NCBI GenBank assembly: GCA_021793235.1
Contig: JAJYTD010000001.1
Span: forward strand, 62,001 to 126,000
Length of the DNA stretch: 64,000 bases
Direction of reading: 5' to 3'
DNA from: Actinomycetes bacterium
Lineage (GTDB): Bacteria > Actinomycetota > Actinomycetes > Streptosporangiales > Streptosporangiaceae
Positions within the stretch are counted from its first letter, which is position 1; each line of letters begins with the position of its first letter. Positions 1-64,000 of the stretch are shown here, in pieces. The notes beneath the pieces were generated by a model, which was given only the letters and a program-made list of their open reading frames with translations, made no database searches and had not been told where the DNA came from. The translations under genes were made by a program, and so were the position numbers.

Positions 1-111
1 AAGGTGGCCGCAGCGGGGGCACTGGTCGGTGCCGTCATGAAGGCCACCCGAGGCCAGGCCGATGCCGGCCGCGCACGCGAACTCATCCTGGAAAGGCTCG
101 GGGCGCAGTGA
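1..111 (+). CDS. gatB: GatB, aspartyl/glutamyl-tRNA amidotransferase subunit B (C-terminal end only)
   Basis: The first 36 codons are open from base 1 and end at TGA 109-111. The peptide contains [16 protein letters not shown], the characteristic end of the GatB tail domain. In the family, GatB with GatA and GatC converts mischarged Glu-tRNA(Gln) or Asp-tRNA(Asn) to the amidated form; the tail domain grips the tRNA. Everything upstream lies outside the window. Identification rests on a short but very conserved motif. Confidence 0.88.
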
Positions 112-830
112 GTCCGTACGTGGTGGACGGGAAGGACTGCGCACGTACGGTGATCGCGCTGTCGCCGTGTCTCTGCACGTTCTCTATCGGAGCGTGACAT
201 TGACTGAATAGCGTGGCCGGGGGAATCCGAATCGTGCAGCGAGGGGTCGACAGATATCGCGGATCGTCACGCCAGGCGGGTTCGGTGCGGCGAGGCACCA
301 TCGACCGGCGCGGTCTCCGCTGTTCGCGCCCTGTCTGAGCGCAGGACCGGTCCCGGGACCAGATCGCGTCCCTCTCGGGTGAGTCGGCCGAGCCTATGGC
401 GCGGTGCAGGAGGAGGTGCAATTCGATGACCACGTTGCACAGACGCGCATGAACTCTCCTGAGATGGAGCGTCGGCGTCTGGACGAGGAGTCCACTACGG
501 GCGGGTGTTCTGCGCCGTCGATGCGACGGTAGCGCGGGCCGGGATACGGATCCGCGCCCGGCCACGGGGCCGCCGCGATCACGTCCGGCAGACCGGTCGC
601 GGTCGGCACATCCCACGCTGCCGCACGGGCCCCGTAGGGGCGTGCGGCACAGTCGGGTTCCGGCCACGGGCCTGTGAAGGTGTCCGTGCGGGAACACACC
701 CCGGAAGGAGGCGGGTGCCGCTCCTCCGGCCTGAGCGCCGGGGCGGTTGCGCCCAACAACAGATGATGACCGCTGTCGTGGCGGGACACGGTTCCCACCT
801 CGCCTTCATCGGATTCCGCGGAGGAACGCG
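112..830. other. 719-base gap without a convincing gene
   Basis: This lies between the gatB stop and the GGDEF-EAL gene. Short open frames exist on both strands, but their translations are arginine-rich and have no recognisable fold, which is typical of frames in GC-rich DNA. The last 230 bases contain several GC-rich inverted repeats just ahead of the cyclic-di-GMP gene. I looked for a c-di-GMP riboswitch there and did not find its conserved core. A long 5' leader is possible but not shown. Confidence 0.4.
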
Positions 831-3536
831 ATGAAGGCCGACTCCCGCTTCTGGCTCGGGGGCATCGTAGCGATCACCCTGCTGTACGCCTCGGGGACGC
901 TCATCGCCTCCGGGGACATGTCGCTGACCACACGGCTCGGAAGCTGGCCTACGGCTGTGGCGGCCGGTGCGGCGGCAGCCTCGCTGCTGTATGCGGCGCG
1001 GCGGCGCGCCGCGAGCGCGGCCGACAGCGAGGCCAACGCCGATGGCGCCGACGGTGCGGCTGCGCTGCGCTTCCTCGGCTTTGCCGCGCTGGCCTGGTGT
1101 GCGGGTGCCCTCACCTACGCCATTACCGGTCTGCTCAGCACCAACGCGGCGTTCTCCCTGACCTTCGGTGACCTGTTCGCGTTATTCGCGCTCCCCCTGT
1201 TCGTGCTGGGGTTCGTCCGTTTCGCGCCATTGCCGAGCGGATTCCGCTCAGCCATCCGGCATTTCACCGACAGCTATGTCTGCGCTGCCGCGCTGTTCTC
1301 GGTCGTGTGGCTGCTGCTCTTCGCTCCTCTCTACAGCGAGCTGGGGGAGGGGGCCGGGTTCCTGGCGTTCGCGCTCGTGTACCCGGTCGCCGACATCGCC
1401 GTGGTCTGCCTGCTGGCGCCACTGGTGTTAACCTCCCCGCACAGCACGCGCCGGGCGGTGCTGCTCGCGACCGGGGCGTTCGTCATCATCTGCGGTGCCG
1501 ACCTCATCGGCGCGGTCTCACGCCTCACGGGCGAGGCACTGGCCGGAGGCATCGAATACCCGGTGCGGTTGCTCGGCTTCGCGCTGCTGGGGAGCCTGCC
1601 CTGGCTGATCAGGGAGAGCGCCGGCACCGAACCGCGCCGGATCACCGGGCGCGGCCTCTACCGGTTCGCGCCGGAGATCGCCGCGTTGGGCGCACTGTCC
1701 ATCGCCGCGGTGGTGCTCACGGTCAGCGGGATACGGCTGGAGGGCCTGGCGCCGGTGCTGCCTCTGGCGGCGGGTTCGGCCGTGATCGTGCTGCTGGTCC
1801 GAATGGTCGGCCTGTTGGAGGAGAACGCGACGCTGACGCGCATGGTGGCAACGCGTGAACGGCACTTCCACGAGTTGGCCAGGAACAGTGGCGACGTCAT
1901 CCTGATCCTCGACTCCGATGCCCGGATCTTCTACGTCAGCTCGGGAGCAGCAGAGACGTTCGGCTACCGGCTGGACGATGTCCTTGCTGAGCCGATCACC
2001 GCGATCGTGCATCCGGAGGACCTGCCTGAGGTGAACGCGGCGATGTCGGCGTTCAAACGAGGGGTGGACGAGGGTGTACACCTGCGGGTCCGAGTGCGGG
2101 CCGCCGACGGTACGTGGCGGCACACCGAGTCGACCGCCTCTCTGTACGAGCAGCCCGGAGAACCTGATCGGCTGCTGGTGACCACACGCGACATCAGTGC
2201 CCAGGTGGCGCTGGAGGACCAGGTCAACCACTTGACGTTCCACGATGGCATCACCGGGCTGCCCAACCGGGCCTATCTGGAGGAGCGCGCCCGCGAGGTG
2301 CTGGCCCGCCGCGCGTGGGCCGAGGACGGCCCCGGAGAGGTCGCCGCGGTCTTCCTGGATCTTGACGGGTTCACCGCCGTGAACGACTCGGCCGGCCACA
2401 CCTTCGGCGACTACTTGCTCGCGCAGGCCGCGCGGCGGTTGCGGGCGACCACCACGTCCGGTGTCACGCTCGCCCGCTGGGGCGGCGACGAGTTCGCCGT
2501 GCTGGTCGAGGAGAGTGTCTACGCGCAGCAGGTGGTGGACCTGGCCGAGCGGCTGGTCCGGGTCATCAGCGCCGAGCCCTTCCAGGTGGCCGACCGGGAG
2601 GTCGTGCTCACGGCCAGCGCGGGCGTGGCCTTCGCCGAACCGGGAATGGACAGCGGCGAACTGCTGCGCAATGCCGACATGGCGATGGCCCGCGCCAAGG
2701 AGCAGGGGGGCGGCGGACGGCTGGAGATCTATGCCGCGGACATGCACGCCAAGGTCGTGAGCCGGCTGGAGTTGCAGACCGAGCTGCGTCAGGCCATGGC
2801 CAACGGCGACTTCGTACTGGAGTACCAGCCGGTAGTGGATCTGGAGACGTCACAGGTCACCGCGGTCGAGGCGCTGGTGCGCTGGCGGCGCGGCGACGAA
2901 CTGGTCCTGCCGGAGACGTTCATCGGGCCGACGGAGGAGTCGGGGCTGATCACATCACTGGGGGAGTGGGTCCTCCGGGAGGCGTGCGAGAGGGTCGCGC
3001 TGTGGCGCGCCTCGGACTGGAAGATAGCGCTGTCGGTGAACCTTTCGGTAAAGCAGATCCTGTCGCCGGGGTTTGTCGAAACGGTGGCCGGTGTGCTCGC
3101 CGAAAGCGGGCTGCCCGCCGAGGTGCTCACCATGGAGGTCGACGAGGAGGTGCTGCTGGAAAACCCCGGAGAAGCGGTGGAGCGCCTAGCGGAGCTGAGG
3201 AGGCTCGGCGTGCGGTTGGCCATCGACGACTTCGGCATGGGCTATGCCTCGCTGGCGCACCTGCGCGAACTGCGGGTGGACGCGATCAAGATCGACCCGT
3301 CCTTCATCCAGGACCTCGGCTCTGACAGTACCGTCACCCTGCTCAGCCATACGATCATCCGGCTGGGCCAGGACCTCGGCATGCAGGTCATCGCCGAGGG
3401 CATCGAGCGCCCAGAGCAGCTTGAACAGCTGCGCACCATGGGCTGCGGCTACGGGCAGGGCTTCCTTGTGGCCCGCCCCATGGTGGCCGAGGGGGTCGAA
3501 GCCCTGGTCGGCGACGAGGCGGGCATTCCGCTTTAG
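831..3536 (+). CDS. Membrane-anchored PAS-GGDEF-EAL protein (diguanylate cyclase/phosphodiesterase)
   Basis: The 901-residue protein is built to make and/or break the second messenger cyclic di-GMP. ATG 831 follows GGAGG with good spacing; upstream in-frame starts lack a ribosome site. Residues 8-326 hold about ten hydrophobic segments, a membrane sensor of unknown signal. A PAS-like domain spans about 345-458. The GGDEF domain has an intact GGDEF at 551-555. The EAL domain keeps the catalytic set: E680-A-L, SVNLS near 736, DDFG 799-802, K820, E856 and Q876. The RxxD inhibitory site that normally sits five residues before GGDEF is replaced by TSGV. Both active sites look usable, so net activity cannot be predicted. 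The protein is encoded alone, ahead of the ilv operon. Confidence 0.9.
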   Translation: MKADSRFWLGGIVAITLLYASGTLIASGDMSLTTRLGSWPTAVAAGAAAASLLYAARRRAASAADSEANADGADGAAALRFLGFAALAWCAGALTYAITGLLSTNAAFSLTFGDLFALFALPLFVLGFVRFAPLPSGFRSAIRHFTDSYVCAAALFSVVWLLLFAPLYSELGEGAGFLAFALVYPVADIAVVCLLAPLVLTSPHSTRRAVLLATGAFVIICGADLIGAVSRLTGEALAGGIEYPVRLLGFALLGSLPWLIRESAGTEPRRITGRGLYRFAPEIAALGALSIAAVVLTVSGIRLEGLAPVLPLAAGSAVIVLLVRMVGLLEENATLTRMVATRERHFHELARNSGDVILILDSDARIFYVSSGAAETFGYRLDDVLAEPITAIVHPEDLPEVNAAMSAFKRGVDEGVHLRVRVRAADGTWRHTESTASLYEQPGEPDRLLVTTRDISAQVALEDQVNHLTFHDGITGLPNRAYLEERAREVLARRAWAEDGPGEVAAVFLDLDGFTAVNDSAGHTFGDYLLAQAARRLRATTTSGVTLARWGGDEFAVLVEESVYAQQVVDLAERLVRVISAEPFQVADREVVLTASAGVAFAEPGMDSGELLRNADMAMARAKEQGGGGRLEIYAADMHAKVVSRLELQTELRQAMANGDFVLEYQPVVDLETSQVTAVEALVRWRRGDELVLPETFIGPTEESGLITSLGEWVLREACERVALWRASDWKIALSVNLSVKQILSPGFVETVAGVLAESGLPAEVLTMEVDEEVLLENPGEAVERLAELRRLGVRLAIDDFGMGYASLAHLRELRVDAIKIDPSFIQDLGSDSTVTLLSHTIIRLGQDLGMQVIAEGIERPEQLEQLRTMGCGYGQGFLVARPMVAEGVEALVGDEAGIPL

Positions 3537-3733
3537 CCCGGGCCCCGGTCAGCCCGCGGCCCGGCCGGCGGGGCTCGCGGAATCCGCCGGTGGCGCCCTC
3601 CGTGTTCCGGGTGTTTTCGGCAATGGGACACAGGGCTTCGCCTGAAGAGGGTTACCTGCGCTGCAGTCGTATGCTGAACATCACATCTCAAATAGCGAGA
3701 TAAAGTGCCGTTCCGTTTGACGGAGTGCCGCCT
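3537..3733. other. Gap between the GGDEF-EAL gene and the ilvB leader
   Basis: It contains no gene. The first 70 bases are GC-rich with overlapping short inverted repeats that could end the upstream transcript. From about 3660 the base composition becomes more AT-rich, as expected for a promoter region; the inverted repeat and promoter-like boxes there are listed separately. Confidence 0.5.
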
Positions 3734-3746
3734 CCTCGGTCATCGT
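3685..3746 (+). promoter_or_regulatory. Candidate operator and promoter for the ilvB leader
   Basis: An inverted repeat ATCTC-N7-GAGAT lies at 3685-3701. Downstream, TTGACG (3717-3722), 18 bases, then CATCGT (3741-3746) is followed after 7 bases by the GTG of the leader peptide, fitting a leaderless transcript. A second possible -10, TAAAGT at 3701-3706, would start transcription near 3713. The sequence does not decide between them. Confidence 0.4.
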
Positions 3747-3753
3747 TGAAACC

Positions 3754-3804
3754 GTGCAGAGCAACTTCCTCATTCTCGTACTTGGTCAGCGCGCAGTCAG
3801 CTGA
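3754..3804 (+). CDS. ilvB leader peptide (16 residues, Leu/Ile/Val rich)
   Basis: A GTG-started frame encodes (M)[15 protein letters not shown] and stops at TGA 3802. Five consecutive codons, CTC ATT CTC GTA CTT (3769-3783), read all three branched-chain amino acids made by the downstream operon. The ILVLG core is typical of actinobacterial ilvB leader peptides. Translation would act as the sensor: scarce charged Leu, Ile or Val tRNA stalls the ribosome over the control codons. No Shine-Dalgarno is visible, so the message may be leaderless. Confidence 0.82.
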
Positions 3805-3825
3805 CCGAGGTACCGGCTGCGCGCT

Positions 3826-3859
3826 CCCCTCAACCGCACGACGCGGTGAGGGGTTTTTT
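3826..3859 (+). terminator. Intrinsic terminator of the ilvB attenuator
   Basis: CCCCTC-(A)-ACCGC pairs with GCGGT-GAGGGG around the loop ACGAC, followed immediately by six T (3854-3859). It lies between the leader peptide and ilvB, so it can only serve as a conditional terminator. Confidence 0.88.
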
Positions 3860-3905
3860 GTTGCCAGGCACACCCGACTACGAGCCCTCTCTGAAGGATC
3901 TTGTG

Positions 3906-5666
3906 ATGACCGAGCAGATGACCGGAGCCCAATCGCTCATCAGGTCGCTGGAGCATGCCGGCGTCGATGTGGTTTTCGGGATTCCCGGGGGGGCGATCCT
4001 CCCCGCCTACGATCCCCTCTACGACTCCGCGCGTGTACGTCACATCCTCATGCGACACGAGCAGGGCGCCGGCCACGCGGCGGAGGGCTACGCCTATGCC
4101 ACCGGCCGCCCGGGTGTCTGCATGGCGACGAGCGGCCCTGGAGCGACCAACCTCGTGACACCGCTCGCCGACGCGCACATGGACTCCGTTCCCATGGTCG
4201 CCATCACCGGTCAGGTGGCCTCTCCCGCGATCGGTACCGATGCCTTCCAGGAAGCCGACATCTGCGGCATCACAATGCCGATCACCAAGCACAACTACCT
4301 GGTCCGGGACCCCGCTGAGATCCCGCGCACGATCGCCGAAGCGTTCCACATCGCTTCCACCGGCCGGCCCGGCCCGGTGCTGGTGGACATCGCCAAGGAC
4401 GCCCTCCAGCGCCAGACCGAATTCGCCTGGCCGCATCGACTGGACATGCCGGGGTACCGGCCGGTCACCAAGCCGCACGGCAAGCAGGTCCGGGAAGCCG
4501 CCCGAATGATCGCTGAAGCCCGCCGTCCAGTCCTCTACGTCGGCGGCGGTGTGCTGCGCTCCGGCGCCGCACAGGAGTTGCGCGTTCTGGCCGAGCTCAC
4601 CGGCCTGCCGGTCGTCACCACGTTGATGGCGCGCGGAATCTTCCCCGACAGTCATCCCCAGCACCTGGGCATGCCCGGTATGCACGGCAGCGTCACCGCC
4701 GTGGGCTCGCTGCAGAAAGCCGATCTGATCGTCGCGCTGGGCGCCCGCTTCGATGACCGGGTCACCGGCAAGCTGGACAGCTTCGCCCCTGACGCCAAGA
4801 TCGTGCACGCCGACATCGACCCGGCCGAGATCTCCAAGAACCGCCACGCCGATGTGCCGATCGTCGGCGACTGCCGCGAGGTCATCGCCGACCTGGTCGT
4901 CGCGGTCCGCAACGACCAGGCCGAGGGCCGACACGGTGACTACGCCGCCTGGTGGGCGCAGCTCGACCGGCTGCGTGAGGTCTACCCGCTCGGCTATGAG
5001 GAGGCCGACGACGGCAGCCTGTCCCCTCAGCGCGTCATCCAGCGTCTCGGAGAGATCGTCGGGCCGGATGCCGCCTACGTCGCCGGGGTCGGCCAGCACC
5101 AGATGTGGGCCGCGCAGTTCATCGGATATGAGAATCCGGGGACGTTCATCAACTCCGGCGGCCTGGGCACCATGGGCTTCTCCGTCCCGGCCGCGCTCGG
5201 GGCCAAGGTCGGCAACCCGGACCGGACCGTCTGGGCGGTCGACGGCGACGGCTGCTTCCAGATGACCAATCAGGAGCTCGCCACCTGCGCGGTCGAGGGC
5301 ATCCCGATCAAGGTCGCGGTCATCAACAACGGGAACCTCGGCATGGTCCGCCAATGGCAGACGCTGTTCTACGAGGGCCGCTACTCCAACACCAACCTGC
5401 AGACTGCGCCCATGGACGAAAAAGTCCGCATCCCCGACTTCGTCCGCCTGGCGGAGGCATACGGTTGTGTCGGGCTGCGCTGTGACCGCACCGAGGACAT
5501 CGACGCCACCATCGAAAAGGCGATGGCGGTCGACGACGCCCCCGTCGTCATCGACTTCTCCGTCAACCACGACGCGATGGTCTGGCCGATGGTCGGTCCC
5601 GGTATCAGCAACGACAACATCCAGTACGCGCGCGACATGGCGCCCGACTGGGACGACGAGGACTAG
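3906..5666 (+). CDS. ilvB: Acetolactate synthase (acetohydroxyacid synthase), catalytic subunit
   Basis: This 586-residue thiamine-diphosphate enzyme condenses two pyruvates to acetolactate (valine and leucine route) or pyruvate plus 2-oxobutyrate to acetohydroxybutyrate (isoleucine route). The N-terminal domain carries the catalytic glutamate context [13 protein letters not shown]; a central FAD-binding-type domain follows, and the TPP/Mg motif [12 protein letters not shown]...NNGNLGMV is near the C-terminus. The frame is open upstream to 3846, but that would begin inside the attenuator stem. ATG 3906, with GAAGGAT about eight bases before it, is the better start. It heads ilvB-ilvN-ilvC and is controlled by the attenuator just upstream. 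The partner IlvN gives feedback inhibition. Confidence 0.96.
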
Positions 5667-5690
5667 GAAAACGAAAGGGCAACGACCTCT

Positions 5691-7320
<1,630 letters not shown>

Positions 7321-7330
7321 CAGCCGGATC

Positions 7331-7366
7331 CCGGTCGGGGCGGGCCCTCGGGCCCGCCCCGACCGG
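7331..7366 (+). terminator. Hairpin after ilvC
   Basis: CCGGTCGGGGCGGGCC pairs perfectly over 16 bp with 7351-7366 around a 4-base loop. No T-run follows; strong GC stems without U-tails are common ends of actinomycete operons. It lies 10 bases after the ilvC stop. Confidence 0.6.
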
Positions 7367-7534
7367 TGCCGAGAGAGCGGTTCAGCGGCCCGAATGCGCG
7401 TTTCCGACCCTTTCCATTCGTGTTTCCCATCGGCGCACTAGACTTTCCGTGGCCGTAATACCCGACCGAGCCCCACCCGGATGGGCCGGCCGCAACCGGT
7501 GCGGTCACGTCGCAACCCATATAAGGATCACGCT

Positions 7535-9121
7535 GTGCCCAAACCCTCCGTACTCGTCGCGGAAGAACTCTCGCCCGCCGGACTCGCCCTGTTGGAGGGG
7601 GACTTCGAGGTTCGCCACACCAACGGTGCCGATCGATCCCAGCTGCTGCCGGCCCTCGCCGACGCCGACGCCCTGATCGTGCGCAGTGCGACACAGGTGG
7701 ACGCCGAGGCCCTGGCCGCCGCTCCCAAGCTCAAGGTGGTGGCGCGCGCCGGCGTGGGACTGGACAACGTCGACGTCGACGCGTCCACGAAGGCCGGCGT
7801 TCTGGTGGTGAACGCGCCCACGTCCAATATCATCAGCGCCGCCGAACAGGCCATCAACCTGCTGCTGGCCTGTGCCCGCAACACCGCTCCGGCGCACAAC
7901 GCCCTGGTCAACGGTGAGTGGAAGCGTTCCAAGTACACGGGCGTGGAGCTCTATGACAAGACAGTCGGTATCGTCGGCCTCGGCCGCATCGGTGCGCTCG
8001 TAGCCCAGCGGCTGTCGGCCTTCGGGACCCGGATCATCTCCTACGACCCGTTCGTGCAGCCGGCCCGGGCCGCGCAGATCGGCGTGGAGATGGTCAGTCT
8101 GGACAACCTCCTGCGACGCAGCGACTTCATCACGATCCACCTGCCCAAGAACAAGGACACCGTCGGCCTGATCGGCGACGACGCACTGGCCAAGGTCAAG
8201 CCGAGCGTCCGCGTCATCAACGCGGCGCGCGGCGGCATCCTCGACGAGGACGCGCTCTACCGCGCGCTCAAGGACGGGCGGGTCGCCGGTGCCGGCATCG
8301 ATGTCTGGGCCAAGGAGCCCTGCACCGACAGCCCGCTGTTCGAATTCGAGAACGTGGTCGTGGCCCCGCATCTGGGCGCCAGCACGCACGAGGCGCAGGA
8401 GAAGGCCGGAACGCAGGTGGCGCGCTCGGTCAAACTGGCGCTCTCGGGCGAGTTCGTCCCCGACGCGGTCAACGTGCAGGGCGGCGCGGTCGCCGAAGAC
8501 ATCAAACCCGGCCTGCCGCTCACCGAGAAGCTGGGCCGCATCTTCACCGCGCTGGCCGGGGGTGTCGCCAGCCGTATCGACGTCGAGGTCCGCGGCGAGA
8601 TCGCGACGCACGACGTCAAGGTCCTCGAACTCGCCGCCCTCAAGGGTGTGTTCGGCGACGTCGTCGAAGAGGCGGTCACCTTCGTCAACGCCCCGCTGCT
8701 GGCCAAGGAGCGCGGGGTCGAGGTCAACCTGGTCACCAGCGAGGACAGCGGGGACTGGCGCAACCTCATCACCGTCCGCGGTGTGCTGCCGGACGGCCAG
8801 AAGGTGTCGGTGTCGGGTACGCTCTCCGGCCCGCGCCACGCCGAGAAGCTGGTCGAGATCAACGGCTACAGCATGGAGATCCCGCTCAGCGAGCACATGG
8901 CCTTCTTCTCTTACGAGGACCGCCCCGGCATCGTCGGCACGGTCGGCGCCCTGCTCGGCGAGGCCCGGATCAACATCGCCGGCATGCAGGTCAGCCGGGA
9001 CGAGGAAGGCGGAAAGGCGCTGATCACGCTGACCGTCGACTCCGCCATTCCGGACACCACCCTGGGAGCGATCTCCACCGAGATCCGCTCCGAGACCACC
9101 CGCCAGGTGGATCTGGACTAG
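7535..9121 (+). CDS. serA: D-3-phosphoglycerate dehydrogenase (long, ACT-containing form)
   Basis: The 528-residue enzyme oxidises 3-phosphoglycerate to phosphohydroxypyruvate with NAD, the committing step of serine synthesis. The catalytic core has VVARAGVGLDNVDV, the nucleotide-binding GLGRIG, NAARGGILDEDALY, and the catalytic His region APHLGASTHEAQEKA. An intervening allosteric substrate-binding domain and a C-terminal ACT domain (FFSYEDRPGIVGTVG...AGMQVSRDEEGG) follow, as in the mycobacterial type inhibited by serine. The frame opens at 7481, but GTG 7535 has AAGGATCA in front and gives the standard N-terminus (PKPSVLVAEELS). It is transcribed separately from ilvC. Confidence 0.95.
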   Translation: MPKPSVLVAEELSPAGLALLEGDFEVRHTNGADRSQLLPALADADALIVRSATQVDAEALAAAPKLKVVARAGVGLDNVDVDASTKAGVLVVNAPTSNIISAAEQAINLLLACARNTAPAHNALVNGEWKRSKYTGVELYDKTVGIVGLGRIGALVAQRLSAFGTRIISYDPFVQPARAAQIGVEMVSLDNLLRRSDFITIHLPKNKDTVGLIGDDALAKVKPSVRVINAARGGILDEDALYRALKDGRVAGAGIDVWAKEPCTDSPLFEFENVVVAPHLGASTHEAQEKAGTQVARSVKLALSGEFVPDAVNVQGGAVAEDIKPGLPLTEKLGRIFTALAGGVASRIDVEVRGEIATHDVKVLELAALKGVFGDVVEEAVTFVNAPLLAKERGVEVNLVTSEDSGDWRNLITVRGVLPDGQKVSVSGTLSGPRHAEKLVEINGYSMEIPLSEHMAFFSYEDRPGIVGTVGALLGEARINIAGMQVSRDEEGGKALITLTVDSAIPDTTLGAISTEIRSETTRQVDLD

Positions 9122-9158
9122 GTGTACTGACCTGAGAGGTTGGTTACGCGGGTGGCGA

Positions 9159-9196
9159 GAGGGCCGTCCGTGCGCCCCGGCGCACGGACGGCCCTC
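9159..9196 (+). terminator. Hairpin after serA
   Basis: A 17-bp perfect stem (9159-9175 with 9180-9196) has a CCCG loop, 37 bases after the serA stop. It lacks a T-run. Confidence 0.6.
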
Positions 9197-9501
9197 GGGT
9201 TCTGGCAGGCGGCCGCCTCGCTGCTGGGGAGGGCTGGGGTATAGCCGGATGCTTGGACATCCGATATTCTGTCGTCCTAGGAGATAGGCGCTCAGTGATG
9301 ACGCTGGCGCCTCGCGCAGGGCCCCGTATCCGCACCGATCCGGTGCACGCGGCGGTCACCCCGGTAAGGCGATCCCACCGGAACGCGCGCCACCCCGCCG
9401 AAGGTCCCGGCAGAGAGACCGCGCTGTCCGCGGCATACTCGCCGTTTCTCGTGCCTTTGGTGCGCCACGTCCGCCAGACCTCGATATCGAGGAGGATCGC
9501 C
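9197..9501. promoter_or_regulatory. serA-leuB gap with a candidate regulatory site
   Basis: No convincing gene is visible before 9502. Two marks stand out: an inverted repeat CGGAT-N8-ATCCG (9246-9263) and the string GATATTCTGTCGTCC (9263-9277). A close relative of the latter, GATATTGCCGTCC, lies between ndgR and leuC at 22438-22450, suggesting a shared operator for leucine genes. TTGGAC (9253-9258) and TAGGAG (9278-9283) could be promoter boxes, but the spacing is 19. Confidence 0.35.
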
Positions 9502-9606
9502 ATGTACGACACCGCTCCGGACCCGGCCGAGGCCGAGAACGAGGCCACCCGCGCCGTTCAGGCAGCCCTGGACCGCCGTGACAACGGCGGCTCCACGGGG
9601 CGCTAG
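9502..9606 (+). CDS. Small protein of 34 residues, function unknown
   Basis: ATG 9502 sits eight bases behind GAGGAGGA, one of the best ribosome sites in the window. The peptide MYDTAPDPAEAENEATR... is acidic and helical-looking, with no membrane segment or known motif. It lies between serA and leuB on the same strand. The same frame is open upstream to 9253, but that part looks non-coding. The ribosome site and early-codon composition argue for a real short gene; no function can be assigned. Confidence 0.5.
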   Translation: MYDTAPDPAEAENEATRAVQAALDRRDNGGSTGR

Positions 9607-9653
9607 TCTTGCCTCATCGACCGTTTCGCCTTCTCTCACCACGGGAGGAGGCG

Positions 9654-9681
9654 CCCGGCTGCCCGCCCGCGGGCAGCCGGG
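9654..9681 (+). terminator. Hairpin between the 34-residue ORF and leuB
   Basis: CCCGGCTGCCCGC pairs perfectly over 13 bp with 9669-9681 with only CC between the arms. It lies 48 bases after the small ORF and 47 before leuB. It could end the small transcript or fold in the leuB leader; no T-run or leader peptide is visible. Confidence 0.45.
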
Positions 9682-9727
9682 TCCGCGTCGGTACTGAGAC
9701 CACCATCAAAGTAGAGGCTGGGCTTTT

Positions 9728-10795
9728 ATGGCTGCGCGCACCGTGAAGTTGGCCGTCATCCCCGGCGACGGAATCGGACCCGAGGTCGTCGCAGAGGGGC
9801 TGAAGGTCCTCTCCGCCGTCGTCCCTGAGCATGACGCCGCGCTCGATACGACCGAATACGAACTCGGTGCCAAGCGGTGGCATGCCACCGGCGAGACACT
9901 CCCCGACTCCGTGGAGGAGGAGCTCCGCGGCCACGAGGCCATCTTCCTCGGCGCGGTGGGCGACCCGTCGGTGCCCAGCGGGGTGCTGGAACGCGGCCTT
10001 CTGCTGCGGCTGCGCTTCACCTTCGCGCACTACGTCAACCTGCGCCCGATCCGGTTGTACCCCGGCGTGGCAACGCCACTGGCCGGAGTGGACCCCGATG
10101 ACATCGACATGCTCGTGGTCCGCGAGGGGACCGAGGGGCCCTACGCGGGGATGGGCGGGGTGCTGCGCAAGGGCACGCCCGGCGAGATCGCCACCCAGGA
10201 CAGCGTCAACACGCGCTTCGGCGTGGAGCGCGTCGTGCGCTACGCCTTCGAGAAGGCCGCGGCCCGCCCCCGAAAGAAGCTCACGCTCGTGCACAAGGAC
10301 AACGTCCTGACGTTCGCCGGCGAGTTGTGGCAGCGCGTCGTCCGCGAGGTCGGCGCGGAGTACCCGCAGGTCGCGGTCGACTACCTCCATGTCGACGCCG
10401 CCACCATGTTCTTCGTGTCGCAGCCGCAGCGCTTCGACGTCGTGGTCACCGACAACCTGTTCGGCGACATCATCACCGACCTCGGTGCCGCCGTCGCCGG
10501 CGGGATCGGCCTGGCCGCGAGCGGCAACATCAACCCCGAGAACGACTTCCCCAGCATGTTCGAGCCGGTGCACGGCTCGGCCCCCGACATCGCGGGCCAG
10601 GGCACGGCCGACCCCACCGCTACGATCCTGTCGTCGGCGATCATGCTGGACCACCTGGGCCTGGCCGCCGCCGCCCGGCAGGTCGAGCGAGCCGTCGCCG
10701 AGGACCTGCAGGCGCGGGCGGAGGAGGGCCTCGGCGAGCGTTCCACTGCCCAGATCGGCGATGACATCGCCAAGCGAGTAACCGGGCAGGGCTGA
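9728..10795 (+). CDS. leuB: 3-isopropylmalate dehydrogenase
   Basis: The 355-residue enzyme oxidises and decarboxylates 3-isopropylmalate to 2-ketoisocaproate, the third step of leucine synthesis; it may also serve the citramalate route to isoleucine. It belongs to the isocitrate/isopropylmalate dehydrogenase family: [14 protein letters not shown] at the N-terminus, [12 protein letters not shown] in the substrate loop, HKDNVL, and the Mg/NAD signature [17 protein letters not shown]. The end shows [19 protein letters not shown] 9728 gives the usual start. leuC and leuD are about 12 kb away on the same strand; leuA is not in the window. Confidence 0.96.
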
Positions 10796-10811
10796 GACCC
10801 GAGCCACCCGT

Positions 10812-10848
10812 CTCAGCCCTGCCGGCCAAGAGATTCGGCGCGGCTGAG
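10812..10848 (+). terminator. Hairpin after leuB
   Basis: CTCAGCC (10812-10818) pairs with GGCTGAG (10842-10848), with an inner GCCG/CGGC pairing. It is 17 bases after the leuB stop and has no T-run. Confidence 0.45.
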
Positions 10849-10871
10849 GCGGATACGCGACGCTATGCCGC

Positions 10872-10923
10872 AACGGGCGCGCCGGAGAACACATCCCCTC
10901 GCGGGGAGCACGGCGCGCCCGTT
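10872..10923. repeat. Nested inverted repeat upstream of ilvE
   Basis: AACGGGCGCGCCG (10872-10884) pairs perfectly over 13 bp with 10911-10923. Inside sits a second hairpin TCCCC-TCGC-GGGGA (10894-10907). A further 9-bp hairpin GACCGGCAG/CTGCCGGTC follows at 11024-11043, just before the ilvE ribosome site. These may be terminators or a folded ilvE leader; I found no leader peptide. Confidence 0.45.
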
Positions 10924-11071
10924 CGCCATTGCTCCGTGCGCCGACGCGATACCGCTGGTCACGTCGGCCCCACCGAGTACGGACTATGGCCCGGGTGCGT
11001 CTTCTGCGCCACACTGGATCCCGGACCGGCAGTGCTGCCGGTCTGCTGCACCGAGAGGAAGACCACCACCC

Positions 11072-12190
11072 ATGAACAGCAACACCACCACAAGCGGGTT
11101 GACGTTCGACGTCCAGCTCTCATCCCAGCGGAAGACCCCGCAGGAACGAGCCGCCCTGCTGGACAATCCCGGGTTCGGCAGCGTGTTCACCGACCACATG
11201 GTCACCATCCGCTACACCGAGGACAAGGGCTGGTACGACGCCCGCCTGGAGGCCTACGGGCCCCTGACGCTCGATCCGGCGACCGCCGCCCTGCACTACG
11301 CCCAGGAGATCTTCGAAGGGCTGAAAGCCTACCGCCACCCCAACGGCACACCGGCCTGCTTCCGCCCGGAGGCCAACGCCGCGCGGTTCAACCGCAGCGC
11401 GCGCCGCATGGCCATGCCCGAACTTCCCGAGGACCTCTTCCTCAAAGCCATCGAAACGCTCCTCGCCCACGACGCCGACTGGATCCCCGAACAGGAGAAC
11501 AGTAGCCTCTACCTACGGCCCTTCATGTTCGCCAGCGAGGTCGGACTCGGGGTCAACAGCCCGTCCCACAGCTACCTGTTCGTGCTGATCGCCTCGCCGT
11601 CCGGCCCCTACTTCTCCGGCGGGATCACACCCGTCACGGTCTGGCTCAGCGAGGACTACACGCGAGCGGCCCCCGGCGGGACCGGCGAGGCCAAGTTCGC
11701 CGGAAACTACGCGGCGAGTTTCCTGGCCCAGCGCCAGGCGGTGGAGAAAGGCTGCGACCAGGTCGTCTGGCTCGACGCTGTCGAGCACCGCTGGGTCGAG
11801 GAGATGGGCGGGATGAACCTGTTCTTCGTCTACGGCTCCGGCGACGACGCCCGGCTCCTCACCCCGGCGCTCACCGGTACGCTGCTTCCGGGCATCACCC
11901 GCGACTCCCTGCTCACCCTCGCCCCCGAACTCGGTTTTCCCGTGGAAGAAGGGCGGATCTCGACCGAGCAATGGCGGGAGGCGGCCGAGAGCGGCGAGCT
12001 GACCGAGGTCTTCGCCTGCGGTACCGCGGCCGTCGTCACACCGGTCGGCCACGTGAAGAGCTCCCAGGGCGAGTTCTCCATCGGTGACGGCACCCCCGGC
12101 CCCGTGACCATGCGCCTGCGCGAGGAACTCGTCGCCCTCCAGTACGGCACCCGCCCTGATGGCCACGGCTGGATCCGCACCTTCGGCTGA
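11072..12190 (+). CDS. ilvE: Branched-chain amino acid aminotransferase
   Basis: The 372-residue fold-type IV pyridoxal-phosphate enzyme performs the last step of leucine, isoleucine and valine synthesis, moving the amino group from glutamate to the keto acid. Diagnostic stretches are YAQEIFEGLKAYR, YLRPFMFASE, the PLP lysine in GEAKFAGNYAAS, WVEEMGGMNLFFVYG and EVFACGTAAVVTPVG. ATG 11072 is preceded by GAGAGGAAG; the frame is open 69 codons further up, but that part crosses the inverted repeats and lacks family similarity. It stands alone, 276 bases after leuB. Confidence 0.95.
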   Translation: MNSNTTTSGLTFDVQLSSQRKTPQERAALLDNPGFGSVFTDHMVTIRYTEDKGWYDARLEAYGPLTLDPATAALHYAQEIFEGLKAYRHPNGTPACFRPEANAARFNRSARRMAMPELPEDLFLKAIETLLAHDADWIPEQENSSLYLRPFMFASEVGLGVNSPSHSYLFVLIASPSGPYFSGGITPVTVWLSEDYTRAAPGGTGEAKFAGNYAASFLAQRQAVEKGCDQVVWLDAVEHRWVEEMGGMNLFFVYGSGDDARLLTPALTGTLLPGITRDSLLTLAPELGFPVEEGRISTEQWREAAESGELTEVFACGTAAVVTPVGHVKSSQGEFSIGDGTPGPVTMRLREELVALQYGTRPDGHGWIRTFG

Positions 12191-12253
12191 GCGGCGCCGA
12201 TCGGCGCGTGGCCTCGCCGCCCCAGCAGCCGCTGTACGCCGCGGCAGGTGACC

Positions 12254-12326
12254 GCTCCGCCGATCTTGGGCAGGGACGTTCCTGCCCGCGCGTGGGAAGG
12301 AACGGAACGCTCAAGATCGGCGGAGC
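12254..12326. repeat. 15-bp perfect inverted repeat downstream of ilvE
   Basis: GCTCCGCCGATCTTG (12254-12268) is exactly complementary to 12312-12326. Inner segments CGTTCC (12277-12282) and GGAACG (12299-12304) also pair, giving one long interrupted hairpin. It lies between the ilvE stop and the start of the lipoprotein gene and may end ilvE transcription. Confidence 0.6.
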
Positions 12327-12361
12327 CGCGGGCATGCCGCACCAGGGTAGGGTGGCGCTCC

Positions 12362-12898
12362 ATGAGCGTTCTGCTCGGCCGTTGCGCGCTGTACGGCCCT
12401 GTCCTGGCGTCCAGGGTCCTCGCTCTTGCCGCGGCGGCCGGATGCTCGCCATCGGAATCCCCCGTCACTTGCGAGGAGTCCATCCGGTGCTCAATGCCCG
12501 CCTCGCCGTCGGTGCCGCTGCCAGACGATGATGACCTGCGTGACTCCTTCGCGCAGTACAGCGGGCTCACCATCCCCGAAGACGCCGCCGACGTGGAGAT
12601 CACCGCGGACCACAGCGAGCTCAACGAGCTCTACTACACGGCCTCGTTCACCGTTGACCGGGCCGGACTGGAGGAGTTCTGCGACTCCGCCGATCTCCGG
12701 CTCCGCTATTCACCGGACCCGCCCGACGCAGAGACCCGCTCCACCTACGACATCACGGAGAACACCGTCGACGGCAGCGCGGAGTGCGGCGGCACCCATC
12801 CCGAGAACGGGCGGGTGCAGCGCAACGTGGTCGCGGTCTTCCCGGACGACGGCACCGCCGCGGTGTACGCCAACATCGTCAAGTGGCCCAACGGCTGA
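12362..12898 (+). CDS. Putative lipoprotein, function unknown
   Basis: The predicted 178-residue protein starts at ATG 12362 with a short hydrophobic segment (VLASRVLALAAAAGC) ending in a cysteine, a plausible though not ideal lipobox. The mature part is acidic, rich in Asp, Glu and Thr, with three further cysteines (FCDS, ECGG and one near the N-terminus) that could form disulfides outside the cell. It contains the strings GLTIPEDAADVEI and VVAVFPDDGTAAVYANIV. I do not recognise a family with certainty. It sits between ilvE and cimA, unrelated to amino acid synthesis. The frame opens further upstream, but through the inverted repeat. Confidence 0.6.
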   Translation: MSVLLGRCALYGPVLASRVLALAAAAGCSPSESPVTCEESIRCSMPASPSVPLPDDDDLRDSFAQYSGLTIPEDAADVEITADHSELNELYYTASFTVDRAGLEEFCDSADLRLRYSPDPPDAETRSTYDITENTVDGSAECGGTHPENGRVQRNVVAVFPDDGTAAVYANIVKWPNG

Positions 12899-12953
12899 AA
12901 GGCGCGGGCGCCCCACCCGGGGGGATGGCCCGCGGGTGTGGCATACTGGTGCC

Positions 12954-12995
12954 GTGCCGTCTCAGGTGATCATTATCGTGAGGCGCGCTGGCTAA
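12954..12995 (+). CDS. cimA leader peptide (13 residues, Val-Ile-Ile-Ile-Val)
   Basis: GTG 12954 begins (M)PSQVIIIVRRAG, ending at TAA 12993. The five central codons GTG ATC ATT ATC GTG (12966-12980) read only valine and isoleucine, the products depending on citramalate synthase or its competing pathway. No Shine-Dalgarno is visible and the position of the -10 box suggests a leaderless message. An upstream in-frame GTG at 12936 is possible. The biased codons and the terminator just behind make this a convincing attenuator peptide. Confidence 0.75.
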   Translation: MPSQVIIIVRRAG

Positions 12996-13015
12996 CCCGG
13001 ACCCGCCAGTGCGCT

Positions 13016-13045
13016 GACCTCTCGTGTCCACGAGGGGTCTTTTTT
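13016..13045 (+). terminator. Intrinsic terminator of the cimA attenuator
   Basis: GACCTCTCGTG (13016-13026) pairs with CACGAGGGGTC (13029-13039) with one T-G wobble, followed by TTTTTT (13040-13045). It is placed before cimA, so termination must be conditional. Confidence 0.85.
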
Positions 13046-13099
13046 ATTGGCCGCGGGCGGTCCACGACCAGACAGCATCCATCTGCGGGAGTTCCACCC

Positions 13100-14683
13100 A
13101 TGCCAGACGACAGTTTCCACGTCTTCGACACGACCCTGCGCGACGGCGCCCAGCGCGAAGGCATCAACCTGACAGTGACCGACAAACTGGCGATCGCGAG
13201 GCTGCTCGACGAGTTCGGCGTGCGTTTCATCGAAGGCGGCTGGCCGGGGGCGAACCCCAAAGACACCGAGTTCTTTCAGCGGGCTGCACAAGAGCTGACG
13301 CTGAAACACGCGCAACTCACCGCGTTCGGCGCGACCCGCCGTTCCGGTGTGCAGGCGGCCGACGACCCCCAGGTCGCCGCATTGCGCGAATCAGGTGCGC
13401 CGGTCGTCACACTGGTGGCCAAGAGCGATATCCGGCACGTCGAACGGGCGCTGCGCACCACCGGCGAAGAGAACCTGGCGATGGTCACCGATACCGTCTC
13501 CCACCTGCGCGAGAACGGCCAGCGGGTGTTCCTCGACTGCGAACACTTCTTCGACGGCTACCTGCACGACCCCGACTACGCGACCAGTGTCGTGCGCGCC
13601 GCTGCGGAGGCGGGCGCGGACGTGGTCGTCCTCTGCGACACCAACGGGGGAATGCTGCCCGCTGACATCGTCCGGGTCGTCACCGAGGTGCGCGAGGCCA
13701 CGGGCGTCCGGCTCGGTATCCACGCCCAGGACGACACCGGATGCGCCGTCGCCAACACCCTCGCCGCCGTCGACGCCGGAGCCACGCACGTCCAGTGCAC
13801 CGCCAACGGGTACGGAGAGCGCGTCGGAAACGCCAACCTGTTCTCCGTGGTGCCGGCACTGGCCCTCAAATACGGCCGCGATGTGCTTCCTGAAGGCTGC
13901 CTGGCGGAAATGACCCGGGTATCCCAGGCCATCGCCGAACTCGTCAACATCGCACCGGCCACCCACCAGCCCTATGTCGGCATCTCGGCTTTCGCGCACA
14001 AGGCCGGGCTGCACGCTTCCGCGATCAAGGTCGACCCCGACCTCTACCAGCACATCGATCCGGCCCTGGTCGGCAACGACATGCGCATGCTGGTCTCGGA
14101 CATGGCCGGCCGCGCCTCGATCGAACTCAAGGCCAAGGAGCTCGGCTTCGACCTGGGCAGCGACCGCGAACTACTCGGCCGTGTCGTGGATCGGGTGAAG
14201 AGCATGGAACTGGCCGGGTACAGCTTCGAGGCGGCCGACGCCTCGCTGGAGCTGCTGCTCCGCGAGGAGCTCGGCGCAAGGGTGCGTTACTTCACGGCGG
14301 AGTCTTGGCGGGTGATCGCCGAACGGCGCGCCGACGGCGCCGCCGTGAGCGAGGCGACAGTGAAGCTGCACATCAAAGGTGAGCGGGTGATCGCCACCGC
14401 CGAGGGCAATGGCCCGGTCAACGCGCTCGACCGCGCCCTGCGCAGCGCCATGGAAGGCGTCTACACCGCATTGGGCGGATTGGAGCTCACCGACTACAAA
14501 GTGCGCATCCTCGAAGGCGCGTCGGGAACCGACGCCGTTACCCGCATTCTGGTCACTTTCAGCGACGGCCGCGGAGAATGGACCACGGTCGGCGTCGGTG
14601 AGAACGTCATCGACGCCTCCTGGATCGCTCTGGAGCAGGCCACGGCCTACGGTCTGCTGCGCCAGGGCTACCCGCACGATTGA
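13100..14683 (+). CDS. cimA: (R)-citramalate synthase
   Basis: The 527-residue acyltransferase condenses pyruvate with acetyl-CoA to (R)-citramalate, opening a threonine-independent route to 2-oxobutyrate and isoleucine. The N-terminal TIM barrel shows the HMGL/IPMS signature FDTTLRDGAQREG, CDTNGG, GIHAQDDTGCAVAN (metal-binding HxH context) and TANGYGERVGNANL. The C-terminal LeuA-type allosteric domain runs from about residue 400. GWPGANPKD and FFDGY are typical of the CimA branch rather than LeuA. ATG 13100 follows GGAG and matches the family N-terminus; the longer frame would run through the attenuator. The leader peptide and terminator upstream suggest control by charged Ile/Val tRNA. Confidence 0.93.
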   Translation: MPDDSFHVFDTTLRDGAQREGINLTVTDKLAIARLLDEFGVRFIEGGWPGANPKDTEFFQRAAQELTLKHAQLTAFGATRRSGVQAADDPQVAALRESGAPVVTLVAKSDIRHVERALRTTGEENLAMVTDTVSHLRENGQRVFLDCEHFFDGYLHDPDYATSVVRAAAEAGADVVVLCDTNGGMLPADIVRVVTEVREATGVRLGIHAQDDTGCAVANTLAAVDAGATHVQCTANGYGERVGNANLFSVVPALALKYGRDVLPEGCLAEMTRVSQAIAELVNIAPATHQPYVGISAFAHKAGLHASAIKVDPDLYQHIDPALVGNDMRMLVSDMAGRASIELKAKELGFDLGSDRELLGRVVDRVKSMELAGYSFEAADASLELLLREELGARVRYFTAESWRVIAERRADGAAVSEATVKLHIKGERVIATAEGNGPVNALDRALRSAMEGVYTALGGLELTDYKVRILEGASGTDAVTRILVTFSDGRGEWTTVGVGENVIDASWIALEQATAYGLLRQGYPHD

Positions 14684-14700
14684 AGCGGCCCCGGACCCGG

Positions 14701-15672
14701 TCAGGGGTGAACCCAGCCGTTGGCCGCGCACCCCTGGAGACCGAACGTCTGCTGCTGCATGACAGGGGCTGGTTCACCCGGGTCCGCGCAGTCGACGTGA
14801 CCGTGGCCGAGGGCGTGGCCCACCTCGTGGTTGACCACATAGATCCGGTAGGTCTCCAGGTCGCCCTCGAAGTGCTCGACACCGCTGACCCAACGGTTCT
14901 GGTTGATGATCGCCCGGCCTCCCATGGTGCAGGAGACATAGCCGTTGGTCTGCAAGGGGTGGCACATCTCGTCGACGGTGTCGGGCGCCGCCAGTGTGAC
15001 GCGGAAGTCGACCGGGCCGGAGTCCACGCGCTGCAGCGACAGGTCGCCGTCGCCGATCCAGCCGCGTTCGTCGCCGAGGACCTCCTCGACCGCCGCTGCG
15101 AAGTCCTCAGCCTCGCCCGGAAGCCCTTTCTCGACCTCCACAAGGTAGCGCTTCAGCGGCCCGTCGCCGGCGGCCGTGCTCTCCCCTTCGACCACGGACA
15201 GGTCTCCGGTGCCTTTGGTGGCCTCCTCCTCCACCGAGCGGAGCAGCACGGGCGGTTCCGCGGCCGACGGGCCGGCGTCGTCGTCCGGGGCGCTGTCGGC
15301 ACCGTCCGCCGCGGAAGCGGAGGAGGACGTGGAAGGGAGCGTGGCGGCGGATGAATCCGGCGGTGCGGTGGCGGTGGACGACGGCCCCGAGGGCTCGGGG
15401 GAGGCGGGGCCGTCAGCGGAGGGCGAAAGCGCGCTGATGACGCTGTCGGACGGTCCGGGTGCGTACTCGTCCAGTATCAGCAGGCCCGTGCCCGCGGCCA
15501 TGACGGCGAGTCCGAGCAGGAACTCCCAGGGACGGCGGCGGCGACGGCGATGGCTGCCGGGGCGGCGTTCTCCCGTCGCGTCCGATACGCGTTTGGACAA
15601 TCGGACGGCCTTTCTGCTGTGGCGGCTCGGATTCTCTTCAGCATCGCAGAAAACGGCGGTGTTCTGGAGCAC
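14701..15672 (-). CDS. DUF3152 protein, membrane-anchored metzincin-like protease candidate
   Basis: The 323-residue protein has a basic N-terminus, one membrane anchor (about 48-71), a Ser/Pro/Ala-rich linker (75-140) and a C-terminal DUF3152 domain. That domain carries HEVGHALGHGH at 282-292, matching the zinc motif HExxHxxGxxH, with a Met (PAPVM) after it as in a Met-turn. Two cysteine pairs could be disulfides. A cell-surface zinc peptidase is a reasonable inference; no substrate is suggested. The frame begins at GTG 15672 without a clear ribosome site, so a start about 25 codons further in is possible. It is convergent with cimA. Confidence 0.8.
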   Translation of the reverse strand: MLQNTAVFCDAEENPSRHSRKAVRLSKRVSDATGERRPGSHRRRRRRPWEFLLGLAVMAAGTGLLILDEYAPGPSDSVISALSPSADGPASPEPSGPSSTATAPPDSSAATLPSTSSSASAADGADSAPDDDAGPSAAEPPVLLRSVEEEATKGTGDLSVVEGESTAAGDGPLKRYLVEVEKGLPGEAEDFAAAVEEVLGDERGWIGDGDLSLQRVDSGPVDFRVTLAAPDTVDEMCHPLQTNGYVSCTMGGRAIINQNRWVSGVEHFEGDLETYRIYVVNHEVGHALGHGHVDCADPGEPAPVMQQQTFGLQGCAANGWVHP

Positions 15673-15721
15673 CTAGAGTGCAGACCGAAACACCGGGCCG
15701 CGGGCACGGCCCGGCGGGGTC

Positions 15722-16069
15722 TCACCTTTCGGCGATGACGTGCTGCACGACCTCGAACCCCCACAGTTCACTGTCCGTCGCGGCAGGGCCACCGTGCCCG
15801 TGCCCGTGCCCGGCTTGCCCGCTGTCCGCGGCCGCCTGGGCGTGGCCCTGCTGGAACTCCCGGCTCTGCAGCCAGTTCTGAAACGACTCCTCGTCCTTCC
15901 AACGGGTGTAGACGAGGTAGCGGTCGGTTCCCTCGACCGGGCGGAGCAGCTGGAACTCCTCGAAACCCGGCTGCCCTTCGACGAGGCCGGCGCGCTTGGC
16001 GAAGCGCTCTTCGAGCACTGCTCCGGCGCCCTCGGGAACGGTCAACACGTTGAACTTGACGATGCTCAT
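15722..16069 (-). CDS. Antibiotic biosynthesis monooxygenase (ABM) family protein
   Basis: The 115-residue protein has the dimeric ferredoxin-like ABM fold: MSIVKFNVLTVPEGAGAVLEERFA at the start (two parts joined by the first helix), then GFEEFQLLRPVEGTDRYLVYTRWKDEESFQNW. Family members include cofactor-free monooxygenases and IsdG/MhuD heme-degrading enzymes, so the reaction is uncertain. Unusual is a histidine/glycine run, GHGHGHGG, between the main fold and the last strand. The frame opens at 16087, but ATG 16069 gives the family N-terminus. It lies downstream of, and divergent from, the FAH-family gene and may be leaderless. Confidence 0.8.
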   Translation of the reverse strand: MSIVKFNVLTVPEGAGAVLEERFAKRAGLVEGQPGFEEFQLLRPVEGTDRYLVYTRWKDEESFQNWLQSREFQQGHAQAAADSGQAGHGHGHGGPAATDSELWGFEVVQHVIAER

Positions 16070-16164
16070 ACGCCAAGTCTTACGCACGCGGCGCCGTGCG
16101 GTGCGCCGTGCCGCGCTCGATAACCTGAAGACGGACGTTTTCCGGTGAGGACAGGTAGGCAGTT

Positions 16165-16965
16165 GTGCGCATCGCGAGATTCTCGGTCGGGGACGATGTC
16201 GGGTTCGGACTGATCGACACCGACCAGGATTCCGGTCAGCAATCCATCTCCCGGCTCAGCGGGCATCCGCTGCTGGCCGGGGTCAAACTCACCGGTGAGC
16301 GCGCGAAGCTGGAGGATGTGCGGCTGCTCTCGCCCGTGCTGCCCAGCAAGGTCGTCTGCATCGGCAAGAACTACGCCGAGCACGTCGCGGAGATGAAGGA
16401 CATCACCGGCGAGAGCACGGACGAACCGGTCGTCTTCCTGAAGCCCTCCACTTCCGTCACCGGCCCCAAAGATCCGGTGTTCTACCCGGAGATGTCGCAG
16501 CGGGTCGATTACGAAGGCGAGATGGCCATCGTCATCGGGCGGCTGTGCCGGGAGGTTCCGCGCGAGCGCGCCAAGGACGTCATCTTCGGCTACACCTGCG
16601 CCAACGACATCACCGCCCGCGATCTACAGCAGACGGACAAGCAGTGGACCCGCGCCAAGGGTTTCGACTCGTTCTGCCCGATCGGCCCGTGGATCGAGAC
16701 CGGGCTGAGCCTGGAGGAAGCCGGCGACCTGCGGGTCACCACCACGGTCGACGGCGAGGTGAAGCAGGACGCGCGCACTTCGCTGCTCATCCACGACATC
16801 CCCGCGCTCATCTCCTACACCAGTTCCTTCATGACCCTGCTTCCGGGCGATGTCATCCTCACCGGAACCCCCGCGGGAGTGGGACCGGTCGATATCGGGT
16901 CGCAGGTGACGGTCGCCATCGAGAAGATCGGCGAACTCAGCAACCGCATCGTCACCCGCGACTGA
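16165..16965 (+). CDS. Fumarylacetoacetate hydrolase (FAH) family protein
   Basis: The 266-residue protein has the FAH C-terminal fold: IGKNYAEHVAEM, FLKPSTSVTGP, the metal-binding acid in VDYEGEMAIVIG, ANDITARDLQ, KGFDSFCPIGPW and the closing LLPGDVILTGTPAGVGP. Relatives hydrolyse or decarboxylate beta-diketo acids (acylpyruvates, oxaloacetate, homoprotocatechuate products), so the substrate is open. GTG 16165 gives the usual N-terminus MRIARFS. It sits before gltX, the common actinomycete arrangement. No catabolic genes are near, favouring a general housekeeping role. Confidence 0.88.
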   Translation: MRIARFSVGDDVGFGLIDTDQDSGQQSISRLSGHPLLAGVKLTGERAKLEDVRLLSPVLPSKVVCIGKNYAEHVAEMKDITGESTDEPVVFLKPSTSVTGPKDPVFYPEMSQRVDYEGEMAIVIGRLCREVPRERAKDVIFGYTCANDITARDLQQTDKQWTRAKGFDSFCPIGPWIETGLSLEEAGDLRVTTTVDGEVKQDARTSLLIHDIPALISYTSSFMTLLPGDVILTGTPAGVGPVDIGSQVTVAIEKIGELSNRIVTRD

Positions 16966-17118
16966 CCGGCGGCCCTGCCACCGGCGGGTCGGCGGTCATC
17001 GAGTGCTGCTGCGCCGCGGCACTGGGAATACTCCAGTGCCGCGGCGGCACACGGTCAACGACCGCCCGCGGCCTGAACGGCGAACCGCCAGGCCGGCCCG
17101 TCCCGATAGGCTGAGACC

Positions 17119-18573
17119 GTGGCTGAGAATTCGATCCGCGTGCGCTTCGCGCCATCCCCGACCGGCATGTTCCACGTTGGCGGCGCGCGGTCCGCGCTCT
17201 TCAACTGGGCACTGGCCCGACAGCAACCCGACGGCAAGTTCGTGCTGCGCATCGAGGACACCGACGCCGCCCGCAACAAGCCGGAATGGACCGAGGGGAT
17301 CATCCGGGCGCTCGCCTGGCTCGGTATCCACGAGCAGGACCCGCATTTCGAAGGTCCCTACTTCCAGTCCTCCTTTGCGGACAAGCACCGCGAGACCGCG
17401 CAGCGCCTGTACAAGGACGGCGCCGCCTACTACTGCGACTGCACGCGCGAGCAGGTGCAGGAGCGGCGCAGCGCGGAGGGCAACCCGCACCTGGGCTACG
17501 ACGGCTTCTGCCGCGACCGCGGCCTGGAACCGGGGCCGGGGCGGGCGCTGCGGTTCCGGGTGCCCGACGGCGGGCCGACGGTCGTGGACGACCAGATCCG
17601 CGGGCGCGTGGAGTTCGAGCACAGCGCGATCGAGGACTTCGTCATCGCCCGCGCCGACGGTTCACCGCTCTTCGTACTGGCCAACGTGGTCGACGATGTC
17701 GAGATGGGCATCAACGAAGTCATCCGCGGCGAGGAGCACCTGTCCAACACGCCCAAGCAGCAGCTGCTGTGGCGGGCGCTCGGGCGGACACCGCCGAGGT
17801 GGGCGCATCTGCCCGTCATCGTCAACGAGAAGCGGCAGAAGCTGTCCAAGCGCCGAGACAAGGTCGCGCTGGAGGCCTACCAGGCCGAAGGCTACCTGCC
17901 GGAGGCGATGGTCAACTACCTGATGCTGCTCGGCTGGTCGCCCGGCGGGGACCGGGAGATCATGCCGTGGGCGCAGATGGAGCCGCTGTTCGCGATCTCT
18001 GAGGTGAACAGCTCCAGCGCGTTCTTTGACGAGAAGAAGCTGCGGGCGTTCAACGGCGAGTACATTCGGTCCCTCAGCGCCGACGAGTTCGTCGAACGCT
18101 GCCGGCCATGGCTGTCCGCGGACGCTGCGCCTTGGCCCCCGGAGAACTACGACGACGCGGTGTTTCGCGCCATCGCCCCGCTCGCGCAGAGCCGCATCGC
18201 GGTGCTCAGCGAGATCACCCCCAATGTCGACTTCCTCTTCCTGGACGCTCCGGTCGAGGATGAGAAGAGCTGGAACAAGGCGATGAAGCCCGGGGTGGGC
18301 GAGGAGATGCTCACTGCGGCGCTGGAGCGGTTCGCCGACCCCGCGCTGGAATGGGAGCCCGAAGCCCTCAAGGCCGCGCTGGAGGAGACCGGGGCAGGAC
18401 TGGGCCTGAAGCTCGGCAAGGCGCAGGCGCCGGTGCGCGTGGCGGTCACCGGGCGAACGGTCGGCCTGCCGCTGTTCGAGTCGCTGGCGCTGCTCGGCCG
18501 GGAGCGCGTCCAGGAGCGCCTGCGGGCTGCGCTGGCCAAGCTGAGAGCGGCATCGCGGGACACGGAGGGGTAG
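17119..18573 (+). CDS. gltX: Glutamyl-tRNA synthetase
   Basis: The 484-residue class I synthetase charges tRNA-Glu, and in organisms with GatCAB also tRNA-Gln, with glutamate. The HIGH-type motif is in [19 protein letters not shown] near the N-terminus, and the KMSKS equivalent is KLSKR in [27 protein letters not shown] and the C-terminal anticodon-binding domain complete it. Because gatB is also in this window, non-discriminating activity is likely. GTG 17119 gives a standard start. tRNA-Gln and two tRNA-Glu genes lie just downstream, so the enzyme sits beside its own substrates. Confidence 0.96.
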
Positions 18574-18703
18574 CGGCCCTGCGGGGTGGCCGGGCGCACA
18601 TCCGGCCTCCCCCGCAATCGGTTCGCGAGCACTCCCGATGTCCGCTAAAGTGATTCCTGCGCCAAGGGGGCAGGGCCCACAGGGACCGGCCCTTCGAAAG
18701 CAC

Positions 18704-18775
18704 TGGGGTATGGTGTAATTGGCAGCACGACTGATTCTGGTTCAGTTAGTCTAGGTTCGAGTCCTGGTACCCCAG
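18704..18775 (+). tRNA. tRNA-Gln (anticodon CTG)
   Basis: The acceptor arms TGGGGTA and TACCCCA pair over 7 bp, with G as discriminator. The D arm contains AATTGGCAGC, the anticodon arm is ACTGA-TTCTGGT-TCAGT with CTG at the centre, and the T arm carries GGTTCGAGTCC. CCA is not encoded. It is the first of three tRNA genes after gltX. Confidence 0.95.
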
Positions 18776-18844
18776 CTATCGGTTTCGGTTCGCGGAACTG
18801 ATGCGAGCCGGTCTATCGGCTCGGTCGCGATGAAGCGAGCACAG

Positions 18845-18917
18845 GCCCCCGTCGTCTAGTGGCCTAGGACGCCGCCCTCTCAAGGCGGTAACGGCGGTTC
18901 GAATCCGCTCGGGGGTA
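18845..18917 (+). tRNA. tRNA-Glu (anticodon CTC), copy 1
   Basis: It folds with GCCCCCG/CGGGGGT acceptor arms (terminal G-U as in other actinomycete tRNA-Glu), anticodon arm CCGCC-CTCTCAA-GGCGG, and T arm GGCGGTTCGAATCCGC. The anticodon is CTC. It is identical to copy 2 at 19039-19111. Confidence 0.95.
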
Positions 18918-18930
18918 CGCACAGGGAGAA

Positions 18931-18957
18931 GCTTCCACATGATGTGGGGGCTATTTT
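18931..18957 (+). terminator. Terminator after tRNA-Glu copy 1
   Basis: GCTTCCACA pairs with TGTGGGGGC (two G-T wobbles) around TGA, followed by TATTTTT. It separates the two tRNA-Glu genes, so copy 2 probably has its own promoter. Confidence 0.75.
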
Positions 18958-19038
18958 TCTGGGATCCGCGCGGTGGTCCGGGACGCAACTGGACGATCCG
19001 GCCCTCGGTTCCGCTAGGGTCGTCCCGGCAGTGCGCAG

Positions 19039-19111
19039 GCCCCCGTCGTCTAGTGGCCTAGGACGCCGCCCTCTCAAGGCGGTAACGGCGGTTCGAATCC
19101 GCTCGGGGGTA
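19039..19111 (+). tRNA. tRNA-Glu (anticodon CTC), copy 2
   Basis: All 73 bases are identical to copy 1. Here the next three bases happen to be CCA, so the 3' end is encoded, unlike copy 1. Confidence 0.95.
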
Positions 19112-19117
19112 CCAACA

Positions 19118-19157
19118 GGCCTTCACCCGGACTCAAAGAACAGGGTGGGGGCCTTTT
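19118..19157 (+). terminator. Terminator after tRNA-Glu copy 2
   Basis: GGCCTTCACCC (19118-19128) pairs with GGGTGGGGGCC (19143-19153) over 11 bp, followed by TTTT. It is placed seven bases after the tRNA. Confidence 0.75.
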
Positions 19158-19311
19158 CGCTGCGCCACTGAGGCGGACGCCGGATCTGCCCGTTGCTCTG
19201 AAGCGATGTGCTCCACGCCATATGGCGGTCCTGTCACAGACGTGCCGTCCACGGGGTCTGGTAGGCGAATCCCTGAGGGGAGACGCGCAATGAAAGGACC
19301 GAAAAACCACT

Positions 19312-19776
19312 ATGGCTTCGAATGACGGCGTGCGGGCGCGGGTCGCCCTGGTGAAGGAACTGCCCCAGGTGTACGAGGCCCTGGTCGGGCTGAACTCTCT
19401 GACGACGGAGATCCTCGGCGAGCGTCTCTGCGAACTGGTGAAGCTGCGCGCTTCCTATCTCAACGGGTGCGCCTTCTGCATCGACATGCACACCCGTGAA
19501 GCGATCGAGATGGGCGAGGACCAGCGCCGGCTGTTCACGCTGGCGGCCTGGCGCGAGGCGGCCAACCACTTCACCGAGGCCGAGCGCGCGGCGCTGGCGC
19601 TGGTGGACGAGGTGACCAAGCTGGGCGAACACGGCGTCTCCGACGAGGTGTACGCCAACGCGGCCGAACACTACTCCGACCGGCAGATGGCGGCGTTGAT
19701 CACGGCGATCGGCGTGATCAACGTGTTCAACCGGATCGGGATCACCACGGGGATGCAGCCGCCGAACCTGCGCTGA
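19312..19776 (+). CDS. AhpD-like / carboxymuconolactone decarboxylase family protein
   Basis: The 154-residue all-helical protein has the motif CAFCIDMH (CxxC followed by His), the redox centre of alkylhydroperoxidase AhpD-type proteins; ELVKLRASYLNGC before it and FTEAERAALALVDEVT after it are family standard. Relatives reduce peroxides through a cysteine pair or act as small thiol-dependent enzymes. No ahpC is adjacent, so its electron donor is unknown. ATG 19312 follows AAAGGA at a somewhat long distance. It stands alone after the tRNA cluster. Confidence 0.88.
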   Translation: MASNDGVRARVALVKELPQVYEALVGLNSLTTEILGERLCELVKLRASYLNGCAFCIDMHTREAIEMGEDQRRLFTLAAWREAANHFTEAERAALALVDEVTKLGEHGVSDEVYANAAEHYSDRQMAALITAIGVINVFNRIGITTGMQPPNLR

Positions 19777-19957
19777 CCGCTTTCGGCTCCCTGTCGCCGC
19801 CGCGTCGGGAGCAGGCGCGGCGGCAGGCGGAACGGGTTCAGTGGCCTTCGGACTCCAGTCCGAAGAGGCGGGTGAGCTCGTCTTCCTGGCCGAGCCGGCG
19901 CAGGCCTGGATCGCCGATTGAGTCGAGCGCCGCGCGGCCCTGCCCTTCCCGGTTACC

Positions 19958-20218
19958 ATGGAGGACATGAGCGAGTTGCCTCTCGAAGACGTGCCGGGCC
20001 ATCTCGCCGACGTTGTCGGACAACGCGAAGTCGTCTACATCACCGATGCGGATGGCCACCGACTCGCCGCTATTGTCCCGCCTGATGTAGCGGTAGCGGG
20101 CTCCGCAGCGGTCGAAGCGTTGGAGGACGCGGCCGATCTGGCCGCGGCTGAGGCATCTTTGGCCGAGCCCGGTGAGAACATCGGCGCTGCCGACCTCTGG
20201 CGGGAACTCGGTGTATGA
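19958..20218 (+). CDS. Antitoxin of the Phd/YefM-RelB type
   Basis: This acidic 86-residue protein begins with a short DNA-binding-type fold (LEDVPGHLADVVGQREVVYITDADGHRLAAIVPPD, in two joined halves), the prevent-host-death pattern of antitoxins that bind their own promoter. An alanine/glutamate-rich tail follows that would wrap the toxin. Its TGA overlaps the toxin's ATG (ATGA at 20215-20218), ensuring coupled translation. ATG 19958 is used; ATG 19967 is possible. Such pairs are normally autorepressed. Confidence 0.8.
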   Translation: MEDMSELPLEDVPGHLADVVGQREVVYITDADGHRLAAIVPPDVAVAGSAAVEALEDAADLAAAEASLAEPGENIGAADLWRELGV

Positions 20219-20481
20219 GCTGGAGTGTCGAGTTCCGCCCGGCTGCGGCGCGGTCGCTGCGTAAGCTGTCCCGTGATGCGCTGGTCCGCATACGCAAGTC
20301 ATTGGACGAACTCGCACAAGATCCGCGGCCGAGCGGTGCGAAGCGGTTGGTGGGCGGCAACGGCCTACTGCGAATACGGGTCGGGGACTACAGGGTTGTC
20401 CATGAAGTCCACGACCACGTGCTGGTGATCGTTGTGGTTGCTTTGGGCCATCGCAGGGAGATCTATCGCCGGGGCCGGTGA
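20215..20481 (+). CDS. RelE/ParE-superfamily toxin
   Basis: The 88-residue basic protein has the RelE fold pattern: WSVEFRPAAARSLRKLSRDALVRI, then SGAKRLVGGNGLLRIRVGDYRVVHEV and a final strand. The conserved arginines in LRIRVGDYRV and the C-terminal IYRR fit ribosome-dependent mRNA-cleaving RelE-type toxins better than ParE, but the split is not certain. It starts inside the antitoxin stop codon, so antitoxin is made first. Confidence 0.82.
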   Translation: MSWSVEFRPAAARSLRKLSRDALVRIRKSLDELAQDPRPSGAKRLVGGNGLLRIRVGDYRVVHEVHDHVLVIVVVALGHRREIYRRGR

Positions 20482-20545
20482 GGATTCAACGCGGCGCTGT
20501 CTCAGTCCGAGTGAATACCGTGCCGGGGGCGGGCAGTAACGGAGC

Positions 20546-21658
20546 ATGGCGCCACACACGCGACACGGACGCGGAATATCCATCGTGCTCGGCGCGGTTC
20601 TGCTGCTGGGCCCGGCCTGCGCCGGCAGTGGGAACAGCGGCGAGTCCGCCGATCCTGGGGCGCCCAGTGGCTCGCCCGCCTCCCCGGGCGAGCCCGCGGA
20701 TGTGGCCACCGGCCTGGAAGTGCCCTGGGCGATCGGCTTCCTACCCGATGGTTCGGCACTGGTCACCGAACGCGACTCCGCACGCATTGTGCGGGTAGCG
20801 CCGGACGGCGGCACGAGCGAGGTGGGAACGGTCGACGGGGCCGAGCCCGGGGGCGAGGGCGGGCTTTTGGGGCTCGCGGTCTCGCCGGACAGCGGAGAAG
20901 ACCCCTATGTCTACGTCTACTACACCGCGGACTCCGACAACCGGATCGCCCGTATGCGCTACTTTGACGGCGGCCTGGGCGAGGAGCAGGTGCTCGTCGA
21001 TGGCATTCCCAAGGCCGACTTCCACAACGGCGGGCGGCTCGCCTTCGGCCCCGACGGCCTGCTCTACGCGAGCACCGGGGACGCGGGGGAGCCCTCGCGG
21101 TCGCAGGACACAGCCGAACTCGGCGGCAAGATCCTGCGGATGACCCCCGAAGGCGAACCAGCGGAGAACAACCCCTTCGGGAATCTGGTCTACAGCTACG
21201 GGCACCGCAACGTGCAGGGGCTGGCCTGGGACGCGGACGGCAGGATGTATGCGACCGAGTTCGGCCAGGACGCCTACGACGAGGTCAACGTGATCGAGCC
21301 GGGAGGCAATTACGGCTGGCCCGAGGTCGAGGGCGTCGGCGGCGGAGCCGACTACGTCGACCCGGTCGTCACCTGGAGCACTGATGAGGCCTCCCCCAGC
21401 GGAGCGGCGATCGCGGGCGGCTCGCTCTGGGTGGCCGCCCTGCGTGGTGAGCGGCTGTGGCGGGTCCCGTTGAACGGCGGTGGGGACGATCCGGTCGCCC
21501 GGCCCGAAGCCTTCTACGTCGGTGCATACGGACGCCTGCGTGCCGTGGCGGCCACCCCCGATGGAGGGGAGGTCTGGGTCGCCACCAGCAACCACGACGG
21601 CCGGGGGGTTCCCGCTGAGGGCGACGACCGCATCCTGGGCATTCCCGTGGGGGATTGA
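20546..21658 (+). CDS. Secreted glucose/sorbosone dehydrogenase-like lipoprotein
   Basis: The 370-residue protein has a basic start, a hydrophobic segment ending in LLLGPAC (probable lipoprotein cysteine) and a Ser/Gly/Pro linker, then a six-bladed beta-propeller of the GSDH type: VPWAIGFLPDGSALVTERD, GLLGLAVSPD, FHNGGRLAFGPDGLLYASTGDAGEP, GHRNVQGLAWD and NYGWPEVEG. Family members use PQQ to oxidise sugars outside the cell; PQQ synthesis genes are not here, so activity depends on supplied cofactor or differs. ATG 20546 is the first in-frame start. It follows the toxin gene by 64 bases, probably independent of it. Confidence 0.88.
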   Translation: MAPHTRHGRGISIVLGAVLLLGPACAGSGNSGESADPGAPSGSPASPGEPADVATGLEVPWAIGFLPDGSALVTERDSARIVRVAPDGGTSEVGTVDGAEPGGEGGLLGLAVSPDSGEDPYVYVYYTADSDNRIARMRYFDGGLGEEQVLVDGIPKADFHNGGRLAFGPDGLLYASTGDAGEPSRSQDTAELGGKILRMTPEGEPAENNPFGNLVYSYGHRNVQGLAWDADGRMYATEFGQDAYDEVNVIEPGGNYGWPEVEGVGGGADYVDPVVTWSTDEASPSGAAIAGGSLWVAALRGERLWRVPLNGGGDDPVARPEAFYVGAYGRLRAVAATPDGGEVWVATSNHDGRGVPAEGDDRILGIPVGD

Positions 21659-21697
21659 ACCGGGCGCGGTCACCGCGGCCGGTTCGGCGAACCGCGG

Positions 21698-22432
21698 TCA
21701 GCCCCCGGCCTCGTGGTTGTGCAGGGCCTCGGTGATCTTCTCCGCGGCTGAGATGACGGCCTGGGCGTGCAGGCGGCCGGGGGAGCGGGTGAGGCGCTCG
21801 ATGGGGCCGGACACCGAGATGGCGGCGATCACCCGCCCGCCGGGGCCCGCGATCGGGGCGGAGACCGAGGCGACACCCTGCTCGCGTTCGCCGACGCTCT
21901 GTGCCCAGCGTCGACGGCGCACCTGGACAAGGCTCTGGGCGGTGAAGTGCGCACTGCGCAGAGACCGGCGGATGCGTTCTGAATCCTCCCAGGCCAGCAG
22001 TACCTGGGCGGCCGACCCGGCGTTCATGGGCAACTCGCTGCCGACCGGGACGGTGTCGCGCAGCCCGCTGGCGGGTTCGGCCGCGGCGACGCACACGCGC
22101 ACATCGCCCTGGCGGCGGTAGATCTGGGCGCTTTCGCCGGTGAGGTCGCGCAGTTGCACGAGGATCGGTGTCGCAAGCGCAAGCAGTCGGTCCTCGCCGG
22201 TGGCGATGGAGAGTTCGCCGAGGCGGGGGCCGAGGACGAACCGGCCCCGGCTGTCGCGGGTCACCATGCGGTGGCGTTCGAGAGCGACGGCCAAGCGGTG
22301 CGCGGTCGGCCGTGCCAGGCCGGTGATCTGCACGAGCTGGGCGAGCGAGGCCGGGCCCGACTCCAGGGCGTCCAGGACGGACATGGTCTTGTCCAGGACA
22401 CCGACGCCACTGGATGAGCTAGAGTTGTCCAT
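21698..22432 (-). CDS. ndgR: IclR-family regulator of leucine synthesis, NdgR-like
   Basis: The 244-residue regulator has an N-terminal winged helix-turn-helix ([11 protein letters not shown]...[26 protein letters not shown] in outline) and a C-terminal IclR effector domain with [15 protein letters not shown] and [12 protein letters not shown]. It is divergent from leuC across 149 bases, the position held by NdgR/AreB/LtbR in other actinobacteria, where it controls leuCD and other amino acid genes. The start at 22432 has the Ser-rich tip typical of this group. A short motif shared with the leuB upstream region lies just outside its start. Confidence 0.88.
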
Positions 22433-22581
22433 GGCTTGATATTGCCGTCCCGCTATTTGGAACGCAAGTCCGCTTCCCCGGTGGCGGTCGCGCCCCAGGA
22501 GACTTCCGTGATCGCTGTCAACGCGGTCGCGGTGGCGAGAAGCTCCTCAACGAAACGTCGAGACGCGAGGAGGCGTCGCAC
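22433..22581. promoter_or_regulatory. ndgR-leuC divergent control region
   Basis: This 149-base gap must hold both promoters. GATATTGCCGTCC (22438-22450) begins six bases outside the ndgR start and resembles GATATTCTGTCGTCC upstream of leuB (9263-9277). I saw no leader peptide with a stop before leuC and no terminator, so control here looks repressor-based rather than by attenuation. GAGGAGG before 22582 is the leuC ribosome site. Confidence 0.45.
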
Positions 22582-23979
<1,398 letters not shown>

Positions 23980-24004
23980 ACCGCCTAGCAAGGGATAAAG
24001 CGAC

Positions 24005-24595
24005 ATGGAGAAGTTCACCGTCCACACCGGCCGCGCCGTGCCGCTGCGCCACAGCAACGTGGACACCGACCAGATCATCCCGGCCGTCTACCTCAAGCGG
24101 GTGTCGCGGACCGGTTTCGAAGACGGCCTGTTCGCCGCCTGGCGGGCCAACGACCCTGAGTTCGTGTTGAACAAGCCGGAGTACACCGGGGCCACTGTGC
24201 TGATCGCCGGACCGGACTTCGGTACCGGTTCCTCGCGCGAGCACGCGGTCTGGGCGCTGCAGGACTACGGGTTCAAGGCGGTGCTGGCCTCGCGCTTCGG
24301 CGACATCTTCCGCGGCAACTCGCTCAAGGGCGGGCTGCTCACGGTCGTGCTGGCGCAAGAGGTCATCGAGCGGTTGTGGGCCATGGTCGAGGCGGATCCG
24401 ACGGCCGAGGTCACCGTGGACCTGCAGGAGCGTGAGGTGCGTGCCCCGGGGATCACCGAGCCGTTCGAACTGGACGACTACACGCGCTGGCGGCTGATGG
24501 AGGGATTGGACGACATCGCCCTCACCCTGCGTCAGACCGAGGCCATCGACGGCTACGAGCAGCGGCGGAAGTCGTGGCTTCCGGTCACCCGGTAA
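24005..24595 (+). CDS. leuD: 3-isopropylmalate dehydratase, small subunit
   Basis: The 196-residue swivelling-domain partner of LeuC closes the active site over the cluster. Family strings include [32 protein letters not shown] and [15 protein letters not shown]. Length is normal. ATG 24005 has AAGGGA upstream; it is in one operon with leuC. Its last codons overlap a short frame beginning at GTG 24574. Confidence 0.96.
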
Positions 24596-24813
24596 GGCCG
24601 GAGCAGCCGGAGTTTTATCTGGACTTGGCGCGGCGGTTGAAAGAGGCTCACCGCCGCGCCAATGCCCTGCCGAAAGATGTCCGGATTCCGGTAATTCGCA
24701 GGCTTTTGGTGGTCACAGAAGCAGTCAAAAGGGACCCGTTGCGTGCCTCTGAGCGCCTCGATCGGATGCTCGACGAGCTCCCTCCGCAGGCGGACGAGCC
24801 GCCGACACGCTGA
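24574..24813 (+). CDS. Small basic protein of 79 residues after leuD, function unknown
   Basis: The frame begins at GTG 24574 inside the end of leuD and reads a helical, Arg/Leu-rich peptide ([20 protein letters not shown], then [19 protein letters not shown]). Its third codon positions are less GC-rich than those of neighbours, yet the peptide looks globular rather than like a shadow frame. No motif is known to me. The overlap with leuD suggests translational coupling. A later start is possible. Confidence 0.5.
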
Positions 24814-24831
24814 ATCTCTGGGCGTTTGTGT

Positions 24832-24861
24832 TTGTGTCGGAGCCCTGACGTCCCCTAATTT
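24832..24861 (+). promoter_or_regulatory. Candidate hup promoter
   Basis: TTGTGT (24832-24837), 18 bases, TAATTT (24856-24861). Transcription would begin near 24868, giving a 24-base leader that holds GGAGG before ATG 24892. Confidence 0.45.
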
Positions 24862-24891
24862 CGTGCGAGCAAGGGGGAACCGGAGGAATCA

Positions 24892-25173
24892 ATGAACAAG
24901 CGTGACCTGATCGACGCCATCTCCGACCGGCTCGGCGACAAGAAGACCGCGACCGAAGCCGTCAACGCCGTGCTGGAGACCATTCAGCAAACCGTCGCCG
25001 CCGGCGACAAGGTCGCCATCACCGGGTTCGGCGTGTTCGAGAAGTCCGAACGCGCCGCTCGCACGGCCCGCAACCCCGCCACCGGGGCCACCATCGACGT
25101 CCCCGCGAGCTTCGTTCCGAAGTTCCGCGCCGGCGCCGATTTCAAAGCGCTGGTGAACGAAGGAAAGCGGTAA
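24892..25173 (+). CDS. hup: HU-family histone-like DNA-binding protein
   Basis: The 93-residue protein is a standard short HU: MNKRDLIDAISDRL at the start, GFGVFEKSERAARTARNP with the beta-arm that intercalates DNA, and FVPKFRAGADFKALVN at the end. HU dimers bend and compact DNA. It lacks the Lys/Ala-rich tail of the long actinobacterial HupB/HupS form. ATG 24892 is eight bases behind GGAGGAA. It has its own promoter-like boxes and a terminator behind it. Confidence 0.97.
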   Translation: MNKRDLIDAISDRLGDKKTATEAVNAVLETIQQTVAAGDKVAITGFGVFEKSERAARTARNPATGATIDVPASFVPKFRAGADFKALVNEGKR

Positions 25174-25213
25174 CGCAGCGGACAGCGCATAACACACTGG
25201 GCTTTTCGCCCAT

Positions 25214-25247
25214 GCCGCCCGGGTCGCCCCGAGAGGATCCGGGCGGC
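25214..25247. terminator. Hairpin between convergent hup and cofC
   Basis: GCCGCCCGG (25214-25222) pairs perfectly with CCGGGCGGC (25239-25247), 16-base loop, followed by GGTGTTT. It lies between two converging genes and may serve both. Confidence 0.6.
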
Positions 25248-25261
25248 GGTGTTTCCAGGGC

Positions 25262-25909
25262 TCACCACCCCGCTCGCGCTACGAGTTTGGCCGTGTGCGG
25301 CCCGACTCCGAGCGCGACCGCCGCACGCAGGTCGTCGGGGGTGTCCACATCGCGGCGCAGGGCCGGTGCCGCCGCGCCCGCCAGTTCCACAGCACCGCCT
25401 TCCAGATGCTGAAGACGCGAGGCTCCCTCGAAGGCCGGTGCGAATCGGGCGCCGGGAGCCGCCGTGTACAGTGTCGTGCCGATTCCCGCGGCGTCGGCGA
25501 GGAACGCCTGCTCGTGCTGGGCGGCATCGGCCAGCAGCTGACCGAGTTCGCCCGGTCGCAGCGCCGGGAGATCGGCCGACAGCGCGCAGATCCCCTGTGC
25601 GGGACAGCGGCGCGCGGCAACCGACGCCCCGTGCATCAGGGCCGGATTGAGCCCGGTTCCGGGCTCGCCGCCGACGATGTGCGCGCCCAGGTCCCCCAGA
25701 ATCTCCGCGGCGCGGGGATCGTCGGTGACGGCGAAAACGGCCGTGACGCCAGGGCAGTTCACGGCCGCCATGACCGTGTCGGAGGCCATTGCCAGCGCGA
25801 GGTCGGATCGGAGCGGGCCGGCGAATTCCGCCAGCCGTGACTTGGCATTCGTCAGTCGCTTCACCGGCACTACAAGCGACCAGCCCGAAGCCGCGTCGAT
25901 CGTCGTCAC
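25262..25909 (-). CDS. cofC: Phospholactate/phosphoenolpyruvate guanylyltransferase, coenzyme F420 synthesis
   Basis: This 215-residue nucleotidyltransferase (CofC, called FbiD in mycobacteria) activates 2-phospholactate or phosphoenolpyruvate with GTP as the first step in making the F420 side chain. It opens with WSLVVPVKRLTNAKSRLAEF, the nucleotide-binding signature, followed by AVFAVTDDPRAAEIL, GLNPALMHG and ALSADLPALRPGEL, where the aspartate binds metal. VDTPDDLRAAVALGVG closes the family pattern. Placement beside the plsC-gpsA-ddl group is conserved in actinomycetes. The remaining F420 genes are outside the window. Confidence 0.92.
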   Translation of the reverse strand: MTTIDAASGWSLVVPVKRLTNAKSRLAEFAGPLRSDLALAMASDTVMAAVNCPGVTAVFAVTDDPRAAEILGDLGAHIVGGEPGTGLNPALMHGASVAARRCPAQGICALSADLPALRPGELGQLLADAAQHEQAFLADAAGIGTTLYTAAPGARFAPAFEGASRLQHLEGGAVELAGAAAPALRRDVDTPDDLRAAVALGVGPHTAKLVARAGW

Positions 25910-26240
25910 CAGAACCCCTTCGGTTGGTATCGGTCAGGACTGCGACCGGCGCAGAGCCGCGACCGTGCCCGTCCCACCACGAGATGCAGCGGTTCGCGCC
26001 TCACCGGTGCCGTCAGCAGAGCGCTCGGTAAGAGAGGTCCCGCCCGCCACGCCATGCAGATGAAGAGTATGTCGTCGCCATGCCCGACGGCCGCCAGGCG
26101 TCCAAAGGCCGGGCCTGACACCGATGATCAGCACTTCGTCCTAGACTGGACCGGCTGTACGCGGCCGGAGCCACCGGGCGCGGCCACGCCGGCGCGTCGC
26201 CGGGGACATGCCGGGGTCCAGGGTCGATTCGGAGGAGTCC
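25910..26240. other. 331-base gap between divergent cofC and plsC
   Basis: Overlapping short frames on both strands read Arg/Gly/Thr-rich peptides without recognisable folds, so I call no gene. CTGACA (26115-26120) and TAGACT (26142-26147) resemble promoter boxes but stand 21 bases apart. GGAGGAG before GTG 26241 is the plsC ribosome site. Confidence 0.4.
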
Positions 26241-27119
26241 GTGGCAGAACAACGTGAATCGCGGTGGGTGAAAGCCGTCGTGGCCGCTATCGTCCGCCCG
26301 ATCATGGTGGCCGTGACCAAAGCAGAGTGGCAGGGGGCGCACCACATTCCGCGCGAAGGCGGGGTGATCATCGCCGCGAACCACCTCTCGATGGCAGACC
26401 CGCTGACCATCGCGCATTACCTCTACGTGGCGGGTGGCCGGTGGCCGACCTTCACCGCCAAGGAGGGGGTCTTCCGCATTCCCGTTGTGAAGGCCGTGGC
26501 CAACAGTACGGGACAGATCCCGGTGAAACGGGGCAGCACGGACGCCATCAAGGCGCTGCACGAAGCGGAGAAGGCGCTGACCCGCGACGGTGCGTCGGTG
26601 ATCTTCTATCCCGAAGGCACCTGCACACGCGACCCCGACCTGTGGCCGATGGTCGCCAAGACCGGTGTGGCGCGGCTGGCCCTGACCACCGGAGTACCCG
26701 TCGTCCCGGTCGCCCACTGGGGCGAGCAGCACCTGCTGCGCTACGGTACCGCCAGGCTGCGTCCGTTCCCCCGCAAGCGTGTGCAGGTCGCCGCGGGCCC
26801 GCCGGTGGACCTGTCGGCGTATCGGGACCAACCGATAACGGCGACCGTGCTCAAGGAGGCCACCGCCCACATCATGCGGGAGATCACCGCTCTGCAGGCA
26901 GAGATCCGCGGAGAGGAGCCGCCTGCCGTGCCGTTCGACCCCAAGGAGGCCCGGCGGGAGCGGTTGGAATCGGGGGCTGAGGGCTCTGTCGCCGGCACCG
27001 CTGGGAGCGGGGTGGACGGTGCCGCGCACGGCGCCGCAGAGGATGCCGCCCAAGGCGCGGCTCGGGGCGGCGAGGAGATCCCCTCCAACGGGACGGGCGA
27101 GGACGCGGCCCGGTCCTGA
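26241..27119 (+). CDS. 1-acyl-sn-glycerol-3-phosphate acyltransferase family protein (PlsC)
   Basis: The 292-residue membrane-associated acyltransferase probably adds the second acyl chain to lysophosphatidic acid. The family motifs are NHLSMADPL (catalytic HxxxxD), FRIPVVKAVANSTGQIPVKR in outline, and FYPEGTCTRD (EGT). GTG 26241 has GGAGGAG directly upstream and beats the in-frame start at 26208. An Ala/Gly/Glu-rich tail of about 50 residues after the catalytic part is probably disordered. It lies 35 bases before gpsA, which makes the glycerol-3-phosphate backbone, so the two steps are linked. Confidence 0.92.
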   Translation: MAEQRESRWVKAVVAAIVRPIMVAVTKAEWQGAHHIPREGGVIIAANHLSMADPLTIAHYLYVAGGRWPTFTAKEGVFRIPVVKAVANSTGQIPVKRGSTDAIKALHEAEKALTRDGASVIFYPEGTCTRDPDLWPMVAKTGVARLALTTGVPVVPVAHWGEQHLLRYGTARLRPFPRKRVQVAAGPPVDLSAYRDQPITATVLKEATAHIMREITALQAEIRGEEPPAVPFDPKEARRERLESGAEGSVAGTAGSGVDGAAHGAAEDAAQGAARGGEEIPSNGTGEDAARS

Positions 27120-27154
27120 AGACGGGGCGGTACTTCGGTCAGGAGAGGAACGGT

Positions 27155-28165
27155 ATGACGAAAGTCGCGGTCATGGGCAGCGGCTCATGGGGTACCGCGT
27201 TCGCCAACGTAGTGACCGATGCCGGTACAGCCGAGGTCGAGCTCTGGGGTCGGCGCGCCGAAGTGGTCGACGCGGTCGCCCGGCGCCACGAAAACCCCGA
27301 CTACTTTCCGGGGATCGGACTGAATCCGGCACTGACCGCGACGACAGAGTCCGCGAAGGCGCTGCACGACGCCGATTTCGTGGTCGTCGCAGTTCCCTCG
27401 CAGACGCTGCGGGGCAACCTTGCCGCATGGAAGACCTACATTCCCGCAGACGCGGTCATCGTCAGCCTGATGAAGGGCATCGAACTCGGCACCTCCCGGC
27501 GGATGAGCGAGGTCATCTCCGAGGTGCTGGAGCTCTCCGCCGAGCAGGTCGCCGTCGTCTCCGGGCCCAACCTGGCCCGCGAGATCGCCGAACGCCAGCC
27601 GGCGACCGCCGTCGTGGCCTGCCCGCACGAGCCCACCGCCCTGCGGTTGCAGCACATCTGCAAGTCCGCCTACTTCCGCCCCTACTCCAGTACCGACCTG
27701 GTCGGCGTCGAATTGGGCGGTGCGGTGAAGAACGTCATCGCGCTCGCGGTCGGTGTCGCCGTGGGAATGGGATTCGGTGACAACGCCAAAGCCTCGCTGA
27801 TCACCCGCGGTCTGGCCGAAACGGTTCGACTGGCAGTGTCCCTGGGCGCTGACGAGCACACCCTCGCCGGTCTGGCCGGCATGGGCGACCTCGTGGCGAC
27901 CTGCAGTTCACCGCTGTCGCGCAACCGCACCTTCGGTGAGAAGCTCGGTTCGGGCATGACGCTGGACGAGGTCATCGCCGAGACACGGCAGACGGCCGAA
28001 GGCGTGAAGTCATCGGAGTCCATCCTGGCTCTGGCCCGCGCCAATGACGTGGACATGCCGATCACCGAGGCCGTCGTCGGCATGATGCACCACGATCTCT
28101 CCCCGGCGCAGGCACTGATGCAGTTCATGGCCCGCAGCGCCAAGCCGGAACGGTACGGGATCTGA
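27155..28165 (+). CDS. gpsA: Glycerol-3-phosphate dehydrogenase [NAD(P)+]
   Basis: The 336-residue enzyme reduces dihydroxyacetone phosphate to sn-glycerol-3-phosphate for phospholipid synthesis. The N-terminal Rossmann motif is VMGSGSWGTAFANV; MKGIELGTSRRMSEV, SGPNLAREIA and the catalytic lysine in ELGGAVKNVIALAVG follow, then the C-terminal helical domain with GLAGMGDLVATCSSPLSRN. ATG 27155 follows AGGAGAGGAA. It is probably one operon with plsC. Confidence 0.96.
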   Translation: MTKVAVMGSGSWGTAFANVVTDAGTAEVELWGRRAEVVDAVARRHENPDYFPGIGLNPALTATTESAKALHDADFVVVAVPSQTLRGNLAAWKTYIPADAVIVSLMKGIELGTSRRMSEVISEVLELSAEQVAVVSGPNLAREIAERQPATAVVACPHEPTALRLQHICKSAYFRPYSSTDLVGVELGGAVKNVIALAVGVAVGMGFGDNAKASLITRGLAETVRLAVSLGADEHTLAGLAGMGDLVATCSSPLSRNRTFGEKLGSGMTLDEVIAETRQTAEGVKSSESILALARANDVDMPITEAVVGMMHHDLSPAQALMQFMARSAKPERYGI

Positions 28166-28277
28166 GCCGGGGATGTCCGGCCCCAGCCGGTGGCTCTGTT
28201 CGGCGGTATCCACACGGCGACCGGTCGCGTAGGCTCCACACGCATCACCAGTTGAAGGCGAGATAGGGTCGGACAGC

Positions 28278-29393
28278 ATGGCCGAACAGCGAAAAATCCG
28301 GGTCGCCGTGGTATTCGGCGGACGCAGTTCCGAGCATGAGATCTCCTGCGTCACCGCGGGCGGCGTGATCTCGGTGATCGACACCGATCGTTACGAGGTA
28401 CTGCCCATCGGGATCACCCGCGAGGGCGGCTGGGTACTGACCTCATCGGACTCCGAGCAACTGGCGATCACCGAGGGCCGACTGCCCACCGTCGAGGGAG
28501 ACGGAACCCGGCTCGCGCTGCCCTTCGATGAGAGCGCCGAGTTGCTGATCGTTGAACCCGACGCGGTGCCGCGCCGCCTCGGCCAGGTCGACGTCGTTCT
28601 GCCGCTGCTGCACGGCCCATTCGGCGAGGACGGCACGATTCAGGGGCTCCTTGAGATGATGGGCGCCCGCTATGCCGGAGCCGGCGTCTTCGCCAGTGCC
28701 GCCTCGATGGACAAGGTCTTCATGAAGGCGATACTCGCCGGGCACGGTATCCGGACCGGAGCCTATGTCGCCGTCACCGACCGGGAGTGGAGGCGGGAAC
28801 GCAAACGGGTCCTCGATGACATCGCCGAGCTGGGCGGAACCCTGTTCGTGAAGCCGGCGCGCGCCGGAAGCAGCGTCGGCATCAGCAAGGTCGGCGACGC
28901 CGCCGACACCGATGCCGTGATCGCGGCGATCGAGGCGGCCCGGGAACACGACCCGAAGGTCATCGCCGAGGTCGCCGTTTCGGGACGTGAGATCGAATGC
29001 GGTGTGCTGGAGTCGGCGGACGGCGGCGCCCCTGACGTTTCGCTGCCGGCTGAGATCCACGTGGCGGAGGGGTTCGAATTCTACGACTTCACGGCCAAGT
29101 ACCTGTCGACCAGCAGCCTCACCATCCCGGCCAGGCTGCCGGCAGAGGCGGTCGAGGAGATCCGCCGACTGGCGGGGCGCACGTTCGAGGCAGTGGGGTG
29201 CGAAGGACTGGCCCGGGTCGACTTCTTCTACGGCGACGACGGTGAGATCTACGTCAACGAGATCAACACCATGCCCGGCTTCACCCCGAGTTCGGCGTTC
29301 CCGCAGATGTGGGCGGCGACGGGGGTCGACTATCCGAACCTGGTAGACCGCATCATCCAGACCGCCCTGGAGCGCGAGCCGGGCCTGCGTTAG
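28278..29393 (+). CDS. ddl: D-alanine--D-alanine ligase
   Basis: The 371-residue ATP-grasp ligase makes the D-Ala-D-Ala end of the peptidoglycan precursor. VVFGGRSSEHEISCVTAGG is the N-terminal signature; LPLLHGPFGEDGTIQGLLEMMG, LFVKPARAGSSVGISKV and YVNEINTMPGFTPSSAFPQMW mark the substrate, ATP and metal sites. Sequence alone does not indicate a D-lactate-type variant. ATG 28278 fits family length. Its last four bases overlap the end of the convergent EI24 gene. Confidence 0.95.
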   Translation: MAEQRKIRVAVVFGGRSSEHEISCVTAGGVISVIDTDRYEVLPIGITREGGWVLTSSDSEQLAITEGRLPTVEGDGTRLALPFDESAELLIVEPDAVPRRLGQVDVVLPLLHGPFGEDGTIQGLLEMMGARYAGAGVFASAASMDKVFMKAILAGHGIRTGAYVAVTDREWRRERKRVLDDIAELGGTLFVKPARAGSSVGISKVGDAADTDAVIAAIEAAREHDPKVIAEVAVSGREIECGVLESADGGAPDVSLPAEIHVAEGFEFYDFTAKYLSTSSLTIPARLPAEAVEEIRRLAGRTFEAVGCEGLARVDFFYGDDGEIYVNEINTMPGFTPSSAFPQMWAATGVDYPNLVDRIIQTALEREPGLR

Positions 29394-30271
29394 CGCTCGG
29401 CATCGGGCTGCTGCGGGTGCCCGGGGGGGACGGCGCCCCCGTGGGCGGGCGGCGGTGCTGCCTCGGGAGCCTGCGGCGGGGCGGGCGGCAGGAGCCGGCG
29501 CGCGAGGATCGTGCCGCCCGCGGTCGCTGCGGGGAACACCACCACGGCCACGAACGGGACCGCCAGTAGCAGGTAACTGGGGACCGAGAAGCCCAGCACC
29601 AGCATCCGCCGGGTGCCCATGTACCGGCGGCGGTCCTTCAGGGTGCGCAGGCCCCGCCGGTCGAACGCGGCACCCACCAGTTCCATGCACAGCATCCAGC
29701 CGCCGAAGACCGCCGAAACGACCGGGACCACGGTCTGTCCGACCACCGGGATGAACCCGGCGAAGAACATCGGGATGGTGACCACCGCGGTGATGAGGAT
29801 GAGCATGAGGGATTGCCGGACCGCCCGGAGCATCGATGCGGTGATCTTGTCCTCCAGCTCGGGCGGCACGTCGCCCAGCTCGTACTCGACCTCCTCGGCG
29901 ATCTTGTCATAGAGGGGGAACCCGAAGGCGAGGGTGAGCCCGGTGAACCCGACGACCATGATCAGCACAGCTCCGGCGACGACCACGATCCCCAGCGCGA
30001 TGCGCAGTGTCGCGCTCCAGCCGGTCGACCAGCCATCGGCGAATGGCGTCATCCAGGCTACGAGGGAGTCGATGTTCATCAGCAGCAGGACGAACGCGAC
30101 CACGAAGAGGACAGAGGTGATGAAGGGCGGGATGGCGCCCAGTAGGAAGAGCTTCGGCCGCCGTATGACCATGCCGAAACCGTGCAACAGGATGCCCACG
30201 CCGGAGAAGGCGTCACGAACCGGAGTATTCACGAGCCATGACGATAGCTTGTCAGCGGCCGTGGACAACAC
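29390..30271 (-). CDS. EI24 domain membrane protein (CysZ-like)
   Basis: The 293-residue protein has four strong hydrophobic segments: PPFITSVLFVVAFVLLLM, LGIVVVAGAVLIMVVGFTG, LMLILITAVVTIPMFFAG and VPSYLLLAVPFVAVVVFP. Its layout is that of the EI24/CysZ family of sulfate-transport-related and stress-induced membrane proteins. YMGTRRMLVLGF before the last segment is typical. The tail is Pro/Ala-rich. No sulfur genes are near, so transport of sulfate is not supported. The start is unclear: GTG 30271, or GTG 30232 giving the N-terminus MNTPVRDAF. Confidence 0.78.
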   Translation of the reverse strand: MLSTAADKLSSWLVNTPVRDAFSGVGILLHGFGMVIRRPKLFLLGAIPPFITSVLFVVAFVLLLMNIDSLVAWMTPFADGWSTGWSATLRIALGIVVVAGAVLIMVVGFTGLTLAFGFPLYDKIAEEVEYELGDVPPELEDKITASMLRAVRQSLMLILITAVVTIPMFFAGFIPVVGQTVVPVVSAVFGGWMLCMELVGAAFDRRGLRTLKDRRRYMGTRRMLVLGFSVPSYLLLAVPFVAVVVFPAATAGGTILARRLLPPAPPQAPEAAPPPAHGGAVPPGHPQQPDAER

Positions 30272-30327
30272 CGCCTAAGCACCAGAACCACCGGCTCGAA
30301 CCTGCCACGCCGAGGCCTGCGGCCGGA

Positions 30328-32037
30328 TCAACCAGGAAAACGGTTGGTGTAGCGGTGCAGCGCTGTACGGGCGGCTTTGCGTGTCCGGTTGTCGGGGTGG
30401 TTCCGGCCGAACCAGGCCAGTATGAACGCGCTCTCGGGGTGGCCGGTCCGTTCGGCCATGTCGAACAGCGCCAGGAGTTCGCGGACGCCGGCGGGCGGGT
30501 GACCACGGCTGCCGTCCTCGTCGTAGGTGCCCAGCCGCAGGCTCGCCGATATCCCGTCGAGTACGGAGTCGAGGCGGTCTTCCTCGCTGAGCTCCTCCTC
30601 CTTCAGGAAACCGGCATCGAATAGCCACACGCGCGCACGCGACCCGAACACCGGGTCGCTGCGCAGCTCCTCGTAAGCCGTCCGCGCCTCCAGCGCGTAC
30701 TCGGCGGTGACCGCGCTGACCACCGAGCGGTGTATGCAGTCGTCGCTGCGCCGGTAGACCTCCACCAGCTCCCGCATGGCCTGCCCGGTCCCGCGCGCAA
30801 GGATCCACTCCTCCAGCTCCCGCTCGCCGAACGGGTCTTCGGAGCCGGCGCGTTCAACGAGGACTTCAGCGTCCTCGGCCATGAGTTCGCCGTGGGTGCG
30901 CAGCCTCAGGTCATCAAGGGTGAGGTCCTCGAACCACAGCCACCATCCCAATGGGGTCAGCACCGCTCTGCGTTCGCCCGTGAACGCCTGGGGCTCCTCG
31001 TCCCACGACTCGGTCGCCACCGCACCCAGCGCGGCCAGTTCGTCCAGCACGGTCTCGGTCAGCTCGACGAAGGGAGCCAGGTCCGGCGGCACCGCGATGT
31101 CGTCCTCGGCGTCTGTGTCGGTGGCGATCAGCTGCGCCGCGATCGATGCGAGGGTGCCGAGTTCACGGCCCAGGGCCAGCGCGGTGAGGACGCCGCTGAT
31201 CACCGCGTCGGCTGTCGTTCCGTACGCTTCCTCGAATTCCGCTGTGCCCCCGGCCTGGGCGGGCAGCGTGTCCTGCAGCGACTCGAACTGCTCCCACCAT
31301 GCGGCTTCGAGCGGTTCCGGGCCGCCGGAGGGGTCGGCTTCGCCGGCGGCGCAAAGGTCGGCGACCACCGGTGAGGCGGCGATGGCTGCGGCGAGTTCGT
31401 CTTCGTCGGGCAGCACCGGCGCGGGCATAGAGTAGCCGTGCCGACCGTGGCCCTCGAACGGCGACGGCGGGTCTTCGAGCTCGCCGCGCGTGATCGCCCC
31501 GAGCGTCTCCCTGTCGAGCTCGATCTCACCGGAGTTCATGCTGTCTTCGAAGTCCCGGACCGCTTCGGGATCGGTCTGATCGACACCGTGGGCTTGCAGC
31601 ACCGTCTGCATGTACATGGCGATGTCGTTCTGCAGCGGGTCGGCCATGGCCTCCCGGTAGCTCTCCGCCAGTTTCTCCACCGTCGCAAAGAGCTCATCGG
31701 CGGAATCCGACCGGGGGTCCAGCCATCCGCGGTCACCCAGGAAGGACCACCAGGCGGACAGGGTCTGCGGGGTCGCGTCGATGTCGGCGGCCTCTAGCGG
31801 CACGCGCCGGGGCATCCAGTTCAGCAGCAGCGAGGCGACGTCGAAGGTGGTCCAGCGCGCGATCAGCCCGTCACCGCCGACGGTCGGCTCCCCGAACTTG
31901 TAGTCCAGGATGGCGGCGATGACCGCATCCGAGACCGCGGCTCCTGTGTCCTTCGCCCAGGCGGCAAGGGCACGGGTGAACCGCTGCCGGTAGTCGTCGA
32001 AGACCTCTTCGCCGGCATTGGTGAAGACCAGACGCAT
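30328..32037 (-). CDS. Unrecognised 569-residue acidic protein
   Basis: I cannot assign this protein. It begins MRLVFTNAGEEVFDDYRQRF and is acidic, helical and tryptophan-rich, with no signal peptide or membrane segment. Strings such as LTPLGWWLWFEDLTLDDL and WILARGTGQAMRELVEVYR suggest repeated helical pairs, and the final third (GVRELLALFDMAERTGHPES, FAWFGRNHPDNRTRKAARTAL in outline) looks HEAT-like. ATG 32037 follows GGGGAGTGAGC; the frame is open 48 codons further up but is Arg-rich there. It is a single gene between an EI24 protein and a divergent catalase. A scaffold-type role is only a guess. Confidence 0.75.
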   Translation of the reverse strand: MRLVFTNAGEEVFDDYRQRFTRALAAWAKDTGAAVSDAVIAAILDYKFGEPTVGGDGLIARWTTFDVASLLLNWMPRRVPLEAADIDATPQTLSAWWSFLGDRGWLDPRSDSADELFATVEKLAESYREAMADPLQNDIAMYMQTVLQAHGVDQTDPEAVRDFEDSMNSGEIELDRETLGAITRGELEDPPSPFEGHGRHGYSMPAPVLPDEDELAAAIAASPVVADLCAAGEADPSGGPEPLEAAWWEQFESLQDTLPAQAGGTAEFEEAYGTTADAVISGVLTALALGRELGTLASIAAQLIATDTDAEDDIAVPPDLAPFVELTETVLDELAALGAVATESWDEEPQAFTGERRAVLTPLGWWLWFEDLTLDDLRLRTHGELMAEDAEVLVERAGSEDPFGERELEEWILARGTGQAMRELVEVYRRSDDCIHRSVVSAVTAEYALEARTAYEELRSDPVFGSRARVWLFDAGFLKEEELSEEDRLDSVLDGISASLRLGTYDEDGSRGHPPAGVRELLALFDMAERTGHPESAFILAWFGRNHPDNRTRKAARTALHRYTNRFPG

Positions 32038-32457
32038 GCTCACTCCCCATTGTCGCGCGGGCGCCCGAACGCGGCCACGACGGGACAGCGGGACGGCGCC
32101 TCTGGTGCCCGCGGTGGCTGGAGAACACCTGAGGCGCTGTGGCCTACGGCCGCCTCCCGCCAAGTGTGGCAGCAGGGACACGTTCGCGCCGCCCTATCCA
32201 CAGACCGGCCCCCCCGCGGCCGGTGCGCGCATGGGGCGGCGCGAACGGCGGTTCAGTCGGTGAGCTGCTCGGCTGGTCCCCGAACGCCCGGTCCCCGAAC
32301 GCCCGGTCCTGCCTGGAGCAGCCGCATGGGGTCCGGCGGCGCAGGATGTAAGACGGGGGTCCTTTGCCGTGCGTGTTGATGCGGCGGTATCGGGTAGTGG
32401 GCGGCGTCGGACCGTGTCCGGAGAACAGAGCAGACAACAGTGGGGGGATGCGCGACC
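32038..32457. other. Divergent gap before catalase, with a tandem repeat
   Basis: No gene is seen. The unit GGTCCCCGAACGCCC occurs twice in tandem (32275-32289 and 32290-32304), followed by a partial third GGTCC. The last 90 bases are less GC-rich and should hold the catalase promoter. I found no clear Fur- or OxyR-type box. Confidence 0.45.
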
Positions 32458-34113
32458 ATGACCGACGTAGCCAGCCAGGGCAGCGGGCCGGGAGACCACC
32501 GCGAGGTGCTGACCAACCGCCAGGGACACCCGGTCTATGACAATCAGAATCAGCGCACTGTGGGGCCCCGCGGACCGGCGACGCTGGAGAACTACCAGTT
32601 CCTGGAGAAGATGAGCCACTTCGACCGGGAGCGCATCCCCGAAAGGGTGGTGCACGCCCGGGGCGTGACCGCGTTCGGGTTCTTCGAGGCCTACGGCACG
32701 TGGGGCGACGAACCGATCAGCCGCTACACCCGCGCCAAACTCTTCCAGGAGAAGGGCAAGCGGACCGACATCGCACTGCGGTTCTCCACGGTGATCGGCG
32801 GACGCGACTCTTCGGAGTGCGCCCGCGACCCGCGCGGGTTCGCGATCAAGTTCTACACCGAGGACGGCAACTGGGACCTGGTCGGCAACAACCTCGCGGT
32901 CTTCTTCATTCGCGACGCGATCAAGTTCCCCGACGTCATCCATGCTCTGAAACCGGACCCGGTGACGTTCCACCAGGAGCCCAACCGGATCTTCGACTTC
33001 ATGTCGCAGACCCCCGAATGCATGCACATGCTGGTCAACCTGTTCAGCCCGCGCGGCATCCCGGCGGACTACCGGCACCAGCAGGGGTTCGGCGTCAACA
33101 CCTACAAGTGGGCCAACGCCGACGGCGACACCGTCCTGGTCAAGTACACGTGGATGCCCAAGCAGGGGGTGGCGTCCATGACCGAGGAGGACGCGGCCAA
33201 CATCCAAGCCACCGAGACCGGACACGCCACCAAGGACCTGCACGATGCGATCAACCGGGGCGACTACCCGGAGTGGGAGCTGCTCGTGCAGATGATGAGC
33301 GACGACGAACACCCCGAGCTCGGCTTCGACCCGCTCGACGATACCAAGACATGGCCGGAGCACGAGTTCCCGCCGAAGCCGGTGGGGCGGATCGTGCTCG
33401 ACCGCAACGTCTCCAACAATTTCCTGGAGAACGAGCAGATCTCCTTCGGCACGGGTGTGCTGGTCGACGGACTGGACTTCTCCGACGACAAGATGCTGGT
33501 CGGTCGCACCTTCTCCTACAGCGACACCCAGCGCTACCGGGTCGGCCCCAACTACCTGCAGCTTCCGGTCAACCGGCCGAAGGCGCCGGTCCACACCAAC
33601 CAGCGCGACGGCCTGATGGCCTACGAGCAGGACAGCGAGGGAGCCGACCAGCACATCAACTACGAACCCTCGATCACCGACGGACTGCGAGAGGCCCAGT
33701 ACCCGACCCATGACGTGCAGGGCCCGGAGATCCGGGGGCGGCTCACCCGGGCGCGCATCCCGCGCACCAACGACTACCAGCAGGCCGGGCAGCGCTACCT
33801 GCTGATGGAGCAGTGGGAACGCGACGACCTGGTGCACAACTTCACCACACAGCTCCAGCAGTGCGACCGGCCCATTCAGGAGCGGATGGTCTGGCATCTC
33901 CTACTCGTCGAGGACGACCTGGGGCTGCGCGTGGGCGAGAACCTGGGCATCGGGCCCGACGATGTCGCCCACCTCGAACCGCTGCAGAGCCAGACACTCA
34001 CCGATGAGGACCGCACCCGGCTGGCCTCGCTGGGCCGGAACGGTCCGCGCGACGTCAGCGGACTCACCATGACCCACTGCGTCCCCAACGAGCGCCGCGT
34101 CACCGCACGCTGA
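32458..34113 (+). CDS. Monofunctional heme catalase
   Basis: The 551-residue enzyme splits hydrogen peroxide. The distal histidine is H66 in [12 protein letters not shown]; the catalytic asparagine lies in [14 protein letters not shown] (about 144); the proximal heme ligand is Y354 in [12 protein letters not shown]. The N-terminal [22 protein letters not shown] (in two joined parts) is standard for small-subunit catalases. ATG 32458 sits behind GGGGGG; the frame opens six codons earlier. It is divergent from the unrecognised 569-residue gene. A strong hairpin ends the gene. Confidence 0.95.
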
Positions 34114-34116
34114 CTT

Positions 34117-34145
34117 CGGCCGACGAGGGCACCCCTCGTCGGCCG
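34117..34145. terminator. Hairpin between convergent catalase and DUF2252 genes
   Basis: CGGCCGACGAGGG (34117-34129) pairs perfectly over 13 bp with 34133-34145 around CAC. It is four bases after the catalase stop and may serve both strands. Confidence 0.65.
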
Positions 34146-34194
34146 GTCCCGCTCTGTCCTGGCGCGCGGGGACGCGCACGCCGAACGCGTCCAC

Positions 34195-35544
34195 TCACTC
34201 GGAACCGCTGGAGCGCACACCCGGAATGGTGTTGTTGCGGAATGCGTCCACGAAAAGGGCGCGGTCCTTGCGTGCCTGCTCGGCGTAGTCCCGGGCGAAG
34301 TCGATGTTCCAGGCGATGAACTCCGCTTCGCGGCCGTCCAGGACGTCCATGATGGCGTCCTCGGTCTGGAAGGGGACCAGAGACTGGTCGGAGTCGCTAT
34401 CGGAGACGCAGTGGGCCTTGGCGGTGGCCCGGCCCAGGTACGTCATGACCGGGCCGACATCTTCGGGCTCGGTGAGCTCGCTCCAGTCCAGATCGGCCAC
34501 GTAGGGGGAGAGCTCGGAGACGACGAACCCGGCGCCGTTGATTTCGGTGTGGCCGAGCAGCGGGTCGGCATGGGCCTGCAGAGCACGCTGGGAGACGGCG
34601 GTGCGGTGCCCGTTGTGGGTGAAGTATCCGCTGATCCCGGCGTCGGTGACGATCCGGGACGGCGCGGCCACGTTGCCCTGCTTCATCGAGAGGACGATGT
34701 CGTTGTCCAGGGCTTCGGTGAAGCCCTCGATGAGGACGTTGTATGCGGGTAGCCCCGCGCTGCCGATGCCGAACCCGGACTTGCCGACGATGTCCTTCAC
34801 CCGGTAGGCGATCGATGCATAGCGCTTGTCGCCGGGGATGGTGGAGCGGTAGGCCTCGAAGGCCGCACACACCATGGCGTACTCGTCCTCTGGCAGCCGC
34901 CGCACGCCCGGTCCGTCACGGAACCGGCGGTCGTAGCCATCGAGGGTGGTCATCGAGTCCAGCAGTGCGACACGGCTGTTCATCCTGCTGCGCTGCAGCA
35001 CTTCGTGGATGGCGCCGTCTGTGTTGTCGAGCCGCAGCGAGAACCGTTCGTCGCCGGTGTTCTCGGCGAACCAGCGCACCTGGTCGATGTAGGCGCGTAC
35101 ATAGGTCGACACCAGGCGGTCGATGTCGTCGTCGGAGAGGGCCTTGCGCCAGGACAGCAGCGCGACGCTGGCCACGAACCGCTGCACATCCCAGGTGAAG
35201 TGGCCCAGGTAGGCCTCATCGAAGTCGTTGACGTCGAAGATGAGGTGGCCCTGGGAATTCATGTAGGTGCCGAAGTTCTCGGCGTGCAGGTCGCCTTGGA
35301 TCCACACCCGTGAGGTCCGTTCGTCGGCCCACGGGTCCTTCTGGGTGGCGACATCGGCGTAGAACAGGCATGCGCTGCCGCGGTAGAACGCGAACGGGTC
35401 GGCGGCCATCTTGCGGAACTTGGTCCGAAAGGCGTGGGGGTTGGCCTTCATCAGCTCGGAGAACGCGTCGACGAGGATGGCGACGATCTGCTCTTGGCGG
35501 TCGTCGGCGGAGGGGGCGTGCGCCATTGTGCGGAGGTCTGACAT
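34195..35544 (-). CDS. DUF2252 family protein (kinase-like fold)
   Basis: The 449-residue protein matches DUF2252 throughout: FRTKFRKMAADPFAFYRGSA, WIQGDLHAENFGTYMNSQG and LIFDVNDFDEAYLGHFTWDV. The pair GDLHAENF and FDVNDFDE resembles the catalytic loop and metal-binding aspartate of aminoglycoside-phosphotransferase-like kinases, so a phosphotransferase is plausible; no substrate is known for the family. The frame extends to 36000, but ATG 35544 gives the family start. It is 13 bases after the helicase gene on the same strand, possibly co-transcribed. Confidence 0.87.
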   Translation of the reverse strand: MSDLRTMAHAPSADDRQEQIVAILVDAFSELMKANPHAFRTKFRKMAADPFAFYRGSACLFYADVATQKDPWADERTSRVWIQGDLHAENFGTYMNSQGHLIFDVNDFDEAYLGHFTWDVQRFVASVALLSWRKALSDDDIDRLVSTYVRAYIDQVRWFAENTGDERFSLRLDNTDGAIHEVLQRSRMNSRVALLDSMTTLDGYDRRFRDGPGVRRLPEDEYAMVCAAFEAYRSTIPGDKRYASIAYRVKDIVGKSGFGIGSAGLPAYNVLIEGFTEALDNDIVLSMKQGNVAAPSRIVTDAGISGYFTHNGHRTAVSQRALQAHADPLLGHTEINGAGFVVSELSPYVADLDWSELTEPEDVGPVMTYLGRATAKAHCVSDSDSDQSLVPFQTEDAIMDVLDGREAEFIAWNIDFARDYAEQARKDRALFVDAFRNNTIPGVRSSGSE

Positions 35545-35557
35545 GCCCTTAATGGTC

Positions 35558-37921
35558 TCACTGGTTCGATTGGCTTCCGGCCCTGTTCGCCAGAGCGTGA
35601 TCTGCCCCCGGGGACGGCTTCCGCACCGGTTTCGCCGGGGGGTGGAGAGGGAGGAACCGGCTGGGCGCGCCGTGCCAACTGACGTAGAGGTGCTCCCTGG
35701 CGCGAGTGCAGGCGACGTAGAGGAGGGAGCGCTGGGCGTCGAGGTCGGCCTGGTACTGGTGTTCGTCGATGTCAGCGCTGGTGACACGGTCCATCTGCGG
35801 TAGTGCGTCGGCGGTGGCGCCGCTGACGGCGACGGCGCGGAATTCCAGGCCCTTGACGCCGTGCATGGTGGTGACGCGGACGGCGTTGGCGGTGTCGGTG
35901 ACGGCGTGCTCCCGCGGGTTGAATATGGCAGCCGGTAGGGAGCGGGCGCGCAGGTGGGCGGCAACGGAGTCGCGGAGCCGGTTGGTGCGCGCCGTGACAC
36001 AGATATCGCCGGGGGCGATGCCGTCGGTGAGCCAGCGCCGCACGCGGTCGGCCAGAGCGTCCAGTTCGGCGGGCTCGTCGGGCGCGCCGAACAGTTCGGG
36101 CGGTGGGCCGCTGAGCACGCAGCGGGTGGAACCGGCCGGTTCGGGCACCGATGCGCCGAGTTCGCTCACCGCCTGCCCGTGCAGGATGCCTTCGGCCCAG
36201 GTGAGGATCTCCTCGGTGGTGCGGTAGTTGACACGCAGCGGGTAGGAACGGCCGACGACCTCGATGCCCAGTTGTTTGAAGGAGACCGTGTTGTCGTAGA
36301 TCCGCTGCCGGTTGTCGCCCGCGATGAACATGTCGTTGGGCCCGTAGTCCACAGCCGCACGCAGAGTACGCCACTGCGCCGGGTGGAGGTCTTGGGCCTC
36401 GTCGACCACCACATTGGTGTAGGGCTTCTCCTGCCGGGCGGCGAGGATACGGGCGGCCTCGGCGTGCAGGTCCTCGGCCGGGAGCCGGCGACTGTTGCGC
36501 ATCATGGCGCGCGCCTCGCTGATCGCGTGCCAGACATCGCGCCGCTGGGCGGTGTTCAGCGGGATGCTGCGGCCGCGCCGCGCATCCGGGTCGAGGTAGC
36601 CCTCCAGGGTGCTGATGCCCTGTGCCATGACAACGTGCCGGTATTCGGAGAACAGGAAGTCGACCGGCCATGGGAGCCGGTGCTGACGGCTGTAGTTGGC
36701 GAAGACCCCGCGGGTGTCGGTGCGCAGCCGGACGTCGGGGTGGACCGCCTTGACCACGTCCAGCGCGAGTTTGTCGGTGGTGACCACGTCGACGTCTGCC
36801 ACGAGTTCCGGGGGCAGCAGCAGCGCCAGGTTGCGTCTGAGCGACTCCACCAGGGCGTTGGTGAAGCTGGTCAGCAGCACACGGCCGGCCAGCGGCAGGT
36901 GCTCTGCCAGGTAGCGCACACGGTGCAGGGCCACGACGGTCTTGCCGGTCCCCGGGCCGCCCGACACCTTGGCCGGGCCGTTGAACCGCGGCCGGTAGGC
37001 GAGGTCGCGCTGCTTGGGGTGCAGGTAGATGCGCCAGGCATTGAACTCTCCGGCGAGGACGTCTTCGATCTCCTGGTCGTCGTTGACCACGACGACGCGT
37101 TCGCGGGTGTGGCGTATCGCGGTGTCGTAGTCGTCGGGGGCTACCGCGCCGACAGCGGGACGGCGGGGAACGACGACCTCCTGCAGCACGCGCTGTACCG
37201 AGTGCCCCTCGGCAAGGGCGCGGAGTACGTCGTACTGGTCCTGGGGGAGGGCCGGTCCCCAGTCCCGAAGCTCGCGGTAGGAGCCGAGGGAGCGGCAGAA
37301 CTCCCGGATCTGTGCGTCGATGCCCAACCGGGCCAAGTCGTGGTCGCTGATGTGGTGGAACAGAGGCGGTGGCGCAGCAGCATGGGCACGGCTTCCGCTC
37401 GGCCGGGCCCCCGCGGCGGGCCGGTCTGCTGCACTGGGCCGCACCTGCTCGCCAGGCTGCTCCGGGCGGACCCGGCCATGCCCGCTGTTTCCGGCTTTCT
37501 CCTGCCGTGCGGCGGCTGCTGCGGCGCGGCCACCGATACGCCCGTGTTCTGTTCTGCCCGCCTGTTCCAGCGCGGTGGCGTCGCGGCGCTCCAGTGTGCC
37601 CATGACCGTGTTGACGTCGTGCCGCTGATCGCCGGCCCACTCTTCCGCGGCTTCCCGGGGCAACAGGTGCACCAGCAGGAAGGTCTCGCCGGATTCAGGT
37701 GCGAGCATCACGCCGGTCCAGGAGTCGCTGATGCGGAAGGTCCGCACGCGCGGGTCCTGGCCCGCGGGCAGTGTTCGGACTCGCAGGTCGGGGTGGGCCA
37801 TCAGCGCGTCGAGTGAGAGTTCGCGGAACTTGCGCGTGACGGCGAGCAGCCGCTCACGGGTCGGCCGGTCGAGCTTGTCGTACTGGGGGAGACATGTCGC
37901 ATCGATGGCCAGTTGCGGCAT
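35558..37921 (-). CDS. UvrD/Rep-type superfamily 1 helicase with an extra N-terminal module
   Basis: The 787-residue protein is a 3'-5' SF1A helicase: Walker A GGPGTGKT at 321-328, TSFTNALVESLRR, Walker B VVVDEAQD ending at 511, GDNRQRIYDN, VNYRTTEEI, TMHGVKGLEF and VACTRAREHLYV. Ahead of it lie about 115 residues (AIDATCLPQYDKLDRPTRER...RTFRISDSWTGVMLAPESG...FLLVHLLPREAAEEWA) whose pattern resembles a RelE/ParE-like fold, then a disordered Ala/Arg linker (about 120-185). The fusion is familiar in actinobacterial and proteobacterial helicases of unknown role. DNA repair, or defence against foreign DNA, is plausible. It is divergent from the STAND gene across 456 bases. Confidence 0.88.
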   Translation of the reverse strand: MPQLAIDATCLPQYDKLDRPTRERLLAVTRKFRELSLDALMAHPDLRVRTLPAGQDPRVRTFRISDSWTGVMLAPESGETFLLVHLLPREAAEEWAGDQRHDVNTVMGTLERRDATALEQAGRTEHGRIGGRAAAAAARQEKAGNSGHGRVRPEQPGEQVRPSAADRPAAGARPSGSRAHAAAPPPLFHHISDHDLARLGIDAQIREFCRSLGSYRELRDWGPALPQDQYDVLRALAEGHSVQRVLQEVVVPRRPAVGAVAPDDYDTAIRHTRERVVVVNDDQEIEDVLAGEFNAWRIYLHPKQRDLAYRPRFNGPAKVSGGPGTGKTVVALHRVRYLAEHLPLAGRVLLTSFTNALVESLRRNLALLLPPELVADVDVVTTDKLALDVVKAVHPDVRLRTDTRGVFANYSRQHRLPWPVDFLFSEYRHVVMAQGISTLEGYLDPDARRGRSIPLNTAQRRDVWHAISEARAMMRNSRRLPAEDLHAEAARILAARQEKPYTNVVVDEAQDLHPAQWRTLRAAVDYGPNDMFIAGDNRQRIYDNTVSFKQLGIEVVGRSYPLRVNYRTTEEILTWAEGILHGQAVSELGASVPEPAGSTRCVLSGPPPELFGAPDEPAELDALADRVRRWLTDGIAPGDICVTARTNRLRDSVAAHLRARSLPAAIFNPREHAVTDTANAVRVTTMHGVKGLEFRAVAVSGATADALPQMDRVTSADIDEHQYQADLDAQRSLLYVACTRAREHLYVSWHGAPSRFLPLHPPAKPVRKPSPGADHALANRAGSQSNQ

Positions 37922-38377
37922 GGGCCTCCTTTGCCATGGGCTCGCCTACGCCGAGGACCCGCACGGTGAGTACTTCCCTTTCGTTCTAACCGATGGCAGT
38001 GACAAAAAGGAGGGAATGGTCCGTTTTTTCTTTTTCAGTGTCGCCGCCGGGAGGTGTACCTGCGGGAACAGGTGGCCGGTACCGGAGGCGCCAGGGGAGG
38101 GAAGAAGCCGGTGAATTCCGGTGATTGGGTCGGATTCGAATAGGCGGCCCCGGAAAGCGCTCACGAGGCGGGCCCGCGGCCGCTTCTCTCAGGAGCCGCA
38201 CTAGAACGGAGCGGCTTCAATGTGATGAGAATCACCAAGAGGGACGTTTGACGGCAAATCACCTCGTGGTTTTCCGGGAAGGCTGGACACAACGGTCCCG
38301 GACCCGAAACATGGGGCGCGGCAACGCATGACGATCGGAGCGCCCCCCTTTCAATGGCGCTCCTGAAAGGTGCTGGG
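37922..38377. other. Divergent gap between the helicase and STAND genes
   Basis: No gene is convincing. AAAAAG (38004-38009) and CTTTTT near 38030 bracket an unusually AT-rich patch. TGTGATGAGAATCAC near 38221 contains a short dyad. An 8-bp inverted repeat GGAGCGCC/GGCGCTCC (38337-38344 and 38356-38363) overlaps the possible ATG at 38354 and could hide it in a stem. The region is long enough for independent control of both genes. Confidence 0.45.
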
Positions 38378-41300
38378 GTGAGCGACCAGAGAACCCCGTC
38401 TCCGTGGGGCAGCGGCGAGCGGTCGCCACAGGGCAGGAGGGCCGCCCGTCCCGTGCTGGGGTTCGGCGCGGTGGGCTTCATTGCCGTGGCCGTCTGGCTG
38501 CAGAGCACACCGGACCTGCTGGAGGACCTGCCCCGGCACTACCTGTGGGTGTTCAGCCTGCTGGGTGCTCTCGGTCAGGGTGTGGGGGCGATCTTCCTCG
38601 GGTCGACGGTAACGCGCACCTCCGGCCGTCCCCGCCCAATGTGGCGGAAAGGACCGGCCAACAACCTGCTGCAGGCAGCCAAGCATTTCGTCGGCTATAC
38701 CGCCGAACAGCAGAGAATGCGACGCCTCCTCGCGCGGTTCCCGCGTCGGGGCTGGCGCGGGCTTCTCGACAAGCTGTCCCGCGGCACAAGCCCGGACGCG
38801 CTGTCCGCACCACTGGTCATCGTGGTCACCGGGCTTCCCGCTACAGGAAAGAGCCAGCTCGCCAACCGCATCGCACGCGAAGTCAGCGACCGCTTCCCCG
38901 ACGGTGTGCGCTGGGTCGACCTGTGCCACAACACCAACGCCGACGACGGAGACGGCGCCGAGGACGCCGAAGCACGGCAGGGCACGGGAAAGCTTACGCG
39001 GTGGCTGCCGTCCTTGCCGCTGCCCCGACTCGTCCGCCGCCGCTTCTCCCCAGGAGACCCCGGACCGGTCGGTATGGACGGGCCGCGCCTGGGGCCGATC
39101 GTCCCCCGTACGGTCCAAGACCTGCTGGAGGAACTGCTGGGTGCCGCGGACGACACCCCGCGGGGGCCGCGCCGGCAACTGGAGGACGCGTGGCGCACGC
39201 TGACCACCGGTCGGCGGATTCTGCTGGTGCTGGAGAACGCGGAAGACCCCCGGCAGGTCGAGGCGCTGCGGCCCAACAGCCCGTGGAGCGCGGTCCTGGT
39301 CACCAGTCGGCGCTCCTTCCACGATGCCACGTTCGATTTCGAGTCGGTGGAGATCAGCGGGCTCACCGTCGACGAGGGGATCGAGCTGCTGGAGCGTATC
39401 GCGCCCATCGACGACGCCGGCCGGCAGGGCGACCAGGAGCGTGTGCTGCGCCGCGAGATCGCCGAGCTCTGCCACGGGCTGCCACTGGCGCTGGGGATGT
39501 GCGGCTCGCGACTGGCGTGGTCCTCGGGGCCGGACGCGCAGCAGCTCCTGGAGACACTGCGGCGCGAGGACGAAAGCCCGCTGCTGGCCACCAAAGGCTT
39601 TCCCGCGTCCTTCACGGTGGTGTTCCAGATGTGCGGGGCGATGGCCCGGCTGCTGCTTCGCCGCATGGCCGCCACCGGAATGGATGAGATCGCCGATTTC
39701 TCCGCCGCAGCCCTGCTGGAGGTCCCGTGTGCCCGTGCGCGGGAGGTCATCGAGGAGCTTCAGGCGCTGTTTTTGATCGAGCCGCTCGGGCACGCGGACG
39801 ATGGTGTGTACCGCTACCGGCTGCACGAGCTCGTCCGCGACACGTTGCGCGTGCTGCACCCCGACGACTTCGGTATCCCTTTGGACGAGGAGCGGGCCTG
39901 GCGGCCCGAAGCCGTTCGGGCCGCCAGGGAGCGCCTGCTTCGCGTTTACACCTGGATGGCAGAGCAGGCCGCAGAGAACATGCGCCGCACCGATGACGGC
40001 TTCCCGCAGCCGGACCTGGCAGCGTCCGAACGGGTCCGCGACACCGCGCAGGCGCTGGACCTGCAAGCCGCAGAGCATCCACGGGCCTGGCTGGACCGCG
40101 AACGCGAGATGCTGCTGGGCTGTATATGGATGGCGGCCAGCGACGGCCATGCCGGGCTCGGCTGGCGGCTGGCCCGCGCTGTAGCGGCCATGTGCCAAAC
40201 AGTGCGGACCCACTGGGCGGAATGGGACCAGGCGGTGCAGGCCCAGCTCGCCCTGGCGCACGGAGAACGCGACCCGCACGCCCTCGGCATGGCACTGCTG
40301 GACGCCTCCGAACTCTCCGGCAGCCGCGGCGGATACGGTCCCGGCGCCACCTACGCCAGGAGGGCCGCCTACGTCTTCGGTGAGTTGGGAACAGACCAGA
40401 GATGGACCGCGCGCGCCCGCCGTGCGCGCGGCGTCAACCTGCACCGGTGGGGCGCCCTCGACGCCGCGCTGGAAGAGCTGAGCGCGGCCGCGCGCGTCTT
40501 CGAGGAGAAGGGGGAGGCCTGGTGGCATGCACGTACGCTGTACAACCTCGCCGAACTCCACGCCGACCTCGGGCGCCACGACCACGCAAAGGGGCTGCTG
40601 CAGCGGGCATGCGCGGCTTTCGACGCCGAAGGCGACGTCGACCAGCGTGATCTGACCCGCATCCTCCTGGCGGAAGTGCTGGCCTCGCGCGGGCGCGAGC
40701 TGAACGCCTGGTACATGCTGGAGGAGCTGCGCGGGCGTTTCATTCGGGAGGACAAGCGCTGGTACACCGCGCAGTGCCTGCGGGTGATGGGTGGACTCGA
40801 CGATGCGGCGCTGGGCCGGCAGTACGCGACGTGCGACCTCGTGTTCAACCGGATGCGCCGGGCTGAACTCCGCGATGAGGTGGAGCGCCACCACGTCCAG
40901 GAACTACGGGACAGGGAGCGCGGCAACGACGTCCCGGCAACGCTGCAGGAGCACATGGAACTGCGCCAGCGGTACCGGGAACGGCTTCAGCAAGACGCGG
41001 CGGCACTGCTCGGCGAGTACGCCGACGGCGCTGAGACCACGTTCACCCGGGCAGCCGCAGGCGGGTGGCGCCGCTCCCGGGAACGCAAGCGGGCATGGTC
41101 GTATCAGACCAGGACCGCGATGCTCCGCGAGGCCATCGGGGTGATGGAGCGCATGGGCGACGCATGGGGGATGCGGCGCGCCCAGTTGACCCTCGGCCAG
41201 GTCCTGGTCCGGGCGCACGACATCGATGAGGGCCGGCGGCTGCTGGACCGGGCCGCTGATGGGTTCGCGCGGCTGGCCAGCACTGGACAGCAGGACGGAG

Positions 41301-41725
41301 AACTCGGCGACAAGCGGTGGCAGGCGCGTGCGCACCACATCGCTGCCCAGACGCTGTTCGACACGGAGGGTTCCCACAGTGCCGAACACGAATCGGAGAC
41401 CATGGTGCCCCAGCAGTACCGGCCCCATGCCGTGGTCGCCTCGCGGGCGCGCAAGCTCGAGGCAGCGCTCGAACACGCCAGGCGCGCACGCGATGTTTAC
41501 CTGGAACGGGAGAACCACACCGGCCGGATCAGCGCCGAGATCCTGATAGCGCGGATCCTGTGGTCGGGCCGCGCGGAGAGCGAGGAGGTCTCCGCGCACC
41601 TCGACACCGCCGAAACCGAGGCGAAACAGCGCGGGTACCCGGAACTCGCCCGCGAGGCGGAGATGTGGCAGAGCAAGTTCTTCGAGGAGTACCCGGAGGT
41701 CGTTCACATATGGCCGATCAACTAG
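38378..41725 (+). CDS. Membrane-anchored STAND/NB-ARC NTPase with TPR-like C-terminus
   Basis: The 1115-residue protein starts at GTG 38378 (GAAAGG seven bases before) or ATG 38354. Two hydrophobic segments (34-49 and 62-83 from the ATG) anchor it. HFVGYTAEQQRMRRLL leads into an NB-ARC core with Walker A GLPATGKS (160-167). The Walker B position reads ILLVLENAED, with Glu replacing the usual Asp; VLVTSRRS and GLPLALGMCGSRLAW follow. From about 640 to the end are helical repeats of TPR type. STAND proteins are ATP-driven switches in signalling, regulation and phage defence; no effector domain is visible here. A membrane tether at the N-terminus is unusual. The next gene is 149 bases downstream. 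Confidence 0.87.
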   Translation: MSDQRTPSPWGSGERSPQGRRAARPVLGFGAVGFIAVAVWLQSTPDLLEDLPRHYLWVFSLLGALGQGVGAIFLGSTVTRTSGRPRPMWRKGPANNLLQAAKHFVGYTAEQQRMRRLLARFPRRGWRGLLDKLSRGTSPDALSAPLVIVVTGLPATGKSQLANRIAREVSDRFPDGVRWVDLCHNTNADDGDGAEDAEARQGTGKLTRWLPSLPLPRLVRRRFSPGDPGPVGMDGPRLGPIVPRTVQDLLEELLGAADDTPRGPRRQLEDAWRTLTTGRRILLVLENAEDPRQVEALRPNSPWSAVLVTSRRSFHDATFDFESVEISGLTVDEGIELLERIAPIDDAGRQGDQERVLRREIAELCHGLPLALGMCGSRLAWSSGPDAQQLLETLRREDESPLLATKGFPASFTVVFQMCGAMARLLLRRMAATGMDEIADFSAAALLEVPCARAREVIEELQALFLIEPLGHADDGVYRYRLHELVRDTLRVLHPDDFGIPLDEERAWRPEAVRAARERLLRVYTWMAEQAAENMRRTDDGFPQPDLAASERVRDTAQALDLQAAEHPRAWLDREREMLLGCIWMAASDGHAGLGWRLARAVAAMCQTVRTHWAEWDQAVQAQLALAHGERDPHALGMALLDASELSGSRGGYGPGATYARRAAYVFGELGTDQRWTARARRARGVNLHRWGALDAALEELSAAARVFEEKGEAWWHARTLYNLAELHADLGRHDHAKGLLQRACAAFDAEGDVDQRDLTRILLAEVLASRGRELNAWYMLEELRGRFIREDKRWYTAQCLRVMGGLDDAALGRQYATCDLVFNRMRRAELRDEVERHHVQELRDRERGNDVPATLQEHMELRQRYRERLQQDAAALLGEYADGAETTFTRAAAGGWRRSRERKRAWSYQTRTAMLREAIGVMERMGDAWGMRRAQLTLGQVLVRAHDIDEGRRLLDRAADGFARLASTGQQDGELGDKRWQARAHHIAAQTLFDTEGSHSAEHESETMVPQQYRPHAVVASRARKLEAALEHARRARDVYLERENHTGRISAEILIARILWSGRAESEEVSAHLDTAETEAKQRGYPELAREAEMWQSKFFEEYPEVVHIWPIN

Positions 41726-41874
41726 GCCTCGGTGCCGGCGGCCCCGTTGGGCTGCTGCCCGCGTCGGCGCCGAGAAGCGCCAACGCAGTCCAGCCTGCCC
41801 CGATGCCCGGGGACGGCCGCGGCACGGCGAGCGGATTGGCGATCGGGTCGGTTGCACGGGGATAATGTCCGACC

Positions 41875-43377
41875 ATGGATGCGACAACGGGTACCGGCCC
41901 GCTGCACAGAGCAGATGGCATCGACTGGCGCGCACTTGTCCCAGAGGGCGGGGCCGAGATCCCCGCTCTGCTCCGGGACATCGCCGCCGGCGGCGATGCC
42001 GAGAGGAACCTCGACGACGCCGTCGCGGCGCTGTACGACCTGATCCGGTTTCCCGGTCCCGGATATCTCGCCGCGCCCGCGGTCGCAGACGTCCTGGTGG
42101 ACATCGCCTGCCATCCGGACACGCCCGCGGAGTGGCGGTCGCGTCCCCTCAGCCTGCTGCTGGAGATCCTCGTTCCCAACGCCGCGGACCTGCTGCCTTG
42201 GCTCCCGGATATCGCCCTGTGGCGCGACGAGGTCGCGTGGGCGGCCGCCACAGACATCGACAAGGTCCGAGAACAGTACTGGACGTGGCGGGAAGAGGCA
42301 CCGGACGAGCAGCAGTACCGCAGAATGCGCAACCGGCTCGACGCCGTCAGCCGGGACAACGGTCCCGCTCTGCTGCAGGCCGAGCTCGCGGTCCACGACA
42401 CCGTCCGCGCTCGGGCCACGGACCTGGTGGGGCTACTGGACGGGAGGGACAACCGCCGCGGCATCGATCCGCCCGCCGAATGGGCCTGCTACCTCCTGGC
42501 CTTCATCCCCGAGGCAGCGGAGGAGGTCCGCGCACGGCTCATGGCCTCTCTCCCTCCGGCCCCCGGCCTGCAGGGGGCCGGAGGGAGAGAGGCCCCCGGC
42601 AGGCCGAGACAGGCTTCCGTCCTCGGCGGGGAACAGGAGGACGTCCTCTCCGCGGAGCTGTTCGCCCTGGGCATGCTCACACCGCCGGATGATCCCGCCG
42701 CCACGGTCGCTCTGGCCCACGAAATGGCCTCGGGACACCTCTACAACGCCTTCGCGGCCGCCGTCGCCCTTACCGTGATCCACGGGGAGAAGGCCCCGCG
42801 GGAGTGCCTCACGCGTATCACCGCGGGCGTCCGGACCAGGGTCGGCGCCAACGGCCTGTTCGGGGACTCCTGGCCGCACTGCGGCGAGGCCGAACCCGAG
42901 GTCCTGGGCTTCCTCGCTCTGGGCCGGGGCGGCGAAGCGACTCGCGAAACGCGCCTGGAGATGCTGCCCGGCGTCATTGCCCGCGCCGAGGGCGCTGTGC
43001 GCGCCATCGTCGCAGGAGATGCGCTGGAGATGGCCTTCGGCCCCCGCACGGGGGAGGCCGCGGCAGAGGCCCCCGCCGACATCGAAGAGCCGGCCCTGCT
43101 GGTGCTGTGGGCGATCGCCGAACTCCCGGCCGCGGCGTGGGCGGAGTCCGATATCGGAGCGACTGTGGAGGCGTGGGGGCTGCCGGCCGACCGCGCCGAA
43201 TTCCGCGCCTTCGCCGGTGTGGACGGCGAGGACGGCACGGACGACGGCACGGACAACGCGAACGAGGACACGGCCGCCGCACAGGAGAGGTCCGGGCAGG
43301 CGGCGCCTCCCGCCACTGCGCAGAGGCAGAGTAGAGGGCTGTTCAGCCGCCTCTTCGGAGCGGATCCCGGCGCCTGA
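41875..43377 (+). CDS. 500-residue helical-repeat-like protein, function unknown
   Basis: I do not recognise a named family. Residues 1-200 and 245-420 are Ala/Leu/Glu-rich helices with the rhythm of HEAT-type repeats (LYDLIRFPGPGYLAAPAVADV, split here as LYDLIRFPGP and YLAAPAVADVLVDIA; later FAAAVALTVIHGEKAPREC). Between them MASLPPAPGLQGAGGREAPG is encoded by a perfect 22-bp hairpin and looks like inserted, unstructured sequence. The tail is acidic, then Gln/Arg-rich, ending SRGLFSRLFGADPGA. There is no membrane segment. It follows the STAND gene in the same direction and is convergent with the SanA-like gene, so a partner role to the STAND protein is possible but unproven. Confidence 0.72.
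   Translation: MDATTGTGPLHRADGIDWRALVPEGGAEIPALLRDIAAGGDAERNLDDAVAALYDLIRFPGPGYLAAPAVADVLVDIACHPDTPAEWRSRPLSLLLEILVPNAADLLPWLPDIALWRDEVAWAAATDIDKVREQYWTWREEAPDEQQYRRMRNRLDAVSRDNGPALLQAELAVHDTVRARATDLVGLLDGRDNRRGIDPPAEWACYLLAFIPEAAEEVRARLMASLPPAPGLQGAGGREAPGRPRQASVLGGEQEDVLSAELFALGMLTPPDDPAATVALAHEMASGHLYNAFAAAVALTVIHGEKAPRECLTRITAGVRTRVGANGLFGDSWPHCGEAEPEVLGFLALGRGGEATRETRLEMLPGVIARAEGAVRAIVAGDALEMAFGPRTGEAAAEAPADIEEPALLVLWAIAELPAAAWAESDIGATVEAWGLPADRAEFRAFAGVDGEDGTDDGTDNANEDTAAAQERSGQAAPPATAQRQSRGLFSRLFGADPGA
42543..42594. repeat. Perfect 22-bp hairpin inside a coding region
   Basis: Bases 42543-42564 (starting GGCCTCTCTCCC) are exactly complementary to 42573-42594, with loop GGCCTGCA. The repeat keeps the reading frame of the 500-residue protein. 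Such a long exact stem within a gene is not expected by chance and suggests a small mobile palindrome or a folded RNA element. Confidence 0.9.
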
Positions 43378-43396
43378 CCCCGGTCAGCGCAGAACC

Positions 43397-44179
43397 CTAC
43401 CGCCGGGCGGCCAGAGCGTCGTCAACGCCCGGATCCTGGGGGCCGAGGAACTGCGGGTCGGGACGCACGACGGTGTCGTATACGGCCTTGAACGCAGCCG
43501 GCACCTCGCGCACGTAGCCGTAGACCGTCGCGACGGTGCGGAACCGCAGGCTGCTGTCGCCAACGCCTTCGGCGTCGATTCCGGCGGCCTGGCACAGGCG
43601 CACCGCGCGCGCCAGATGGAAGTTCTGGGTGATGACGGTGGCGGCGTCCACGCCGAAGACCTTGCGCGCCCGCACACACGATTCCCAGGTGCTGAAGCCG
43701 GCGTAGTCGCCCGCGATCTTGGCTTCGGGCACTCCCGCGTCGATCAGGTAGTCGCGCATAGCGTCGGTCTCGTTGTAGCCGTCGACGCTGTTGTCCCCGC
43801 TGACCAGTACCGCGTCGACGCTCTCTTTCCGGTAGAGCTCCGCGGCGATGTCCAGCCGCCGGGCGAGCAGAGTGGTGGGGCTGTCGTCGTCGCGGAGCCC
43901 GGCACCCAGGACGAGCGCCACCGGGCGCGTCCGCGCGTCCTCGACCGTGGAGCGCCGCTCCGAGGTCGATACGGTCAGCCAGGCGAACGGGGCGACCGCG
44001 ATCAGCGGCCCCAGCACGCACAGAAGGATCAACGTCTTGGGCTTGGCCAGAAGTCTTCTCACATCCGGATGTGACGTCTCGCCCGCCCTCTCGGGTTCCC
44101 GCCCCTCCTTCGCGCCGCTGCTTCTGGGGCCAGCGGCCACGCCTTTGGCCGGTATCGCCGATCTTGCTCTCGCAGCCAA
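43397..44179 (-). CDS. SanA/DUF218-family membrane protein
   Basis: The 260-residue frame encodes a short basic region, one membrane anchor (TLILLCVLGPLIAVAPFAWL) and a DUF218 domain: VALVLGAGLRDDDSP, LARRLDIAAELYR, VLVSGDNSVDGYNETDAM, AKIAGDYAGFSTWESCVRA and VITQNFHLARAVRLC. SanA/ElyC-type proteins affect envelope integrity and vancomycin sensitivity; their chemistry is not settled. The frame begins with TTG 44179; GTG 44062, giving MRRLLAKPKT directly before the anchor, is equally plausible. Its neighbour is murQ on the same strand, which fits a wall-related role. Confidence 0.85.
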   Translation of the reverse strand: MAARARSAIPAKGVAAGPRSSGAKEGREPERAGETSHPDVRRLLAKPKTLILLCVLGPLIAVAPFAWLTVSTSERRSTVEDARTRPVALVLGAGLRDDDSPTTLLARRLDIAAELYRKESVDAVLVSGDNSVDGYNETDAMRDYLIDAGVPEAKIAGDYAGFSTWESCVRARKVFGVDAATVITQNFHLARAVRLCQAAGIDAEGVGDSSLRFRTVATVYGYVREVPAAFKAVYDTVVRPDPQFLGPQDPGVDDALAARR

Positions 44180-44239
44180 CCACCGAGGCAGCAGAGCCGG
44201 ACCGCAGCAGAGACCGGGGGCAGAGGAGGGGCGGAACGG

Positions 44240-45208
44240 CTATGCCGGCCTGTGGGTCCCGATACGCCGCAGCGCTTCGCGGACCTGTCCGGCTGACGCC
44301 GCCACCTCAGCGGCGGCGCGGTCGGTGTCCACACCGGCCAGCAGGGCCACCAGCGCCACGCGGGTGTCGCCGCCGGCACTGGCCAGCGCCTCGGCGCAGG
44401 CATCCTCACTCAACCCGCTGGCCTCGGTGAGGATGGTGACCACGCGGCCGCGCAGTTTGGCGTTGGTCGCGTTCACCCCGACCATGAGGTTGGAGTAGGT
44501 ATAGCCCAGGCGCACCATCACGGCGGTGGAGAACGCGTTCAGAACGAGCTTCTGCGCGGTTCCCGCCTTCATCCGAGTCGACCCGGCGATGACCTCGGCA
44601 CCGGTGTCCACTTCCACATGTACATCGGCATTGGCGGCCAGCGGAGCCGCGGGGTTGGCGGTGACCAGCACCGACCGCGCGTCCGCCTCCCTGGCGCGGT
44701 GCAGCGCACCGGCGACATAGGGGGTGCGGCCGCTGGCGGTGATCCCGACGGCCAGGTCTCCCCGGCCGAGGGCGGAGGCATCCGCGTGGCCGAGGGCGAA
44801 ATCGTCCTCGATGCCTTCGAGGGCGTGATCGAGCGTCGCCTCGCCGCCGGCGTGGTGGGCGACGATCCGATCAGGGTCGATGCCGAACGTCGGAGGGAGC
44901 TCGGCGGCGTCCATGGTGGCGATACGGCCGGAGGTACCGGCGCCGAAGTAGTGGACGCGCCCACCACCGCGCAGCGTGGCCACGCCGAGTTCCACCGCTC
45001 GCGCCAGCTCGGGCAGCGCCGCGCTGACGGCCTTCGGGACGGTCGTGTCCTCCGCGTTGATCTCCCGGAGGATGTCGATGGTCGGCAGCAGGTCGATGTC
45101 GTGGGTACCACTGTTCCTGCGTTCGGTCGGCACGCGCACGATCTCCACCGGGGCGGGGGGCATGCCGTCGGCACCCTCCTCCGCGGTGGTCTCCTGGTCC
45201 GGCACCAT
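44240..45208 (-). CDS. murQ: N-acetylmuramic acid 6-phosphate etherase
   Basis: The 322-residue SIS-domain lyase cleaves the lactyl ether of MurNAc-6-phosphate to give GlcNAc-6-phosphate and lactate, a key step in reuse of cell wall sugars. RRNSGTHDIDLLPTIDILR (19 residues), RVHYFGAGTSGRIATMDAAE, VGITASGRTPYVAGAL and GSTRMKAGTAQKLVLN are diagnostic. ATG 45208 is placed by GGAGGGAAGGG upstream; the frame runs 14 codons further. It is 38 bases after the RpiR regulator and most likely forms an operon with it. Confidence 0.95.
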   Translation of the reverse strand: MVPDQETTAEEGADGMPPAPVEIVRVPTERRNSGTHDIDLLPTIDILREINAEDTTVPKAVSAALPELARAVELGVATLRGGGRVHYFGAGTSGRIATMDAAELPPTFGIDPDRIVAHHAGGEATLDHALEGIEDDFALGHADASALGRGDLAVGITASGRTPYVAGALHRAREADARSVLVTANPAAPLAANADVHVEVDTGAEVIAGSTRMKAGTAQKLVLNAFSTAVMVRLGYTYSNLMVGVNATNAKLRGRVVTILTEASGLSEDACAEALASAGGDTRVALVALLAGVDTDRAAAEVAASAGQVREALRRIGTHRPA

Positions 45209-45246
45209 GCCCCTTCCCTTCCCTCCATTGGCCGGAGCGGACGCCG

Positions 45247-46245
45247 TCACCTGGGTCGGTCCCGGATCCGCGCTCGGCGTCGGTCATCGCCGATGCGCAG
45301 GCCGCGCACCGCGTCATAGGTCGTCTCCAGCGCCGTTCGGCTGTCGGTGTAGCGCAGTTGGGCCAGCCCGACGAACAGGCAGTCGATCACGGTGAGCTGG
45401 GCGAGACGGCTGGCCGTGGCGCCGGAGCGGAAGGTCGTCTCGCGGGCCGCCGTGGTCAGGATGTGGTCCGCGGCCTCGCTGATGGGAGAGCGCGGGAAGT
45501 TGGTGACCGCCACCGTCGTCGCTCCGCGGCGCTGGGCCTCGGCCAGCGCGTTGGTCGTGTCGATGGTGGTTCCGCTGTGCGAGATGGCGATCGCGAGGTC
45601 GTCCTCGCCGAGCAGGGCGGCGCTCGTGAGCATCACGTGCGTGTCGGACCAGGCAAATGAGGTCAGGCCGATACGGTGCAGTTTCTGCTGGAGATCCGCT
45701 GCGACGAACGCGCTCGCTCCCACCCCGTAGATGTCGGTGCGCCGTGCCGCGGCCAGTTTCCCGATGACGGTCCGCAGCGTGTCGACATCGAGTTGGGCAC
45801 CGGTCTCCTCGACCGCGCGGGCATCGGTGTAGGCGATCTTCTCCACGACGGTGACGAGCGTGTCGTCGGGGTTGATGTCGCTGGTGAGCTCGCGCGTGCT
45901 GATCCGCGCGCCGCGTTCCTGCCCGGCCTCGGTGGCCAGCGCGAGCCGGAGTTCGCGGTAGCCGCTGAAGTCGATCGTGCGGCAGAAGCGGATAACGGTC
46001 GCCTCAGAGGTGGCGCAGTCCTTGGCCAACTGCGTGATGGAGGAGGCGGCGACGCGCTCGGGGTCGTCGATGATGCGCTGGGCCACACGCTGCTCGGCCG
46101 GGGCCAGAGAAGGCAGCAGCGCGCGGATGCGCAGCACGGTGGTCGGCGCGGAGGAATCTCCGCGGTCGGCCGGGTGGAGCGCCGCCTCCGTACCCTCCTC
46201 AGGGTTCTCGCCCCCGGGGGTCGGTGGCTTCGCGGTTCTCGCCAT
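45247..46245 (-). CDS. RpiR/MurR-family regulator of the murQ operon
   Basis: The 332-residue regulator has an N-terminal RpiR helix-turn-helix (LAPAEQRVAQRIIDDPERV, then QLAKDCATSEATVIRFCRTI) and a C-terminal SIS sugar-phosphate-binding domain (IYGVGASAFVAADLQQKL, DLAIAISHSGTTIDTTNAL). It probably represses murQ and itself until a phosphosugar such as MurNAc-6-phosphate binds. The frame opens at 46320, but ATG 46245 is preferred: its promoter ends exactly there and a palindrome sits on the -10 box. A Pro/Glu-rich tip precedes the helix-turn-helix. Confidence 0.9.
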   Translation of the reverse strand: MARTAKPPTPGGENPEEGTEAALHPADRGDSSAPTTVLRIRALLPSLAPAEQRVAQRIIDDPERVAASSITQLAKDCATSEATVIRFCRTIDFSGYRELRLALATEAGQERGARISTRELTSDINPDDTLVTVVEKIAYTDARAVEETGAQLDVDTLRTVIGKLAAARRTDIYGVGASAFVAADLQQKLHRIGLTSFAWSDTHVMLTSAALLGEDDLAIAISHSGTTIDTTNALAEAQRRGATTVAVTNFPRSPISEAADHILTTAARETTFRSGATASRLAQLTVIDCLFVGLAQLRYTDSRTALETTYDAVRGLRIGDDRRRARIRDRPR

Positions 46246-46281
46246 GTTGGAAAGTTTCTTTCGGTATCGGGGTGGAGTCAA
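46246..46281 (-). promoter_or_regulatory. Leaderless promoter with operator for the RpiR-murQ operon
   Basis: On the minus strand TTGACT (46276-46281), 17 bases, GAAACT (46253-46258), then 7 bases to ATG 46245, so the transcript should begin at the start codon. The perfect palindrome GAAAG-TTT-CTTTC (46250-46262) covers the -10 box, the expected place for an autorepressor operator. Confidence 0.65.
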
Positions 46282-46409
46282 TGCGCAGAGCGGGAAAACC
46301 GCGGATTCCGGTAATGCCACAAGTCAGGTCGGCCGTGGAACCCGATTGCGCGGTATTGCGCCGACCGGCACTGTAGAGGGCATATACCCGTCGCACAACG
46401 CCTGGCGGC

Positions 46410-48062
46410 ATGAGGGGAGCTCGGTTTACGGGGGCGGCATTGGCAGACATCTCGTTCGGCGTACTTGGACAACTCACCGTCCAGGCCGCTGGCACCCCGA
46501 TCAGGCTTCGAGGCAACAAGCGGCGGGTACTGCTGGCCACGCTACTCCTACGGGCCAATCGGACCGTACCGGTCAGTGACCTCGTCGAGCGGATGTGGGG
46601 TGACGTTTCGCCCGAGGACTGCCGTGGAGCGCTCCAAGTCCAGGTGACACGGCTCCGGTCGGCGCTCGGCGAGGCCGGCGGAGGGGCTCTCATCGTATGC
46701 GGGCTGCACGGCTACCGCGTCGAACTCGACGACTACCAGTCGGATCTGCTGCGCCTGCGCGCCCTGGTCCTGCTCGCCCGTGATGCCGAGCACCGAGGCG
46801 ACCTTGTACGCAGCTGTGATGCGCTCGGTGAGGCCATGGATCTGTGGCGGGGACCCGTACTCACCGACGTCGTCTCCGACGTACTGCACGAGCACGACGT
46901 CAGCCACGTCGAACTGGAGTTGCTGCGCATGGCCGAGCAGCGGTTCGCCGCGGCACTGGCCCTTGGCCGACACGAGCAGGTGATAGGGCCGTTGACGCTG
47001 CTGGCCGCCCGCCATCCGCAGCGGGAGGCCCTGGTGCGGATGCGGATGATCGCGCTCTACCGGTGCGGAAGGCAGAGCGAGGCACTGGAGGTATACAGGC
47101 GGACCCGCAGAATTCTCGCTGACCGGCTCGGTGTGGACCCGGGGCGAGAGCTGCAGGAGACGTTCCAGGGCGTGCTCCGAGGCGACCTGGAGGACTGTTC
47201 GGTCGTTCCGCGACAGCGCGAATCGTCGCCGTCCCTCGGGATCCGCGCCCCGCAACGGACCCGTTCCGCACCGGCGCAGCTGCCCGCCGACGTCCCCGGT
47301 TTCATTGGGCGCGGGCAGGAACTCGCGGAGTTGGACCGGCTGCTCGACACGGGTGCCGCGGCGGGGCGCGTGCTGATCAGCGGGCCGCCGGGATCGGGCT
47401 GCACCGCGCTCGCGATCCATTGGGCGCACGGCGCCGCGGAGCGCTTCCCCGACGGCCAGCTCTACGTCGACCTCCGCGGTGACACCGCCGTACCGCGTTC
47501 TCCGAGTGACGTCCTGCGCCGGTTCCTACGGGCGTGCGGGGTCGATGGCGGGTTGCCGGCCGAGACCGACGAACGAGCGGCGCTGCTGCGTTCGGTGCTG
47601 GCATCGCGCAGACTGCTGATGGTCTTGGACAACGCCTACTCCGCGGCGCAGGTACGCCCCCTCATGCCGGGTACCTCCGCCTGCGGCGTCATCGTCACCA
47701 GCCGGTACTGGCTGGCCGATCTCATCGCGCGCGAAGGCGTCCCGGTGCTGCCTCTCGACAAGCTGCCGCCGTGGGAGGCGGCGATGCTGCTGCGCGATCT
47801 GATCGGTGCGGAACGCGCAGCAGCCGAACCCGGTGCCGTGTGTCGGCTGACGGAAGCGGCCGAAGGGCTGCCCCTTCCGCTGCGCATGGCTGCGGCGTGG
47901 CTGGTCACCCACTCGCAGAGCCGGATCGAGACGCTGGTCTCCCGGGTCGAGGCGCGGCGCGAGAGAACGGCGGTGGAACGGGTGGAAAGGGCACTGGTCG
48001 GCGATCCGCGGTTCTTGATGGGCAACCCCGGGACCGGTGGCGGGAACGCCTGGCGAGAGTGA
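46410..48062 (+). CDS. SARP/AfsR-type regulator with truncated, degenerate NB-ARC domain
   Basis: The 550-residue protein has an OmpR-like winged helix (about 16-105: FGVLGQLTVQAAGTPIRLRG and ALQVQVTRLRSALGE), a bacterial transcriptional activation domain (110-262) and an NB-ARC region (297-510). It ends there, lacking the TPR half of full AfsR-type activators. The P-loop reads GPPGSGCT (325-332): the ATP-binding lysine is cysteine. Walker B LLMVLDNA is intact. Members activate secondary metabolism or stress genes by binding direct repeats; none are identified here. It is divergent from rpiR. ATG 46410 or TTG 46440 may be the start. Confidence 0.88.
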   Translation: MRGARFTGAALADISFGVLGQLTVQAAGTPIRLRGNKRRVLLATLLLRANRTVPVSDLVERMWGDVSPEDCRGALQVQVTRLRSALGEAGGGALIVCGLHGYRVELDDYQSDLLRLRALVLLARDAEHRGDLVRSCDALGEAMDLWRGPVLTDVVSDVLHEHDVSHVELELLRMAEQRFAAALALGRHEQVIGPLTLLAARHPQREALVRMRMIALYRCGRQSEALEVYRRTRRILADRLGVDPGRELQETFQGVLRGDLEDCSVVPRQRESSPSLGIRAPQRTRSAPAQLPADVPGFIGRGQELAELDRLLDTGAAAGRVLISGPPGSGCTALAIHWAHGAAERFPDGQLYVDLRGDTAVPRSPSDVLRRFLRACGVDGGLPAETDERAALLRSVLASRRLLMVLDNAYSAAQVRPLMPGTSACGVIVTSRYWLADLIAREGVPVLPLDKLPPWEAAMLLRDLIGAERAAAEPGAVCRLTEAAEGLPLPLRMAAAWLVTHSQSRIETLVSRVEARRERTAVERVERALVGDPRFLMGNPGTGGGNAWRE

Positions 48063-48547
48063 CCATCCTCTGCTCATCCCGCCAGGCGGGGACGGTTGTG
48101 CACACCAACCGCCCGGTCCCACGAGCCGGCCGTCCTCCGGCCCCCGGGAGCCGGAATCCCGTCACGCTCCCGGCGCGGGCGGTCACGGCCGCGGGGAAGT
48201 ATCGGCCGGGAGATCACCCACAGGACAGTAGACTGCAGCACCGGGCTTTCAGCACACTGGCGTTTCGCTTTCAAGGGTCGGCAGGCATCGGGGCGCGATG
48301 GGCAGACGGGCCGACCCCGCTCGGGGACAGCTCGCGTAGCTGCTTCGGCACGCAAGGAAAGAGGTCCGGGGCGCACCAGGCGTTTTCGGCTGAGCCGAAA
48401 TACCGCCTGTTTCCTGCGAAGTACCGCCGAGTAGCCGTGGACGGGGCGGGTCGAGAGCCCGTGTAGGTGCGGCAACACGGTCGCCGGAAATCCCCGTGAG
48501 GGGTGGCGTCAGGGCAACGGGAGTCCGTAGACCCTAAGCTTCCCGGC
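48063..48547. other. 485-base gap with a 17-base palindrome
   Basis: No gene is visible. TTTCGGCT-G-AGCCGAAA (48384-48400) is a perfect 8-1-8 inverted repeat and a candidate operator or short hairpin. TAAGCT (48535-48540) lies seven bases before ATG 48548 and could be the -10 of a leaderless transcript; no clear -35 is seen. Confidence 0.45.
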
Positions 48548-49507
48548 ATGGTCCATCACGCGGTTGTCGGAGTGGACGCAGGCGGAACGTCGACGCGGTG
48601 TGCCGTGGTGTCCCTCAGCGGTGAAGTGCTCGCCTGCAGCCGGACCGGAGGTGCCAACCTGTTCTCCGGCTCCGATCCCGCGGCGGCCGTCGAAGCGGCG
48701 CTGGGCAGCGCGCTCGAAGAAGCCGGGGACACCGTGGTGGACGGCGGGGTGTTCGGCATCGCCGGTGCCGCTTCAGCGGGGTACACCGAGGCCGTGCGGA
48801 CGGTGAGTCGGGTCTGGGCGGTGCTGGGGCTCACGGGTACACCGCATGTCACCGATGACATCGCTGTGGCCTTCGCATCCGGCAGTGCGGCGTCGGCCGG
48901 GACGGTGCTCATCGCGGGTACCGGTGCGGTCGCCGCTGTAGTCCGCGACGGCGCTGTCGTGCGCCGGTGCGACGGTTACGGCTGGCTCTTGGGCGATGAG
49001 GGATCGGCGGTGTGGATCGCTCTGGCGGGGCTGCGGTCCGTGCTGGCCGCGATCGATGGGCGAGGCCGTCCCACGGTGCTGGGCGACCGGTTGGCCGAGG
49101 CCCTGAAGGTCACGCCCGGGGATGCCCGGCAGATCGTTCGCGCCGTGCACTCCCGCCCACCCGCCGAGCTCGGTGCGCTGGCACCGGAGGTCACCCTGGC
49201 GGCGTCAGGCGGTGATGCGGTGGCTGAGGGCATCGTCGCCGACGCGGCCGCACGGCTGCTGACCAACCTGGAATCGGTGGCACCGCGCCCGATGGGCACC
49301 GCACCGGTGGTGCTCGCCGGTGCCCTGCTGGCCGGGGGGCCGGTCGCCGACGCGGTCCAGGCGGGCCTGCGAGCACGCCACGGGGTAGCGGCGCTGTCCG
49401 CGACCGACGGGGCGGCAGGCGCCGCCGGACTGGCGCTGCGCAGGGCGGGCGCGTCCTCCGCAGCGCACTCCGCTCTGCTGGCCGCAGCGAATACCCCGAT
49501 GCGATAG
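48548..49507 (+). CDS. BadF/BcrA-family kinase, probable N-acetylglucosamine/N-acetylmuramic acid kinase
   Basis: The 319-residue ASKHA-fold ATPase has GVDAGGTSTRCAVVS (phosphate 1), GTVLIAGTGAVAAVVRDG and YGWLLGDEGSAVWIA. These fit the N-acetylglucosamine kinase branch; relatives named MurK phosphorylate both GlcNAc and MurNAc. With murQ and an RpiR regulator 3 kb away, a role in supplying MurNAc-6-phosphate for MurQ is likely, though position alone suggests it. ATG 48548 gives the family N-terminus; the frame opens 15 codons upstream. The C-terminal part is Ala/Gly-rich. Confidence 0.85.
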   Translation: MVHHAVVGVDAGGTSTRCAVVSLSGEVLACSRTGGANLFSGSDPAAAVEAALGSALEEAGDTVVDGGVFGIAGAASAGYTEAVRTVSRVWAVLGLTGTPHVTDDIAVAFASGSAASAGTVLIAGTGAVAAVVRDGAVVRRCDGYGWLLGDEGSAVWIALAGLRSVLAAIDGRGRPTVLGDRLAEALKVTPGDARQIVRAVHSRPPAELGALAPEVTLAASGGDAVAEGIVADAAARLLTNLESVAPRPMGTAPVVLAGALLAGGPVADAVQAGLRARHGVAALSATDGAAGAAGLALRRAGASSAAHSALLAAANTPMR

Positions 49508-49603
49508 CGCTGGTCAGCAGTGTGATTACCGGGAAACCGAGAAAGCGGATGAAATGCTCGCCACCGGGTCCAACCAGGGGACGCGAGTCGCTAGTGTCAT
49601 TGC

Positions 49604-49792
49604 ATGCCTGAGAACAACAACGAAGAGCAGAACGATCCCGCGGGATCGACCATGATGTTCCGTCGCTTCGTGGCGGACAACAACGAGCCGGAGGCTCCGC
49701 CAAAGCCTCCGGTCACTCCCTACATCCTCGCCGCAGTCGGGGCAGTGGTCGCGATCGGCATCATCGTGGCTGTCGTCGTGATGTGGTCGTGA
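49604..49792 (+). CDS. Small single-span membrane protein, 62 residues
   Basis: The peptide starts MPENNNEEQNDPAGSTMMF, has a proline-rich hinge (EAPPKPPVTP) and ends with one hydrophobic helix (ILAAVGAVVAIGIIVAVVVM). The acidic N-terminus is probably cytoplasmic. No function is known to me. It is a single gene ahead of a terminator hairpin and tRNA-Lys. Confidence 0.75.
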   Translation: MPENNNEEQNDPAGSTMMFRRFVADNNEPEAPPKPPVTPYILAAVGAVVAIGIIVAVVVMWS

Positions 49793-49808
49793 CCGTGCCG
49801 CGGCGGCC

Positions 49809-49846
49809 GCATACGCCCCTGCCCGTGCGGAGGCGGGGGCGTATGC
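49809..49846 (+). terminator. Hairpin after the 62-residue membrane protein
   Basis: GCATACGCCCCTGCC (49809-49823) pairs with 49832-49846 over 15 bp with one T-G wobble, 8-base loop. It is 16 bases after the stop, without a T-run. Confidence 0.65.
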
Positions 49847-49941
49847 CCTGAAACGGTTCGCCTGCTTTCGGGGAGGCTGCTAAAGTTGACCACGTCGGAA
49901 GGCAAGGCGGGGGACACCCTCACCGACAAGCCGAACGGCGG

Positions 49942-50014
49942 GCGCCATTAGCTCAAGTGGCAGAGCAACTGACTCTTAATCAGTGGGTTCGGGGTTCGAG
50001 TCCCTGATGGCGCA
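49942..50014 (+). tRNA. tRNA-Lys (anticodon CTT), copy 1
   Basis: GCGCCAT/ATGGCGC acceptor arms, anticodon arm ACTGA-CTCTTAA-TCAGT with CTT, and T arm GGGGTTCGAGTCCCT. Discriminator A, CCA not encoded. It is nearly identical to copy 2 at 51977. Confidence 0.95.
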
Positions 50015-50196
50015 CAGCGAAATCCCGGTCTGGAGCCGATCTCATGGCTTCTGGCCGGGATTTTCTCGTATGCGGACGGTGCCTCCACCACCGGGCGCAG
50101 CTCCGTTGACACGCAGGGGACGGAGCGCCACACTCCTCAGACGGCGCCGTCTCAGGTGAGATCCGGTGCGATCGGCCGAGCAGAGCGGGGGAGCGG

Positions 50197-51165
50197 ATGA
50201 TCGCGGTATGCGGAGAAGCCCTCATCGATCTGGTACCTGCCGGCGAGCCGGGACTATGGCGCGCCATCCCCGGGGGAGGCCCGGCCAACACAGCGGTGGC
50301 CCTGGCGCGGCTGGGAACACCCTCATCGCTCCTGTGTCGGCTGTCCGGCGACGGATTCGGGGCACGGATCCGCGCCCACCTGGAAGCAAACGGCGTGGAC
50401 CTGAGCTGGGCACCCGAGGCGGCGGAGCAGTCGAGTGTGGCAGTGGCCGACCTCGATGACAAAGGCGCCGCACGCTACGGGTTCTACCTGCGGGGAACAG
50501 CGGACTGGCAGTGGTCCGCGGACGAACTCCCCGAGCGCCTGCCCGAGGACACCGCCTGCCTGCACGTCGGATCCCTGGCGGCGGTGCTGCCGCCGGGCGA
50601 CGCGGTGCTGCGGGACTGGGCGCGGACTCAGCGCGACAGCGTTGCCGTCTGCTACGACGTCAACGTCCGCCCCGCCGTCCGGCCCGACGCCGATGCCTAT
50701 CGGGAATCGGTGCGGGCCTGGCTCGACTTGGCGCACATCGTGAAGGTCAGCGACGACGACCTGGCCTGGCTCGCGCCGGGGGAGCGGCCCACCGATGTCG
50801 TGCGGGGCTGGATGGAGCGCTACGGCCTGTGGCTGGGGGTCCTCACCCTCGGCAAGGACGGAGCGGTCGCGGTGCTGCCCGGCGGCGAATCGATCGCGGT
50901 GCCCGGTGTGCACGTCGAGGTCGCCGACACGGTAGGAGCCGGAGACGCCTTTATCGCCGCGATGCTGGCGGAACTGGAGCCCCTGCTCCCGCGCACGCAG
51001 ACAGCAGGGGCGATGGACATCGATGGCGCACAGGTGGAGCCCGCTCTTCGCTTCGCCACCGCGGCCGCGGCTCTCGCCTGCACGCGCTCCGGGGCCCACG
51101 CACCGGACCGCGGCGAGGTGGACAGCCTCATGGCAGCCACCGGCCACGCACACCGGGACGGGTGA
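50197..51165 (+). CDS. PfkB-family sugar kinase (fructokinase-like)
   Basis: The 322-residue ribokinase-fold enzyme begins MIAVCGEALIDLVPAG, the fructokinase-type N-terminus. GGGPANTAVALARLG binds the sugar, CYDVNVRPAVRPD follows, and the PfkB signature DTVGAGDAFIAAML gives the catalytic aspartate. Fructose or a related ketose is the likely substrate, but 2-keto-3-deoxygluconate and others are possible. ATG 50197 follows GGGGGAG. It lies between two tRNA-Lys copies beside a truncated gene, with no sugar transporter nearby. Confidence 0.88.
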   Translation: MIAVCGEALIDLVPAGEPGLWRAIPGGGPANTAVALARLGTPSSLLCRLSGDGFGARIRAHLEANGVDLSWAPEAAEQSSVAVADLDDKGAARYGFYLRGTADWQWSADELPERLPEDTACLHVGSLAAVLPPGDAVLRDWARTQRDSVAVCYDVNVRPAVRPDADAYRESVRAWLDLAHIVKVSDDDLAWLAPGERPTDVVRGWMERYGLWLGVLTLGKDGAVAVLPGGESIAVPGVHVEVADTVGAGDAFIAAMLAELEPLLPRTQTAGAMDIDGAQVEPALRFATAAAALACTRSGAHAPDRGEVDSLMAATGHAHRDG

Positions 51166-51211
51166 ACCGACCACCGTGCGTCGGTGGAACCACGGTCGAT
51201 CCGGGCCCTAG

Positions 51212-51844
51212 GTGTACGGCCCCCGCGACGACGTCGACCTCGAAAAGCTGGCTGCGCTCGGCCTGCCGTTCTGGCTCGCGGGTGGGTACGACACCCCCGC
51301 CGGCCTGGCGGCGGCCCGTGCGGCCGGCGCCGCCGGAATCCAGGTCGGCACGGCGTTCGCGCTCTGCCGGGAGTCGGGCATCGAGCCGGGGATCAAGCAG
51401 AAGCTGCTCCGCCAAGCGCGCGACGGCACCCTCGACGTCCGCAACGATCCCCGGGCATCACCGGCGGGTTTCCCGTTCAAGGTGGCCCGCCTCTCCGGCA
51501 CCGTCTCCGAAGAGCAGGAGTACGCCGGGCGGTCCCGCCTGTGCGACCTCGGCTACCTGCGTACCCCGTACCGCAGGGACAATGGCGGGGTGGGCTACCG
51601 CTGCCCGGCCGAGCCGGTCGATGCCTACACCCGCAAAGGCGGTGCGCTCGAAGACACGCGGGACCGGCGGTGCCTGTGCAACGGGCTCGTCGCCACGATC
51701 GGACCGGGCCAGCGCCGATCCGATGGGTACGAAGAGCCTGCTCTGGTCACGCTCGGCAAGGACACCGGTTTCCTCCCGGACCTCCCCGGATCCGGCGGCG
51801 GCGCCTACTCCGCCGGTGATGTGTTGCGCTATCTCCTGGGGTGA
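51212..51844 (+). pseudogene. Nitronate monooxygenase remnant lacking its N-terminal half
   Basis: The 210-residue frame matches only the C-terminal half of a flavin-dependent nitronate monooxygenase-like protein: GLPFWLAGGYDTPAGLAAARAAGAAGIQVGTAFALC (in outline), then LCDLGYLRTPYR, VGYRCPAEPVDAYTRKGG, RRCLCNGLVATIGPG and EEPALVTLG. The barrel's N-terminal strands and most FMN-binding residues are missing. TAG (51209-51211) sits directly before GTG 51212 in frame, and the preceding 46 bases back to pfkB do not encode the missing part. It is probably a deletion remnant, although an expressed fragment cannot be excluded. Confidence 0.8.
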
Positions 51845-51976
51845 GCGCCATCCCCGCGCGGTACCGGCTGCCACCGGGCACCGCGCCGATGTGTCCCTCG
51901 CTGCTTCTCGTGGACGAACGGCCTTCTGCCATCCGGTAGGATCTTTCCTGTTGCCGTCAACGTTCGTCGACGGCGG

Positions 51977-52049
<73 letters not shown>

Positions 52050-52082
52050 CCGTACAGGCCCCGGTCGGGAGCAGGGAGCTGC

Positions 52083-53600
52083 TCACCGCCCGGGGTTCTT
52101 CCGCCCCACTCCCTCGCGGGGCTGCAGCCGGGGCGAGCGGGCCGGCGTTGCTTCGGCCGCCGGTGCGTGGAAGACCCGCAGACCCCCCGGAATCTTGGTG
52201 AAACCGATCTCGGAGTGCGCGGTGAACGTCTCTCCGTCACAGGCCACCCGCAGCGGCTGATCGGGGGAGGAGACGGTGCAGCCGGGCGCGCGCCATACCG
52301 TGTAGCCGCTGCGCAGACCCCAGTGCGCGAGCAGTACGTCCGGCACCACGCGGAACCGGGAGAACCAGCGGCCCGCCTTCAGCACGCGGATGTCGAGAAG
52401 GCCGTCGTCCAGACGCTCTCGGCGGGCGGGGATCAGCGCGCGCGTGCGGTGGCGGCAGTTGCCCACGAACGCCCACCACACCCGGGTCCGCCGCCCATTG
52501 AGCACAATCTCGATGGGATCGGCCTCGCGCAGTGCGGACCAGGCACCCACAGCGAACGCCGGCCATTTCCCCAGGCGCGGCCGCAACCGCTCGCGATGGT
52601 CGAACACCTTCGGATAGGCGCCGAAGGACGCGGTGTTGAGGAATATCCAGTCGCCCACTCTGCCCACGTCCACGGCGCCGAGTGACCCCTGCCGGTAGGC
52701 GAGCACCGCTGACTCCAGAGAGGTCACCCCGAGCGTTGTGGCGAAGTTGTTCAGCGTCCCGCCCGGAAGCACCAGCAGAGGGCGGTCATACCGCATGGCC
52801 GCGGCAGCGCCGGCGTTGACGCTGCCGTCACCTCCGGCCACCGCGAGCACGTCGCAGCGAGCGGCGGCGCCGTCGAGGACCGAGGGAAGGTCATCCTCAG
52901 GGCCGAGGGGGATCACCTCCGCTTGTGGCAGCAGGTCACGGATCCGGGAGGCCATGTCCTGGCCCGGGTGCAGTGGGGAGGTCCCAGCCCCGGCATTGGG
53001 ATTGACCACGGCGGTGACGCCGATGCCGTCCTCGTGGACGTCCACCGCAGGTGCGGGTGAGGTGTGCGGGCCCGATCCCTGCCCTGGCAGCGGCGGCAGC
53101 AGGCGGCGCATCAGTAGGGCGGTCCCCGCGCCGACGAGGAGACCACCGGCGACACCGGCCGGGAGGAGGGCGCTGTTACGTACCCGGTGAACGGCGATCC
53201 CGCCGACCAACGTGCCGACGGCCGCGGGCAGCGGGGAGGGGGTATCGGCCATGATCCCGCCCGCGAACCCCGTGGCGATGGCCATGCGCTGGGAGGGGGA
53301 GCAATGGGTGGACGAGGAGGGGCCGAAGCGGTTGACCACCGGTTTCACCAGGAGCGCGGTGGCGGCGTCGGCCAGGGTGGCGGCGAGAGCGGCACGCAGC
53401 GCGGATCGGCGCACCCGCCGATCACCGGTTACCGCTATTACACCGGCACTGACCGCCCACGGTCCCACATGGCGGATCGTGCGGATGATATGCGGGGCCG
53501 CACGGCCGAGGAGGGCAAAAGGGCGCGGTTGCCTGGTGGGGCCGTACTCGTACCGGTCGAGCCGTTCCGGTCTGCGCCGCAGCCGACGCGAGGAAGACAT
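52083..53600 (-). CDS. Diacylglycerol/lipid kinase fused to a decayed PAP2 membrane domain
   Basis: The 505-residue protein has an N-terminal membrane half (about 30-170) with several hydrophobic segments in PAP2-phosphatase arrangement, and a C-terminal DAGK catalytic domain (195-480) with VVNPNAGAG, VAGGDGSVNAG (GGDGS 256-260), VLPGGTLNNFATTLG and FGAYPKVFDHRERLR. The lipid kinase looks active. In the PAP2 half the PSGH motif reads SPSQ (101-104), and the third motif region reads HRVRNSALLPAGVAGG, without its His and Asp, so phosphatase activity is unlikely. It is a single gene with tRNA-Lys behind it. Confidence 0.87.
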   Translation of the reverse strand: MSSSRRLRRRPERLDRYEYGPTRQPRPFALLGRAAPHIIRTIRHVGPWAVSAGVIAVTGDRRVRRSALRAALAATLADAATALLVKPVVNRFGPSSSTHCSPSQRMAIATGFAGGIMADTPSPLPAAVGTLVGGIAVHRVRNSALLPAGVAGGLLVGAGTALLMRRLLPPLPGQGSGPHTSPAPAVDVHEDGIGVTAVVNPNAGAGTSPLHPGQDMASRIRDLLPQAEVIPLGPEDDLPSVLDGAAARCDVLAVAGGDGSVNAGAAAAMRYDRPLLVLPGGTLNNFATTLGVTSLESAVLAYRQGSLGAVDVGRVGDWIFLNTASFGAYPKVFDHRERLRPRLGKWPAFAVGAWSALREADPIEIVLNGRRTRVWWAFVGNCRHRTRALIPARRERLDDGLLDIRVLKAGRWFSRFRVVPDVLLAHWGLRSGYTVWRAPGCTVSSPDQPLRVACDGETFTAHSEIGFTKIPGGLRVFHAPAAEATPARSPRLQPREGVGRKNPGR

Positions 53601-53855
53601 GCCTTCAGCTTGCCGCCCGCGGACGGTCGCGTCTAATAGGCCGGGGTCTTTGTGTCCTGGTCACTCCTCCTTGTCCTCTGCGCCCTCCGCCAGGTTCGTG
53701 TTCAGCAGGGCCAGCATGCGGGTGAATTCCCGGCGCTGCTCCGCATCGAGCCCGCCTCGACGGTGTCTTCGGGATCACGCTGGATGCGGCCGATGCGGCG
53801 ACCATCATCGCGGAGGCGGAGCGCTTCGCGGCAGGCTGAGCGGACCGCCCGCCCA
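53601..53855. pseudogene. Gene scraps between the DAGK fusion and dhaL
   Basis: On the minus strand, ending at the complement of 53661-53663, a frame reads LDAEQRREFTRMLALLNTNL and an acidic end, much like the tail of a MarR-family regulator, but the rest is absent. On the plus strand about 53758-53840 reads FGITLDAADAATIIAEAERF then a stop, resembling the end of another protein. Neither has a proper beginning, so both look like remnants. Confidence 0.45.
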
Positions 53856-54488
53856 CTATCCCCGCCCGGCCACCTCGGCCAGTGCCCGAAAGATCAGCGC
53901 GGTGGAGGCCGCTCCCGGATCCGCGTGGCCGATGCTGCGCTCGCCGAGGTAGGAGGCCCTGCCTTTGCGCGCCTGCAACGGCACAGTGGAGCGCAGGCCC
54001 TCCTCGGCCGCTTCCGCCGCGGAGCGGGCCGCGGCGCCCAGACCGCTGTCGGACGCAGCGGTGAAGGCCTCGACGGCGGGAGAGAAGGCGTCCACCATCG
54101 TCTTGTCGCCCACCTGGGCGCCGCCCATCGTGCGCACGCCCTCCAGGGCCGCGGCGAGGGCGTCGGCCAGGGCGGCCGTGCCGTCCTCAGGGGCGGCAAG
54201 CCGTTTGCCCAGAGTGCGGAAGACCGTCCCGTAGAGCGGGCCGGAGGCGCCGCCCACGCGGGAGATCAGCGTCTTCCCGGCCGTGGCCAGAACCTCACCC
54301 GCACTCGCGGCTTCGCGGCCGTCCACGGCCTCCAGCGCAGCAGAGAAGCCGCGCTCCATGTTGGCGCCGTGATCGCCATCGCCGATCGCGGCGTCGAGCC
54401 CGGTCAGGTACTCCTTGTTCTGGGCGACGGTTTCGGCTATGGCCTGGACCCAGGCGCGGGCGAGATCGGTGTCCACCTTCTTCTCCAA
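53856..54488 (-). CDS. dhaL: PTS-dependent dihydroxyacetone kinase, ADP-binding subunit DhaL
   Basis: The 210-residue all-helical subunit holds the ADP that is rephosphorylated in place by DhaM and passes phosphate to substrate in DhaK. LDAAIGDGDHGANMERGF carries the metal-binding aspartates, GGASGPLYGTVFRT and DKTMVDAFSPAVEAF complete the nucleotide site, and RKGRASYLGERSIGHADPGA is the family end. The start MEKKVDTDLARAW is standard. It follows dhaK by 46 bases on the same strand. Confidence 0.94.
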   Translation of the reverse strand: MEKKVDTDLARAWVQAIAETVAQNKEYLTGLDAAIGDGDHGANMERGFSAALEAVDGREAASAGEVLATAGKTLISRVGGASGPLYGTVFRTLGKRLAAPEDGTAALADALAAALEGVRTMGGAQVGDKTMVDAFSPAVEAFTAASDSGLGAAARSAAEAAEEGLRSTVPLQARKGRASYLGERSIGHADPGAASTALIFRALAEVAGRG

Positions 54489-54534
54489 GCTGTGTCGTGT
54501 CCGAAGCGAGCGGTGCGCGCGGCCTGAACAGCCC

Positions 54535-55533
54535 TCAGCAGCCCCAGCGCAGGGCCGGAGTGTTCACGGGCGCATCCCACAAGTCCAGGAACTCCTGGTC
54601 GGCGGCGCATACGGTGACCGAGCACCCGGCCATGTCCAGACTGGTGACGTAGTTGCCCACCAGGTTGCGGGCGATGCGGATCCCCCGTTCGGCAAGGAGC
54701 GAGGAGACCTCCCCGAAGACCAGGTAAAGCTCGCTCAGCGGCGTCGCGCCCAGCCCGTTGACGATGACAATGGCCTCCTCTCCCGAGGAGAGGGGGCGGT
54801 CCTCGAGGACCGCCCGCACCATGTCGGCCGCGATCTCGCGGGCGGGCCGAAGCTTCTCCCTGCGGCGGCCGGGTTCGCCGTGGATTCCCACCCCCACCTC
54901 GATCTCGTCGTCGGGAAGGTCGAATCCCGGCCGGCCGGAACCGGGGGTAGTGCAGGAGGTGAGGGCGACGGCAAAGGAACGCGAGGCGGCGTTGACCCGC
55001 CGGCCCAGGTCGGCGACTGCGCCGAGGCCGTCACCGCGCGCCGCCGCGGCGCCCGTGATCTTCTCGACGAGCAGGGTCGCCCCGGTGCCCCGCCGCCCGG
55101 CGGTGAACGTGGAGTCCTGCACGGCGACGTCGTCGTCCACGAGCACGGTTTCCACCCGCAGCCCGTCGTCATCGGCGAGCTCCGCGGCCAACTGGAAGTT
55201 CATCACATCGCCCGTGTAGTTCTTCACGACCAATACCGTTCCCGCGCCGCCGTCGACGGCCCGGACAGCGGCGAGGACCTGGTCGGGAACCGGCGAGGTG
55301 AAGACTTCGCCGGGACAGGCCGCGTCCAGCATCCCCGCACCGACGAAACCGCTATGCAGCGGCTCGTGACCGGAGCCGCCACCGGACACGAGTCCCACCT
55401 TTTTGGGAACGGCTCCGCGGGCGCGCGTGACGACACGGTTGTCCGCATCGACCACGAGATCGGGGTGGGCGGCGGCGAATCCGGCAAGGGAATCGGATAG
55501 GAAGGACTCTGCGGTGTTGAGGAACTTCTTCAC
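54535..55533 (-). CDS. dhaK: PTS-dependent dihydroxyacetone kinase, substrate-binding subunit DhaK
   Basis: The 332-residue subunit binds dihydroxyacetone covalently through a histidine, here probably in EVGVGIHGEPG. VGLVSGGGSGHEPLHSGFVG, VLVVKNYTGDVMNFQLA and VDDDVAVQDSTFTAGRRG (18 residues) are diagnostic. It phosphorylates dihydroxyacetone to DHAP with phosphate relayed from PEP through EI, HPr, DhaM and DhaL. It is divergent from dhaM across 61 bases, so the three subunits share one control region. Confidence 0.95.
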   Translation of the reverse strand: MKKFLNTAESFLSDSLAGFAAAHPDLVVDADNRVVTRARGAVPKKVGLVSGGGSGHEPLHSGFVGAGMLDAACPGEVFTSPVPDQVLAAVRAVDGGAGTVLVVKNYTGDVMNFQLAAELADDDGLRVETVLVDDDVAVQDSTFTAGRRGTGATLLVEKITGAAAARGDGLGAVADLGRRVNAASRSFAVALTSCTTPGSGRPGFDLPDDEIEVGVGIHGEPGRRREKLRPAREIAADMVRAVLEDRPLSSGEEAIVIVNGLGATPLSELYLVFGEVSSLLAERGIRIARNLVGNYVTSLDMAGCSVTVCAADQEFLDLWDAPVNTPALRWGC

Positions 55534-55594
55534 AATGGGCTCCTTCGCTTGCCGGGGTGCGCAACCAGCGTTTCCGTGGGTAGCCTAATCGTCC

Positions 55595-55999
55595 ATGGAC
55601 AACACCGTCGGGATCGTCCTCGTCTCGCACAGTCACATTCTCGCGGACGGTCTGCGCGACCTGCTGGAGCAGCTCGGATCCGGCTCCGGTCCCCGGCCGA
55701 TCGTGCCCGCGGGCGGAACCGATGACGGTGGGATCGGCACCAGCTACGACCTGATCCTCGCCGCCATAGGCCGGGCCGACCAGGGGGCCGGGGTGGTGGT
55801 GCTGCCCGACATCGGTAGTTCCGTGCTCACCGCGCGCTTGGTGCTGGAGGACTATCCGCGCGACGACGTGGTCGTGGTCGATGCCCCGTTCGTCGAGGGC
55901 GCGGTCGCGGCCGCCGTGACCGCCGCGGCCGGTGCCGGACTCGACGCCGTGGCGGCCGCCGCCCGGGAGGCGCGCGACATCCCCAAGTTCCCGTCCTGA
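55595..55999 (+). CDS. dhaM: PTS-dependent dihydroxyacetone kinase, phosphotransferase subunit DhaM
   Basis: The 134-residue protein has an EIIA(mannose)-type domain only: GIVLVSHSHILADGLRDLL with the phosphorylated histidine, then PAGGTDDGGIGTSYDLILAAI and VVVLPDIGSSVLTARL. The fused HPr and EI parts seen in enterobacterial DhaM are absent, so it must take phosphate from general HPr. ATG 55595 begins it, divergent from dhaK. A strong hairpin ends the gene. Confidence 0.93.
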   Translation: MDNTVGIVLVSHSHILADGLRDLLEQLGSGSGPRPIVPAGGTDDGGIGTSYDLILAAIGRADQGAGVVVLPDIGSSVLTARLVLEDYPRDDVVVVDAPFVEGAVAAAVTAAAGAGLDAVAAAAREARDIPKFPS

Positions 56000-56007
56000 C
56001 ACTGCCT

Positions 56008-56047
56008 GCGAGCACGCCCGGCCGCTGCAACGGCCGGGCGTGCTCGC
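56008..56047 (+). terminator. Hairpin after dhaM
   Basis: GCGAGCACGCCCGGCCG (56008-56024) pairs perfectly over 17 bp with 56031-56047 around CTGCAA. It is nine bases after the dhaM stop, without a T-run. Confidence 0.65.
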
Positions 56048-56114
56048 GGTGTGCTGCCGTTTCCGGCTGTTGGAAGAAAAACCTGTTGCCGTGCGCTCTT
56101 ATCCTTGAAGCCGT

Positions 56115-59100
56115 ATGAAAACCTCGCCTGCGAGATCCCCGCTCTCTGAACTCCGCGCACGCCTTGACGGGCTGATGCTCGCCGATCGCCACCGGTTGCG
56201 GCGCCGTATCGACGGCGTCGCGAAGGTCCGCGACGAACGCAAACGCGCGGCCATCGCCGCGGAGATCGCCTCCGACATCGAGCTGGCCGAGGTGCGCGTG
56301 GAGCAGCGCGCATCCGCCCTCCCTCGGATCACCTATCCCGAGGAGCTTCCGGTCAGCAGAAAGAAGGACGACATCGCCGAGGCGATCCGCGCCCACCAGG
56401 TGGTGATCGTCGCTGGTGAGACCGGGTCGGGCAAGACCACCCAGTTGCCCAAGATCTGCATGGAACTGGGGCGCGGCGTACTCGGCAGCATCGGCCACAC
56501 CCAGCCGCGTCGGCTGGCGGCGCGTACGGTGGCTGAACGGATCGCCGAGGAACTCGCCACCCCGCTGGGCGAAGCCGTGGGCTACAAGGTCCGCTTCACC
56601 GACCGATCCGGCGACGACACGCTGGTCAAGCTCATGACCGACGGTATCCTGCTCGCCGAGATCCAGCAGGACCGGATGCTGCGCGGATACGACACGCTGA
56701 TCATCGACGAAGCGCACGAACGCAGCCTGAATATCGACTTCCTGCTCGGCTACATCAAGCAGTTGCTGCCCCGCCGCCCCGATCTGAAGGTGGTCATCAC
56801 CTCCGCCACCATCGACCCCGAGCGGTTCTCCCGGCATTTCGGTAACGCGCCGATCATCGAGGTCTCCGGGCGCACCTATCCGGTCGAGGTCCGCTATCGG
56901 CCCATGAGCGACGGGGCGGAAGACGAGGACGGTGAGGAGCGCGACCAGGCCCAGGCCATCTGTGCGGCAGTGGCCGAACTGCAGAAGGAGGGGCCCGGGG
57001 ACATCCTGGTCTTCCTCAGCGGAGAGCGCGAGATCCGCGATACCGCCGATGCCCTGGAAAAGCAGCGGCTCCGCGACACCGAGATCCTCCCGCTGTTCGC
57101 CCGGCTGTCGGCCGCTGAACAGCATCGGGTGTTCGCTCCGCACCGAGGCCGCCGCATCGTTTTGGCGACCAACGTCGCCGAGACGTCGCTGACGGTTCCC
57201 GGCATCAGATACGTGATCGACCCCGGTACCGCCCGCATATCCCGCTACAGCCACCGAACCAAGGTGCAGCGGCTGCCGATCGAGGCGGTCTCCCAGGCGT
57301 CGGCGAACCAGCGCAAGGGGCGCTGCGGCCGGGTGGCAGAGGGCATCTGCATCCGGCTGTACTCGGAGGAGGATTTCAGCTCCCGGCCGGAGTTCACCGA
57401 CCCGGAGATCCTGCGGACCAACCTCGCCTCGGTCATCCTGCAGATGGCGTCGCTGGGGCTGGGCGACATCTCCGCGTTCCCCTTTGTGGAGGGCCCCGAC
57501 CGCCGCCAGATCAAGGACGGGGTCCACCTGCTCCAGGAGCTCGGTGCCCTCGACCTTGAGGAGAAGGACACGCGCAAGCAGCTCACGCCCATGGGCCGCA
57601 GGCTGGCGCAGCTTCCGGTCGACCCCCGACTGGGCCGCATGGTGCTGGAGGCCGCCGACAATGGGTGCGTTCGCGAAGTCATGATCATCGCGGCGGCTCT
57701 GTCCATCCAGGATCCGCGGGAGCGCCCGGCGGACCAGCAGCAGGCCGCAGCGGAGCACCACGCCCGCTTCGCCGACAAGGACTCGGACTTCCTCGCCTAC
57801 CTCAACCTGTGGAAATACCTGCAGGAGCAGCAGAAGGCGCTTTCTGGCAACCAGTTCCGCAAGCTGTGCCGCGCCGAGTTTCTGAACTACCTGCGGGTGC
57901 GCGAGTGGCAGGACGTCTACAGCCAGCTCAAACAGGTGGTCAGGCAGATGGGGGTCTCCCTCAATGACGCCGCTGCCGACCCGAAGAACGTGCACCTCTC
58001 ACTGCTGGCCGGCCTACTGTCCCACATCGGCATGAAGGACCTGGAGAAGCACGAGTACGTAGGCGGGCGCGGCGCCCGCTTCGCGATCTTTCCCGGGTCC
58101 TCGCTGTTCAAGAAGCAGCCGCGGTATGTGATGGCGGCGGAGCTGGTGGAGACGTCGCGGCTGTGGGGGCGCATGGTCGCCCGCATCGAACCCGAGTGGG
58201 CCGAGGACGTCGGCCGGCACATCGTGAAACGCTCCTACAGCGAGCCGCACTGGGAGAAGAAGCGGGGCGCGGTCATGGGCTATGAGCGCGTCACACTCTA
58301 CGGTGTGCCGATCGTGGCGCGGCGCAAGGTCGGTTACGCGAAGGTGGACCCCGAGCTCTCACGGGAGCTGTTCATCCGGCACGCCCTTGTCGAGGGCGAC
58401 TGGCAGACCCATCACCGGTTCTTCCACGAGAACCGGCGGTTGCTGGAGGAGGTCGAAGACCTGGAGCACCGCGCGCGGCGCCGTGACATCCTGGTCGATG
58501 ACGAGACGCTCTTCCGGTTCTACGACGAGCGGGTCGGTGCGGAAGCCGTCTCCGCCGCCCATTTCGACGCATGGTGGAAGCGCGCTCGCCGCAGCGCCCC
58601 CGACCTGCTGCTGTTCGAAAAGTCGATGCTGATCAACGAGGGCTCAGAGCAGGTCAGTGAGGAGGACTATCCGGATGTCTGGCGCCAGGGTGACCTCACG
58701 TTTCCACTGACCTACCAGTTCGAGCCGGGCACAGAGGCGGACGGCGTCACCGCGCACATCCCGCTGAAGGTGCTCAACCAGGTCAGCGCAGAGGGGTTCG
58801 ATTGGCAGATCCCCGGCCTGCGTGCGGACCTCGTCACCGCGCTGATCCGGTCTCTGCCCAAACCTCTCCGGCGCAACTTCGTTCCCGTTCCCGATCATGC
58901 CGCGGCCGTCCTGGAGCGGCTCACGCCCTACGAGGAGCCGCTGCTGGATGTTTTGGGGCGGGAGCTCAGCATGATGGGCGGTGAACGGATCCCGGCGCAG
59001 GATTGGCAGCTGGACAAGGTCCCCGACCATTTGCGGATCACCTTCCGGGCGGTCGACGACCGGGGGCGTGCGCTCGCCGAGGACAAGGATCTCGACGCGC

Positions 59101-60041
59101 TGCGCGCGCGGCTCAAGCCGCGGCTGCGAAAAGCGATCTCCGCCGAAGCGAAGGGGATCGAGAAGAAGGGGTTGACTTCCTGGGACTTCGGTCCGTTGCA
59201 GCGGACCTTCCAGCACACGACGGCGGGGCCGGCGGTCAAGGGCTATCCGGCGCTGGTCGACGAGGGCGATAGTGTGGCGATCCGCATCTTCGATACCGAG
59301 GCCGAGCAGCGCTCCTCGATGTGGGCGGGGGTGCGTCGCCTGCTCCTGCTGCAGATCCCCTCGCCGGTGGCCGCAGTGCAGCGCGGACTGGACAACCAGA
59401 CCAAGCTTGCGTTGAGCCACAATCCGCACGGTTCGGTCCCGGCGCTCTTCGACGACTGCCTGGAGTGCGCCGTCGACGCGCTGATGGCCGACGCGAGCGG
59501 CGGGCGAGCGGAAGTGGGCGTGTGGGACCCCGCCGCGTTCGCCCGGTTGCACGAGCACGTCCGCGCCGAACTCGCCGACACCCTGGACGACGTCGTGGGC
59601 AAGGCCGCACGAGTGCTGGCCGCGGCACACGAGGTGGGCCGGAGCATGAAGGGCACGACGAGTCTGGCCGTGCTGCCGTCGCTCAACGATATCCAGCAGC
59701 AGATGGCCGGGCTGATCCATCCGGGGTTTGTGACAGAGGCCGGTCTGCGTCGACTTCCCGACCTGCACCGCTACCTGAGGGCGATCGGGCGCCGACTGGC
59801 CAAGCTCGCGGAGAACCCGCGGCGCGACCAGGTCGGCATGGCCAAGGTCGAGCAGATGCGCCAGGCGAGGGAACGGCTGCTCTCCTCCCTCGGCCCCGGC
59901 CGCGCGGGTGACCCCGATGTGCGCGAGATCCGGTGGATGCTGGAGGAGCTGCGCGTCAGTTTCTTCGCCCAGGAGCTGGGGACGGCCTACCCGGTCTCGG
60001 AGAAGCGGATCCTGAAGGCGATCGAGGCCGTGAAGGGATGA
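56115..60041 (+). CDS. hrpA: ATP-dependent RNA helicase HrpA
   Basis: The 1308-residue DEAH-box helicase has Walker A GETGSGKT (101-108), TQPRRLAARTVAERI, DEAH at 198-201, SATIDPERFSRHF near 230, LVFLSGEREIRDTADAL in outline, and VLATNVAETSLTVPGIRYVID followed by RKGRCGRVAEG. Helicase-associated and OB-fold domains follow, then the long C-terminal DUF3418 region typical of HrpA. In other bacteria HrpA acts on RNA structure and rescues stalled ribosomes. ATG 56115 fits the family. It is a monocistronic-looking gene with 480 bases behind it. Confidence 0.95.
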   Translation: MKTSPARSPLSELRARLDGLMLADRHRLRRRIDGVAKVRDERKRAAIAAEIASDIELAEVRVEQRASALPRITYPEELPVSRKKDDIAEAIRAHQVVIVAGETGSGKTTQLPKICMELGRGVLGSIGHTQPRRLAARTVAERIAEELATPLGEAVGYKVRFTDRSGDDTLVKLMTDGILLAEIQQDRMLRGYDTLIIDEAHERSLNIDFLLGYIKQLLPRRPDLKVVITSATIDPERFSRHFGNAPIIEVSGRTYPVEVRYRPMSDGAEDEDGEERDQAQAICAAVAELQKEGPGDILVFLSGEREIRDTADALEKQRLRDTEILPLFARLSAAEQHRVFAPHRGRRIVLATNVAETSLTVPGIRYVIDPGTARISRYSHRTKVQRLPIEAVSQASANQRKGRCGRVAEGICIRLYSEEDFSSRPEFTDPEILRTNLASVILQMASLGLGDISAFPFVEGPDRRQIKDGVHLLQELGALDLEEKDTRKQLTPMGRRLAQLPVDPRLGRMVLEAADNGCVREVMIIAAALSIQDPRERPADQQQAAAEHHARFADKDSDFLAYLNLWKYLQEQQKALSGNQFRKLCRAEFLNYLRVREWQDVYSQLKQVVRQMGVSLNDAAADPKNVHLSLLAGLLSHIGMKDLEKHEYVGGRGARFAIFPGSSLFKKQPRYVMAAELVETSRLWGRMVARIEPEWAEDVGRHIVKRSYSEPHWEKKRGAVMGYERVTLYGVPIVARRKVGYAKVDPELSRELFIRHALVEGDWQTHHRFFHENRRLLEEVEDLEHRARRRDILVDDETLFRFYDERVGAEAVSAAHFDAWWKRARRSAPDLLLFEKSMLINEGSEQVSEEDYPDVWRQGDLTFPLTYQFEPGTEADGVTAHIPLKVLNQVSAEGFDWQIPGLRADLVTALIRSLPKPLRRNFVPVPDHAAAVLERLTPYEEPLLDVLGRELSMMGGERIPAQDWQLDKVPDHLRITFRAVDDRGRALAEDKDLDALRARLKPRLRKAISAEAKGIEKKGLTSWDFGPLQRTFQHTTAGPAVKGYPALVDEGDSVAIRIFDTEAEQRSSMWAGVRRLLLLQIPSPVAAVQRGLDNQTKLALSHNPHGSVPALFDDCLECAVDALMADASGGRAEVGVWDPAAFARLHEHVRAELADTLDDVVGKAARVLAAAHEVGRSMKGTTSLAVLPSLNDIQQQMAGLIHPGFVTEAGLRRLPDLHRYLRAIGRRLAKLAENPRRDQVGMAKVEQMRQARERLLSSLGPGRAGDPDVREIRWMLEELRVSFFAQELGTAYPVSEKRILKAIEAVKG

Positions 60042-60524
60042 CCGGGAGCGGCCGTGCCCTCCGCGGCCGCCATCGGCCCCATGATCAATTTCCCCCGTCC
60101 TCTTGGCACCGGCTCCCGAGTGCGCCAAAGTAGGGGCGTGGCCATAAAACCCGACACAAGCGGTGCTACCGCACCAAAGTGGCGTTGGCCACATCCTTGC
60201 GACGTACAGGTCGATGCAAGCCAGGGTGACTCGGTGAGCTCGCCGGGCGGATTGTCGCGTTCGACGGGAAAATGGTGTGTTTTCCCCATTCGAGGTTCGG
60301 CTTTCTGTGCTAGCGTGACCGCCGATTCGTTTACTTTCAGGCGGTAGTTTCGGCGGTTCGTCCGCCGTAGACCCGGCCGTCCAACGCGATCGGTTTCCCG
60401 CTGCCCCGGTTTCGCCGGTGGCGACCCGACCGCTCCGGCTGGAGGGAACCCCCAAGTGTCGTCGGTGTCACGTGCGCCGATTCCCGCCGCTGGTCAGTTG
60501 CCCCCGCATACGAGGAGATGTGCC
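60042..60524. other. 483-base gap upstream of the conservon
   Basis: No gene is evident. GGGAAAA-N7-TTTTCCC (60266-60286) is a clean dyad, possibly an operator. TAGCGT (60311-60316) resembles a -10 box, with no good -35. GAGGAG seven bases before GTG 60525 is the cvnA ribosome site. Confidence 0.45.
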
Positions 60525-62015
60525 GTGGCGCAGGCGCCATCATCGACTGGGCAAGGGAATCAGCCCTTCGCACAGCCACCGGCTGAGCAAGGGGGAACCC
60601 CTCTCTCCCACATGGTGCGAGCCGAGGAGGCAGCCGGCCCCCCGCCCCGGGGCGGACGGTGGCAGCGCTTCCTGAACCGGCTCGGTATGGGCCGCCGGTC
60701 CCGTTCTACCGGCCACATGACCGCCCAGGAACTCTTCAACGCGCAGCAGCAGATGTACGCGCAGCAGGTTGCGCAGCAGCAGCAGTTCGCGGCCTCCCAG
60801 CCACAGGTCGTGCAGCCGCAGAATCCGCCGGGACAGTACTCGCAGCCCCAGCTGTCGTCGGCCGGTCCGCCGCACCCCGCCGCTCCGTCCGCACCTGCCG
60901 CCCCCGTCGCCCCGGCTGCGCCCGCCGCTCCGGCTGCGGGCGCCAACGCCGGTTCCCAGGAACCCTCGGTCGCCTCGGCGCCGACAGAGCTGGTGACCGG
61001 AACACTGGCCGGTTTGGCAATGCGTGACCTCGCCCTCGTCGACTCCCTCATCGAAGTCGTCGAAGAACTGGAGGACACCAGCGAGGACCCCGAACTCCTC
61101 GAGAAGCTGTTCAAGATCGACAACCTCGCTACCCGGATGCGCCGCAACGGCGAGAACCTGCTGGTGCTTGCGGGGCAGGACACCGGGGACCCCTCGACCG
61201 AACCCGTTCCGCTTCTCGATGTCGCCCGCGCCGCGATCTCCGAGATCAGCGAATACCAGCGGGTCCAGATCGGGCACCTCCCCGATCTGTTCATCTCCGG
61301 GTCGGCTGCCGACGACATCAGCCACCTGCTGGCCGAGCTGATGGACAACGCGACGGAGAAATCACCGGAGCATGCCCAGGTCGTCGTCAGCGCCCAGTCG
61401 ATGTCGGGCGAACGGCTGCTGATCACAGTCGAGGACGAGGGAATCGGTATCCCCAAACAGCAGCTCGATTCCCTCAACGCCCGACTCCGCGGTGAGCCGG
61501 TTCTGGACGAGCAGGTCATGCGACACATGGGACTCTACGTCGTCAGCCGTATCGCGCACCGGCACGGTATCCAGGTCCAGCTCGAAGGACGTGCCTTCCG
61601 CGGAGTGAGCGCCCATGTCGTGGTACCGGCCAGCCTGTTCAGCAACACAGGACCGCGCCAGGTGGCCGCCCCGCCGGTTGCGCGCCTCGCGTCGCGCGAG
61701 ACGGTGACGACAACGGCCCTCCGGGAAACGGCGCGTCCGGCCCCCGCTCCGTCCGCTCCCGTCTCGCAACAGCAGGAGAAGAGCAGCACCATGGACTCTT
61801 CGGTGACCGCAGCGGGGCTGCCGCGCCGCAGCGCGCACAAGAACACGGTTCCGCCCCCGATGGCCCCACCGGGCGCGGAGGACAACACCGCGCCGCCCGA
61901 GGGCGAGGGAGCCACCGAGAAGGGGCAGGCCGGGTCCACCACACGGGCGGAACGGATCCGTGCCGACCTGGAGGGATTCATGGAAGGCCAGAGAGAGGCG
62001 GCCGCCGATGAATGA
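60525..62015 (+). CDS. cvnA: Conservon sensor-like ATPase CvnA
   Basis: The 496-residue soluble protein has a Gln/Pro/Ala-rich N-terminal third (including QQQQ and repeated APA), a central helical part (LAMRDLALVDSLIEVVEELED) and a GHKL ATPase domain: LLAELMDNATEKSP (N box), EDEGIGIP (G1) and MGLYVVSRIAHRHG (G2). No H-box histidine for autophosphorylation is seen, as is usual for CvnA, which is thought to act with CvnB, CvnC and CvnD in a G-protein-like membrane complex. Unlike many CvnA proteins it has no membrane segments. GTG 60525 follows GAGGAG; the frame opens at 60456. Confidence 0.88.
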   Translation: MAQAPSSTGQGNQPFAQPPAEQGGTPLSHMVRAEEAAGPPPRGGRWQRFLNRLGMGRRSRSTGHMTAQELFNAQQQMYAQQVAQQQQFAASQPQVVQPQNPPGQYSQPQLSSAGPPHPAAPSAPAAPVAPAAPAAPAAGANAGSQEPSVASAPTELVTGTLAGLAMRDLALVDSLIEVVEELEDTSEDPELLEKLFKIDNLATRMRRNGENLLVLAGQDTGDPSTEPVPLLDVARAAISEISEYQRVQIGHLPDLFISGSAADDISHLLAELMDNATEKSPEHAQVVVSAQSMSGERLLITVEDEGIGIPKQQLDSLNARLRGEPVLDEQVMRHMGLYVVSRIAHRHGIQVQLEGRAFRGVSAHVVVPASLFSNTGPRQVAAPPVARLASRETVTTTALRETARPAPAPSAPVSQQQEKSSTMDSSVTAAGLPRRSAHKNTVPPPMAPPGAEDNTAPPEGEGATEKGQAGSTTRAERIRADLEGFMEGQREAAADE

Positions 62016-62071
62016 GGGTTCATCGCCCGACTGCGCTTTCCTGACCGAATCGAATGAGAATGTGGACGGAT

Positions 62072-62497
62072 ATGGACAACCGCTTGAGTGAGAGCGCTGA
62101 GAACTTCACCTGGCTCATCTCCAACTTCGTCTCCGAAGTATCCGGTGTCGAGCACGCGGTGGTCGTCTCCTCTGACGGGTTGCTGCTCGCCGCCTCGCGT
62201 GACTTCCCCGAGCAGTACGCTGAGCAGCTGTCGGCGATCGCCAGCGGCCTGCAGAGCTTGGCGGACGGTACGGCGCGGATGTTCGGCAAGGGAAACTCCG
62301 AGCAGCTGATCCTGCGCATGCAGCACGGTTACCTCTTCGTCATGTCCATCAGCGACGGGTCTTCGCTGGCCGTGCTGACCTCGGGCGACGCCGACATGAA
62401 GATCGTCGCTTACAAGATGACACTGCTGGTGGAGAGCGCGGGCCATGCGCTGACACCTCAACTTCGCTCCCAACTGCGCGAGGTCATGGAGCCGTGA
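62072..62497 (+). CDS. cvnB: Conservon roadblock/LC7 protein CvnB
   Basis: The 141-residue protein has a roadblock/LC7 fold: FTWLISNFVSEVSGVEHAVVV, DGLLLAASRDFPEQYAEQL, ASGLQSLADGTARMFG and YLFVMSISDGSSLAVL. In conservons it probably regulates the nucleotide state of CvnD. The start is uncertain: in-frame ATG codons lie at 62054, 62060 and 62072, none with a good ribosome site; 62072 gives the family N-terminus. It follows cvnA by 56 bases. Confidence 0.9.
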   Translation: MDNRLSESAENFTWLISNFVSEVSGVEHAVVVSSDGLLLAASRDFPEQYAEQLSAIASGLQSLADGTARMFGKGNSEQLILRMQHGYLFVMSISDGSSLAVLTSGDADMKIVAYKMTLLVESAGHALTPQLRSQLREVMEP

Positions 62498-62561
62498 CCG
62501 TGCAACCGACTGCTGACGGAAGTCGAAGTACTCCCCGCAGGACGAAAGGGGTGCCACCGCA

Positions 62562-62921
62562 ATGAGCATTCGCAGGAGAAGGGGCGCGCGGATCCGCCCC
62601 TACACCTTCACCGGTGGCCGGACGCGTTCGCGCCACCCCCTGATGGTGCAGACACTGGTTTCAGTCGCAGACGCCAACGCTTCGGCTCCGCCCAACCTGC
62701 TACCGGAGTCGCAGAGCATCTATGAGTTGTGCAGGGAAGCCCGCTCGGTCGCCGAGATCTCCGCAGAGCTGAAGATCCCCATGGGCGTGACCCAGGTCCT
62801 CCTGAGCGACCTGGCCGACCAGGGCTTCGTCTACATCCATCCGACCATCACGGGCCACAGTCCGTCGGAGAATCAAGTTCTGGAGAGGGCGCTGCGTGGA
62901 CTCGAACGTCTCTTCCAATAG
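62562..62921 (+). CDS. cvnC: Conservon DUF742 protein CvnC
   Basis: The 119-residue DUF742 protein shows RIRPYTFTGGRTRSRHPLMV, then YELCREARSVAEISAELKIPMGV (split as SIYELCREA and SVAEISAELKIP) and LSDLADQGFVYIHP, a winged-helix-like pattern. Its partner role is inferred from constant placement between CvnB and CvnD. Its 3' end overlaps cvnD by 26 bases, implying translational coupling. Confidence 0.92.
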   Translation: MSIRRRRGARIRPYTFTGGRTRSRHPLMVQTLVSVADANASAPPNLLPESQSIYELCREARSVAEISAELKIPMGVTQVLLSDLADQGFVYIHPTITGHSPSENQVLERALRGLERLFQ

Positions 62922-63501
62922 CACAGGTCACGGGTCGCTGGTTTCCACCAAGATCGTCATCGCCGGTGGATTCGGTGCGGGAAAGACCACTCTGGTCGGC
63001 TCGGTCTCGGAGATCCCCCCGGTTTCCACCGAGGCCGTCATGACCGAAGCCAGCATGGACCATGACGACACATCGGCCACGCCGGGCAAGATAACCACCA
63101 CCGTGGCCATGGACTTCGGGCGCCTCACGCTTGAACGCGAACTGATCATGTACATGTTCGGCACGCCCGGCCAGGCACGCTTCTGGTTCATGTGGGACGA
63201 CATCGTCCGCGGTGCGGTCGGCGCCGTCATCGTGGTCGACAGCCGCCGGCTGGCCGACTGCTTCGACGCGATCGATTACTTCGAGAAGAACCAGAGCATT
63301 CCCTATATCGTGGCGCTGAACAAGTTCGACGGTGAACTCGACTACACGGTCGAGGAGATTCGGGAGGCGCTGGAGATCGCACCGGACATCCCGATCATCG
63401 ACTTCGATGCCAGGGACCGCAGATCCGCGGGCGGCGTGCTCAAGCGCCTGCTGGAGTACACCCTGTCGCGTCGGCCCAGCCAGCCCGAACTCGTCGGCTG
63501 A
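62896..63501 (+). CDS. cvnD: Conservon small GTPase CvnD
   Basis: The 201-residue Ras-like GTPase has P-loop GGFGAGKTTLVG, G3 FGTPGQARF (switch II, with Gln as in catalytically competent GTPases), and G4 ALNKFDGEL. In streptomycetes CvnD is peripherally membrane-bound and its conservon influences development and secondary metabolism. GTG 62896 lies inside the cvnC end. A strong hairpin follows, closing the four-gene unit. Confidence 0.95.
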   Translation: MDSNVSSNSTGHGSLVSTKIVIAGGFGAGKTTLVGSVSEIPPVSTEAVMTEASMDHDDTSATPGKITTTVAMDFGRLTLERELIMYMFGTPGQARFWFMWDDIVRGAVGAVIVVDSRRLADCFDAIDYFEKNQSIPYIVALNKFDGELDYTVEEIREALEIAPDIPIIDFDARDRRSAGGVLKRLLEYTLSRRPSQPELVG

Positions 63502-63535
63502 GCGGGAAGATCGGCGAAGGGCCGCAGGACAGCAG

Positions 63536-63571
63536 GAATGGGGGTCTACGCGACCGCGTGGACCCCCATTC
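63536..63571 (+). terminator. Hairpin after the conservon
   Basis: GAATGGGGGTC plus TACGC (63536-63551) pairs with GCGTG plus GACCCCCATTC (63556-63571), 16 bp with one T-G wobble and loop GACC. It is 34 bases after the cvnD stop, without a T-run. Confidence 0.65.
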
Positions 63572-63615
63572 GCATGGGGCGGATCAACAAGCGAAGCGAC
63601 GGATGGGCGGATGCA

Positions 63616-64000
63616 ATGGCAGCACAGATACTGTGGATCGGCACCTACACCCCGGGGTCCGACCCAACCGGGTCGGGGACGGGAATCCACCGGGTGGAGT
63701 TCGATACGGTGACGGGGAGGCTGTCCGGCGGTGCGCCGCTGGCGGCCACTCCCGGACCGTCGTTTCTGGCGGCCCACCCGGACGGGCGGTCGCTCTACGC
63801 CGTCAACGAGAAGGAGAAGGGCACCGTTACCGGCTTCGCCGTCGGCGCTGACGGCACGCTGACGGAGCGCGGCTCCGCCCCGACGGGCGGCACTTCACCG
63901 TGTCATCTCGCTGTGCATCCGCGTGGCCGCCATGTCATCGCAACCAATTACGCCGACGGCGTCGTCAGCGTGCACCCGATCACAGACGACGGCGCCCCGG
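63616..64000 (+). CDS. Beta-propeller lactonase family protein (start only)
   Basis: The first 128 codons run off the window. The peptide MAAQILWIGTYTPGSDPTG begins with the WIGTYT pattern of seven-bladed propeller lactonases (6-phosphogluconolactonase/YbhE type). Repeats HPDGRSLYAVNE and HPRGRHVIATNYADGVVSV follow, and GGTSPCHLAVHP is typical. Known members hydrolyse 6-phosphogluconolactone; others have unknown lactone substrates. ATG 63616 is chosen; an out-of-frame ATG lies five bases before it. It is separated from the conservon by a hairpin. Confidence 0.87.
   Translation, partial: MAAQILWIGTYTPGSDPTGSGTGIHRVEFDTVTGRLSGGAPLAATPGPSFLAAHPDGRSLYAVNEKEKGTVTGFAVGADGTLTERGSAPTGGTSPCHLAVHPRGRHVIATNYADGVVSVHPITDDGAP

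Follow-up and report, generated by a model that had tools for sequence, protein, structure and literature searches.

How transcription of cimA is governed is the question raised by the DNA in front of this gene in the window, by which we mean the whole 64,000-nucleotide stretch of actinomycete DNA that was analysed. The gene (13100-14683, + strand) encodes citramalate synthase, the enzyme for the first step of the threonine-independent isoleucine pathway. Its identity is given by TIGR00977 (634 bits against a cut-off of 450), and its start codon, ATG 13100, is preceded by a likely ribosome binding site, GGGAG (13087-13091, + strand). No threonine ammonia-lyase was detected in the same genome (G000) above the TIGR01127 cut-off, the sole NCBIfam cut-off applied, the best match of that search being a Ser/Thr dehydratase (PRK08246); hence this organism may make its isoleucine mainly by the citramalate route, through cimA. 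The upstream region combines a small ORF, in which codons for the pathway product recur, with an intrinsic terminator between that ORF and the gene, and it very probably represents a ribosome-dependent transcription attenuator that senses charged isoleucine tRNA and controls cimA.

The leader ORF (12954-12995, + strand) opens at GTG 12954 with a 13-codon frame reading MPSQVIIIVRRAG*, or (M)PSQVIIIVRRAG with the stop TAA, and its codons (GTG CCG TCT CAG GTG ATC ATT ATC GTG AGG CGC GCT GGC TAA) contain a Val-Ile-Ile-Ile-Val run. The Ile control codons ATC ATT ATC (12969-12977, + strand) are situated immediately 5' of a stem of 10 perfect pairs, termed P1 (12983-12992/13005-13014, + strand). The 5' arm of P1, a sensor and putative antiterminator stem, falls within the end of the ORF, and the 3' arm is flush with a predicted terminator, T, made of a 10-bp stem-loop (13016-13039, + strand) and a tract of six U (13040-13045, + strand) that ends 54 nt before cimA. 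Folding gives a minimum energy of -41.9 against -29.8 +/- 3.4 for shuffled sequences (z -3.6). An ORF at GTG 12954 with five Val/Ile codons, a 10-bp stem and a T-tailed terminator had been reported in the initial annotation, and all of them are present.

In front of the ORF, CATACT (12942-12947) with a preceding TGG constitutes an extended -10 (12939-12947, + strand) that ends 6 nt before the GTG; a scan of the locus with the sigma-70 consensus, which is weakly informative for actinobacterial promoters, returned no promoter match. Counterparts of the ORF occur in frame in 89 sequences. Their start codons were picked by a rule based on Ile content and -10 score, so the spacing figures are partly selected: in 68/89 leaders a -10-like hexamer (most commonly CAGACT or CACACT) precedes the start codon by 6-7 nt, and in 17/89 by 10 nt. 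This spacing makes the leaders look leaderless or nearly so, and in the window we infer that transcription begins at or beside the GTG and yields a leaderless message.

All parts of the element are kept in close relatives (alignment A3), and conservation of the leader peptide and terminator before cimA, which the initial annotation had set as a test, extends far beyond them. A scan of named genomes with the cimA alignment gave 80 loci, 79 of which were searched with a covariance model; 61 of the 79 have the element ahead of cimA in the same orientation, in Streptomonospora, Nonomuraea, Streptomyces, Kribbella, Micromonospora and Amycolatopsis and further in Pseudonocardia, Kutzneria, Cellulomonas and Demequina. 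Among related genomes, 49 of 55 cimA genes carry it on the same strand, with 20-226 nt (median 53) between its end and cimA. Four of the six element-free related genes, all in genomes of the same family, are divergent (~54% identity) and directly follow leuB (G018, G023, G034 and G035), and no element was seen at the cimA genes of the other two (G046 and G056). Several metagenome-assembled genomes of uncultured actinobacteria likewise have cimA right behind ilvE and lack the element; in most of the element-free cases inspected cimA abuts a preceding leuB or ilvE and its own promoter region is missing. To prevent circularity, model R2 was built solely from other families, leaving out that of the window; in the whole 4.8-Mb genome it gave a single match, at this locus (E 1.3e-17), which argues that the element is not a chance feature. 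As these genome comparisons have it, an attenuator-like unit is conserved through most actinomycetes.

Both stems are supported by covariation. In an alignment of 57 sequences, 97.9% of the cells of P1 and T are paired and double changes occur at 13 of the 20 pairs, with 114 double-change cells observed against 30.1 +/- 5.2 in shuffles; the signal is lost when the partner is shifted by 1-3 columns, and covariation is likewise seen in the subset taken from other families alone. The foot of P1 (GCGCG/CGCGC) is almost unchanged across sequences. A structured, conserved 5' leader is also what a ligand-binding riboswitch, a T-box or a protein-binding leader would present, but there seems to be hardly any chance of such an element here: no Rfam family matched, even at E<=1, in the five loci searched (L001, L031, L033, L089 and L106), and an unpaired core is conserved nowhere but at the Ile codons, the P1 loop varying from 3 to 77 nt (~50 nt in Streptomyces). 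We also rejected two further candidate structures. A protective hairpin enclosing the Ile codons, recognised by eye in Streptosporangiaceae-type sequences and Amycolatopsis, is not universal, and pairing between the leader and the 5' arm of P1 equals that of shuffled sequences; a contact between the P1 loop and the terminator loop (GGAC/GTCC) was seen by eye in some sequences and is absent in others.

The leader peptides point to isoleucine as the signal. At least one Ile is found in 89/89 leaders and an Ile-Ile doublet in 84/89, and over all 89 leaders Ile accounts for 19% of the residues and Val for 5%. Since Ile-Ile alone is constant, the signal sensed is likely Ile-tRNA rather than Val. 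Of the Val-Ile-Ile-Ile-Val run in the initial annotation, Ile is what the 89 leaders conserve; the flanking Val codons are not conserved, and we rejected Val as a co-signal. An in-frame ORF in 89 sequences might instead suggest a small functional protein, with a terminator that just limits cimA. This is very unlikely, because outside the Ile-Ile doublet and the stretch that P1 and its foot specify, both sequence and length vary freely, and several of the peptides have only 8-10 residues (e.g. MTVRQIIF and MYAAVIIP). Codon choice is equally particular: 84 of 144 leader Ile codons (58%) are AUU, against 46 of 1031 (4%) within cimA itself at these loci, and AUU is used for 3 of 95 Ile codons in five genes of this window. 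Because an otherwise rare codon is enriched there, AUU appears to be selected in cimA leaders. The AUU excess was noted for the cimA leaders of L031-L107.

Similar elements are found before other genes of branched-chain metabolism. Within the window, a similar leader ORF (3754-3804, + strand) precedes ilvB, which lies at 3906; model R1 matches at 3774-3859 (E 4.5e-7), where a P1 (3788-3798/3815-3825) abuts a terminator with U-tract (3826-3859), the whole hairpin region spanning 3788-3859 on the + strand. R1 matches in other genomes include leaders of ilvB and leuS, elements that the covariance model recovers in the cimA-type layout, and the flush arrangement of P1 and T is shared by 18 of 20 ilvB elements (gap 0) and 7 of 12 leuS elements. 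In G056, an Ile-Ile leader (MAQHLMIISW..., in full MAQHLMIISWAREPA*) is followed by P1 and a terminator before an ilvA-like threonine ammonia-lyase gene (L165, match about 101-195). The ilvA-like gene of G056 thus carries an Ile-Ile leader while the cimA gene of that genome is without the element. Another Ile-Ile leader, MGSRLIISCGAG*, and a terminator precede an amino-acid dehydrogenase gene of the Glu/Leu/Trp type in G028 (L128, match about 101-180). Outside the class, in other classes of the phylum, the model also matches ilvB leaders, and we found MSFSQVVIIR* before leuB (L183), MSQNLLLT* before a gene with 30% identity to cimA that we read as leuA (L171), and MSASIIIIA*, with four Ile codons, before a divergent cimA (L181); in all three the stop TAG stands immediately 5' of P1. 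The Leu, Val or Ile control codons of the ilvB, leuS, leuA-like, leuB and ilvA leaders agree with the product of the downstream gene. Judged by layout and control codons, the cimA element is a member of a larger family of attenuators, to which the ilvB and leuS leaders already known also belong.

The position of P1 fits the footprint of a ribosome. Most commonly (47/84) the last Ile-Ile doublet begins 11 nt upstream of P1 (range 8-15), and the leader stop codon falls between -3 and +28 nt relative to the start of P1. Counted from the first nucleotide of the codon in the A site, the leading edge of a ribosome lies ~12 nt ahead; at the observed spacing, a ribosome stalled on the doublet would leave P1 free, and from the position of the stop codon a ribosome there would cover most or all of the P1 5' arm. 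We suggest that the ribosome translates the 13-residue leader close behind RNA polymerase. With ample Ile-tRNA it would reach the stop and cover the 5' arm of P1, T would form and transcription would end before cimA. Under a shortage of Ile-tRNA it would stall on the Ile codons with its leading edge at the foot of P1, P1 would fold, T would fail to complete its lower pairs in time and cimA would be transcribed; cimA is thus probably switched on solely under isoleucine shortage. The comparison on which this mechanism is built covers the leader ORF, the conservation of Ile only, both stems, their abutment, the spacing from codons to stem and the other branched-chain genes. In attenuators of the E. 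coli trp/ilv type, termination is likewise decided by the position of the ribosome on control codons; unlike these, the cimA element has a leaderless-type start, a P1 that abuts the terminator and no universal 1:2 protector hairpin.

How a folded P1 might act on T is less clear from the pairing itself. The 10-bp stem of the initial annotation does not compete with the terminator through shared bases and instead abuts T exactly. P1 and T have no nucleotides in common, the gap between them is 0 in nearly all elements, so that antiterminator and terminator bases are adjacent, and in 56 of 57 sequences the base at their junction joins one of the two helices, T as an A-U pair or P1 as C/U with G. 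The two hairpins fold together and coexist in the minimum-energy fold, also when a ribosome is placed on the Ile codons. Searches with both arms of T revealed no overlapping antiterminator of the standard type: upstream pairing of the 5' arm is weaker than that of shuffled sequences (-5.83 versus -6.79 kcal/mol; better than shuffled in 23/87), and that of the 3' arm is no better than shuffled. An antiterminator like that of C. glutamicum ilvBNC, in which AGG/GAGG before P1 would pair with CCTC of the T 5' arm and lengthen P1 into T, is nevertheless suggested by GAGG 12980-12983, which can pair with CCTC 13018-13021 in the window, and by the GCC common to both hairpins of ilvBNC (PMC11857589). 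It is improbable, given that the bases 5' of P1 vary (CAG, CTA, GTA, CGA and others), that the in-register extension pairs are formed in just 13, 20 and 5 of the 57 sequences and that the T 5' arm pairs so poorly upstream; on the same grounds we rejected AGG/CCT pairing as a general feature.

Because P1 and T abut without common nucleotides and no overlapping antiterminator was found, we infer that blocking is a matter of position: P1 ends exactly where T begins, and P1, once closed against the base of T, may impede the last T pairs at the polymerase exit channel, a step to which we give about an even chance. Attenuation could also be real with a P1 that does not itself block T, the stalled ribosome or lost coupling altering termination, or P1 serving as a pause hairpin by which polymerase and ribosome stay synchronised. 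That both hairpins are stable and share no bases speaks for such a reading. We consider it possible though unlikely, as P1 covaries and abuts T in the cimA junctions as well as in ilvB elements, a pause hairpin need not abut, and the stop codons are placed for a ribosome there to cover the P1 5' arm.

Ribosome-gated control by a P1 flush with T finds its nearest parallels in ilvB. Attenuation of this gene has been described, with experimental support, in Corynebacterium and M. tuberculosis, and by comparison with these relatives it is the likely reading at cimA. In M. tuberculosis ilvB1, changing the LVVI codons to alanines gave low, inducer-independent expression (PMC13236596), and for C. glutamicum ilvBNC mutation confirmed the terminator, to which the antiterminator is adjacent (PMC11857589). 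In S. lividans, RNA-seq has the ilvB and leuS leaders starting leaderless (PMC8079986); against a role for control codons, substitutions of S. coelicolor ilvB leader codons were reportedly without effect on regulation (as cited in PMC1262725). The cimA element resembles C. glutamicum ilvBNC and the ilvB-II motif (PMC11857589, PMC10272879) in a leader peptide that starts at or beside the 5' end and has branched-chain control codons, and ilvBNC also in an antiterminator hairpin that adjoins the intrinsic terminator. In ilvBNC, however, the common GCC makes the hairpins overlap, and an anti-antiterminator forms a third hairpin, whereas the cimA element has no bases in common, no universal third hairpin, Ile as its only signal and cimA as its target. 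With M. tuberculosis ilvB1 (PMC13236596) it shares a uORF with control codons and a terminator before the gene; masking of the antiterminator by a ribosome at the stop is experimentally supported there, whereas its cimA counterpart is proposed from sequence, and the LVVI codons and target ilvB1 are replaced by Ile-Ile and cimA. A short leaderless-type peptide, a hairpin and a U-tailed terminator are also common to the actinobacterial ilvB and leuS leaders of Seliverstov et al. 2005 (PMC1262725) and to S. lividans ilvL and leuL2 (PMC8079986), and no cimA element is among those given in the parts of these papers that were covered. We found no description of attenuator or leader-peptide control of cimA or citramalate in a search that covered subscription journals little, and an earlier report is possible.

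It is tempting, if still somewhat doubtful, to regard these leaders as a phylum-wide actinobacterial attenuator class that would achieve antitermination free of base sharing by a ribosome-gated flush hairpin, with rare wobble codons (AUU) as tuned stall sites at a fixed distance and cimA as the isoleucine-only branch. The flush-hairpin layout is unusual, and its occurrence in cimA, ilvB and leuS leaders poses a mechanistic question. As no Rfam family matches it, the element is usable for regulon annotation. In Streptomyces, branched-chain precursors feed antibiotic synthesis, and the proposed control would tie the route from pyruvate through citramalate to isoleucine to Ile-tRNA charging in most actinomycetes, Streptomyces included.
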